Assembly: GCF_032884065.1 (NCBI RefSeq)
Contig: NC_088868.1
Location: 5,211,647-5,275,646, forward strand
Length of the DNA: 64,000 bases
Direction of reading: 5' to 3'
Origin: Artemia franciscana
Taxonomy: Eukaryota; Arthropoda; Branchiopoda; Anostraca; Artemiidae
Shown here: positions 1-64,000 of the stretch, in pieces
Position numbering within the stretch: the first letter of the stretch is position 1
How the letters are laid out: each line of letters starts with the position of its first letter
Notes under the pieces: generated by a model
What the model was told of the DNA's origin: nothing
What the model saw: the letters and a program-made list of their open reading frames with translations, nothing else
The model's database searches: none
Program-made: the position numbers and the translations under genes

Positions 1-190
1 CTTTTTTGTGGTTGGTTGGGGGGGGGGAGTAATTCGGAAAAATTAGAAAAAGTGAGGTATTTGTAACTTACGAACGGGTGATCAGATCTTAATAAAATTT
101 AATATTTAGAAAGATCTTGTGCTTTAGAACTCTCATTTTAAATCCCGACCAGATCCGGTGACATTGAAGGGAGTTGACACTGATGGGAGT
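1..190 (-). repeat. Dispersed repeat C, partial copy
   Basis: The stretch with a G9 run followed by gaggtatttgtaacttacg and gtgatcagatcttaataaa matches, in reverse complement, the block near 40640-40760 (tttaagtatcaaaattcatt, aagttaaaaatacctc). It is therefore a dispersed repeat running off the left edge. No coding signal was seen. Family unknown. Confidence 0.6.
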
Positions 191-455
191 GATATTGTCT
201 GCTTCAGTTTCTAGCTGGATTTAATTGTCAGAGTCACTCCTCCTTTAGCAACTCTAATGCTTGTCTTGCTGCATCCAGAATTATCGTTTATCCATTTTCC
301 AATTATCCATTTTCGTTGCGGTTGAAATTCTCTCTGTGGTTTGAAATTAAGGAATGCTCTTATAAGCCATTTTTTTTTAGCTAAAACGACGTTTTTAGAA
401 CGGCAAAATAAAACGCAATATAAGAGTAAAACCAAGAATATCTTCATAGAAATAA

Positions 456-1067
456 GAAGCACTCCAGTTAAATGCACGCAGTCCTTCGCTCCCAGCTCTT
501 GTTCCAACGGAAAGCACCATCCAAAGCTATGATACTACTGTTGATGTGATACTGAAGGCTGATAAGGAAAAACAACTTAGAGAAGGAAAACGGACAAATG
601 TTGCGATCTTTGGTCTCCCGGAGTCAGGAGACACCTCTGACAAAGACTTGGTGATTAACCTAACTACAGAGAATGATTTGGGAGCTCACCTGCAGCACGA
701 CGACATTCGTGAGGTCGTACGCGTGGGAAGTCAAATAAATGGCAGTAAGCCACGCGTCTTAGTAGTCAAACTGAAGGACTCAATCGACACAATCAAGAAG
801 CGACAGAAGATTCTCAGCGCAGCCCCAAATCTAAGAAAATCGACCAACGAACTTGTAAAAAACCAGGTCTACATAAACCCTGATCGAACACCAATGCAAA
901 GGGCACAACTGGCACAACAGCGTCGAGCAAAGTCGAGCCAAGGTCAGCAAGCACAGCAACACTCTAATGTTACTGGAAGCACCAATTCCAGGTCCAAAGG
1001 GAACCAGAGAATGAGACAACAAGCGAGACCATCAAATGGTCCCAGCCAACGACAGCCCCAAAATTGA
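456..1067 (+). pseudogene. LINE ORF1 (nucleic-acid-binding protein), lacking a clear start
   Basis: The frame is open from 456, just after a stop at 453-455, to the stop at 1065-1067, but no ATG opens it. The block VAIFGLPES..., followed by a segment with VRVGSQINGSKPRVLVVKL and KKRQKILSAAPNLR, looks like the RRM-like/transposase-22 fold of LINE ORF1 proteins. The last 60 residues are rich in Q, R, S and N, as expected for an RNA-binding tail. In this family ORF1p coats element RNA and acts as a chaperone. The N-terminus, usually a coiled coil, is missing or out of frame. ORF2 follows within about 80 bp. Confidence 0.7.
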
Positions 1068-1096
1068 CGAGGAAAAGGCCCAAGCCATACAAATGA

Positions 1097-3975
1097 ATCC
1101 GAAAAAAAATAAAATGCCTCTATTTCAACGCTAACTCTCTCTTAAACAAAATGGAGGAAGCAAAGCAGGTTATCAAACTGGAAAATCCGGATATTGTGGC
1201 AATAGTAGAAGTTAAACCAAAAAACTACAGATACTTACCTACCGTCACAGAGCTCAGTATCGAAGATTATTATCTGTATGAACAAAATCTGGAAGAGAAT
1301 ACAGGTAGAGGGATAGTCTGCTATTGTCGAAAAGGCATCAACGTGCATCCAATATCGAGGTCAACCGACACGATTGAGCCCAAAGAAAGTCTGTGGATCT
1401 GCATTAAGTCTAAAACGACCAGCGACACTGTTCTTGGGATCTGTTATCGTAGCCCCAACAACACTAACACATCCGACGAAGCTCTGTTCTCGCAAATAGC
1501 AGCATTCGCTAAGAACACCAACCAAAAGCTTGCTATTATAGGAGATTTCAATCTCCCTAAGATAGACTGGAATAGGCGATACACCACGGAATCTACCGCA
1601 AGCTTGACGAGTAAATTCCTGGACGTTATTAACGAACACTTTCTAGAGCAGCTAATATCTGAGCCAACAAGGATGCGGGGATCTGACACACCAAGTATCC
1701 TCGATTTGTTACTGGTAAGCGATGGAAACCTGTTATCAGATATTAAGCAGTTGTCACCAACTGGTAAATCGGATCACTCGGTAATTGTGTTTAGCTTGGA
1801 AACGGAGGTTTTGAGGACACGTGTGGCACCGAAACGTAACTACTACAAGGGAGATTACGTTGCTATGAGAAGAGAGCTTTCGGATGTCAACTGGATTGAA
1901 GAATTCAGTGGGTTGGAGTCGTTAGACACCATTTACACAAGGTTCACTAAGATTGTAGCCTCAATGGAAGAACAATTTATTCCTATGCACAATAAATACA
2001 CCCGTGTTGCATTACCTAAAGCCAATATTGAACTGATTAAAGCAAAACAAAAAGCATGGAGAGACTACAAAAGTAATCGACAAAGTAACGACCGAGAGAA
2101 AACATTCAAGAGGCTCCGCAACAGGGTTCGAAAAGCAACAAGAAGAGAAGGAAAGCTTAGAGAACGTAAATTAGCTTTCTCCTTGAAAGAAAACCCAAAA
2201 AGTTTCTGGAAATACGTAAACAGCAAAAGGAAAAACAAAGGTGGAGTCTCATCTGTTTACGATCCCGTGAAACAAAAGCTGGTACACGACCCCACGGACA
2301 AGGCAAATACTTTCAACAGCCAGTTCTCTTCTGTTTTTACTCAGGAACCTGAGAACGAAGACCACTTTAGCCCCAAGGAACCAATTCAGGGTATAAGCGA
2401 ATTGATAAGACCGATAGAGATCAAACATAGCGATGTTCTAAAAAAACTCAGAGAACTTAACCCAAGCAAGTCCATAGGCCCAGACAATCTACATCCAAAA
2501 CTGCTCAAAGAACTTGCAACGGTAATGACAGAGCCACTAGTCTACATTTACAGAAAGTCTCTTGAACTCGGTGAGCTTCCCGCTATTTGGAAAAAAGCTA
2601 TTGTCGTCCCAATATACAAAGGTGGGAAACGAGAAGACCCATCAAACTACAGACCGATAAGCCTCACTTGTATTACGTGTAAAGTACTTGAGTCTCTCAT
2701 TGCAGACCACACCCTAGAACACTTAAAACGAGAAAAAATACTTACCGAAAAGCAGTTTGGTTTTCTTAAGGAACGATCTGCAGAGATCCAACTGCTTTGT
2801 GCCACAGATGATTGGAAGAAAAACATCGACAAGGGGTTCCAGATTGATCTCATATACTTGGATCTCAAGAAAGCCTTTGACAAAGTTCCCCATAAGCGTC
2901 TCGTCAAGAAGCTCAGGAAATACGGTCTCTCCTCATCCGGGTCCTCATTCAGTCTTCTTCAATGAATTACGGACTTCTTAACTGGCAGAAAGCAAGTTGC
3001 GTGCGTAGAAGGTTGTCTCAGTAATACCGAAGAAGATGTTCTTAGCAGAGTACCCCAGGGGTCAATTCTCGGCCCCCTTCTGTTTAATCTCTACATCAAT
3101 GACCTAGTTGAGGGCATCAAATCTGACATCCTTCTCTACGCGGACGACACAAAGCTCTATCGCGTCATCTCGTCATGTGAAGACATTCACCACCTGCAGG
3201 CGGATCTCCAACGAATCGATGACTGGATGAAGAAGTGGATCATGGAAATCAATACCCAGAAAAGTCATATATCCTCACTCTGGGTCCACAAAACTTTTCG
3301 TCCTCATACTTTCTTGGTTCCGCTACACTCACTCTTAGTAGAGAAGAAAGAGACCTAGGCATCTTAGTGGATTCTGAACTGAACTTCAGTAGCCACTATG
3401 AAGCTGTCGTCAAGAAGGCTTCCAAAGTTGCTGGTATGATCAGAAGAAACTTCTCGTGCGAAGACGACAAAATGCTTGCTACGTTCTATAAGTCCCTTGT
3501 CCGCCCGATTCTTGAGTATGGACATTGTTCTACAAGACCATACTACAACAAGGACATAGATGCTCTCGAAAATGTTCGGAGGAGGATAACTAAATTCTCT
3601 CCCAGGTTACGTTTCCTTCCCTACGAAGAGCGGCTTAGAAAGCTTGAAATCCCAACCCTCGCCTATAGATTCCATCGTGGTGACCTTATTGAAATGTACA
3701 AGCTCTGCAATGGAGCCTACGATAACGTACCAGCCCAGAGAATCGTGCAGTTCAATAAAAATCATCTCCGAGGACATCAGTACAAAGTGAGTATGGAACG
3801 TTTTTACAAGGACATGGGCCGATGGACTTTCGGCAACCGAGTTGTTCAGCATTGGAACAACTTACCAGAAAGAGTAATCTGCTCCACAAACCTACGGACA
3901 TTCAAGAAGGCAGTTGATGAATATTATTCAAGTGACATTTTCTCCTTATGCAAATTTAGAAGAAATGCAAATTAA
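1097..3975 (+). pseudogene. LINE ORF2 (APE endonuclease + reverse transcriptase), one stop and one frameshift
   Basis: The product would nick the target and copy element RNA. Endonuclease signs are VAIVEVK (catalytic E), IGDFNLPKIDW and SDHSVIVF. RT signs are the NYRPISLT block, LDLKKAFDKVPH (motif A), VPQGSILGPLLF (motif B) and LLYADDTKLY (YADD, motif C); a thumb and C-terminal region run to 3975. The frame opens before the first ATG at 1151, because family-like residues (CLYFNANSLLNK) precede it. Two lesions are visible: a TGA at 2963-2965 where relatives have tryptophan, after which the same frame resumes, and a net -1 shift near 3258-3270 after the YADD motif. Apart from these the protein is well kept, so inactivation is probably recent. 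Confidence 0.9.
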
Positions 3976-4055
3976 GATTTTTGTTTTGTAAAGGCTTAAC
4001 GGCCTGCCATCAAATTTGCGAATATATATATATTTATTTATTTAAGAACGACAAA

Positions 4056-7000
4056 CGGCGAAAACGAACGCAGCTATTGAGTGAGCTATTTGTTTTTCCT
4101 AATAGTAGATATTGGTTAGTGGCTTGATTTTGAAATCAGGATTTTTAGCTTTCCAATTTTTGATTCTGCTAATTTTCATGCTATCTGTCTGTTATTTTTT
4201 ATGGTTCTCTGGGTTTTTGCTTTAAGATATTTTAATTCTTCCAATTTTGGCTTTTATTTGATTTTTTTTGCTTTCTACATTGTCTGTTTTTATTAGGTTT
4301 GTCTCGTTCTTATTTTTGTTCGTAACATGCTTTAGGGTTGTTTTCTATGGTGTTTTATCAATCATCATAATCAAAGCAATTTCCAAATTTAATTTTATTT
4401 ATCAGCTAATTCGCAACCATCTGTGGCATTAATTTGGGATTATTTTTAGGAGGTGGAGCGGGACTGATTTACAATCTTATGTATGATTTACAACTGATTT
4501 ATTATACAATCAAAATATTTTTACTGATTTACAACTGATTTATTATACAATCAAAATATTTTTTTTACTATGAATTTCTTTGCAATTATAAGCAGCATTG
4601 ATTAAGGCGAAAATGCTCTTTTTACGGGAAAAAATCTCGAAATCCGATCAGCCGTAATAATAATAATAATAATAGAAAAAAAATGACATCAGCTGCTTCG
4701 CAAACACCCGTGGTATTAATTATTACTTGGTAAGGGGGTAAAATATTGATTTTACATCACTGTAATCCCAGGAAAAAAACTTAATCTTAACTATCAGCTA
4801 ATATTAAGCTTCTTTTAGAGGGAAGGGGTGTTGATTTTAGTTCCCATTCACCTTTTATCCCAACAATTTCCTTTCAAAAATACTTACTTTTCACCATCAA
4901 CTAATTCGCAATCATCAGTGGCGTTGATTTTAGGTTTATTTTTCCCAGATTTTCTTGTAAATAGAGGAAAAGCCCGAGCAACGGCACAGGCAGAGGCAAG
5001 AACATCGTCTGACCGGCAAATAATCTGCAAATATATTAATAATAATTAACACTAATATTGAACGCAATATATCAATATTATTCAACGCAAAATATTATCA
5101 AAATATATCATTAATATTTAACGTAAAAATTTAATACTAAAATTAAGACAGGTAACTAAGTCCAAATAAATTTGTTAATTTTAAACAATTTGCTTTGATT
5201 TAATTACGTAATGTGATTAATTAATAAATTAATTTTTTAATTACGTTTATCTTTTGTGTCCATGTTCATGTTTAACAAAAGATTTTTGAGAAATTTTTTT
5301 AGCTGTATAAAAAAAAAAAAAAAAATGACAGAAACATTGACCGAAATTAGTAATAATTTCATATAATTAATTAAAATTGTAAATGGAACTGAAGCACCTA
5401 TAAAAGAGGATTCAATGATTTTATTTAAATTAGTCTTACAGATAAAGTAGCTTTAAATCGGATATTTAACGGAGTTTTAGTTTTTTCAACAATTTAGCCA
5501 GTTTTCAATAATTCCAAAGTGAACACATAACTCAATACATTTTTTTACATTTTTCCAAATATAATTCGCTTCAGAGACAAATATTTTTTGACCCCTAGAT
5601 TTTTCTGCCACCCTCATTCGCATTCCGTTCTTTTTTTTTACTATTTTCTAAATTATGCTTGTCAATTTGATCAATTATTCTTAGGTGGTTTACCCAATTA
5701 ACAACAAAAACCAAAGCTTTCCTATGAAAGTAAAGAGTAAAGTTGAAACTCAAAACGAACAAAAAATATTTATCTCCAGCCGGTTCAGTATATGTCCGCA
5801 AAATTGGCATAAAAATCTGATTGCTGCAAAGATTTTTCTACGAACATGGAACTTTCCCCTATTTCACGAAAAAGGAAACACCTGTTGAAGATAAAAAGGC
5901 AACTTGTTTTCATCACTGCACAAAAGAAGGTAAAAAAGAATTTGCAAAGTAACTCAAGTAACTTCTCAAGTAACTTGCCCAAAAAAAAGCTTCAGTAGCA
6001 TAAATATCTTTTTTAGATAAGATATCTTTATGTGATATCTCTAGGTAATTTATATACTAAATAGACAGTGTTGCGGTATTAACACTAGAATGTTCGAAAT
6101 AAAACCCTAAAAAATGGAGATACTGGGAGACACCCGAACTAGAGATTTAGGTATTTGTAATTGCTTCTGTCTGGCAAGACTCGTCCACATGCTTTTTTTT
6201 AGACTCGTTATCCTCAAGTCACTGGCTTTTTTGTGTGTTTTATGTAAATCTATTTTCAAATTTTATCAGTATATCCACACAGTACAATAATATAACAACC
6301 AAATTTCTTATATTTTTCGTTTTTTAAATAATTTAGTAATTTTTCAATAATTTCAAAGTGAACACAACTCGTTGAATTTTTACGCTTTTTCCAAATATAA
6401 TAGTCGCTTCAGGGCAAATACCTTTTGACTCCGTAAAGGTAACTTGTCTTCGTCACCGCACAAAAAAAGTAAAAAAACAAAAATTGCAAAGGAAACAGGT
6501 TTTTTCTATAAATTTAACAAGTAAATAATTTGTATTAAATACTTTGTTTTATTTATTTATTTATTTTTATGTTCTTACAGCTAATACTGTGCTACCTATA
6601 GTAGTAGCTTGTCTTTGCTGCTATGCTCCATGTTCGTAACATGTACCCCCGAAAAACTAGTCAATCTACAACAAATGTATTTGGATCGTAAAGAAAAGGT
6701 TTAGAAAAAAATCGGAAAAAACTCATACTGGTATCAGAGAAGACCAGTCATCAATCGATGCAATTGTCTGTCTCCTCGTCACCATGAAGTAAAGTAAATG
6801 TAATGCTTTTATCCACGTTTATGACTTTATGAAAGTCAAATGGGCAGATGATAATATGCGCCAAACTAGGTTCATTAGCCAAATTAGCCACAAATTTACT
6901 AGTCAATTAGCCAAATTAGGTTTCCATCAAGTCTACCAATTCCCCATTAAGTATCCTACGAATTGATCTTTCGTTGTTCAAACTGACCCAATAGCTTATT

Positions 7001-7558
7001 CAAAACCAGTCTCCAAGGGTTAGCCACAGGGACAGTCCTCAGTTACCAACATTTCCCCTGTTCCTAAGCACCGCCTACTATTTGAGTGGGGGGGGGGACG
7101 GGGACTTCTTATCAGCCCCCTTTTGCTCCCAATCCTATATTTTGAAAAATATTTTTGGAGGGAATTTTCTTTACAGAGTGCCTTTTGAAGGTATTTTTAT
7201 TGAAAAAAAAAAAAAAAAAAAAAACAATAAACATGCCCCTCTCCACTAGATATGAAAAAATATTGTACCTGGCTTTAATTGTCACCACTGCAGAGAAATA
7301 GAGAAATTAATGGTAACTGAGTATGGTTCCCCGTGGCAGAACCCATGGAGACTGGTTTTCTTATGAAGATTTTCTAGGTCCTAGTGCTTTTCTCTTCTAT
7401 TGCTCCTACATACCCCTCTGTTCTTCTCTGAACCCGTGATTGGAGCTAAATATAAATAGCATAGCCCTAGACTATTTATGTTTAGCTCCAATCCCGGAAG
7501 CACTCACTTCGAATATGTTAAATAAATCCTTGTGTTGAATTAAAAAAAAATGAATGAA
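4056..7558. other. AT-rich non-coding stretch with weak repeats
   Basis: No supportable gene was seen. Contents include a two-copy ~44 bp direct repeat at about 4475-4562 (unit beginning ctgatttacaactgatttat), poly(A) runs at 5309 and 7204, and a diverged dispersed pair listed separately. Short open frames here are AT-rich and have no recognisable domain. Confidence 0.6.
5490..6520 (+). repeat. Diverged direct repeat pair (about 5490-5975 and 6315-6520)
   Basis: Both copies share, in order, an aatttag...tttcaataatt block, aaagtgaacaca, ttttccaaatataat, cgcttcag and a block ending in cactgcacaaaa or caccgcacaaaa followed by an aattgcaaag stretch. The first copy carries about 250 bp more in the middle. 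The repeat contains a distant echo of the repeat A phrase around 'ctgttcgttttaag' on the minus strand. Family unknown. Confidence 0.5.
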
Positions 7559-7638
7559 CTTAATATTCATCAAATCTTACATGAAATTTTTGAATAAGTT
7601 TCAAAATCACGTACGACAGATGGCATACACCTAGCTTT

Positions 7639-8122
7639 GCACAAGTGTAGAATCCATAGCGTGAAGCAGCATACATTGCTGCTTCACGCAGATATACTGC
7701 GTGAAGCAGCATATATTGACGAGAGCAGTAAAGAAAAGAGCAGTTTAAAGTAAAGATCAACTAATACTTTGGAAAGAGACATTATTAGGTCCTAGGTACT
7801 AGTATCTAGGTATTAGAGACACATTTGGTACTAGGGAAAAATGTATTTTTTGCAGATACACAGGAGGTCCAGAAATATGCAAAGACTTGCCCATCAATGG
7901 AGGGGACTTCCAGAGACAACTTCCCTCTTCCATTAGGACTTTTACATTACAAACAAGTGGGCTGAATATTAACTAAAAAAGCAGCATTTTGCTTTTGTAA
8001 TAGTTTATTCTGCGCTTTGATGAAAGAAAGACCCCAAAATTCCATATTTGTCCCTTTAAAATGTTTAATCAAAGTTACACAAGTGTAGAATCCATGGCGT
8101 GAAGCAGCATATATTGACGGGA
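7639..8122 (+). repeat. Short duplicated motif with 12-bp-stem hairpin
   Basis: The phrase acaagtgtagaatccat followed by gcgtgaagcagcatatattg occurs at about 7641-7720 and again at 8079-8118. At 7659-7689 it forms a perfect hairpin: stem GCGTGAAGCAGC, loop ATACATT, stem GCTGCTTCACGC. No gene is nearby. It could be the remnant of a small foldback element. Confidence 0.55.
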
Positions 8123-8621
8123 GCATGTCCCGCGTGTTGGAACAAGTGGCACTTTGAGATGTACACCAGGTGGCAGAGAGGGAACGATCACTCGACTAAT
8201 TCTTTGGCAGTAATTATACTTATTGGCGCGTTTCAACATTTCGTTTTATGTTTAAAATACATTTTCAAGGAATTTTATTTCATTTAAGCCTTATATTTCT
8301 CAGCTCGACAATGCTGTCGGGCTTGCATGACCGGTTTCAATTGAAAATTCATCAGCTAATTTTCGAGTAAATTACACAGGATAAATATTTTTCTTATCAA
8401 TCGACTAAGTTAAAATTATTTGTTACTAAGCAAAGGAACAGCCAGACTAGTCTCAAATGCAAGTTTCAGAAATAAGCTAAACATTTCATTAATTTTCTCA
8501 GGATAGATCTTTCTTTAAAATCTTTGGCACCCTTGTCAATATAGGCCTACTATACTGGTACATAAAGTCTGTATGCAAGCGCGCATGCAAGATGATTGTT
8601 CGGATTGTGGGCTATTTTTTC

Positions 8622-8755
8622 AGGGGGGGGGGTATTTTTTACAAAAAAACTTAAAAACCGCATCAAAATTAGTTTGAATGCATTTTCGTAACGTTTTTAC
8701 GAGTCGGACAAAAATTTCAGGAGAAGTTTAAACCCAAATACCCCCCTCCCCCTGA
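8622..8755. repeat. Inverted-repeat element with G-run/C-run ends
   Basis: The segment starts with a run of ten G flanked by cag and tattttt, and ends with aaatacccccctccccctg, so the ends are inverted copies around ~95 bp of unique sequence. Several other elements in the window have the same homopolymer-ended style (26691-26763, 56795-57060). Probably a small non-autonomous DNA element; no target duplication was confirmed. Confidence 0.4.
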
Positions 8756-11700
8756 ATATGGACTTGTCTGTAAGGGTAAACTGGTTCCTGATTGGTGAAA
8801 CAGCTGACCGATCATGGACCATTTTACATTGCAGTTTTAATACTTTAAGGTCGGTTAGGTGGGAACGTCATATTAGTTTGCAAAAGGTCAATGAGATTGT
8901 TAACTTGTTTCCGATTAGTGGATCATTTTTAGCTGAACAGCTCTAAACCATTTTTATTCCTATGTTAAAGTAGTATATGTTATAGAACGACAAGAAGAAA
9001 CTGTAATTATAAACCTGGTTTCACGTTGGCTAAGAATGCCTTTTGGAATGGTTATTACAAGATCATCGAGAACGTAAATTTGCTTCTGATTAGTGAATTA
9101 TTTTTTGATGATCAATCGTAGAAAATTTTACATTCTTACAGTATAATGGTTTACGCTTATTCGTATAAGGTTAAAAAAAATTTGTCTTACTTTAGATCGT
9201 GGGATTAGCTTTTGCTCACCAATAACAGAACGTTTTGTATTCTTAAGTTAAGTGGTTTGGGTTACAGAATGGGAGAGTGAAATCACTATCGCAGGGCAGT
9301 GCACAATGATCACAGGCAGTGCAGTAGCGCTGTCAAAGTAAAGAGTAAAGTGGCCTCCATGCACTTTTGTCATTTTTATTTTTTTCCAGCCACATCGTAC
9401 GGAAGTATGGTCATAAGAGATTAGATCACAGTTGATTGGAAATTGGAAGTTCCAGTCTCCTATTCAAGAGTTTTATTTAAAAAATTTGAAAGGTTCAATA
9501 AATATGCCTCCAGGGTACCCCCCAGCCCCTGGGGCAAGGACCGTCCCCATTTATCCCTGATAGAATTCAAGTCAGTCGCACCATAAAAAGCCACAACTGT
9601 AAGTCTACATTTCACTCTCTACCAAGCTTGATTGGAACCTGAGTGTTCTCCTTCTGGTAGATTTTCTTATAAGAAAAGCAAGGAGTTTATGGCCCCACCA
9701 GCTTATCTTGGGGGCCAGCCCCCCTCCCAATATTTTTCTGGTGCCCTCTTTCCCTGTTTTTTTTCGTTTTGTCGATTTGGTCGATTGTTGGCACCTTTGT
9801 CACATTCCCCTCAAGATTCTGCTCATTTGTCCGATTTGTCCGACTGGAGATCCGACAAACTCTTCTGGTTATGGTTCTGATCACATGCATTTAGGGAAAT
9901 TCCCCCTGCATAGCTTGGGTCAGATGCTGATCTCTCTAAAAAAAAATAACAAAAACATTATCTCGTACTTCCCATTAAGTTTCGTTGAGATCCAGCAACC
10001 CCATCTGGTGAACCTCGTAATGACAAAAATCTAGGAGCCATACCCACTATAGCCAATAGTTTGGACCAGGTTGGAATTGAAAACACCTCTTATGGGTATT
10101 CCACAACCTGTTCTGGTAGATGTCATGATAGCAAACGTTTAGAAGCCTTACCCAACGAAGTTCAAAATAGGTACGGAATACAAAACTAGGACAGTTACCA
10201 TTGTTCCTAGTCAGGTTTGGCTTAGATCTGACACCTCTTCCGCTAGTTGCCATTAAGAAAAGAATCTAGTTGCCTGTCGTTCAAAACAAAAGCCAGATCA
10301 GACAGATCTGGCGCTGTTTATTTTGTTCTTGGCGCTGGTTATTTTGTCAGTGATGCTCGTGGTAAGTTAAACTCTTATTACAGAAATATTTCTTCTTCAA
10401 TTAAACAAGCTGAACCAATAGCTGTTCTGTTGACTAGCGTGCGACTTAACACCCGTAAGACCTTTTGGAAGTGTCAGATCAGTGCCACAAAAGCCAGATC
10501 AGGTTCCGATCGATACAAATAGGACATTGGCATAACTAATACGTTGGTAAGTGTCCTGGTTGTACTTCCTGGGAGTATATATTTGATCAAACCAGCGAAG
10601 AGGGCGAAGAACTGGAGTAACTACATTCTTATCATAGGAACATACACCACAAGGGGTTCTTATATGTTAGTAAAACCATGTGTAAAGCCAGAGAAAGTAT
10701 TCTAGTTGGGCCTTTCGGGTTGTCCGAAAGCGACAAAATTGAACGTCTTGATTGACAAAAATAGGTCGTTGGCACAACTAGGTCCTTGGTAAGTGTCCTA
10801 GCTGTACTTCCTGGGAGTCTATATTTAATCCAACCACTGTAAAGGAAGAAAAATGGGAGTACTTACATTCATATCACTAAAACATACACCACAAGAGGCT
10901 GCTACATGTCAACAAAACAATGTGCAAAATAATAGCAAATATCCTAGTAGGGCCTTTTAGGTTTTTGGATGCAACTCATTTCTGTCACCTGGTATCAAAA
11001 ATTATGTATGACTTCTAGTCTTGGGATGGCCAATTTAGAAATTATAAATTTAAAATTTGTTTATTCATGTAAAATTTTACTCTGAACAAACAATCAAAAA
11101 TTTCGAAACTGTATAAAGCTTAAGCCAAAAGCAAGACGACTAGTCCCCCTGCGATCTAACTCATAGGTGGGAGAGGAGTGTCAGAAATTTTGTTATTTGT
11201 ACATATACCAGAAACAGTTACCAGATCTCAATTAGATTTTATAGGAACGCATCTTGTATCCATCTGATGACTTTTGAAAGTCCGGAGGCAATCAAACTTT
11301 TGAAGTAGATGGGGTAGAAGGGTCCTTAAATTATTGTCACCCAAACTCTACCAAAAGAAGGTTGTCAGATCGGGACCAAACTTGGTGGAACGAAGAAGTA
11401 GTGTCCTAACTTTGCTTTCAAGCGAGCATTACCTGATGATCATATCAGAAGTGATCATCCATCCAACCATCCTACCTAATGTGACCTATGTAAGAAAGAG
11501 GATTTTCTCCTTGGACTGTCTCATTTTTGTGGGTGGTCTCACTAAACTGAGACATCCCACAAAGGCCCATTGCCCCATACAAAAAAAAACAATAGCCATT
11601 GGGCTATTGGGCCCCCACAGGCGTAGTATTCTGAAATAGGGCTTGTCTGTTTCCTTCTCTTCCCCTTTGCAGAGGAACCTTCCCTGTTAGGGTAAATGTT

Positions 11701-12499
11701 TTCCACATTATTTTCCCCCTTTTCGAGAACCCCGGCTTTGGGAGGCAACACTCGTTCCCAAAAAGAGAAGGGAGAACCACCCACTATTTGTCAGCCATCA
11801 GCGACAAGTGACACTTGATCCTCAAGTGCTATCAAGGGAGTGCGATCGCCAGTGCTATCAAGGGAGTGTCTTTCTCCCACTTCATATCGCTCCTAAGCGA
11901 AACTTCACTCCAAAACCTGCTTCATGGTCAGAGACTGGGCGGGACAGAAAGTGGCTGGGCGGTGACTGTAATTAGCAATATTTGGTTCCCACTTTTTCCA
12001 ACTACTCTCAGTGGCACTAAATAGAGATTTTCATCACTACCCTCTATCGGGCCTGAATAAAATTGTGTGGAATCGAGAACAAGTATTCCACATATGTCCG
12101 TTGGTGACCAAAAACCTGATACATGAATTATGAAATATCTTTTCATTAGCCTAATTACTAGACAGGATAGCGAAATCTTTTCAACAAAACCTAAACAAGA
12201 GCTATATTTAGGGTGTTGGCTGTCCGTTCACAGTACCATAAAACCCACGGGTGTTATTTTTAATCCATTTCAGAATTAGTTGTTATATATCTTTAAGCCA
12301 AGGATTCTCACAGGGGAGGACAAGAAGTCTTCAGTCCATCCCATGTTTCATAGACTCAACCACCTACCCTCCCCCATACAAAAAACTACTGAGGATGTTC
12401 TGGCTCTCAGCAATTCAGATGAGAATTAATTTTGGCAATAAACTTTATATTTTTAAAAGGGATAAATGTTTCTTCTTATTGTTAAACCAAAAAACTCAC
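8756..12499. other. Non-coding, possibly within or beyond the NPEPL1 gene
   Basis: I searched the minus strand here for later NPEPL1 exons, including the metal-binding core of M17 peptidases, and recognised none. The only clear structure is a diverged tandem duplication of ~245 bp at about 10510-10965 (shared phrases: ggtaagtgtcct, cttcctgggagt, acatacaccacaag). The rest has no feature I can name. Confidence 0.5.
10510..10965 (+). repeat. Two-copy tandem duplication, ~245 bp unit
   Basis: The copies begin near 10510 and 10755. Each holds an ataggnc.ttggca block, ttggtaagtgtcct, tgtacttcctgggagt, ttacattc and acatacaccacaag, then ends in a block with gggcctttt or gggccttt. Identity by eye is roughly 75-80 percent. 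No coding sense was recognised. Confidence 0.6.
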
Positions 12500-12682
12500 A
12501 ACAATGGTCTCCTCTACTCCAACAGAGCAGGCCTTGACAATACGAGTAAGGGCGTGAGGTCGAGCAGGAGCATTATGCCTCGACACCTTCTCAGGAAGAA
12601 CAGCAACTGTTGCAAGATTTAAGTAAAGTGAATGAGGTCCACTTCCTGTAACTTGTAGTGCAGCAAGCACAGCTTCAAATAC
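12500..12682 (-). CDS. NPEPL1: NPEPL1-type aminopeptidase, exon 2 (residues 51-111)
   Basis: Exon 2 of 61 codons, phase 0 at both ends, continues directly from exon 1. The minus-strand acceptor is tatttcag before GTATTTGAAG, and the donor is GTGAGT immediately after ...GAGACCATTGTT. The translation holds SLYLNLATVAVLPEKVSRHN and RPHALTRIVKACSVG. This matches the 'LYLNYATVAALP..VSRHNSPS' region I know from vertebrate NPEPL1, a probable leucyl-type metallo-aminopeptidase of family M17 that removes N-terminal residues in the cytosol. This is the non-catalytic N-terminal domain; the two-metal catalytic domain lies in later exons that I did not find. The first 66 bases of the exon and its acceptor are amplified upstream at a 171 bp period, which is highly unusual. 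Confidence 0.87.
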
Positions 12683-13450
12683 CTGAAATAGCAAAAAGAA
12701 CGAAATCACTTAACATTTTTATTCATTCTTTGAAGTGACAGTGTTGCACGCATTAAAAAGTTGATGTATTAAATCAAATATTGCATAATTTAAGTAAAGT
12801 GAATGAGGTCTACTTCCTATAACTTGTAATGCAGCAAGCACAGCTTCAAATACCTGAAATGGTAAAAAGAACGAAATCACCTAACATTTTTATTCATTCT
12901 TTGAAGTGACAGTGTTGCACGCATTAAAAAGTTGATGTATTAAATCAAATATTGCATAATTTAAGTAAAGTGAATGAGGTCCACTTCCTGCAACTTGTAG
13001 TGCAGCAAGCACAGCTTCAAATACCTGAAATAGCAAAAAGAACGAAATCACCTAACATTTTTATTCATTCTTTGAAGTAACAGTGTTGCACGCACTAAAA
13101 AGTTGATGTATTAAATCAAATATTGCATAATTTAAGTAAAGTGAATGAGGTCTACTTCCTATAACTTGTAATGCAGCAAGCACAGCTTCAAATACCTGAA
13201 ATGGTAAAAAGAACGAAATCACCTAACATTTTTGTTCATTCTTTGAAGTGGCAGTGTTGCACGCATTAAAAAGTTGATGTATTAAATCAAATATTGCATA
13301 ATTTAAGTAAAGTGAATGAGGTCCACTTCCTATAACTTGTAATGCAGCAAGCACAGCTCCGAATACCTGAAATAGCAAAAAGAGCGAAATCACCCAACAT
13401 TTTTGTTCATTCTTTGAAGTGACAGTGTTGCATGTATTAAAAAGTATCTT
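12618..13450 (-). repeat. 171 bp tandem array carrying exon 2 acceptor and exon start
   Basis: Units starting with tttaagtaaagtgaatgagg lie at 12618, 12789, 12960, 13131 and 13302, an exact 171 bp period. Read on the minus strand, each unit has a pyrimidine tract, a tttcag acceptor (CT on the plus strand at 12683, 12854, 13025, 13196, 13367) and the first ~66 bases of NPEPL1 exon 2, then about 105 bp of intron-like sequence. The first unit is the real exon; the other four are upstream copies. In the copies the reading frame continues past the duplicated part for about 20 more codons to a stop, so their inclusion would truncate the protein. Copies differ by a few substitutions, with alternating variants (ggtccac / ggtctac). 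Confidence 0.92.
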
Positions 13451-13785
13451 TCACTAACACCAAAAAGAGAAAAGATGGGGATACACGAAGGGATATACAG
13501 GAAGAAAGTCCCAAATGATTTGTTAGAACCACCCCTTTGAGTTTTTCTATGTTAGAAAACACGTTAAAATAGAGACTTCCAATTAAAAACTTCAAACTAT
13601 AAAATACTCACAGTCTAGGAAGAATATTAAAAAACAAAACAAAAAACGCAATAACTTTGAAGTGTACGTGGCCTAAAAAGCAAGTGATATATGAATGCTC
13701 GGTATTTGGTATAAGACAGCACTTCATGATTAGTGATCACTCAAACACTGCATCACTGCAGACACTGATTCTGTTTTCAAAATAC

Positions 13786-13911
13786 CAACGAAGACCACAC
13801 TGCCTTCCCATAACAAAAAACAATAGGGAAATTATTTTCAAAACAGTGGGAATCAATTCAGTGGATATTTCGACCCTATATCCAAGAGCCGTATTCAGCA
13901 CAACACGAGGA
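13786..13911 (-). mobile_element. Penelope-like element terminal fragment with conserved hairpin
   Basis: In reverse complement this segment matches 20840-20980 (end of the plus-strand Penelope-like copy) and 57536-57650. Shared landmarks are ctgaa.acggc...g.cgaaatatc, a gattcccactg-type block, ttccctattgttt and ggcagtgtggtcttcg. It carries the hairpin described in the findings. A (TA)n tract abuts it directly. Confidence 0.65.
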
Positions 13912-14730
<819 letters not shown>

Positions 14731-14845
14731 ACATTAAAATTTGAGAATGAAAACTAATAATGTTTTTTAAAAACAGCCTTAGCATCCTTATTTCAACGAA
14801 GTTCAACCAGGACTGATAAATAGAATAAAGTGAGATGACCAATTC

Positions 14846-14848
<3 letters not shown>

Positions 14849-14915
<67 letters not shown>
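14849..14915 (+). repeat. Poly(A) tract (67 nt)
   Basis: An uninterrupted A run. It may be the tail of an old retroposed insertion, but no coding body is recognisable to its left. Confidence 0.95.
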
Positions 14916-14917
<2 letters not shown>

Positions 14918-15054
14918 AGATCAAGTTTGCATGGGCAACGTGAGGTGTTGTGGCAAACTTTGTTGCCGCAACGTGTTGTGAGAGCAACCCTTTGGTTTTG
15001 TTTCCTTGCTTCGATTAAACGCTGAAGCTGTTAATCTGCAAGGATCTTAAAATA

Positions 15055-15350
15055 AATGCTAGGTGCACCAACTCGCAAAAGTTGCAAACCCCCTATTGCA
15101 ACTAGCAAAAATGGCAAAACCCTCATCGATGAAGATGATTGTAGCCCAGCAGTCGATTATAACTTACAAGTCCCCTACATGTCTTACCACTGGAACCAAA
15201 TTGGTCTTACCATCAAATAAACCGGAAACAGATAATAGGTACACCAACAAGCAAAAGTTGCGAACCTCTGATTGCCGAAGATGATTATCAGCTAACACCC
15301 GACTGTTGCTTAAAACTCCCCTATATGTCTCACAATTGGAATCGGCCTAT
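15055..15350 (+). repeat. Imperfect direct repeat, ~180 bp
   Basis: The phrases caccaac..gcaaaagttgc, gaagatgatt, ctcccctayatgtct and a ggaatcg/ggaaccaa block recur in order about 180 bp apart. No coding sense recognised. Confidence 0.45.
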
Positions 15351-15889
15351 TTTTGGTTTCAGTGTGTACCTTACTACTGAAGTTGTCAACCCCTTTAAAC
15401 TTTCAAACTGGTATATCTAATAAAGGAATTTTTCTACCAAAAAATGGATGAAATATACTTTTATCAGCTCATCAAGAGCTATCAACTACCGCCAAAAAAA
15501 AAATTATCTGTCTTGGTTCAAAAGTTGATTTGTTTTGCCGTAGGCCAAGTTTCTAACGTTATCACTTAGAAAGTACAAAAGGATAAACTCTAATTTCTTT
15601 AGCAACGAAAGAACTTTTAAGTTTACGAGGCACATCTGATACCATTTTTCTACCGCAATCCCAGGTGCAAAACCGAATGATAAACTCAGCTGAAATCACG
15701 ACCAGAAATGGGTAGAAACAATAGATTTTTTACCAGAGGCAAGAGTTCTACAAAGCTTTCCAAAATGCAAAGTCATATTCATCAATCTGGCCTAAGGTAC
15801 ACCTTTTACGTGGCAAAGTGGCAGAGGTTAGACCCTTGCCACTTTCTAGGAATAAACTGAAATCGGGGCGCTAGGAAAAAAAACACAAT

Positions 15890-18800
15890 GATTAAATGCA
15901 AGTTTTCAAAGCCAACCTTGCGTTTTTGGCATCCTGACTCAGATGTCTTTTTGTAACTGGTCCAATACTATTATAAATCGGTTTAGTAAAATATTTTGTT
16001 AGGTCATTTTTAATTAAATTTGAGTATAAAGAAATTAGTGAGTACTCCCCCAAAGTCCCTAGTCAAAAAAATATTATTATTTATTTTGAGACTAATTTCG
16101 ATTGATTCCCCAACCACCAGTTTTATCCCCAAATCTTTACTTATGAGTGAAGATTTTTCAGAAAGTACCGTGTAGGAGGGATTACTAAATATATGCCAAC
16201 CTAAAGCAGAATCAAAGGCGTTATTAGAACTTTTTGAAATTAATGCCTTGTCTATGTCTTTTTTATGCTGGTGTAGCCGATTTTCTCGATTCTGATGAGT
16301 CCTGCCAACATAGTAATTTCCACAGTCACAAGGAATTTCATAGACCCCTCTTTAGAGAGTAACTGAGGTTTTATCTTTACTGGAATTTAAGAAATTAATG
16401 GTTTTAAAATTATTAGTAAAAACTACAAACAGATTATTTTTTGTGCAAACATTTTCTAATTTTGTTGTGATTTTTGAAATATACGGAAGATAGATAATAT
16501 TTGAGGGCTCAGTAGACTCACATTGTGACATATGTTCAAATTTACGGGAATGTCTTTTTAGTCTACGGTTAATTATCTTATTGACAAAAGGAGAGGTATC
16601 CATTACCAAAAAGAATATCTCTGATAAAATTTATTTCTGCATTTATATACGAATCAGAGCAAATATTAAGGGAACGATCGATGAGAGAAGTTATAAATGC
16701 TCTTTTAACTTGTGGGGGGTGATTTGAATTAAAATAAAGATATCTGCTGTTTTGCGTTGGCTTTTGATAGATAATAGAATCCAGTTTATAAGTATTAAAT
16801 AAAAATAAACAAGTTTTTTTAACTGAAAGTCAGGAGCGACATTAAAACTTAAAACGAACAGAAATTACTTCGTATATGAAAGGGACTGATCCCTCTTCAA
16901 CGCCTCGCTCTTTACGCTAAAGTTTTTTATTTTTTAAAAAGCAGAGTTGTGAGAAAGAGTCGAACATTAGCGTAAAGAGCGAGGCATTGAAGAGGGAGCA
17001 GCCCCTTTCATATACGAAGTAATTTCTGTTCGTTTTAAGTTTTAATGTCGCTCCTGACTTTCAGTAAAAAAAAACTTGTTTTTTTTATTTAATTTCTGAA
17101 CGTTTTTTAGTTAATCCATGTTTTGATTTCGGCTCTCCGCAGATGAATAATTAAAACGAAGTGTACATATTTATTTATTTTGCTAAGTGGCTTTCCCATA
17201 GTTTTGATCGAACGATTTTGAGAAAAAGGAGGGGGATGAGGCCCAGTTGCCCTCCAATTTTTTGGGTACTTAAAAAGACAACTAGAACTTTTAGTTTTTT
17301 ACGAACGTTTTCATTAGTAAAAGATATGCGTAACTTACGAATTAGCTTACGTAACTTCCATATTCGTATGTTTTTATTACGTATATGAGAGGGTTCGCCC
17401 ACTCGTCAATACCTCGCTCTTTACACTCCAGCTTAAATTTGGTCCTAATTCCTTAAGAATGACCCCTGAATCACAAAGGCCGTAGAATAAATAGTTGAAA
17501 TTACTAGAAATACTTTAGCTTAAAGAGTGAGGTATTAGGAGGAGATGAACCCCTTATGTGCGTAATATTTTCTGTTCGTTTTAAGCTTTAATGCTGCTCC
17601 TTACTTTCAGTTGAAAAAACTTGTTCATATTTATTTTTTCATTGTTTTTTTTTAAATAATGCTAGAAAATGCACCACCCCCTTCATGGAAATCTTATTCC
17701 CCCATGACAAATTCCTCCATGGAAAGTTTCCCCCACGTAACCCTCTCTTCTCAACCCTTCCTCCTAACCAAAGAATCCTCATGGAAACGTCTGTACACTT
17801 CCCAATAACCATTACTATATGCAAACACTGGTCAAAGTTTGTAACTTGCGTGATCGGTCTTCTGGCAAATTTGGCATATTTTTGTAGATAGGAGCTTGGA
17901 ACTTGTACAGTAGGGTTCTCTGATACGCTCATTCGGAAGGTGTGATTTTTGTTAATATTCTATGACTTTTAGGGGGCGTTTTCCCCTATTTTCCAAAATA
18001 GGGCAAATTTTCTCAGGCTCGTAACTTTTGATGGGTAAGACTAAACTTGATGAAACTTATAAATTTAAAATTAACATTAAAATGCGATTCTTTTGATGTA
18101 ACTATTGGTATCAAAATTCCGTTTTTTACAGTTTTAGTTACTATTGAGCCAGGTCGCTCCTTACTACAGGTCGTTACCACGAACTGTTTGATTACGAATA
18201 ATTAACACGTCAAACAACGGTAGGTTATTTTCAATTTCAACTTCTAGGGTAAACTGCAAATTTTGGTCATAAGTATTAAGATGATCTAAGAAGCCCCAAA
18301 GCTCAGCTTCCCCGTAATTCCAAAGTGAAATTACGTCATCCATATAGCGACCCCAACAGATGTCTTTTAAAAAAAAATAGGAATTTAATGCCCAGTTTTC
18401 AAGGTTCTCGACAGAAATATTTGCCAGTAGCCCGGATAAAGGTGCCCCCATGGGTAACTCATTGTTTTGCTGATAAAAAGCATCACGAAACTGAAAATAC
18501 ATAGAAAACTTATTAGAAATTTTAGATATAGTCATTGAAACTTCACAATCAATTCCTGTCCCTTAAACCTCGATTAAGCGATAATTTTCTTCTATTTTGT
18601 TTTTAAATAATTGCTCAGAAATAGCCACATCTATATTCGTATATAAGTAAACAATGTCAGAACTACTAACTATTGTGATTTCTGAAATACTTGTGTTATT
18701 AAGTTTTTTAACTAAATCTGCTGAGTTACGAATATAGGAATTGTGGGAATACAATAGAGGTTTGAAAGCTGTGCAAAGTCATTTTCCAATATTGGAAGCG

Positions 18801-19480
18801 GGGGCTTTAGTACATGCTACGATAGGTCTGAAGGGAATACCTTGTTTATGTATTTTTGGTAAACCGTAGAGTTTGGGACAGGAACTACCACGGCGGAAAA
18901 TTTATTGTATAATTATGGGGTGATTTTACCATTCTGTTTTAGCTGCTTTAATTCATTTTTATAATATTATTAACAAACTGATCAGTAGGATCACGAGTTT
19001 TTGTTTTATATGTAGTTGTGTCATTTAAATGTGAAAGAAATTTGTTGTCATAGTATGTCGTATCCATTACAACAAGTAAATTGCTTTTGTCTACTTTAGT
19101 TATTATAATAGAGGAGTCTTTGTGGAGATTAGATAGTATTTTTGTGTCGTGCAAATTTTTCGGTGTGAAAGTGGTAGGAGGATCAACCTTTTTTTGGCTG
19201 TTATAAAGGGTATTTATGAGACAAGACCTAAATTCATCAGGGTTAGAAACAGATGGGTAGTATTTATGCAAAGCGGACTCTAGTGACGAAACTATATTTG
19301 CCACGGGACCTTGTCTCGATAGAAAAGAGAATTTTGGACCTTTTTCCAGTGTTTCGAATTCCTCGGGTTCCAACGTTTTAGAAGAAAGGTTAACAATAGC
19401 AGGTCCAGGAGTGAATTTTGAGGAATAAATACGGTTTCTCATCGAAGATTTATTTCTCAAGCTTTCCAACTTTTATAAAG
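15890..19480 (-). pseudogene. Penelope-like retroelement (RT + GIY-YIG), interrupted by repeat A
   Basis: A Penelope-like element encodes one protein with RT and a C-terminal GIY-YIG nuclease that primes reverse transcription. On the minus strand, 19469-18948 gives the N-terminal region (PTTFTPKNLHDTK, ITKVDKSNLLVVMD). From about 18880 come CPKLYGLPKIHKQG and RPIVACTKAP; 18535-18164 gives LPMGAPLSGLLANI and RYMDDVISLW (YMDD motif) and NNLPLFDVLI. After a 1.4 kb insertion the frame resumes near 16795 with IIYQKPTQNSRYLYFNSNHP and then a GIY-YIG core (GVYEIPCDCGNYYVGRTHQN, near 16300-16350). Stops near 18568 and 18778 and a frameshift between 18948 and 18840 disable it. The 5' flank up to about 19980 shares the terminal phrase gcagtgtggtcttcg. 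Confidence 0.85.
16802..18190 (+). mobile_element. Repeat A: palindromic element inserted in the Penelope-like copy
   Basis: This ~1.4 kb segment splits the Penelope-like ORF exactly and recurs at 34016-35768, 36245-37914 and partly at 29040-29800. It has three hairpins: a long inverted repeat at 16808-17080 (arms ~110 bp, with cgacattaaaacttaaaacg and its complement), a second imperfect one at about 17374-17568, and a terminal one (ACAGTTCG, six-base loop, CGAACTGT) at the right end. It has no long ORF. ATTA flanks both ends and may be a target duplication. Non-autonomous; class uncertain. The terminal hairpin and lack of clear TIRs would allow a Helitron/Helentron-related origin, but no CTRR end was seen. 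Confidence 0.8.
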
Positions 19481-20004
19481 TCGCTCCTTGGACAAGCGAA
19501 AATCACGGCTAAACAAATTCCATTCTAGTATAACAACTTGAGAAGAATCAACAGTGGACAGGTTTCCAGCAAAAAAGTTTCCAAAGATTTTCTCTCTGAA
19601 GAAATTATATTTCTTTTTTGTTTTTTGTCTTTAATAACATGGACTAAGGTTTTGAACTATAATGTATGAGCGAATTGCGCTTCTTCCCGGGTATTTAAAT
19701 GTAATTTATATCATAAAGACTTGGGAATAAGGTTTTCATTTCTACAGGATTCTAAAAATTTTGTTGATTGATAACACTAGCATGTTTTTTACCTAAACTA
19801 ATAAAATAAAAGATATCGTAGGTCAACTGCTCCCCATAGGCTGGACGAAAATAGCGACGAAGACCACACTGCCTGTCCATAACAAACAACCAATTCGTAA
19901 TTGTTTGTAATTCGACAAATTTACTTGAAAAACTTAGCAACACAAGTATTTCAGAAAACACAATAGTTAGTAGTTTTGACATTGTTTTGATGCATACATA
20001 CAAG

Positions 20005-20706
20005 AGCAGTTGTAACTTCTCTCATTGATCGTGCTCTGAACATTTGCTCCAATTCGTATATGAGTGCAGAAATAAATTTTGTCAGAGATAAAATCGTAAA
20101 ATCGAAGAAGATATTTCACAATTTTAGGCTACTGATAAGCCCTCAATATTATCTATCTTCCGTACATCCCAAAAATCACGACAAAATTAAAACATATTTG
20201 CTGAAAAAATAACTGTATGTAGTTTTTACTAATAATTTTAAAATCATTAATTTTTTTAATTCCGGTAAGGATAAAACCCCAGTTACTCGCTAAAGAGGGG
20301 TCTATCAAATACATTGCGACTGTGGAAATTACTATGTTGGCAGGACCCATCAGAATCTAGAAAAACGGCTACACCAGCATAAAAAAGGCATTAGGCTAAT
20401 CTCAAATAGTTCCAATAACTCCTCTGATTCTGCTTTAGGTTGGCATATATTTAACAATCCCTCTCACATGATACTTGTTGAAATATCTTCACTCATCAGT
20501 AATGGTTTGGGGATAAATAGGTGATTTGTGAATCATTCGAAATTAGTCTCAAAATAAATAATAATATTTCTTTGAATAGGGACTTGGGGGAGTACTTACT
20601 AAATTCTTTATAATCAAACTTAATAAAAATGATCTAAAAAAATATTTTACTAAACCAATTTATAATAGTACTGAACTAGTTGCAAAAAGACCTTTGAGGC
20701 AGGCTG

Positions 20707-20710
<4 letters not shown>
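20005..20710 (+). pseudogene. Second Penelope-like copy, 3' part with GIY-YIG domain
   Basis: This plus-strand fragment is homologous to the 3' third of the minus-strand element just to its left, about 85-90 percent by eye. It starts inside the RT-to-nuclease linker (acttctctcattgatcg...) and includes the nuclease core CDCGNYYVGRTHQN and LHQHKKG. Point changes and small gaps disrupt the frame. It stands in opposite orientation to the first copy with their 5' sides about 20-30 bp apart. Inverted, truncated partner copies are known for Penelope-like elements. Confidence 0.85.

Positions 20711-20797
<87 letters not shown>
20711..20797 (+). repeat. Poly(A) tract (~87 nt)
   Basis: A pure A run inside or at the end of the second Penelope-like copy. 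The minus-strand copy has only a few A residues at the matching point before 'ggatgc', so this is a slippage expansion of the element's own sequence. Confidence 0.95.
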
Positions 20798-20801
<4 letters not shown>

Positions 20802-20995
20802 GCTAAATTTCAATGTAAGTTTATATAAATATATATATATTCTTTCTTGTATTGTGCTGAAGACGGCCCTTGGACATAGTGCCGAAATATCTACTGAACT
20901 GATTTCCACTGCCTTGAAAAGATTTTCCCTATTGTTTGTACTTTACGTTTGTTTGTTATGGAAGGGCAGTGTGGTCTTCGTCGTCATTTAAGGTT
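20798..20995 (+). mobile_element. Penelope-like terminal (pLTR-like) segment
   Basis: It follows the second Penelope-like copy and shares the terminal module with 13786-13911 and 57536-57650. The module runs: short (TA)n, ttgtgctgaagacggc hairpin, gatttccactgcc, ttccctattgtttg, then gggcagtgtggtcttcgtcg. In Penelope-like elements such repeated terminal modules (pseudo-LTRs) flank the ORF. The repeat B array begins immediately after. Confidence 0.65.
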
Positions 20996-23780
<2,785 letters not shown>

Positions 23781-24904
23781 AAAGGTTTGGGAATTATGTC
23801 TTTGACAACCCCCATACCTTCTCAAGACCCAAGCATAATTTGTACTTTACTGAAAAAATGGCTATGGATCAACATTGGCAAAGTATTGTTGGGACTGTAC
23901 CATTCATTTCATAACTGCACAGCACACATGGTGCTTCATGCTAGGCTGCAAAAAGTGGGCAATCCCTCAATGTGAACAAGTAAAGTGAAAAAACCCAGCA
24001 CCAGACCTGCACAAAATTTGAAACCATATGAGCCTAATACCTTGTTACCAAATAGGAATTGAAATGTAGCCTATATATTGCTGAAAAGCTAAGAGCCCAA
24101 GAACTTGTTCTTATCAAAGGGCTGTCAACTTTCTGCCACCTAGGGTACATCAAAGGATGCCATATGTGCTACTAGCACTTGGCATACTTCTTCAATGAGC
24201 AACAGATGTCAGCTGGTGTACATGACTTCTGAAAGTTCATAGCCCCTTGTTGCTTATTTCTTAGCACTGCAACTTAAAATTTTCTGGATTGCTGAACTGA
24301 AACTGTGCATGTGTTTTAGGCACATGCTAATCAACAACATATTTTCTGCAAAACTGTTTAAAAACATAACTTTAAAAAAAAGATTTATTGAGACAAAATT
24401 TTCTATTTTTGAAATTTTTGTGTTGTATATCATATTTGTCTTTGTCTTAATAAGGAATAAGATATTTTTCTTTATCTTAATAAGGAGCTGAGACAACTTT
24501 GTCTAAAAAATGGCAACATTTGCTGAAATCTATTAGATTTTCAAGCTTTACCATTTTATTGCTACAATATACATAAGAAAAAAACCTGAAACTGTATAAA
24601 TGAACTGGTTTAATATCCCAGATTAAATGCACAAAATTCTCCATAGCCCTGAAAGCATTGGGTTATAAACTGTGTTGATCTAATATTCTTTGACCCAATT
24701 GTCATAGTTTTCAAACCATAATTAAACCTACAAAAACATTCTTTTTTACTAGTAAAAACGTATTTTCAATGGAAACTTTAACAACTAGTATTATTTTAGT
24801 GGTTGGTCTCTCCAGAAGGCAAAACTATAAAATTCTGAAAGCTACTTTAAAAATTCTTAAATAGGCTACTTACTTATAATATTTACTTTACTTTCAATGG
24901 GAAA
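23781..24904. other. Unassigned intronic sequence
   Basis: No gene, repeat unit or domain recognised. AT-rich, with short open frames only. Confidence 0.5.
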
Positions 24905-25200
24905 CAGACAATAACCCATCCTGCCTGACACCAATGAATGATGGGATGACTGATGTAGTCCAGCAGCAGCTAGTCAGTAGCAGCCTCTTCTGCAATCTTC
25001 AGCCAGTCCTTATCCCAACAATGCCTGTGTCAGAGGAAGCTGCCCCAAGGATCCAGGTCATTCTTAAATGTCTGCCAGAGATTATTTCTTTGGCCACCTG
25101 GTCTATGTTTCCAAGTTGGGAGGGGATCACAGGATTTGGTTGTTGTTGTTTTATGATTACTGAGAGGGGAACTTATTTATATTATTCCTAAAAGAGCATC
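24905..25200 (-). mobile_element. LINE 3'-end fragment
   Basis: The minus strand reads as a decayed LINE C-terminus: a TFKNDLDPWGSFL-like block, then an IAEEAA-like block, then HPIIHWCQAG, in the order typical of the post-RT tails of arthropod non-LTR elements. Several frameshifts are present. It is 5'-truncated, so no RT remains. Confidence 0.5.
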
Positions 25201-25639
25201 ATTTTACTTGAACCCCCCCCCCCCCACACACACACACTAATGGTCACCCTGAATTGTATGTGTGTAGTGAATTTTCTATGTGTGACTGTTCTTTATATTT
25301 ATTTAATGACAAACAAGCAATAAGAAAATATATGGAAAACATAGTTTTACCCTTAGGAAGGAGTTGGGGGTAAAATAAAGGACTTGCTCTTAGAAGTGGT
25401 GTCAGCATTTCAGAACTTGATAAAGTAATTTTCTGAACAAACAGGGTGCTTGTAGGAATAGAATTTTGATAACATCCCCTTGAGGCATAGGTTTGCTTAG
25501 GCCCTAAGTCTAATCTATTCCTGAAAGTTTTATTCACATGAGCCTAACTCAGCTTCTAGGATAGCAAGAAGCCTATCATCCAGAATTGGCTATTATACTT
25601 TCTTGTTTTTTTTTAAATGGCTTTATGACATTAGTCTAT

Positions 25640-27520
25640 AGGGTAAGATTCTAGTTTAGTGACTTCTTGCTATCTCAGAAAGAGGTTAGGTTAGGAAATT
25701 GAAACTTTCAGGAATGGGTCTACAGGCTGAAATATGTCCTGGGAAGGTATTTTGAAGTACCTACCTCTACTGCTTCTCCCTCTAGAGGGTCCTTACCTTT
25801 AAAAATATGTGTGTTATCAAAGTGAAACCTTGCAAAATAGATCTTCTGCTTGAATGAAGTATAACAAAATTGTTTTCAGCTTCAAAACTTTGCCCAATCT
25901 CAATTTATAAGGTTTTAAAGATATGCAAATAGGCCTACATTTCCTAAATTTTGAAAAAAAAAAAAACATTGATACAGCTCAGAATTCTACTCAAATTAAA
26001 GGAATTGCATTTTGAGAACTAAAGGCAGAGAAAAAGCAACTGGTAACTGAAAATTAAGGTAAAATATTGTTTTGTCAAAATTTCAATAGGTATAGAACCT
26101 GTCATGTAGGCAAATTTTAGGACCCTCTAGAGGGAGAAGGAGTGGAGGTGGGTACTTTAAAATACCCTCCCATGATATACTTTAGCCTGTAGGACCCATC
26201 CTTGAAAGTTTCATTTTCCTAACCTAACCCCATTCCAACATAGCTAAAAGTCACTAAACTAGAATTTTACTTTCTATTTGTAGACATACTAAAAAGGAAA
26301 CCTAATAAAGATCTGAAATCAGATTTAAGAAAATCCAAAATTAGCTTACTTACTTAGCCTATACTATTCCTATAAGCATCTTAATTTACCCCTCCCCCCC
26401 CACTGCCACAACATGTAAATGCATAGTATAGGCTACTCCTAAATTCAATATAGGCTATTTCATGCATTGGTCAATGTTCCTGTTACCTGAACAATTGTTT
26501 ATGGTCATGAAACTATTTTTAATAGATGTATTTTGACTTTCCAAGCATCTTTTCTCTTTTGCAAAACTACTGCAAACTCAACATTATGGAGTTATAGAAT
26601 TGCAATCATTTCTGTGTTTGTTGATTGGATATTTGAAATTGTGAATCTGTAATAATTTAGAAACAAATTTGGGCTATATATTTGCACATCAGGGGGGGGG
26701 GTAGAGCATAGCATATATTAAATATGTAAACTAACCATATGCTATGCTTTATCCCCCCCCCCCCTAATGTGCAAATATATAATAATTCCATAATGGTTAG
26801 TTTGCAGTAAATTTGCAAGAGAGAAAAAATATTCAAAAAGTCAGAATGTATCTATTAACAACAGTTTCATGACCCTAAACAATTTTTCAGGTAATAGGAA
26901 TGGTAAAATTCTAGTTAATTGACTTCTTGGAAAGGGTTTAGGTTAGGAAAATGAAACTTTCAGGGATGGGTCTACAGGCTAAAGTATTTCATGGGAAGGT
27001 ATTTTAAAGTACCTATCTCCACTCTTTCTCCCTCTAGAGGGCCCTGAAATTTGCCTACTAGACAGGTCTATACCTATTGAAATTTTGACAAAACAACATT
27101 TTACCTTAATTTTCAGTTACCAGTTGCTTTTCTCTGCTTTTAGTTCTGAAAATGCAATTCCTGTTATTTGAGTAGAATTTTGAGCCATATCAATGTTTTT
27201 TTTTCAAAATTTAGGAAATGTATTTGCATATCTTTAAAACCTTATAAAATGGAATTGAGCAAAGTTACGAAGCTGAAAACAATTTTGTTGTACTTCAATT
27301 AAGCAGAATATCTATTTTGCATGGTTTTACTTTTATAACATACATAGTTTTAAAGGTCATCAAATGTCAGGGCCCTCTAGAGGGAGAAGGAGTGGAGATA
27401 GTTGCTTCAAAATACCTTCCCAGGACATACTTTAGTCTGTAAATTCATCCCTGAAAGTTTCATTTTCCCAGCCTAAACCCTTTCTGATATATCAAGAAGT
27501 CAATTAACTAGAATTTTACC
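25640..27520. repeat. Compound palindromic (foldback) element
   Basis: Three palindromes lie in a row. The outer two (about 25650-26280 and 26900-27515) each have arms with aggttaggaaaatgaaactttc, ggtctacaggct and ctccctctagagggcc, in one orientation at the left and reversed at the right. The central one (about 26460-26910) has arms with tcaatgttcctgttacctga and its complement. At its heart is a small palindrome, 26691-26763, with a G run, agcatagcatat, and the reverse ending in a C run. A second, partial copy is at 30795-31910. No coding region. This is a foldback-type DNA element or a stack of them. Confidence 0.7.
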
Positions 27521-27863
27521 AATAGGAACATTGACCCATACATTTCACCATGTGGCCTAAACTTTTTCTCAAATAGATAATAGCCTATGGCAAAAGAAGC
27601 AACATCAATAAGATTAAGAAACAGAAAAATAAATGGAAAATATATGATTTGGGCTCTATATTGGCAAATTAGGGGGGGGGGGGTGTAAAGCAAAAGTGAA
27701 GTGCTTTCATGAATGATGTAGCCTATGCTAAGTATTTTAGATTTTTTAAAATTGTTTCATAGTTTTATAGTGTTTCTTTTTGGATGGACCTAATATTTAA
27801 ACTAACGCCGGCCATATATTTAAATAATTATCAATGCAAAAGAATATTAAATCCCCAGCCTAC

Positions 27864-28013
27864 CTCTACTGGAACTCTTGGAGCAAGCTTGACTTTCAGG
27901 AAGTTATATCCCACTTTTTGAATAAACTTCAGCTGACCAACGATAAGAACAGGCTTTGATTGAGGATCAGCAGCAGACAAGGCGTTGGAAAAGCTAATTG
28001 ATTGTACAACCAT
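27864..28013 (-). CDS. NPEPL1: NPEPL1-type aminopeptidase, exon 1 (residues 1-50)
   Basis: The ATG at 28013-28011 sits in a good context (AAGATGG). The 50 codons include ADPQSKPVLIVGQL and a KVKLAPRV segment. These match the 'SDPQSRPLLLLGQL...GKLQPRV' start that I know from vertebrate NPEPL1, so the start is well supported. The donor GTAGGC follows GAG in phase 0, fitting exon 2's phase 0 start. The protein is a predicted M17 metallo-aminopeptidase; this part belongs to the N-terminal domain and carries no catalytic residue. It faces away from the KLHL gene 14.4 kb to the right. No TATA box or initiator was confidently seen upstream. Confidence 0.87.
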
Positions 28014-28858
28014 CTTAAATAGTTGTAATAAAATTAATAATTAAATTCAACTCATTTTGACAGACTCTATACGGATAAGACCCAGCCTTCATTGTTTTAA
28101 TATTGACATTGGATGAAATCTGGCAAAAACTGTTCGAGGGTTTTCAGGGAGACGAAATGAAATAGAGCTTTTCCACAAATTCCTGACGCAGCTGTCGTTT
28201 TCAATTTGAGGCGGATATCATCCTGAAACGGGGCCAGAAAATATTTCACATATGTAAAAAAAAGTTATATTTTAGCCAAACACATTTTCATCGAGACCTC
28301 TTCTCTGTTAATTCTGAATAAGAGACCGTGCCCGATAATGGCTGAAGGTTTGGAGTTCTGCCTTTAACTCAAAGCCAAAAAAATTGGTCGGAGCCTTAGT
28401 CAAGCCCATCAGAATCTTAATTGGAAGAAAACTTCTGGGAGATAATCGAGCTTGGGAAAAAATTAAACCGAATGGGTTTAAAAGAGGCTAGAAGGCGAAT
28501 AAATCACCGTGATCAACTCCCCATATGGGGGTGTATGTAACAGAAATCCCTTAATAGGTCGTGGGCAAGTGTCATCAGCCAGCAACCCACCTGATAGAAA
28601 ACGTAAAAGAATTAAAACAACTAACCGATCACAAAATACAACCCCAAAGGGCGTTTTGGCAATTCAACGGCCCGAAATTCAGGGGGGCACCAAAAAGAAA
28701 GAGGGATTTCGCTAGTTTTAGGGTCAGAAATGTGCTTGGCAAACCCACAAAGATGAAGATGTTGTGCATTTATTGTAAGCTGTTGAAGCGAAAAATATCA
28801 AGCACAATCTACACTTTTCTATCAATGTTGCATCGTCAGCATAATAAAGGTAAGAAGA
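28014..28858. other. Upstream region of NPEPL1 (promoter/5' UTR expected)
   Basis: This stretch is less repetitive and slightly more GC-rich than its surroundings, as expected for a 5' UTR and promoter on the minus strand, but I can point to no specific element. Open frames at 28509-28884 have no recognisable domain. Confidence 0.35.
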
Positions 28859-28931
28859 AAAAAATGAACAGACGGGACTATTGATCAAGGAAGTGATTTC
28901 CTTGATCAATAGTCCCGTCTGTTCATTTTTT
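28859..28931. repeat. Perfect 34-bp-stem palindrome
   Basis: Left arm 28859-28892, loop GTGAT, right arm 28898-28931, with no mismatch. The arm includes GAACAGACGGGACTATTGAT. The palindrome stops sharply on both sides. A stem this perfect is recent, under selection, or a library/assembly artefact. Confidence 0.95.
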
Positions 28932-29039
28932 CATGAGTAAGTGAATTTCCATCCAGGGGGTGCTGTATTTTCCAGTGTTTTTTAAAAAACAATCAGAAAT
29001 CAAATAAAAAACACGTTTTCTTCAACTGAAAATATGGAG

Positions 29040-29800
29040 CTTCGGCTTGTGATTGTTATTAAATAAAAAAAAACAATTTTTTCAATTGAGGGCTAGAAAC
29101 AACATTAAAACTTGTAAAACACTTGTTAAGTAAACATAGATTTTTGGTTGGAGGGGGGATATTTTGCCGGAGGTTTTCCATGGGGGAATTTTCTGATGGG
29201 ATAAAAGTTTCCAGAGTGTGAAGTTGTCAAGGAAAATTTTAAATTGTGGGAATTCGCAAAAATTCCTATAATTTTTTTTTAATGTCTTGCTTTCTCTTTT
29301 CCATGTCAATTTTAAGTATGGAGTTATTTTATACTGGGATAAATTTTCACTTGGATTGTATTGTCTAGAGGATATTTCTGTGGAGAAGGGGATTTCTCCA
29401 TGGAATTGGGGCCAGATTTCCTGGCATTACTTAAAAACGGTCAAAAATTAAATAAGAAAAACAAGTTTTTTCAACAAAAGTGAAGAGCAACATTAATACT
29501 TAAAACTAACAGAATATGTTACGTTTATGAAAGGGACTGCCCCTCCTTAACACCTCACTCTTTACGCTAAATTTTGAATTTTGTCACAATTTTTTATGAA
29601 CGACTTTTGAAACACAACGGTTGTTTTATTAAAACCATAGGAAGCTTTTTTAAAAATACTTAACTACTTCAGCATAAAGAGCGAAGTGTGGAAAAGGGGG
29701 TAATCCCCTTCTTACCCGTAATGAGTTCTGTTTGTTTTAAGTTTCAATTTCGCTCCTTACTTTAAGTTGAAAAAACTTGTTTTTTTTATATAATTCAGGA
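29040..29800 (+). mobile_element. Repeat A, degenerate partial copy
   Basis: The long hairpin of repeat A is recognisable at about 29455-29795 (acaagttttttcaac, cattaatacttaaaac, ctcactctttacgctaaa, agcataaagagcga, ttgttttaagtttca, ctttaagttgaaaaaacttg). The left 400 bp matches other parts of repeat A in scrambled or inverted order. More diverged than the other three copies, so probably older. Confidence 0.65.
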
Positions 29801-30794
29801 AGACTTTTTGTGAGAAATCATACTTTTTATTAAAATCTTGTTATGGAACATTTGTCTTTAGTTACCATCAGATTCGGTTTTACTGCTACAGAGATCGCTT
29901 GCTCAATGAACTTGAAAGGTTGGTTTTTACGTGCTCCCACCATTACCACGGCTAGGGATAAAGTTTCTACATGCTCTACATCTTAATCAAAAGGAGGAAG
30001 ATTAAAGAATTGATTACAATTTTGTATGGGATGCCACATAAAACCCACAAAGAAGAACAAAAACAGTTTTATATTTCAAAATCTGTTCTGTGTTTTTAAG
30101 AGAGATTTTAAATTATTATATCTGTATATTATAAAACTAAATCAGGTTGAATAATGAGTAAGTGATCCAAATGTTACCAAATTGCTTCTTGTCATTTACT
30201 TCGAAAGATGTTTTTTAAACATAATGTAACTACAGTTGATATTAAATGATTTTCAACACTTACAGTGACAGCAAATAAAAGCCTTTCTCTTTGAAAGGAA
30301 GCTTCTCTTATTGGCCATCTCTGAACGAAATAAAACTTATTTCAAATTTTATTTTTGAGCTTAAAGCCTAAAATTTATAATGAAACCTAAGGGGATGCTG
30401 ATATTGAATAGATCAATATGCCTCCAATGAGCCGTTTCTTCCTTTATTTGGTAAAGGTATAGTATGCCTTCTGAAATAAAAAAAAAATACAGTAAATATA
30501 TAAGATGATAAGGCATAAACCAAACTTAATACCAAATTTATTGCTCTGGTCGGATACACACTACCGAAAGTTTCGTTTTGTTGGCTAAAAAGGGAAATCT
30601 GTTGAAAATCAGTCCTAATGATTAATATTGCAAATAGAGACTGAAATAGAAGAACAAGAAGAAAGAATTATCCAAATCAAGACCGAAAAGCCTGTAAAAA
30701 AAGCAATAAAAACAGCTTGCTTTACAATGTATGTGGTAGGCTTTAGGCTGTTCTCCTGAGTTAGGCCTGGCCTATATTAATCATTTTTAGATTT
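29801..30794. other. Unassigned intergenic sequence
   Basis: AT-rich. No gene, repeat or RNA recognised. Confidence 0.5.
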
Positions 30795-31910
30795 TGACCA
30801 TTGTGCCTCATTTAGTAAATTGGGTAAAATTTTAGAGAAATTAATATTTGCTATCTTGGAAAGGGTTAGGTTATGGTAATGAAACTTTCAGGGATGAATC
30901 TACAGACAAGGTATGTCCAGGGAACAGGGGCTTAGCTCCAGCATTTCCTTTGGGGGGGGGGTGTCCATCCAGAAAGTCAATGGACATAATATAATAATTT
31001 TCTCCAAAATTATTCGGGAGTAGGAAAATGGGGCTGCCAAGAAAAACAAAACACCACTGTCTAGGAAGTTATTTTGAAGTGCCTACCTCCTCTCTCTCCC
31101 TATAGGGGGCACTAACCTTTAATGAGCATTACAAATCATTGTGTTATAACATTGAAACCTTGCAAAATAGATCTTCTGCTTAGCTTAAAAAAGTACAAAA
31201 AAAAGTATTTTCAGCTTCATAACTTAAGCTTGACTCCAATTTTTGAGGCTTCAAAGATATGCAAATACATTTTCTAAATTCTGTAAAAGACCCATTAATA
31301 TTGCTTGAAATTCTAGTCAAATAACAGGAATTGCATTTTCAAAATTAAACCAGGGAAAAAGAAACTGAAAGCTCAAAATCAAGATAGCCTATAGGCTAAT
31401 GGGTCAATGTTCCTATTTCCTGAACAGTTGTTTAGGGTCATGAACCTATTGTTAATAGATGCATTTTCAATTTTTGAACATCTTTTCTCTCTTGTAAAAT
31501 TACCACAAACTCACCATTATGGAGTTAATATATATTTGCACCTTAGTGGGGGGGGGGGGGTAAAGCAAAGCACATATTAAATACAGCAATGGTTAGTTTA
31601 CATATTTAATATATGCTATACTTTACCCCCACCCCCCTGATGTGCAAATAAATAGCCCAAATTTGTTTCTAAACAATTACAGATTTGTGATTTCAAATAT
31701 CCAATCAACAAAATGGAAAAGATTGCAATTCTATGTGTAAATACAAGAATATTTGGGCTGGAATAACTCCATAACAGTGAGTTTGCTGTAGTTTTGCAAT
31801 AGAGAAAACATTTTCAAAAAGTCAAAATGCTTTTATAAAAATATTTTTATGACCCTAAACAATTGTTCAGGTAATAGGAACATTGACTGGCTAATGTTGT
31901 TATGTTGAAA
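30795..31910. repeat. Foldback element, second copy
   Basis: Related to 25640-27520. The left arm (ggaaagggttaggtta, gaaactttcagggatgaatc) lies at 30850-30920, and the central palindrome at about 31400-31900 (tcaatgttcctatttcctga ... tcaggtaataggaacattga) has a G-run/C-run core at 31547-31640. It is interrupted by the small hAT-like element at 30925-31059. Confidence 0.65.
30925..31059. mobile_element. Small hAT-like MITE nested in the foldback element
   Basis: A 135 bp insert begins CAGGGGCTTAGCTCC and ends CACCACTG, hAT-style termini. Comparison with intact foldback copies (tatgtcctgggaaggtatt) shows that the insert broke this phrase, leaving tccagggaa on the left and tctaggaag on the right, a decayed target duplication of about 8 bp. 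No transposase. Confidence 0.6.
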
Positions 31911-33194
31911 TTCCAGTAAGTCAAGTAGGTGGCTTTAATTTTTGTCAGATAATTTATAGAAAGAAAGCTTCATCTTTTGTTTATTGTTGATAATCCACTC
32001 TCAGTAAGCAGAAACTTAGTACTTGTTGGTTTTCTAAGAGAAAATATTATAGATTATATCATTTTGTGTTGTTTCAATTTTTTGCATCAGGGTCTTTGCA
32101 CAAGCACCATAAACAATAAGCCCATAATCAAAATAGGGTCTCATGTGTGATTTATGAGGTTGTAAAGTTTTCTGATCAGGGAAGAAGTCAAATTGGGTGT
32201 GTTCTTTGTAGGGGAGGGGGGGGGGGGGTAAGGCAAGATAATGTTGAGAGAGAGAAGTACAGTGGAAGGTATCTGAGAGGGGAGGGGTTTATTTTGGCAA
32301 AAAATGAGTAGAGTCCAGAACCAGGTGGTAGCTTCTTGGATAAAAGAGATGAACAGAGTCAAAAGGAAGTGGATTTTGGGGAGGAATGTGAGTAGGGGGG
32401 GGACAACCCCCCAACCTTTAACTCCAAAGGCAAAAATCCTTACACTACAACTATTTAGGTCAGGGGTGACAGGACTACTAACAATCCTGTCAGTCACCAT
32501 AAATAAATTAAAACATCAATAGGTTAATAATAAACAGGTGAAACAACAAAGTGAAACAACAAAGTGAAATCACATCTTTTTCATAATAAAAAATACAACA
32601 AATACAAGCCAGGGGGGGAGTGGACCCCCTGTCAATAATAAATTAAGAAAGCAAAATAAACCAAAAGTAGGCATTGCAGTAAGAGTCAAAGAAGGGTAAA
32701 ATAGGGTTGATAAGCACTCTGAAGCATGTTGGAATTTGATTGTTTTAATAGGCAGGATTAGAAGAGACTTAGCAGCATGCACTTCATCAGTCATAGCAAG
32801 CCAGAAGCCAAATAATTCACTGCAAGACAAGTGTAGAGGTGTCAGGGACCACAGGGTGACAGTTCCTTGTGGTTTAATTGACAAACTGTCACAGAGCTAC
32901 CCAACAAGGGAAATAGAAACTTTAAAAATATTTGGTCTATTGCAATTTAAATTTGTCTTTTTCTCTCTCTTTGTTTTGCTATTCAAATCTTACCCTTGCA
33001 ACAATACTTCATGAGGTGGCAAGAGTTAAGGGCCAGGCACATATAGCTCCAGTTTCAGTTCCAAAAATTGCATGCAGGGTATATGAACTTTTTTTGGCAC
33101 CAATTTGCAAAATCGGTGCCAAATTAAAAAGAAAACGGCAACAATTTGAGCTTGAATTTTTTTTTAGTTTTCAGTGCCAATTTATGAAAACTAC
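31911..33194. other. Unassigned intergenic sequence
   Basis: It contains G and C homopolymer runs near 32214, 32394 and 32610 and several short open frames without domains. No feature supported. Confidence 0.45.
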
Positions 33195-33455
33195 TACTAC
33201 TACAACTCACCGCAACACCTGAGGCCAACACAGCTACGCATTCTTTTCCTCCATCCTAATCTATTCAAAGTCTCCCTCTTTACGTCCTCCCAAAAATTTC
33301 CCATTTTCCTTAAATCTTTCATGATGACATCATCCCACCCCAACTGCAGACAACCTGATTTCTGTTTAGTCCTAGACATTTGGCCAAAAAAGATATTCTT
33401 TGGCATGCTGCCATCCTTCATCTGCAGAACGTGTTGTAGCCAGTAGCTAATGTCA
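33195..33455 (-). mobile_element. LINE C-terminal fragment
   Basis: The minus strand reads from near 33450 as the typical tail of a non-LTR element protein: MKDGSMPKNIFFGQMS, GWDDVIMKDLRKMGNFWEDV and ETLNRLGWRKRMRSCVGL, then a stop near 33200. This matches the usual 'GR..W...V..DL..MG..WE...' C-terminus. The RT and endonuclease are absent (5' truncation). Confidence 0.7.
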
Positions 33456-33649
33456 TCGTGATTTCAAAAAAAAAAATCCTGAGGTATTTCAATCATTTCC
33501 TTCTCTTCAGCAGGAAAAATCAAAACAACAAAGTTGGGATCAATCATGCAACTATTGATGAACTGCAGTTGATTATGGTGTCCATGATGTTTACTTTTGA
33601 AAATATTTTTTTGCTGCCAATTGCTCTAAACTAGATTGACTAGTGTGCA

Positions 33650-34015
33650 TTTTCTATATTGTATAGATTAATACTATACCTCTACTTGCTGATACTTTGA
33701 TCCCTTTAAATATCTATATACTGTTTTTATTCCCAAGGAGAGCTGAGGTAGTCATACTAGAAATAATCTATATTTTTTGCACTAGATTAAATTAACTAAA
33801 CTAGACAAAACAGTTAGTATCTTCTATACTCTATATATTGATGATTGGATCTCTATAGATATATATATGCTGTTATCTTTCTAAGGAGATCTGTGGTAGT
33901 CTTTTCAAAACATAATTTGTCTTTATGCTATGTTAAAATAGATTGTACTGTTTGACATTTCTTTTTTTTATGAATTAATACTTTTGTATGGTGATGCTTT
34001 GGTTTCTATAGATAT
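33650..34015 (+). repeat. 148 bp tandem array, left part
   Basis: Units carry aaggagatctgaggtagtc, agaaataat, tagattaaatt, tcaaactagacaaaac and tctatagatat. The aaggag landmark lies at 33735 and 33883, 148 bp apart. The array stops mid-unit where repeat A begins and resumes at 41590. Confidence 0.75.
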
Positions 34016-36004
<1,989 letters not shown>

Positions 36005-36177
36005 TGCTGCAACAAGTACTCCAAATTTTTACTTAAATATCAAGTATTAAGTACTCATTGTTTTTTTACTTAAATATCAAGTAATAAGTACTTTCCAAAT
36101 TCTTACTTAAGTATCAAATATCGAGTACTTGCCAAAATTGTACTTAAGTAATACTTCAAGTACTACATCAAGTATTT

Positions 36178-36181
<4 letters not shown>

Positions 36182-36244
<63 letters not shown>
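36182..36244. repeat. (TA)n microsatellite
   Basis: About 63 bp of TA between the hAT-like left end and the second repeat A copy. Confidence 0.97.
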
Positions 36245-38151
<1,907 letters not shown>

Positions 38152-38289
38152 CTGATATAAAGTCCATGCTACCTTTTTTTAAAGCCATTCTGAAAGCTTC
38201 TTAGCCCCTTCCCTTGCCTAGAAAATGTCGTCTGTCATTCCTCTCTTGGAAATCTTAATCATGAACCAGAATTTTCGTTTTATCGTTTT

Positions 38290-39106
38290 TAACCGTTTCC
38301 CTTGTTCGGCTGGTACACACCCAATGAAGTCCAAGAAAATAATCTTAACCAATTTTCAACACAACGGCTTGCAAGGAAAAGACTCAAAATATTTAAGTGC
38401 AGTCAAAAAACTCTTTGGATCAGAAAAACTCATTGGATCAGACATATGACATGACAGGATTAACACAGTGTACGTAGTGCTGAACTTCTGGCAATTAGTG
38501 TTCAATCAAATCTGGCACGTTTGAAAAAATACAGGGTTATTCTGAAACATGTGGGAATGATGGAAAAAATATTGAAAGTATTGTTTTCCATTGTTTGGCT
38601 GGTAATCTGAACCAATTTTCAACACAGCTGCTTGAAAGAAAAAGACTTTCAAAACAATTAAGTGCAGTCAAAGAATTCCTGATTGGATCAGACGGATCAC
38701 ATGACAGGATTAACACAGTGCACATGGAGTTGAACTTCTGGTGATTAGTGTTCAGTCAAATCTGGCATGTTTGAAAAAATACACGGTTATTCTGAAACAT
38801 GTGGGAATGATAAAAAAAATATTGAAAATATTTTTTTCCCTTGTTTGGCTGGTAGACACCCAACGAAGTCCAAAAAATAATCTGAACCAATTTTCAACAC
38901 AAAGGCGTGAAAGAAAAAGACTATCAAAACAATTAAGTGCAGTCAAAAAACTTCTGATTGGATCAGACTGATCAAATGAAAGGATTAATACAGTGCACAT
39001 AGAGTTGGACTTCTGGCGATTAGAGTTCAGTCAAATCTGGCACGTTTGAAAAAATACAGGATTATTCTGAAACACGTCGGAATGGTGGAAAAATATGGAA
39101 AATAGA
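38290..39106 (+). repeat. Three-copy tandem repeat, ~280 bp unit
   Basis: Units start with ccttgttyggctggta and contain accaattttcaacaca, aattaagtgcagtcaaa, gattggatcagac, catgacaggattaacacag, gttgaacttctgg, cagtcaaatctgg and ttattctgaaacatgtggga. The middle copy lacks ~25 bp near its start. No coding sense. Confidence 0.85.
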
Positions 39107-39540
39107 AAAATAAACATTGGATTGGCTTTAAAACAGATAAAAGTTAATAAAGTAGTTCATTCTCTGATTCAATAAGTAAAAACCTTAGCAACAAAAAAAA
39201 AACAACTCAAATTTAAAAGTAAGGAGCCAAGTGAGTCAGTTGCAGACTTTTTTAACAAGAGAAATTAAAACTCAATAATCAAAAATCAATAATCAATTGA
39301 AGGCATGTCTCGCCCTCGGCACCTTTACAAGGAAACTGCCTCAAGTTTTCAAGTTAAATTTCAGACACGCTATGAAAATGTATGGCATCTATATCCTATG
39401 GCTGGTTCTCACTCAAGCAAGTCGCGTGGTGTGTCGTCAATTCAGATGGTTGGTAAAACTCCCTACAAACATTTATTATAAAATCACAGGCCTTCAGCAA
39501 GTCCACTGATTCAGACGCATTCCATATGGATGGTCAAACT

Positions 39541-40400
39541 GCAAAATGAATGAATGAATCAATGAATGAACTTTATTATCCGTAAAAATATAAAAAAAAC
39601 GCAAAGTACAGAGTATTATAAATAAACAAAAACGATAAAGAGCAAGACAAAATTCAAACTAACAAAAGACAGCATGGACTAATTAACCAGTATCAATATG
39701 GAAAAAAGGCTGCAGAGGGTCGTAACCGTGAATAAAGTACATAGTCTTTTTACATAAATCATCACTGGAAGACCGAATTCAAGAAGGCATATCTATTCAA
39801 CCAAATCGAGTTTTTTCTTTTTTGGTGTCATTTAGGAAGCCGGAGGAGGATTTTGCGATATCTGAAATAAGCCACATGTAGAGTATGGGGATTTTTCTTA
39901 TGAAACAGATGAGCCATGCCTGATAAAAACCCAAAAGCACAGGGGCGCAATAAGCGTTATAAATCATTCACAAACCATTGCGGTCGTAACAGCTTTTGTT
40001 TGGGGATATTTTTCCATAAGTGACGCATAGGTTTTTCACAGCTTGATTCACTAGGGATGAAAAGGTAATGGAAAGTGTTGGACCATAACACAGACCAAGC
40101 CAACTAACTAAAGAAGAACATGGCAGAATTGCAGTCCCAGCAACAAATGGAGCAACCGCATAAGAGTTATTAAAACCAATAAAATCGCATTTAGACGCAT
40201 TAACTGACAGTCCAATCTTAGATAGCTCATTGGTTAATATAGTAAAATCCGAAAGCAATCCACAACCAGTCCGGGCAACAAGAAGAACATCATCTGTATA
40301 TGCAACAGAAGACAAACCAATATTACCATAAGAAACAAAACTTTTAAGGGGACACAGGTACAATGCAAGCACACATTTAAATATACTAGAAGACAATACA
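39541..40400 (-). pseudogene. LINE fragment with RT motif C and 3' tail
   Basis: On the minus strand, 40396-39968 encodes an RT palm-to-thumb segment: SVAYTDDVLLVART (YTDD motif), then LSKIGLSVNASKCDFIGFN. The element continues to a 3' end with aataaagttcattcattg and a (CATT)n-like tail at 39541-39570. It is 5'-truncated near 40400, before RT motifs A and B. It differs from the YADD element at 456-4055 and the FADD element at 60423, so at least three LINE lineages are present. Confidence 0.75.
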
Positions 40401-41330
40401 GCAGAAGTTGCAACCTATCTATTTCTAGCAGCAGTTTTCACACCATGAAGTGGCAAAACTATGAGACTAAGTCGAAAATTTTCTGAGAAAAAAGGAATGA
40501 AACAAGAGCTAAGAGCTCATATGGCACTTGTGACGAGGTCAGAAGAGCCAAGAGCTCATATGGCATGAGCTCTAGCAAAATTATAAGAATCAATAGATTA
40601 ATTTAAAAGAAAAATGAGAGGCTTGATGTTGGTCGAAATTTAAAATAAGAGCTCTGAGACACAAGGTCCTTTTAAGTATCAAAATTCATTAAGATCCAAT
40701 CACCCACTCACAAGTTAAAAATACCTCATTTTTCTAATTTTTCCTTTCCCTTCAGCCCCCCCCCCCAGATGGTTGAATTGGGGAAATCAACTTTATCAAG
40801 TCAATTCGTGCAGGTCCCTGACACGCCTACCAATTTTCTTTGTCCTAGCACGTCCAGAAGTACCAAACTCACCAAAGCACTGGACCCCCCTAAGCCCCAA
40901 GCACTGCTCCACAGAAATCTGGTTCAGCTGACGAGATGACAAAACTTAAACACTAATGTCAGAAATATAAGCCCTATTGACTACAGTATGCAACATTTAA
41001 CACAAAACAAGGGATTTTAGCTCACTGTGGACCCAGTGAACTGTGAAATAATTTCAATTTTCTTTGTTATATAACTTTTAAACAAAAATTAAACCAAGTA
41101 TTAATCGTGCTATAATTTTTTTTCTTCAAAAACAATATCTCATCTCATATCCAAAAATAGGGCATGGAGCTATATCTGAGTTTACTCTATATCTAAAGGG
41201 CGATGTTTTCTTGTACATTGCCAAAGCACAGACACACAAAAGCTATATCTGAGTTTGCTCTAAATCCAAAGGTGATGTTTTCTTGTACATTGCCAAAGCA
41301 CACACGCACAAAATTTTCCTGTCAAAAGTA
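40401..41330 (+). repeat. Repeat C and short tandem duplications
   Basis: 40640-40760 matches 1-190 in reverse complement (ctctgagacacaaggtcc, agatccaatcaccc, aagttaaaaatacctc). Nearby are a doubled agagctcatatggca (about 40505-40570) and a doubled ~70 bp unit (ctatatctgagttt... tgttttcttgtacattgcc) at about 41170-41310. No gene. Confidence 0.6.
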
Positions 41331-41506
41331 AAGTATTTGAAAAACAAGTACATTAAAAGTATCTTAAGTAATAAGTATTTTGTAATCTTACTTAAGTATC
41401 AAGTAATAAGTACACCCTAGAGTTTTTACTTAAGTACAAGTACAAGTAATGGAAAATTTTACTTAAGTAGTACTTCAAGTAAAAGTATTTCAAGTAAGTG
41501 ACAGCA

Positions 41507-41511
<5 letters not shown>

Positions 41512-41589
<78 letters not shown>
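41512..41589. repeat. (TA)n microsatellite
   Basis: About 78 bp of TA at the right end of the hAT-like composite, where the 148 bp array resumes. Confidence 0.97.
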
Positions 41590-41593
<4 letters not shown>

Positions 41594-42425
41594 TTTTTCC
41601 TAAGGAAACCTGAGGTAGTTTCTTTTTAAAATAATTTGTGGTTTTATGCTAGATTAAATGAATCAAACCAGACAAAACTGTTTGCACCTTATGTACTCTG
41701 TAGGTTGATGATTCTATTTTTGCAGATAGTTATACATTATTTTCTTTCTAAGGACATCTGAGGTAGTGTTTTCAGACACAATACTTTTTTTTACTATGTT
41801 GAACTAGGTTAAATAGTTAGGATTTTCTATACTCTATATATTAATGCTTCTATATGTTAATGCTTTGATATACATAGAAATGAGATAGTATTTTTTTGGA
41901 GTGAGGTAGTCTTTTTAGAAATAATCCATAGTTTTGTGCTATATTATGCACATATACTTTTTTATATATTTTTATGCATTGTATTATATATTTATTTAAT
42001 AAATTTTATTTAACAGATACTTTTTTATGTTGATGCTTTGATCTCAATTGATATGAGGTAGTATTTTTTGATCTGAGATAGTCTTTTTAGAAATAATTTG
42101 TAGTTTCAAGCTTGATATTTCTTTTTGTTGATGTTCAATATATCTATTGGGTATTTGTATATTGTTTTCTTTGTAAGAATAGTTGACATAGTCTTTCTGG
42201 AAATAATTGGGGGTTTTATTCTAGATTAAATTCATCAAACTTGACATAACCGTTTGCATTTTCTACTTTTATATTTCTATTTCTATTTCTCTATATTTCT
42301 ATTCTACAGTTTCTATATTCTTTAGATGGACACTTCCGTATGTTAGTGCTTCTACTTCTATAGCTATTTGTATATTGCTCTCTTGTTAAGCAGATCTGAG
42401 ATGGCCTTTTTGGAAATAATGTCCT
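41590..42425 (+). repeat. 148 bp tandem array, right part, abutting KLHL exon 1
   Basis: The array continues from 33650-34015 after the nested insertions: landmarks at 41602 and 41750 are again 148 bp apart, with later, more diverged units near 41897, 42073, 42176 and 42390. The last unit (gatctgagatggcctttttggaaataatgtcc) runs directly into the pyrimidine tract and AG before the KLHL start codon. Confidence 0.7.
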
Positions 42426-42442
42426 TTTTTTAGATAATTAAA

Positions 42443-42619
42443 ATGAGTGCCACAGTAGAAATTCCACTGACTAACTACAGCTCTCATGAAAACATGTCTG
42501 GTGTGAAAAATTATTCAGACAAATCGTATCCTGGAAATGTTCTTAATAAGCTTTTCAAATTGTGGAAACATTCCAGCTTCTGTGATGTAACAGTGGTAGT
42601 TGAAGGAACTTATTTTAAG
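42443..42619 (+). CDS. KLHL-family BTB-Kelch protein, exon 1 (residues 1-59)
   Basis: Proteins of this family dock substrates onto Cullin-3 ubiquitin ligases: BTB binds Cul3, BACK stabilises the pair and Kelch repeats bind substrate. The ATG (AAAATGAG) is the first in frame. After ~30 leader residues come NVLNKLFKLWKHSSFCDVTV and VEGTYFK, the usual start of a KLHL BTB domain (helix, then 'FCDVTL.V'). The donor GTAGGT follows AAG in phase 0. A possible acceptor (cctttttttag) lies 9 bases before the ATG, so a 5' UTR exon may exist further left. Which KLHL member this is I cannot say. Confidence 0.9.
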
Positions 42620-42779
42620 GTAGGTTATTAGCTTGTAATAAGTCAGCATAACCACTGACTATATTGAATCAAGTATGATTCTGAAGCATGGGCGTTCTAA
42701 AAAATGCAGAAAGATTTGCTAGACGTTTTTGAGAGAAATTGCCTACTGATTGTTTTTGGGTACTTAACTTACTGACTGT

Positions 42780-43030
42780 ATCTACATGACAGATTGTCCT
42801 TTTGGCCAACTGGGTAGGGCCAAACGAAAAGCTGGTTGTCCTCGATCAAGGGGGCAACTCGATTGTGGGAAGATGTTGTTAGAGAAGATTTAAGGGAAAT
42901 GGGAACCTCCCGAGAAGGTGTAAAGAGGAAGGTGTTGAGTAGATAGGGATGAAAGAGGAGCGCTTGTATCTATTTTGGCCTCGGTTGGCTTGGCGTTGCA
43001 GTGTTCCTCTTCCATTTTTGAAGTGCTCAC
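42780..43030 (+). mobile_element. LINE 3'-end fragment in KLHL intron 1
   Basis: The plus strand shows decayed residues of a non-LTR element C-terminus: KRKAGCPRSRG, then in shifted frames a W-DVVREDLREMG-like and a VLSR-GWK-like block. Several frameshifts and stops. 5'-truncated. Confidence 0.5.
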
Positions 43031-44433
43031 GCTTCAGAACCATACTTGACCACTTTCATCACTATGGGGGCTGAACCCTTAGCGCTATAAAATTGATTCT
43101 CTGAATTTTGCCAATTAATTGAAGCAACCAAATCATTTTAATATAGTATAGACTGTAGTTAATAGGTTTTCCGAAGTCCATTTTTGTCTCGTCTTTTCTG
43201 TTCTATTTCTGTTGAACATATATTCTAGGTTTTGTAAACCTAGTATATTAATCCAAGACTTGTAGGAAAATTGGCTATAGAAAATTGGTGATAACTACTT
43301 TACCCGTCTATATGCTAGGTTTCTGTTAGAAATTGCAGATGTAAATATTAGGAGTACGCCATTGCAATTGCCTTGTCGACAATAGGGGAACTCCTACAGG
43401 AAAAGTATTTACTCAAAATTGAGTTTTCTATTTTCGTACTACTTTTTGACAGAGGATGGCTGAGATGTAGTGACAGTCGGCAATTCAGGAAATATTTTCT
43501 AGAAATATGCTAATTAAAGTTGAATTAAACTTTGAAAAATTATATAAAACTTCCTTTTAAAGCTTGCAAATCTAAATTCTAACTCCATCAATCTGCACAA
43601 ATTAGTCTAAATTAATTTATAAACTTGCAAAAGGTAAAGTAAAGGCTGCATAAATTTTTTTTGGAAAAGTTTTGGAAAACAGTTTTTTTTGGAAATCATC
43701 TCAGCTATTACTGGTCATTCCCTCCCTTCCCTTAATATAGAGCGAGATCAGTAGCACTACCAAAAACAAGCTGAAATTCATTTTTTTTTTGTGTGGTAGG
43801 GACAAATTCCTAAGAAATCTACACAGTTTGGAGTAAAAAATGGCTTCATATGTACCTATTCTGATTTAACAGTAACATCCCACCCTCCCCTACTATTTCT
43901 AGTGATATTAGCCCGAAATTTCCCCTTTTTCACTCTTCACCTTATGTTAAAGTTTTCGATGGTTTAAAAAGCTCCAAATCTAAATTCTAACTAAAGCAAA
44001 ATCCCCCTCCTTTCATATTTACACGTTTTAGGAAAAGATAATAGAAAATTTCAGGGCATTCTATTTTCTTATTTCAAGTAATATCTCAGCCATTGCTGCG
44101 CGTTATCTTATTTTCCCCTACAAAAAAAACAAACAAACACAAAGTTGACTACGAAAGAGGAGAATCAAATCGAAAAAAAATGTAAAAAAAGCCGGCAAAT
44201 TATGTGAAAATATAATGATTCCATGGCAAATCGTAAAGTCGATTTTTTTTGGTGGTTCTGGTGTCAAGATGGTTTCTGGTGGCACTGGCCCTGAGGGGTT
44301 TTCAAATAGTTTCAGTCCTATCGCTCTTTATCTTAAAACTCTTCTTTTATTAAACCCATTTGCTATTGGTTTTTTATTTGTATTTTTAGTGTTGCCTATA
44401 TTTTTTTTTCTTCTATTTTCGATTTTTTTTCAG
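43031..44433. other. Remainder of KLHL intron 1
   Basis: AT-rich unique-looking sequence with a GTAGGT donor at its far left end (42620) and a pyrimidine-rich tttttttcag acceptor at 44424-44433. Nothing else recognised. Confidence 0.6.
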
Positions 44434-44578
44434 ACGCATAAACTTCTGTTAGCTGCAAGCAGCTCATACTTTCATGCCATGTTTTTAAGCGACTTGGTGG
44501 AAAAACAGCTGGATGTTATTAATTTGCAGTCAATCACTTCTGATATATTTCAAATGCTGTTGGATTTTGTTTATACAG
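44434..44578 (+). CDS. KLHL-family protein, exon 2 (residues 60-107, BTB core)
   Basis: The exon begins after ttttttttcag and reads THKLLLAASSSYFHAMF, then SDLVEKQLDVINLQSI and MLLDFVYT. This is the conserved BTB core (H.L.LAA.S.YF.AMF) and the 'LL.FVYTG' helix. Its 145 bases run from phase 0 to phase 1: the last G joins GT of exon 3 to make the glycine of 'YTG'. The donor is GTAATT. It joins exon 1 seamlessly at VEGTYFK. Confidence 0.95.
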
Positions 44579-44799
44579 GTAATTGCTTTATTTGACTTTA
44601 TTACTATTAAGATTATTATAAATAATGGTAACTAAGATTACTTTGTTGATTTTTGCATTCTTTTAATGGAATATTTTGTTTAATTTTTTCACCCAATTTT
44701 TCCTGTTTAATATTATGTTGAATCTTTTGTGTTTATGTTCAACTGAAATTTTACCTTTCTAGCAGTGAATGAAATTTCAATGAAATCAGTCAATTGCTA

Positions 44800-45110
44800 C
44801 TGAAATTTTTAACTTAGATCTTCCAATGCCTAGTGGCATATAGGACAGCAATAGTTGATCTCTACGCCGAGCGATCTTGAGCCAGAGACCATAGCTCATT
44901 GCAGGATTATTTTACTACTCTTGCCTCAATTTCTAGGGAACGACCAATGGTGATTCTTTGTCTAGCCCGGAGGAGCCCAGCACCAAACGTCATAGGGACG
45001 TCCTTCTTGTCTCATTTGAGCTATGTAACCCTCGGTATCGCCACCTTCTAAGTCGGACTTGGTCGGTTATTTGACACCGCTTGCTGAAATCAGTAATCAG
45101 TAATTAATCA
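44800..45110 (-). mobile_element. LINE 3'-end fragment
   Basis: The minus strand reads as a decayed non-LTR tail: QMRQEGRPYDVWCWAPPG, then in another frame a LAQDRSAWRDQLLLSYMPLG-like block. Order and spacing fit element C-termini. Frameshifts and stops are present. Weak call. Confidence 0.35.
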
Positions 45111-46661
45111 GATGGAGACAACTATTCTGTGTTTGATTTTTCCTTTTATTTTAAAAGGAGTCTTCATATTTTTCATTTAATGTTATGGCTAATGACAGTG
45201 TATGAAATAGCTAGCCAAACAGGCCGTCAGACTAATTAGCTGTATATTTTATGTTTTCGCTTTCAAACCTTCATTTCTCTCTCTAAAAAAAAGAAAAAAA
45301 AAATCAAAAATCATCAAGGAGTTTTGCTACCCAAAAAAAATTACAGACTAAAATTAATTTTTGTGTAATTAGTGTCTAGATTGATTATCTCTTATCTCTA
45401 GGTTCTGATAGCAGAGATCCCAACATTTTATTGCTAGTGTCATAATACCACCTTTTTAATATATTTAATAAAAAATGGATTCTTTGCCAAAAATGAAACT
45501 GAAATAACTTGATATTCAGCTTTAGAGACAAATAAGAAAAGTAAGAGACAGAAAGGGGTTTTTCTGCTTATTTGCAAAAGGTTCTCTTGCAAATTACTTT
45601 TTATATTTATAGGCTTTTAACAAATTTTCAAAGAGATACGGTTCAAAAATTTTCTTTACCTTAGACGTTTGGTAGATTTTTTTTAAGCCTCCTTCTTCCC
45701 TCCTTTCGTCATGCCTCCTTCTACCCTCTTCCTGTTGACAGTCCAATACACCAACGTGATAAGTTCCATTTTTAGGGTCACAGTATTAAAGTCTAGAGAT
45801 TTCAGAGGTTGAAGGAGGGGGGGGGGAATGAACCCAAAGGAACAAATGTACGTGTATGGAACAAATGACCAAAAACAGTATAAAAAAGCCAAATAATTAA
45901 CCAATTTTAACCTCCAAACGGAAGCTTCCCATAAGCCCTACGTCCAAAAACCCTTATGTATCATGCATCCTTTACTTACCAGAGCTATGTCCTTTGCATT
46001 TTGACGTTCTTCAATTCCAAAGGGTGGATGTAAAGTCGGGGAAAAGGGTGGATTTATTGTGAAGTTGGTCCCTCCTTAGGAAAAAAATCCTGAGACCCCT
46101 CCCCCCTTCAGTAAGAGTTTTGCTTGTTTACACGTATAATTATTGGTTTTGAAGGTTGTTTAAGAGCGATAAGCAACGGTAAGACCAGTTGGCATCTTCC
46201 CATTGGGATTTGTTCGTCACCTTTGCGCCAGATTCAGATAGGCTACTAAAGTTTGTCAGATTGCCAAATTGTCAGATTTGTCAGATTGCCAAAAGAAATT
46301 GCTTCTGTTTAAAGATCAAAATTTTAAGTGTGACAGAATTTTTTTTTTTGAATTTAAGATTAACTGACTTTAAATTGATTTTAAAAGAATTGGGTAACTA
46401 GTTCACTGTTTACCAGTAACGTCATCTCAACAGTATTCTACATAACTAAGCACCTTTCAGCATCTTTATCTGTTTCAGCATTAAGAGTAAGTGGTTGACC
46501 ATATATAAAGGAAACATACTAATAAAAAAAGGTAATTCCATCAGATTCTTTACTTTTTGCTCTTTCCAAATATGATGGTCACTTTTTTGACTGTGCTTCC
46601 CAATATAAACTGGGTGGGATGTGGGGGTTACCTGGTAAAAAACTACTTTTGGTCAACATAT

Positions 46662-46673
46662 ATATACGTATAT

Positions 46674-46712
<39 letters not shown>
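46662..46712. repeat. (TA)/(CA) microsatellite
   Basis: A short compound of TA, CA and TA dinucleotides, inside KLHL intron 2. Confidence 0.9.
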
Positions 46713-46719
<7 letters not shown>

Positions 46720-47230
46720 GTACAAAGTACATAACAAAAAGAGTCAACATTTAGTTAAAAAGTCAAAAATAAAACATAAATAGATACCAATAAAATTAAT
46801 GACTAGTTTTCCTGGTTATTATACACCTCAACAAAACTCGGAACAAAATTCTTGCGATATCTTTCTTGTTTAGCGGGAATGGGAGTCATTTGCCTATGCC
46901 CTCAAAGAATTATTATTAAAACACCGCAATTCTATAGACTCATCATTAAGTTCTACTATAGTAAAAAAGACTTATTCTGAAAGTAATCGATATAGTTTTG
47001 CCAAAATTGAATATTATTTTGAAGCCTGAGTTAATTCATTGGTTCTAGTGAATTTTTGTCAAAATTTCAGATGTTTCTTTCGTTTTTCTTATAGTTAGCC
47101 TTTTTTTCGTTGGCTCTTATTTTTTTGAAAAGTGTTTTTTTCAAAATATTTTTCAAAACCTAAAGGGGCAATTTTGAAAATGTATGGTGCTTATGAAATT
47201 TTGTTCTTAATCCAAATGCACCTCTTTCAG

Positions 47231-47369
47231 GTGAAATATCGGTAACGCGTGCCAATGTTCAAGAATTAATAGTTGCAGCCGACATGCTTGGATTAGATGA
47301 AGTAGTTGTCTGTTGTACGGATTTTCTTATTGAAGAATTTCATCCAGCTAACTGCCTTGGTATTTATAG
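47231..47369 (+). CDS. KLHL-family protein, exon 3 (residues 109-153, end of BTB, start of BACK)
   Basis: The acceptor cctctttcag precedes GTGAAATATC; the first two bases complete the glycine begun in exon 2. The residues EISVTRANVQELIVAADMLG, then the 'FLIEEFHPANCLGIY' segment, are the BTB C-terminal helices and the BACK entry signature (L.P.NCLGI). The exon ends after TATAG, two bases into an arginine codon completed by the G that opens exon 4. The donor is GCAAGT, not GT (listed separately). 139 bases, phase 1 to phase 0+2, consistent on both sides. Confidence 0.95.
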
Positions 47370-47375
47370 GCAAGT
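47370..47375 (+). other. Non-canonical GC 5' splice site (GC-AG intron)
   Basis: Exon 3 ends ...TATAG and the intron begins GCAAGT. AG|GCAAGT is the recognised consensus for U2-type GC-AG introns, with otherwise strong U1 pairing. No GT near here restores the frame into exon 4 (R-FAEDHNFKIL), so the GC donor is required by the protein homology. It starts the longest and most repeat-filled intron of the gene. Confidence 0.88.
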
Positions 47376-48074
47376 CTCGTTTTTTGCCCTTCCAAGCGTA
47401 ATCAATTTCTAAATCTTAAATATAGAAATAGTGAAAGGACCAAAAGAACTACAAGCATGAAAATAAATAATAAAAAGATAATACACTGGCGAAATTTTAA
47501 AGACAGTGAATTGTAGAAGAAAAGTAATTCAAATTTTTGCTAGATATCTAGTAGCCGTCCACAGAAAAATTGAACAGTAGAATAACTCTGCTAAATAAGA
47601 AGGTAAAATTTTAAAAAAGTACCATTTTTTTAAAGGTTAAAAAAGATATAAATAAGGTAAATTCAGCGTGTGGTTAAAATGGAAAGCTCAAAATAAAACC
47701 AACAATAAAGCAGACTTAAGTGTCATTACTTTAAGCATGTTCAGCACGGGTATAACTTCGTCAACATCCAGGGGGGGGGGGAGGCAAAGTAGGAACTGAT
47801 TTTCCCAAGTCGATTGAAAATGGTTGAGTGGAAAATGAGCCATATAGTACCATAAAGACAAAGGTAGACTAAAGAAAACTGATCTGTTTCTGTGGATCCT
47901 TGAATTATGTAGGTCTATCTTAATTTTGACAAGATTTTTGAAGACATTAATTTTCAGCTAGGGAGGGGGGCAAATTGGGGGTGTTGGGAGCAATTGTCCC
48001 CCTACCCTGTAGCAAATTAAGCCCCGAACGTTCAGCTGTTGTATACGGCACAAAAACACTGCCATGTTCTTGTA

Positions 48075-48515
48075 GAAATGAAAAAAAGAAGGAAGTACAT
48101 AAAAAAACTGCCACGTTGTTAAAAAATACAATCAAAAGAAGGAAGGACATATTAAAAGTGTCACCTTGTTATAAAAATCCAAGAAAAAGAAGGAAGGGCA
48201 TAAAAAACTGCCTCGTTGTTATAGAAATGTAAAAAGAGGAAATTTGAAGATAAAAGCACTGCTCACGTTGTTGTAAAATAAATAAAAAGAAGGAAGGGCA
48301 TAAAAACAGTGTCACCTTGTTATAAAAATACATAAATAGAAGGAAGGGCATAATTCACTGCTCACGTTGTCATAAAATTAAAAAAAGAAGCAAGTGTCAC
48401 CTTATTATAAAAATACATAAAAGAAAAACACTACCAAGTTGTTCTAAAAATACAAAAAGAGGAAATAAGGGCATAAAATCAATGCTCACATTGTCATAAA
48501 AACTAATATCTCTTT
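48075..48515 (+). repeat. Minisatellite, ~45-50 bp unit, about nine copies
   Basis: Diverged units carry agaaggaagggcataaaaac, tgccacgttgttataaaaat and the alternative gtgtcaccttgttataaaaa. Two sub-types alternate irregularly. Confidence 0.8.
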
Positions 48516-48529
48516 GAATTGATGATTAA

Positions 48530-49235
48530 GATATGCTGCTTCTTTTTAATATGTGTTCGTTTTATTCCCGTCACATCCTTTTTATTTCCTGTGATAATCC
48601 TGTCACAAATTCTTGTAAATTCTTAAAATTTCAAATACTTGTTGGTTTTAATTCTGTCATATCCTTTTTAATTCCTGGGATAATACTGTTGCGAATACTT
48701 GTAAAATGACGACAGTTACATTATTTAGTAAGATAGTGTAAGATAGATAGTGTAAGGTAGATAGTGTAAGGCATGCTGTTTCTCATATAGATGTGCTCGG
48801 TTATTCCTGTCACATTCTGTTTAATTCCTTTGATAATCCTGTTACAAATTCTTGTAAATCTTGTTACAGTTACATTATTTAGTAAGATAGTGTAAGGTGT
48901 GCTGTTCCTCTTTAATATGTGTTCCTTTATTCCTGTTACATTCTGTTTAATTCCTGTGATAATTCAGTTACAAGTCCTTGTAAACTGATTACAGTTACAT
49001 TATTTAGTAAGATAGTGTAAGATATGCTGTTTCTCATATATTTGTGCTCGTTTATTCCTGTCACGTCTTGTTTAATTCCTTTGATACTTCTTTTACAAAT
49101 TCTTCTAAAATGACGACAGTTACATTATTTAGTAAGATAGTGTAAGATGTGCCGTTTCTCTTTAGTACATGTTTGTTTATTCCTGTGACATTCTGCTTAA
49201 TTCCTGTGATAATTCTGTTACAAGTTTATTGATAC
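48530..49235 (+). repeat. Minisatellite, ~123 bp unit, about six copies
   Basis: Units carry gctgtttctctttaatatgt, gtttattcctgtcac, tctgtttaattcctgtgata, ttacaaattcttgtaa and acattatttagtaagatagt. The second unit is partly deleted. Confidence 0.85.
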
Positions 49236-49289
49236 AGGCATTGGGACTTCATAAAACTAGATTAATATTGATGGCCTAAGTATTTGGTA

Positions 49290-52285
49290 TCTGGAAAGAC
49301 TAGCAGGAAGTCCTGTATGAAGATTGGTTGTGTATCTTCATTCCGAATTTTATTTGCTGATTTTATTGGCTGATATCAGAAAAGATTAGAAGGAAGTCCC
49401 GTATGAAGAATGGTTGTGTATCTTCATTCCGAATTTTATTTGCTGATTTCAGAAAAAATTAGAAGGAAGTCCCTTATGAAGAATGGTTGTGTATCTTCAT
49501 TCCGGATTTTATTTGCTGATTTTATTGGCTGATATCAGAAAAGATTAGAAGGAAGTCCCGTATGAAGATTGGTTGTGTATCTTCATTCCGAATTTTATTG
49601 GCTGATATCAGAAAAGATTAGAAGAAAGTCCCGTATGAAGAATGGTTGTGTATCTTCATTCCGAATTTTATTTGCTGATTTTATTGGCTGATATGAAAAA
49701 AGATAAGAAGGAAGTCCCGTATGAAGAATGGTTGTGTATCTTCATTCCGAATTTTATTGGCTGATATCAGAAAAGATTAGAAGGAAGTCCCGTATGAAGA
49801 ATGGTTGTGTATCTTCATTCCGATTTTTATTTGCTGATTTTATTGGCTGATATCAGAAAAGATTAGAAGGAAGTCCCGTATGAAGATTGGTTGTGTATCT
49901 TCATTTCGAATTTTATTGGCTGATTTCAGAAAAAATTAGAAGGAAGTCCCGTATGAAGAATGGTTGTGTATCTTCATTCCGAATTTTATCTGCTGATTTT
50001 ATTGGCTGATATCAGAAAAGATTAGAAGGAAGTCCCATATGAAGATTGGTTGTGTATCTTCATTCCCAGTTTTATTTGCTGATTTTATTGGCTGATATAA
50101 GAAAAGATTAAAAGGAAGTCCTTTATGATGATTGGTTGTGTATCTTCATTCCGAATTTTATTGGCTGATATCAGAAAAGATTAGAAGGAAGTCCCGTATG
50201 AAGATTGGTTGTGTATCTTCATTTCGAATTTTATTGGCTGATTTCAGAAAAAATTAGAAGGAAGTCCCTTATGAAGAATGGTTGTGTATCTTCATTCCGA
50301 ATTTTATTTGCTGATTTTATTGGCTGATATCAGAAAAGATTAGAAGGAAGTCCCGTATGAAGAATGGTTGTGTATCTTCATTCCGAATTTTATTGGCTGA
50401 TATCAGAAAAGATTAGAAGGAAGTCCCGTATGAAGAATGGTTGTGTATCTTCATTCCGAATTTTATTTGCTGATTTTATTGGCTGATATCAGAAAAGATT
50501 AGAAGGAAGTCCCGTATGAAGAATGGTTGTGTATCTTCATTCCGAATTTTATTGGCTGATATCAGAAAAGATTAGAAGGAAGTCCCGTATGAAGAATGGT
50601 TGTGTATCTTCATTCCGATTTTTATTTGCTGATTTTATTGGCTGATATCAGAAAAGATTAGAAGGAAGTCCCGTATGAAGATTGGTTGTGTATCTTCATT
50701 TCGAATTTTATTGGCTGATTTCAGAAAAAATTAGAAGGAAGTCCCGTATGAAGAATGGTTGTGTATCTTCATTCCGAATTTTATTTGCTGATTTTATTGG
50801 CTGATATCAGAAAAGATTAGAAGGAAGTCCCGTATGAATATTGGTTGTGTATCTTAATTTCGAATTTTATTGGCTGATTTCAGAAAAAATTAGAAGGAAG
50901 TCCCGTATGAAGAATGGTTGTGTATCTTCATTCCGATTTTTATTTGCTGATTTTATTGGCTGATATCAGAAAAGATTAGAAGGAAGTCCCGTATGAATAT
51001 TGGTTGTGTATCTTAATTTCGAATTTTATTGGCTGATATCAGAAAAGATTAGAAGGAAGTCCCGTATGAATATTGGTTGTGTATCTTAATTTCGAATTTT
51101 ATTGGCTGATTTCAGAAAAAATTAGAAGGAAGTCCCGTATGAAGAATGGTTGTGTATCTTCATTCCGATTTTTATTTGCTGATTTTATTGGCTGATATCA
51201 GAAAAGATTAGAAGGAAGTCCCGTATGAATATTGGTTGTGTATCTTAATTTCGAATTTTATTGGCTGATATCAGAAAAGATTAGAAGGAAGTCCCGTATG
51301 AAGAATGGTTGTGTATCTTCATTCCGAATTTTATTGGCTGATATCAGAAAAGATTAGAAGGAAGTCCCGTATGAAGAATGGTTGTGTATCTTCATTCCGA
51401 TTTTTATTTGCTGATTTTATTGGCTGATATCAGAAAAGATTAGAAGGAAGTCCCGTATGAAGATTGGTTGTGTATCTTCATTTCGAATTTTATTGGCTGA
51501 TTTCAGAAAAAATTAGAAGGAAGTCCCGTATGAAGAATGGTTGTGTATCTTCATTCCGAATTTTATTTGCTGATTTTATTGGCTGATATCAGAAAAGATT
51601 AGAAGGAAGTCCCGTATGAATATTGGTTGTGTATCTTAATTTCGAATTTTATTGGCTGATTTCAGAAAAAATTAGAAGGAAGTCCCGTATGAAGAATGGT
51701 TGTGTATCTTCATTCCAAATTTTATTTGCTGATTTTATTGGCTGATATCAGAAAAGATTAGAAGGAAGTCCCGTATGAAGAATGGTTGTGTATCTTCATT
51801 CCGAATTTTATTGGCTGATATCAGAAAAGATTAGAAGGAAGTCCCATATGAAGATTGGTTGTGTATCTTCATTCCCAGTTTTATTTGCTGATTTTATTGG
51901 CTGATATAAGAAAAGATTAAAAGGAAGTCCTTTATGATGATTGGTTGTGTATCTTCATTCTGAATTTTATTTGCTGATTTCAGAAAAGATTAGAAGGAAT
52001 TCCCCTATGAAGAATGGTTGTGTATCTTCATTCCCAATTTTATTTGCTGATTTTATTGGTTGATATCAGAAAAGATTAGAAAGAAGTCCCGTATGAAGAT
52101 TGGTTGTGTATCTTCATTCCGAATTTTTTTGGCTGATATGAAAAAAGATAAGAAGGAAGTCCCGTATGAAGATTTGTTGTGTATCTTCATTTCGAATTTT
52201 ATTGGCTGATATCAGAAAAGATTAGAAGGAAGTCCCGTATGAAGATTGGTTGTGCATTTTCTTTCCTAGTTTTATTGGCTGAATG
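49290..52285 (+). repeat. 3 kb minisatellite with 73 and 86 bp unit types
   Basis: About 38-40 units. The core runs ggctgatatcagaaaagatt, agaaggaagtcccgtatgaa, g(a/t)atggttgtgtatcttc, attccgaattttat. The long type has an extra 13 bp (ttgctgattttat) that is a near-copy of the neighbouring ttggctgat. Short and long units, and variants such as gaatattgg...cttaatttcg, recur in the same order over several hundred bases, so multi-unit blocks were copied (higher-order homogenisation). Units in the middle are most alike and those at the edges most diverged. Confidence 0.95.
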
Positions 52286-52454
52286 AGTCCAAATGCCCTT
52301 TATGCTTATAATAATATGGATCGGTATGCCAATTCTATAAGACTACATCTACTGTGTCTTCCTCAAATAATAAAACTGGTTTTCGATTGTTACCCGTGCT
52401 TTGTTTAGAATGCTCCTCACTGAAAAAAGGAACATGACAGTGTGATGAGAGAAA

Positions 52455-52835
52455 ATACCTTAAAGTGAAGCTCAAGGTGTTAGTGAGGCGAAATTGAAGC
52501 TTCAGATGACAGGACGCAACAAGAGGTAGTGAAACCTTAAAGTGAAGCTCAAGGTGTTAGTGAGGCGAAATTGAAGCTTCAGATGACAGGACGCAACAAG
52601 AGTTAGTGAAACATTAAAGTGAAGCTCAAGGTATTAGTGAGGCGAAACTGAAGCTTCAGATGACAGGACGCAACAAGAGGTAGTGAAACCTTAAAGTGAA
52701 GCTCAAGGTGTTAGTGAGGTGAAATTGAAGCTTCAGATGACAGGACGCAACAAGAGGTAGTGAAACCTTAAAGTGAAGCTCAAGGTGTTAGTGAGGCGAA
52801 ATAGAAGCTTCAGATGACAGACCGCAACAAGAGCT
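52455..52835 (+). repeat. Minisatellite, 77 bp unit, five copies
   Basis: Units begin ccttaaagtgaagctcaagg and contain gttagtgaggcgaaattgaa, gcttcagatgacagg and acgcaacaagaggtag. The period is exactly 77 bp (52458, 52535, ...), with very few substitutions, so it is young. Confidence 0.95.
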
Positions 52836-53380
52836 ATACGGTGTATCTACTTCTTATCTAAAATATACATTGCTCATAATATTAATGAATATCAAATTAA
52901 GAGTCTACTTATTGATATTTCATGACTAGAGATTTTCAATTTACTATTTTCACATTTAAATACCTTAAATTTAAATACCTTAACATTAAATACCACACTT
53001 AAATATACTTTTTTCTTCTTTCAATTCCTTTTTCTCGTTAATAGTAATCTCCATAATCATGATATGCGAGGAGTATCAAATCTGGTACATTTACTTAAAA
53101 ATACGACTAGAACTTCTTTGGTAATAAGAAAATTTTTCTCCCTGTGTATGGATTCCAGTGGCAATACGAAATGAAAGCCATCTGGTATTCTTCAAGACTA
53201 CAGCAAATAGATTTTTCATTGCAAAAAAATAGTAATCATGTGTTGTTTTTATGTAAGTAGGATGGGGGTTGTGTATGTTTGAATTGTGTATTAATGTCAT
53301 GTCGAATAATATAAAGTAGTGCCTTTACAATATGTAGAATAGAAAAGACTCCCACCTGCTGCCAACAAGCCCTTAGGTGT

Positions 53381-53968
53381 TTTCTTAGCAGGTGCAGAAA
53401 AAATGTTCTGCATGTATTTGTCAATTAAAATTATCTTGAAAATAGTCCTAAAGGCAGTAAGGCGCCCAGTGTTACACAGGAAAGTCCTCAGTGATTTATT
53501 GGGGTTGCACCAAAGTAGAAGCCTTGAACTGGTTGGATGGAGGAGGAGTGTTCGAAAATGTCGGCTGCTTGACGTTTTGTTGCGTATTTGATGTTTGCAG
53601 TACATTTTGTTAGTTCGCTCTTAGCTTTCTCATAATATTCTTATCAGGGGGAGGGGACACTACAGGATTTTTTGTTTCTTAGCAGGTGCAGAAAAAATGT
53701 TCTGCTTGTATTTGTCAATTAAAATTATCTTTGAAAATAGTCCTAAAAGTAGTAAGACGCCCAGTGTTAAACAGGAAAGTCCTCAGTTGGGGTTGCACCA
53801 AAGTAGAAGCCTTGAACGGGTTGGATGGAGGAGGAGTGTTCGAAAATGTCGGCTGCTTGACGTTGTGTAGCGTTTTTGGATGTTTGCAGTACATTTTGTT
53901 AGTTCGCTCTTAGCTTTCCTCATAATGTTCTTATTAGGGGGGAGGGAACACTACAGGATTTTTTGTTT
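53381..53968 (+). repeat. Two-copy tandem duplication, ~295 bp unit
   Basis: Each copy runs from tcttagcaggtgcagaaaaa through gcgcccagtgtta (or acgcccagtgtta), ttggggttgcaccaaagtag, atggaggaggagtgttcg and cactacaggatttttt. The copies are ~93 percent alike by eye; the second lacks gatttat-type bases. Confidence 0.92.
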
Positions 53969-54099
53969 GTGTTTTAGCAACGATAAAATATAACCTTAAT
54001 TTACAATTTTTAATTACAGCTGGTGGATTATTTGGAACCCCTTCTTCTTATAATATATGCAGGGGAAATATGGCTTTAACCCTTTTCAATGCATTTTAG

Positions 54100-54265
54100 G
54101 TTTGCAGAGGATCATAATTTCAAGATTTTATCAGAGGCTGCCTTTAATTTTGTTTGTCAGAATTTTGTAGAAGTAGTCAAGGAAGAGGAATTTTTGGAAT
54201 TACCCAAACATATTTTATTAACAATTTTAGCTTCTGAGGACTTACGGATTGATGAAGAGTATCAG
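54100..54265 (+). CDS. KLHL-family protein, exon 4 (residues 155-209, BACK domain)
   Basis: The acceptor is gcattttag; the first G completes the arginine codon left open by exon 3. It then reads FAEDHNFKILSEAAFNFVCQ, NFVEVVKEEEFLELPKHIL and SEDLRIDEEYQ, typical BACK helices (FAE.H....L...A..F....F..V...EEFL.L). The donor GTAGGT follows CAG in phase 0. 166 bases, consistent with both neighbours. An upstream candidate acceptor (aattacag at about 54020) would break the frame and is not used. Confidence 0.95.
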
Positions 54266-55604
54266 GTAGGTAAACCAGTATCATCTTCAGATTTTCTTCC
54301 TTCTTATTTTATTTTTTTTTATTCCGTTTTATTCTTTATTCCTTTTTTCTCTGGTTTTATTATTCCATTTATTTCTTCTATTTTATTTCTTTTATCTTTC
54401 TCAAATCTTTTTTTGGCTCTTTTTAAGCAAAAATTAATCACAAAATGGGAAATTTTAGAAAGCCTTCTAATGCTTTCTCAAAAACCCCATGTGTATGCTC
54501 TCTGTAAAGAATTATACTTCAAAATTTTAGATTTTAAGAAGTTGAAGCTTCTTCCCATCATTTCGTAATGCCGTAAAAAAGGAAAAAACACTTAATTTAG
54601 TCATCGATCTCTGAAAGATGTTCTTTGGATTTTTTTTGTGTCTTGGAGCATCCCATTTTTTGAATTTGCAATTAAAACTTTGTTTTACATTTAAAAAAGA
54701 ATATAGTAATGAAGTATGTCAAATAAATCTGTATGTTATTTTGATCTGTATAATTTAGATATAGGAATGCATTCTGTACTGAATTTCAATGTTTAAAGAA
54801 AAAAAGGAAAACATTAACCTATAGCTTACGCAATCCTTGTCCCTTGATTTTTCTTTTACAGGTTTTTTTTATGTTGTATTTTGTTGTGGATGAACTCATG
54901 GAAAATACAGAATGTATTTTGTTGTTGGTCCAATGGGGGCCTAACAACGGATCTTTTTTAGCTCCTTTTTTATCTTTTTTAGCTCCTTTTTTAGGCCATT
55001 ACATTTAACTTGTATTGATAGAAAATATTGACTGTATGTTGTTTCCAAAATGTGAAACCACACTTTTTGTTTAAATTGCTGTGTAAATAACGCATATAAA
55101 ACCACAGCAGTTGATTAAATTAAAAAAAAATACAATGAGAATGCTTAAAAATAGTTTTCCTCAGACATCATTATTGCTATTATTATCACCAACATACAGT
55201 AAACAAACAATGCTTGTCGTTAAAGCTCTAAAATGCATCGGAGTCAGAAAACATTTTGTTCTTAAATATTTCATACATAAAGCATAGAAGAGATGCATTA
55301 TGGTATTCTAAAATACAAAACAGAATAATCATTTCAATAATCATTTTTGGGTAAGAAGCTTGCTATCTGTCTCTGTAAAAAACACTCACCAACTGAAACG
55401 TCGATTCGACGCCCTATGTGCTAGCAATGGCTCAGGAGGCCCCTTATTTATTTCATTTTCTTCTTTTAAGGCAACTTTTACCATCCAATTTTAACTTCTA
55501 AGACTGTTAATTTTCATATTTCTTTTTCCTTCAGTTAATGATATTTTTTGTTCCAGAATCCCTAAATCATGTAGATGCGCCTCTTTGACTATCTAATTAT
55601 CAAA
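54266..55604. other. KLHL intron 4, left part
   Basis: T-rich sequence starting GTAGGT, with no repeat or exon recognised. The frame open just after exon 4 is intron read-through. Confidence 0.6.
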
Positions 55605-55850
55605 GGGGTGCAAATTTAAAAAAAAGGGGGAAAGTGTAACTAGGATGTTATTCATAGGTATTAAAATCTCCCTCCTCCTTTATGTTAGGCTGTGTCACTG
55701 ATGGCCAGGAGTTTTTCTTTGTCATCACTTTTCGATTTTTTTTTAAGTAAATTGATTTAGCAATTGACTGACTCAAATTCTTTTCTTATCTCTCAGGATA
55801 GTATTTTCTTCAAATAAAAATAACGTATCTTCTTTTAAGTATTTCACTAA
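55605..55850 (+). repeat. Segmental duplicate of 58245-58490 in intron 4
   Basis: About 245 bp, ~90 percent alike by eye (gtaactaggatgttattcat, ctccctcctcctttatgt, gtgtcactgatgg, atttcact). The 58245 copy leads straight into the first decayed exon 5 acceptor copy; this one stops at the same point, in ttttaagtatttcacta. Confidence 0.9.
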
Positions 55851-56786
55851 ATAGCGTTGACTTCCTTCTGTTAAATACAAAAGAAAAAAAAACTGAGTCA
55901 TTTGGACCTAATTAATGTACTTTAAGGAGCTTATTTATGGAGCATAAGCATATTCTATGTTATTTTTGTTTATATTTTTTTAGTTTGCTTCTTTGGGAAC
56001 AGTTTTTACTCCATAATCTATGTTATCCATATTCTATGTTATTTTTGTTTATATTTTTTAAGTTTGCTCCATGTGGAATGCTTTCCGTTTTGCTCGCATT
56101 TCTTTTCTAATTTTGTCGTTTTTTTAGGTTATTTATTTACTTTTTTTCGTGTCGAAGTACTAATTCATATGTTTGACTTACCAAATAATTACGAGCTCAG
56201 CTCTCCATTGGGGCCGCATTTTTTTTGTTATACTGTTGTAGGGTTTTGGGTTGAGAAAACTAATTAATTCATTCAGTGATGAATTGTGGATGCTAAAAAA
56301 ATTAATGTCTCCCCCCTCAGGTAGACCGTAACGTCAAAGGGAACATAAAGGATAAGTGAATCCGGAGTTTTGCCACCTCTCTTGGGAATAAGTTAGGCCT
56401 TACCCCCATTTAATATGAATTGTTTATAAAGACTTTTGGCAAGCCTGTGGGAGATCATGGTATGAAATTGGAAGCTAAACCTCTGCTAATCTTAGGGAAT
56501 TCACATAGTTTGAATGCCCTCGATAAAATGTTAGGGAAATGAACGACTCTTGTAGGCTTAAGAATCCAGAATGTGAGAATAGATTTGAAAATCAACGCTA
56601 AATAGACAAAATAAAGGAAGAAACTAAACTAATATAAAGGAAGAGCAGGAAGTAATCCTTAGCATGATGATACTTCTTAGACTCATAGATGCCGTAGATA
56701 AAGTTTTAAGGAAAGAACTGTAGATTTAAGAGGGAGGAAGATGCGTCGACCAATTCTTCGCTCTTATATTAATAACTGAAAAGTGC
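55851..56786. other. KLHL intron 4, unassigned part
   Basis: It contains a doubled ~50 bp phrase (catattctatgttatttttg at about 55948 and 56028). No other feature. Confidence 0.5.
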
Positions 56787-57068
56787 CTGAATTACAGGGG
56801 TGTAATTTGATATGGGATCCAAATTTGCACCCCCCCCCTCCATATGGAATTTAGTTTTTACAAAAATTTTTGTCAAAATTAAGAGAAGCCTGTATAATTC
56901 AAGTATCAAGAAGAACAGGTCACTTTTCTTCACTATATCTTTGCCTTTATGGTAATATATGACTCGTTTTTCAGTTTTCACTTTCATTTTCACTAGATTT
57001 AAAAATCAGGCTCTAACTTTGCCCCCCCCCCCCCAGAATTTTGACTAAAGTAAGCCACTGCTGAATTA
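56787..57068. mobile_element. hAT-like MITE with perfect 8 bp target duplication
   Basis: The 266 bp element at 56795-57060 begins CAGGGGTGTAATTTG and ends TAAGCCACTG, and is flanked on both sides by CTGAATTA (56787-56794 and 57061-57068). The 8 bp duplication and CAG...CTG ends are diagnostic of the hAT superfamily. It is non-coding, with internal C-runs and imperfect terminal inverted repeats. Confidence 0.85.
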
Positions 57069-57535
57069 TCAGACCCCTTTAGCCCCCAGTTTTACTGATT
57101 ACGAATAGGCATTTGCTTGAGCTGGTAGAAGAGCTATAGCGAAGCTTCTATCCTTGTATGGATAGAAGCTTGTATGGACCATATGTATGGACCTTGTATC
57201 CTTGTATGGACAATATAAATAAATTAAAGCAATTAATGCTTTGTACGAGAAGGCTTAGACAAGATATAAACGAAGGAAAGGAGTGATAACGGGGGGGGGG
57301 GGGTGAAAGGAGTGAAGGGGGGAATAACCCCCCCTTCCTGAGTAGTATTGTTAGTATAGATATTTGATACAGTGAACATGCAGAAAGAAGAATAGCCAAG
57401 ATGTGGGGTATTTTTCCTGCTGAAAAAGATTGGGCGAAACGTAGGGTATCAACGACGAAGCGCTGGCTTTCCATCATAAAAACTAATAATAGGAAATTTT
57501 CAAGACAGGGAAATTTGTTCATAACTTAATTGAAT
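57069..57535. other. KLHL intron 4, unassigned, G/C-run rich
   Basis: A G run of ~13 at about 57291 is followed by a C run near 57329, with gaaaggagtga repeated between. There is also a small tandem of tccttgtatggac near 57150-57210. No gene. Confidence 0.45.
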
Positions 57536-57700
57536 ATTTCGGCTCTGTATCCAAAAGCCGTCCTCAGCAAAATGCTTCCATCAAATAAATACTGGTGAAT
57601 ACAGAGGAGTAAAATTAAAATAGACAAGGTGCAGAGTATTTTCTGCTGCCGAGAAAACTTTGGACGAACAGGAAGATAAGTTCTCGATATGACATGAGAA
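57536..57700 (-). mobile_element. Penelope-like terminal segment, third copy
   Basis: The reverse complement shares the module of 20857-20990: ctgaggacggc...gccgaaatat hairpin (57536-57567), then ccctgtcttgaaaattt and, further left at about 57445-57480, ggaaagccagcgcttcgtcg. No Penelope-like ORF is attached, so this is a solo terminal module. Confidence 0.6.
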
Positions 57701-57844
57701 TACTGAAAATCACTACTTACAAGGGGTGAAGTATAGCTCTTAAAAGCGAGTGTTTCGAAAGTTTGAGGAAAATGTGCTACTCTTTATTTAAAGGAGTTAT
57801 TCAAGGATCGTTCGAATAACCAATTGTCTAACAATAAGATGTAT

Positions 57845-58145
57845 GGAAACTGTGGTTTGATCCCACGTTCTAGGGCTATAATGAAATAAAGGTTTTGATG
57901 TTTAGGTCACGTTTACAAGATAACGAATAATAGGAACATCGTGCTTTCTGTATATCTAGGGCCAAACAAAAAACAGGATCTCCTTGAATAAGGAGGAGAT
58001 ACGTCATTGGATGAAGGAAAGACTAGGACGTCCTTGAATAAGGAGGAGATACGTCATTGGATGAAGGAAAGACTGAAACATGGAATAGATTTGGGTGGAG
58101 GGGATGCTTATGCAGCTATTTTAGTGTAAGGTGACTTGGGGCTGT
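57845..58145 (+). mobile_element. LINE 3'-end fragment with internal duplication
   Basis: Decayed non-LTR C-terminus: GHVYRITNNRNIVLSVYLGP, then a KEEIRHWMKERLKHGIDLGG-like block in another frame. The 45 bp phrase tccttgaataaggaggagat...aaggaaagact occurs twice in a row (about 57980 and 58032). Confidence 0.5.
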
Positions 58146-58244
58146 TAGAGTTTTCAACAGTAACATTATACGATTTTCAGGAATTTTATTTTTTTGAATC
58201 ATGGGGAATGCTAATGAGGAAGTAAATTATTGTTATAAGACTCA

Positions 58245-58490
58245 AATGGGTGCAAATATAAAAAAAAGGGGAAAAGAGTAACTAGGATGTTATTCATAGG
58301 TATTAAAATCTCCCTCCTCCTTTATGTCAGACTGTGTCACTGATGGACAGCAATTTTTCTTTGTTATCACTTTTCAATTTTTTTGTAAGTAAATTGATTT
58401 GGCAATTTACTGACTCAAATTATTTTCTTATCTCTCAGAATAGCATTTTCTTCAAATAAAAATAATGCATCTTCTTTTAAGTATTTCACT
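58245..58490 (+). repeat. Segmental duplicate of 55605-55850
   Basis: See the partner copy. This copy continues without break into the first decayed exon 5 acceptor copy (aagtatttcactgtgcaattc). Confidence 0.9.
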
Positions 58491-59640
58491 GTGCAATTCC
58501 ACGGAGCAATTATAATTCTGATGAGATTCGATTTTTGTGAAAATTCTTAATCTCCTATGCATTTTTCCTATAAACAATACTAACTTTTTGGCATTTTATT
58601 GGATTTTAGGCATTTGATACCTCAGGCATTAGGCTCGTCAGATTTATCTATCCAATCAATTAAATATAATTCCGAAAAGCTGAATTTTATGTAAAATCTA
58701 ACCCCTAAGTTAGTTTTTCTATATATAATTGTCATGTTTGCTCTTTAGACATTTGATGCATCAGATCTATTAATTTAATCAGTCAAATATAATTCACACA
58801 ATTGTCGAGGGTTGTGTAACTTCAACCCCCAAGTTAATTTGTTTAACTTGGTTAGGGTCAGGTTTAACCTAACCCCAAGTTAGTTTGTTTTCTACAAGTA
58901 ATCTGAATGTCCGCTCTTTCGGTGCATTCGATTCATCAACACAATCGATCAAATATAGTTCTGGCAAGGGGGAAGCTTTGTGTACGTTCTAACCTCTAAG
59001 TTAATTTTTTTCCTGTAATTAGTTGTAATATTTCTCTTTAGGCCTTTGATGCGTTGAATTCATCAATCCAATTGATCAAATATAATTCAGACAATTGACG
59101 AATATTATATGAATTTTCTCTTGTTAGCTTAAACCTCTCGAGTGTTGGATTTTCTTATTTTTATCGCCCGAAACGAAACTATCCCAGAGATGAGTGCCGT
59201 GTCTCTTCTTTCTAGGTACTTAGCAGTGTAATCCGAGGATCGATTCTAGTTCAGGCAACTGTTGATTCTTGTCTATTTATGTCGAATTTAAAGTGTTTGG
59301 TGCATTGGACTCAATGTATAAAATATATTTTACACTGTGTGCATACTTTTATCTCTCCCTTTTCGACTTCAATTTCAAGAGCGTCTAGTTTTATCAAATT
59401 TCTTGTCTCTGAAATCAGTATTTTCTTTAGATAGAAGGAGAATCCGATGCGCCAAGTCTTGTTTAGACAACCTTGTCGACTTTATATCATCGATAGTCGA
59501 TTTTTTTTCTTCAGCGTCGAATTTTATTTGGTACTTAATCCGTCGGGTCATGAATCCGACGGGTCAAATCTTTTTAGTCGAACCTAGGCTATTATCTCTC
59601 CCGTCTATTTAATTTCTCGGATGTTGAAAGTATTTTTTAA
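58471..59640 (+). repeat. Decayed tandem copies of the exon 5 acceptor and exon start
   Basis: About nine copies of the sequence around the exon 5 3' splice site lie upstream of it, near 58471, 58605, 58744, 58913, 59036, 59211, 59290, 59420 and 59525, spaced ~105-175 bp. The reference is ctttag|GTATTCGACAG, TGCAATTCGG, TGGATCAAATCTAATTTAGA. Copies read, for example, tctaggtacttagcagtgta plus atccgaggatcg (59211), tttaggcctttgatgcgttg (59036), and aatccgacgggtcaaatctt plus tttagtcgaa (59552). An intron half-unit (taacctctaagttaattttt, ttctctttagg) also recurs. All copies carry substitutions, stops and gaps. Confidence 0.8.
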
Positions 59641-59683
59641 AGTAATATGTTCCATAAATGAAAATAATGTTTCTCCTCTTTAG

Positions 59684-59959
59684 GTATTCGACAGTGCAAT
59701 TCGGTGGATCAAATCTAATTTAGACGAGCGTCGGCAATACGTCTTTGAAATTTTAATTCATGTTCGACTTCCTCTCATATCAACTCGTGCTTTGCAAGAA
59801 TCAGTTGATTGCCTGAAAGATATCAGTCTTAAGGTGGCTCTCAAGAGTGTTCAGAAAGACGTAGAATTCCAGAAAGGGAGTCTCGTGACTTTATCTGTGG
59901 AGCCACGAAAGAGAGCCAAGAAACACATTTTCTTGATTGGAGGATGCAAACGAAAGTTG
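59684..59959 (+). CDS. KLHL-family protein, exon 5 (residues 210-301, end of BACK, first Kelch blade)
   Basis: The acceptor ctcctctttag precedes GTATTCGACAG in phase 0. It reads VFDSAIRWIKSNLDERRQYV, then LIHVRLPLIS (the BACK 'VF.A...W...D...R......LL..VRLPL' signature), then FQKGSLVTLSVEPRKRAKKH and IFLIGG, the start of the first Kelch strand. 92 codons, donor GTAGGT after TTG in phase 0; reading on past the donor gives a stop within five codons. Its acceptor region has been tandemly amplified upstream and its 3' end duplicated downstream, yet the exon itself is intact. Confidence 0.95.
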
Positions 59960-60013
59960 GTAGGTTCTATGTGAGTTTTCTGTAATCTAAGTGTAGTTCT
60001 ATGTAATCTAAAG

Positions 60014-60150
60014 AAGGTGAACGAAAGGCTTCAGAAGATATGAGATTCAAGAAAGGAAGTCTTGTTAGGTCATCTGTGGAGCCTCGAAAAAGAGCCAAGA
60101 AACACATTTTCGTCATCGAGGAATGCAAAGAAGTGTGAAAGCTTTATGTA
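60014..60150 (+). pseudogene. Degenerate duplicate of the 3' end of exon 5
   Basis: About 54 bp after the exon 5 donor, the last ~95 exon bases and ~40 intron bases recur: FKKGSLVRSSVEPRKRAKKH and IFVIEECKEV followed by a stop, against FQKGSLVTLSVEPRKRAKKH, IFLIGGCKRKL in the true exon. No good acceptor precedes it, the GG of the Kelch strand became EE, and the donor is lost (gtgtga). It looks like a non-functional tandem duplicate, though an unusual splice form cannot be excluded. Confidence 0.88.
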
Positions 60151-60422
60151 AGTTTTCAGACGAAAGTGCTGATACTCTGCAAGAATAGGGGCCACATCAT
60201 CAATTAATAAAGTGCATCGGGGGTAGGAGTAATCCCTCCAAAGACCAGCCATTTTCTTACATAAACGTCTGAGTCATTAAATCTTGTTTAAAGCATTCTT
60301 TAATTAATCTTAAGAGAAGCGTCTGTATTTTTCTAAAATTTTAAGGCTTCGAAACTTATATAAAAAAAAATAATAATAATAATATAAAAGAATGATAGTT
60401 AAATATATTGATAGTTAAAAGA

Positions 60423-62015
60423 ATGGTTGAATTTTTGGAGAGTAAATCATTTTTTAATCCAAATCAATTTGGTTTTCGGAAGGGTTTATCTACTGAGCAT
60501 GCTGTTTTATTTTTGACAACTTTTGTGAATGATGCGTTGGATAATGGTATGAAAGTCGCTTCTGTTTTGTAAAAGCTTTTGACTGCGTTGACCATTTTAT
60601 ACTCATTGCCAAATTAGAAAATTACGGTTTTAGAGGACCATTTCTTGAATTACTGTCCTCGTTTTTAAAAGAAAGAACTCAATATGTACAACTAGGAGAT
60701 AATGTTTCTTCAGTCAGTAGTGTTAAATTTGGAGTACCTCAAGGATCTGTTCTTGGTCCCCTGTTATTTCTAATTTTTATAAATGATTTATGTAGAGCTT
60801 TTAATATGATTTCGTATGATCTTGACATTGGATGTGACGGGGAAAAAGTAATTGTTCCCAGCTTTGCGGATGACACTCATATAACTGTGGCTGCACGAAC
60901 AGGAATTCAGCTGTTGAGTCGTATTAGTTCTTGTCTGGAGTTTGTACACAATTGGATGAAGCTTAATAAGTTAAATTTGAATTATAGTAAATCTTGCTTT
61001 TTATTGTATGGTAGGAGCTCAAATTATTACCCTTGGATAGATAGACTTAATATTGCTGATATGGGTATTCTAAGAATGAATTGTACAAAATATCTAGGAG
61101 TTTTAATTGATGAATGTCTCAGCTTTAGAGAACATATAGATTATATTAGTCTTAAACTCGCTAGGAATGTTGGCATTTTAAGAAAGTTGCAGTATATTTT
61201 CCCAAGAGATATTTTAAGAACAATGTATTATTCCTTAATTCATCCTTATCTGCTATATTGTTGCAATGTTTGGGGTAGTACATTTCCTTCTCATCTCGAT
61301 CGTGTTCGAGTTTTTCAGAATAAAGCGCTTCGAGTGTTATGTGGTGTAGGTTTTAAAGACTCGGTACAAAAGAGGTATATAGAATGCAAAATCTTGCCTT
61401 TAGCAGGACTTATTATTTTTTATCGAAGCCTGTTTATATATAAATATTTTCAAAATTGTTTACCAATATGTTTTAAAAGTATGTTTGAATTAGGAAGTGA
61501 TATTCATACACATTCTACGAGATAGTCCGATATAATTCGTCGTCCGCTTACTATTACTCGTAGATCTCAATTCTCTATTCGGCATCTAGGACCCCGTGCA
61601 TGGAATTGTTTACCTACGACTTTGAGAAACTTGGATAGCTTTCTTGAATTTCGGCGGGAATTAAAGCTATTTTGCCTTAATATTTATGGTTTTGATAGTT
61701 GAGTGGACCTCAAGTGGAGCCAAGATGTTGGTTTTGATTTTGACGATACTGGTAAAGTGGTTTTAGTTTCTTTTTGTTTTGTCTCTTTTGAAGTGTAAAT
61801 CCGTTTCGATTGAAATGCAGGGTAATTGATTTTTTCTTCTTCTTCTTTCTTTCTTTTTTCTTTTCCTTTTCTTTTCTTTTTATTTTTTCTTCTTTTTCGT
61901 ATTGTTTTATATGTATGTGTGTTGGGGTTGTAAGCCCAAACAAGCTTTGCTTCGGGCCATTTGCTTGTTTTGTTTTGTTATTTATATTAATAAACCCATC
62001 TTTTTCTCTCTAATA
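60423..62015 (+). pseudogene. Jockey-type LINE, 5'-truncated, in KLHL intron 5
   Basis: It starts inside the RT domain (NQFGFRKGLSTEHAVLFL). A small deletion at about 60566-60570 removes the LDL of motif A and shifts frame; the next frame runs from KAFDCVDH through VPQGSVLGPLLF (motif B) and PSFADDTHI (FADD, motif C) to KYLGVLIDE and a thumb segment. A TAG at 61524 interrupts the tail, which resumes in the same frame (RRPLTITRRS, LGPRAWNCLP) to about 61700. The 3' UTR is pyrimidine-rich and ends with taataaac near 61990. No endonuclease domain remains. Confidence 0.88.
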
Positions 62016-62360
62016 TAAGACAGGTCTAACCAAATGCATGAACATTGAAATGCACACAAACATCCGGGGAAGGGTTCGGTGGCAAAAGAGGGACGTGCTC
62101 TGGATACCAGAGTGAGGGGACTCAGAAAGGACACATTAAATTATTTTTAGGCTATAAAGACTAACATTTCTATGAAAAATCACACGGAAAGGATATAACT
62201 TCCACTACTAAAACATATTGTATAAGTTAGATGGTGAAATTCAGTATAAACGACATATTTGAATCTAAATTAAATTAAACTTGTTGAGTTGTTAGAATTT
62301 AAAATTATTAAACTTTTTACATTAGACCTCCGCTTCTCCTCTACTTCTAGAGGCACACAA

Positions 62361-62840
62361 AGTGTGAATGAAGAGCTTTGATCTTCTTAGGTGGGTAATA
62401 GATATACTCCCACTTGGGGAACACCCTTATGCTAATGGAATGCCTCTCTTGCTTGTATATCCTTGGAACGTATTTTTATGCCCTGTTTGTCGCTGTGTTC
62501 CTTCTACTTGCTGCTGGAGAAGTGTGAATGAAGACCTTTGTTCATCTTAGGTGGGTAATAGATATACTCCCACTTGGGGAATACCCTTGTGCTAATGGCA
62601 TGCCTCTCTTGCTCGTATGTTCTTGGAACGTGTTTTTATGCCCTCTTTGTCGCTGTGTTCTTTCTACTTGCTGGTAGAGAAGTGTGAATGAAGAGCTTTC
62701 ATCATCTTAAGTGGGTAATAGATATACTCCCACTTTGGGAATACCCGTATGCTAATGGCATGCCTTTCTTGCTCGTATGTCTTTGGAATGTATTTTTATG
62801 CCCTCTTTGTCTCTGTGTTCCTTCTACTTACCGCTGGAGA
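62361..62840 (+). repeat. Three-copy tandem repeat, ~160 bp unit
   Basis: Units begin gtgtgaatgaagagctttga and contain gtgggtaatagatatactcc, atgctaatgg.atgcct and ttttatgccctstttgtcgc. Copies start near 62361, 62522 and 62682. The open frames across two of them (both start MKSF) reflect the shared sequence and have no domain. Confidence 0.9.
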
Positions 62841-63546
62841 AATATGTTTGGCAATCTGGATTCTGGCACATGACTTACATTCTGATGATGCTACCATCTT
62901 TGTTCTCTGATCATATCAGGTATGTCTATTCTAAATAATGTGATAGTTCTCTTCTCGGTACCATTATTAGTTCAAAGTCAACACGAGCTGACTGAACATC
63001 TGTTAAGGAATGGTTACAAAAGTAATTGGTAAATAAAAACACGAGAACTTTCAAGACCAATTAAGAAACTTGGTATACATGCAAGATCACGTAGCGAGAA
63101 TAAAATATTATTGTTGATAACATACTATTAACGATATATGGGAAAATTCTGTCGGAATTTTTTGAGTTAAATTTTAGGATAACCTTTTTTCATTGCGATA
63201 TTCAAACATAAAAAAAAGAAGAGAAACCAAGAACCGGAAAACCTATGATGAGAATACAAATGAATGATATAATTAAGATTTTTAAAGTTTAAAATTTTTT
63301 TTTCAAAATCGTAAATCAGTTTTTCAGTAGATACTCTGGGAGCGACAGAATTTGATTCCATCACCTTAAAAATATAAGGCTGTTCCTAACGACTTTTTAT
63401 ATGGTCTCGCCCAAGTGAAACTGATTTTTTTTTTATACAGTAGAAAACGTTTTAATTACGGGTAATGATGAGAGGGTAATAGCGACTTGTAGTTTCATTG
63501 TAATACCATAAGAGTCAAAATTTATAATATTTTTATTCTTTTTTAG
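62841..63546. other. KLHL intron 5, right end
   Basis: Unique AT-rich sequence ending in a strong acceptor (tattcttttttag). Nothing else recognised. Confidence 0.6.
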
Positions 63547-63732
63547 ATTGATCAAACAAGATCATGGGAGTATACGTACGACTCTGTGCTTAAGTTTGAC
63601 ACTTTTAGTCAGGTGTGGACTATGGCGAGTCCAATGAAGATTGGACGAATATTACCGGGCATTGCACATATGAATGGACGGATTTTTGTCATTGGAGGGG
63701 AACAGGAGAGCCAAATATTGGCTAACGGTGAA
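63547..63732 (+). CDS. KLHL-family protein, exon 6 (residues 302-363, Kelch repeats)
   Basis: It reads IDQTRSWEYTYDSVLKFDTF, SQVWTMASPMKIGRILPGIA, then HMNGRIFVIGGEQESQILAN, GE. This shows the Kelch pattern: a tyrosine/aspartate pair, W six residues on (QVWT), 'MKIGR...G.A...GRIFVIGG'. Acceptor ttttttag; most likely donor GTGAGC after GAA in phase 0 (62 codons). An alternative GTGAAG six bases earlier would drop two codons and is weaker. Further Kelch repeats and the 3' end must lie beyond 64000. Confidence 0.92.
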
Positions 63733-64000
63733 GTGAGCACCTTTTTTTTTAAATTTTCTATAAATATTGTTTCTTTACCGTCGTGAGATTTTCTTGTAAG
63801 GCGTTTTATGTAGTTTTTTCCCTTGTAATTGCTGATAGCGTACTATCAGAAATCGGGAGCATCCTCTCCTGAAAAGTTTTCAGTAAAACAATAAGAGAAG
63901 AATGACAAATCTCCCTACTACCTACATGTAAGCTTTAGCAAATCGTTTTTTAACTAATCTACAAGTTTCGTTAGAATTGCGTTATGAAAAGTGAGACAAC
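63733..64000. other. Start of KLHL intron 6
   Basis: Begins GTGAGC and runs off the window. No feature seen. Confidence 0.6.

Follow-up and report, generated by a model that had tools for sequence, protein, structure and literature searches.

The question raised by this locus is why the end of an intron should repeatedly carry altered versions of the exon start that follows it. The window analysed, 64,000 nucleotides of contig NC_088868.1 of Artemia franciscana, holds a gene of BTB-BACK-kelch type, with a BTB piece at 44461-44589 and BACK pieces at 54101-54265 and 59684-59968 in Pfam. Exon 5 (59684-59959, plus strand) is the source of the repeated border and encodes the second half of the BACK domain and a linker (Pfam E=5.1e-08 over 59684-59968). 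It is a phase 0 exon of 92 codons that begins VFDSAIRWIK, and its splice sites, read from the DNA, are an acceptor tttag|GTATTC and a donor TTG|GTAGGT. The preceding BACK exon (54100-54265, plus strand) encodes the first half of the domain (Pfam E=1.9e-13 for 54101-54265) and ends CAG|GTAGGT. The following exon (63547-63732, plus strand) is an open frame, DQTRSWEYTYDSVLKFDTFSQVW..., between AG and GT, which we take to be kelch-repeat-like coding sequence. Exon boundaries are predicted from sequence, not RNA, and the numbering of exon 5 and intron 4 is that of the preliminary description. Other BACK genes are present elsewhere in the genome (1.27 Gb, 6,468 contigs), and a protein search of the whole genome found no second close copy of exon 5, its own 3' fragment excepted.

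Upstream of exon 5, at 58461-59592, the intron 4/exon 5 border recurs in about nine mutated copies. The repeated segment (59655-59735, plus strand) takes in about 28 bases of intron and ~50 bases from the start of the exon; sliding 40-nt slices have high z scores at 59660-59739, and a BLAST pair spans 59656-59728. The copies, all on the plus strand, form two sub-families, A with five copies and B with four copies and the true exon. Their order from 5' to 3' is B1 (58461-58537; 73% identical to the border over 55 nt), A1 (58596-58689), A2 (58728-58815), A3 (58896-58978), A4 (59024-59105), B2 (59199-59270), A5 (59276-59345, the weakest), B3 (59416-59487) and B4 (59502-59592), followed by the true border. 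Successive spacings up to the true border are 129, 139, 165, 128, 174, 78, 137, 84 and 169 bp, a range of 78-174 bp in place of the ~105-175 bp given in the preliminary description. In a repeat search the A copies recur at about 123, 166 and 127 bp, and the recurring intron half-unit mentioned in that description is indeed common to A1-A4. TRF at score 30 returned no row for this array.

The likeness of this stretch to the start of exon 5 exceeds what shuffled sequence gives. The nine best local matches of the first 59 nt of exon 5 to 58440-59670 sum to 264.5, against 150.1 ± 8.7 in 300 dinucleotide shuffles, none of which reach the observed value, and at most 165.5 in 47 other segments of the window. 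Five control queries were used. Those from 59743-59801, 59802-59860 and the start of exon 4 all fall below the shuffle mean; 59861-59919 and the reverse complement give slightly raised sums, reached by 18 and 22 of the 300 shuffles, respectively. In a sliding scan, z is as high as 9.5 in the slices at 59660-59739 and only 0.4 in the slice starting at 59720, and the similarity between array and exon ends ~50 nt into the 276-nt exon.

A profile of these matches is circular, since they were chosen by their likeness to the exon, and two checks were therefore made. A profile of four A copies, which the repeat search had picked out with no use of exon 5, places the border second of the non-training matches in the window (7.3 bits, E 0.17, weak alone). 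Its five best non-training matches, each weak alone, all lie within 58.4-59.7 kb, four on the plus and one on the minus strand. A profile of the nine best matches, with the exon left out, scores the exon border at 31.1 bits; the same pick-nine-and-profile recipe yields no more than 2.0 bits for the exon in 100 unrelated regions and no more than 9.0 bits in 60 random query/region pairs. Compared individually with the exon, 7/9 copies score above the 99% chance level (24.5). A5 (22.5) clears the 95% level (22.0) but not the 99% one, and A1 (20.0), which is below both levels and is not recognised on its own against the exon, is tied to A2, A3 and A4 by scores of 49, 38 and 50. Chance and low complexity are ruled out by the shuffles, the other window segments, the other exon slices and the circularity control. 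Border repeats in this kelch-type gene are thus confirmed as an observation: the exon start recurs in mutated form before the true exon, in about nine copies, as had been reported. The further proposal that the array was built from the border itself is supported by the confinement of similarity to 59655-59735 and by the exon-free profile, and the unit does include exon bases.

A tree separates the A copies from the B copies and the exon with support of 92/99, which is under the starred level. In the pairwise table, the highest means belong to A4 (39.7) and the exon (35.4), which would be expected of a selected exon with independently decaying copies and a secondary expansion of A. The slice at the exon start has an excess over background of 69.5, and slices within the array reach at most 38.2, the earlier ones having fewer upstream copies to match. 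Local repetition as such is common here, since 127 of the 1,344 window slices are at least as repetitive as the exon slice; 80 of those are in young arrays at 48-52 kb. These large tandem arrays occupy about 48000-52900, upstream of the BACK exons, with one at 50.5-52.3 kb and a second family at ~52.5-52.8 kb.

Two further duplications adjoin the array. A 249-bp stretch leading into copy B1 (58242-58490, plus strand) is 92% identical to 55600-55848 on the same strand, which ends ~10 nt into the exon-like part; no other place for this stretch was found in a whole-genome search. Downstream of the exon, 60045-60157 (plus strand) is a decayed copy, 78% identical, of the 3' end and donor side of exon 5 (59866-59980). 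Together with the upstream copies, it indicates that each border of exon 5 has been duplicated into the intron beside it.

Identity of the nine copies to the exon is about 62-76%, and ranges in the aligned exon part from 29/47 (A3) to 28/37 (B4). Mismatches number 32/123, 42/122 and 37/122 at the three codon positions, an even spread that makes the decay of the copies look neutral, as was originally suggested. In the exon phase all nine copies reach a stop before the true exon, after 7-72 codons, with B2 open the longest. It seems from their sequences that the border copies were not at any time kept as coding exons.

Some copies nevertheless still resemble acceptors, which was also part of the preliminary description. 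TAG is in register in A1, A2, A4 and B2 (CTAG in the last), and A4 has a pyrimidine tract as well. Acceptors were scored with a matrix from 29 sites of this genome, in which real sites, when left out, have a median of 9.9 and the 99th percentile of AGs in the window is 9.1; the scores are approximate because some training sites, at least those of L010, L018 and L028, were wrongly picked. A1 (10.3) and A4 (10.4) approach the true site (12.7), and B2 (14.1) exceeds it. Acceptor-like sequence of roughly the strength of real sites is thus present in at least three copies. B4 has a site that scores 11.8, its register uncertain. The remaining scores are 4.6 (A2), 3.7 (B1), 3.8 (B3) and -3.4 (A5), and A3 has lost its AG, with none nearby. 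Neutral decay permits strong relic acceptors of this kind but does not require them.

The array is very probably the product of repeated duplication of the intron 4/exon 5 border, as a minisatellite of the type known in amphioxus as a "mirage", followed by decay of the upstream copies. A segment with ~28 bases of intron and 50 of exon, and a longer intron part in some copies, would have been duplicated again and again in direct orientation into the end of the intron, at least in part as a head-to-tail array lying across the splice border. The acceptor at the full exon would have kept its role, since no other opens into the complete reading frame. The copies before it, each of which runs into a stop before the exon, would have been free to mutate until they reached their present identity. 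The duplications may have arisen by slippage, unequal exchange or templated repair synthesis, and the gene is presumably still spliced correctly. What the sequence itself shows is the similarity, the exon edge common to the copies, the even mismatches and the stops. The irregular spacing of the copies and the lack of a TRF row for them are points against an array.

In amphioxus, tandem repeats that lie across intron-exon borders have been given the name "mirages" (PMC3087553). In the parts of the literature available, mirages are described in the amphioxus globin genes BflGb6 and BflGb9 and in Adh3, TnC and PGBD5 (PMC3087553, PMC3902484), with globin and Adh3 units of 10-160 bp in several copies. 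The BflGb6 units are 81-100% identical and vary in number between haplotypes, with 6 and 3 units (PMC3087553). Many globin units possess AG/GT signals, yet RT-PCR and the Adh3 data suggest that regular splicing is undisturbed (PMC3087553). Degenerate repeats occur within an intron of BflGb13 (PMC3087553), and the repeats of PGBD5 are called imperfect (PMC3087553, PMC3902484). The array before exon 5 has a unit that spans the border, several direct copies beside the true exon and splice signals in many units. The BflGb6 duplications, as far as that account describes them, are tandem and likewise couple the last part of an intron with the beginning of the exon that follows, and the splice signals kept in many mirage units have their counterpart in the TAG of A1, A2, A4 and B2. 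Unlike the BflGb6 units, the copies in the kelch-type gene look dead and are far more eroded, and the host is A. franciscana instead of a lancelet. Among the top-ranked results of a limited search of open-licence literature, no mirage outside lancelets was found. The array seems to be a decayed example of a structure already known, in what appears to be a new host group.

A young array of the same design lies elsewhere in this genome. A myosin exon encoding the P-loop (L074) is preceded by a head-to-tail array of four 53-bp units, each of 26 intron and 27 exon bases (G000:C4:16777954-16779669, positions 1318-1531; units at 1318, 1371 and 1424, true border at 1477). The three upstream units retain an intact TTTTTAG, their exon part codes for the start of the P-loop, and they match the true unit at 49-51 of 53 bases; TRF reports a period of 53, 4.1 copies and 92% matches. 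In identity this array matches the amphioxus mirages, as far as those are described in the sources available. Judged by its sequence, L074 would be a young, living counterpart of the decayed array in the kelch-type gene.

Single upstream border copies are present at five other exons. Four belong to BACK genes. In L032 (G000:C20:7699118-7699315 and flanks), positions 1060-1170 copy 1372-1482, including acceptor and exon start, over 111 bp at 89% identity and 312 bp upstream; the copied acceptor is intact and scores 10.7 versus 9.5 for the true one, which makes this exon a natural test of acceptor choice. The acceptor-border copies of L010 (74/110) and L028 (122/167) are more diverged, and that of L018 is less sure (71/101, gapped at the acceptor, with an ungapped 35-nt core inside the exon). 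The fifth, at myosin exon L086, is decayed and has lost its AG (58/76). At another myosin exon (L071; G000:C4:16801471-16803210, positions 1070-1171 and 1545-1646), a 102-bp exon piece lies 475 bp upstream at 99% identity without an acceptor, and 153 bp of intron are duplicated nearby at 93%.

Upstream acceptor-border copies thus occur at 7/35 exon loci, the window included, against ~4 expected from the repeat coverage of upstream introns (15.4%, 9.6% and 7.8%). The rough tail probability is 0.10, or 0.19 for 6/34 without the window, indicating no clear preference for borders; without L018, the weakest case, the count is 6/35. The loci comprise 15 BACK loci, taken from 30 fetched for 31 family matches after 14 clustered paralogs and the near-duplicate L011 were left out, and 20 myosin exons hand-picked, before their DNA was seen, among the 66 matches listed. 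The automated count was 4/15 for BACK borders with the acceptors of L010, L018 and L028 mis-picked; L010 was added, and L018 and L028 were judged by eye. L025 (z 6.5, a clustered paralog) was left out of the rate, and L071 was uncounted because its copy lacks the acceptor. Thirty kinase loci were scanned, with a highest z of 3.3, and were also left out because many of their matches start inside long open frames. Local repeats within 1.5 kb were measured across 58 loci and the window, 265,618 bases in all with clustered paralogs and young arrays counted in; direct ones make up 14.2% of bases and inverted ones 3.0%. At least one direct repeat is present in 37/58 loci and an inverted one in 20/58. 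Local direct duplication is thus general in this genome, and the array in the kelch-type gene is set against it. It is unlikely that border arrays form and die recurrently across the genome with the acceptor border as a preferred target, the window being a dead stage and L074 a young one, and that strong relics such as B2 are sometimes used and give rise to unproductive transcripts.

Successive single, spaced duplications by repair synthesis, in which a break is filled from nearby DNA, are a possible though doubtful alternative to a tandem array. In a reduced set (43 items, 223,011 bases), young local pairs with at least 85% identity comprise 33 spaced direct, 11 tandem direct and 8 inverted cases, but L008 alone contributes 19 of the 33, and some of the rest are skipped pairs within arrays. 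The copy at L032 is a clear spaced duplication of a border. Moreover, in the part available, Pace et al. describe, for primates and other vertebrates, short repair-mediated duplications lying within 5 kb, some over splice sites, with 4 of 824 donors classed as "partial exon/intron" (PMC2671141). These resemble the copies before exon 5 in being short, proximal and inclusive of splice sites; they differ in being single insertions, not arrays, with at least one exon example inverted. A1-A4 recur with a common intron half-unit, the likeness to the exon breaks off near exon nt 50, as expected of a repeated unit, and the L074 array is purely head-to-tail, all of which argue for repeated duplication of a unit. 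However, the divergence of the B copies is great enough that each could have arisen by its own spaced duplication and not as a turn of one array. Copying of exon fragments into an adjacent intron within one gene is likewise recorded in a catalogue, as match counts per genome; in the portion available, multi-copy border arrays are not singled out.

Other explanations assign the copies a function or a different source. An array kept as decoy or "poison" acceptors, tuning expression through unproductive splicing, would account for the sites in register of A1, A4 and B2 and the uncertain one of B4, which score like true acceptors and above the 99th percentile of window AGs, B2 even outscoring the true site. 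This is improbable, given that about half of the copies keep AG in register, roughly as neutral decay at ~70% identity gives, that the matrix behind the scores comes from only 29 sites, and that the young upstream copies of L074 score 7.1-7.7 versus 16.3 for their true site. It is very improbable that the copies are relics of a cluster of alternative, mutually exclusive versions of exon 5, despite A copies that read as BACK-like starts, e.g. AFDALNSSIQLIKYNSDN, and the 72 open codons of B2. Such a cluster is largely refuted by the short similarity, with no complete copies of the exon with donor sites, the lack of codon-position bias and the stops in all nine copies. Still less credible is that intron 4 was born by tandem duplication of an exonic AGGT segment, with copies left inside. 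The border does read AG|GT, and gain of introns by tandem duplication of exon sequence bearing AG/GT is documented in the sources as available (PMC2891723, PMC4974935); there, too, duplication makes extra splice signals beside an exon (PMC2891723). However, two paralogs have an intron at the same place and phase, EE[K/Q]|VF (L033/L030 and L018/L036, read from the DNA), so the array did not create the intron, and this origin is refuted unless the paralogs are younger than the array. In the kelch-type gene the intron was already in place and only its end was repeated. In addition, the match of the exon 4 end to the array is not clearly beyond background, being reached by 3/34 control segments. 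A transposon or satellite that resembles the exon by accident is the least probable source: the setting is repeat-rich, but whole-genome searches placed the array, the 249-bp stretch and the exon nowhere else in 1.27 Gb, with the qualification that the DNA search skips very common words and scores best candidates only.

Decay of a border-spanning minisatellite, if this is what the locus records, would extend such structures beyond lancelets. It would also show two life stages in one genome, four near-identical copies at a myosin exon versus nine eroded ones at a kelch-type exon. With several relics whose acceptors are about as good as real ones, the locus offers a natural experiment on how the splicing machinery chooses one acceptor among repeated near-copies. 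The young L074 array as a living counterpart and the survival of strong relic acceptors are the most useful new points.

Clusters of BACK-domain copies are present at G000 C10:5.60-5.62 Mb, C15:38.46-38.49 Mb and C19:35.88 Mb. Stop codons interrupt the matched part of most of them, which gives the appearance of tandem pseudogenes or of a diverged family. Within the window, reverse-transcriptase-like open frames lie at 60545-61522, 1097-3972 and 16013-19472, and are presumably LINE and Penelope-type elements.
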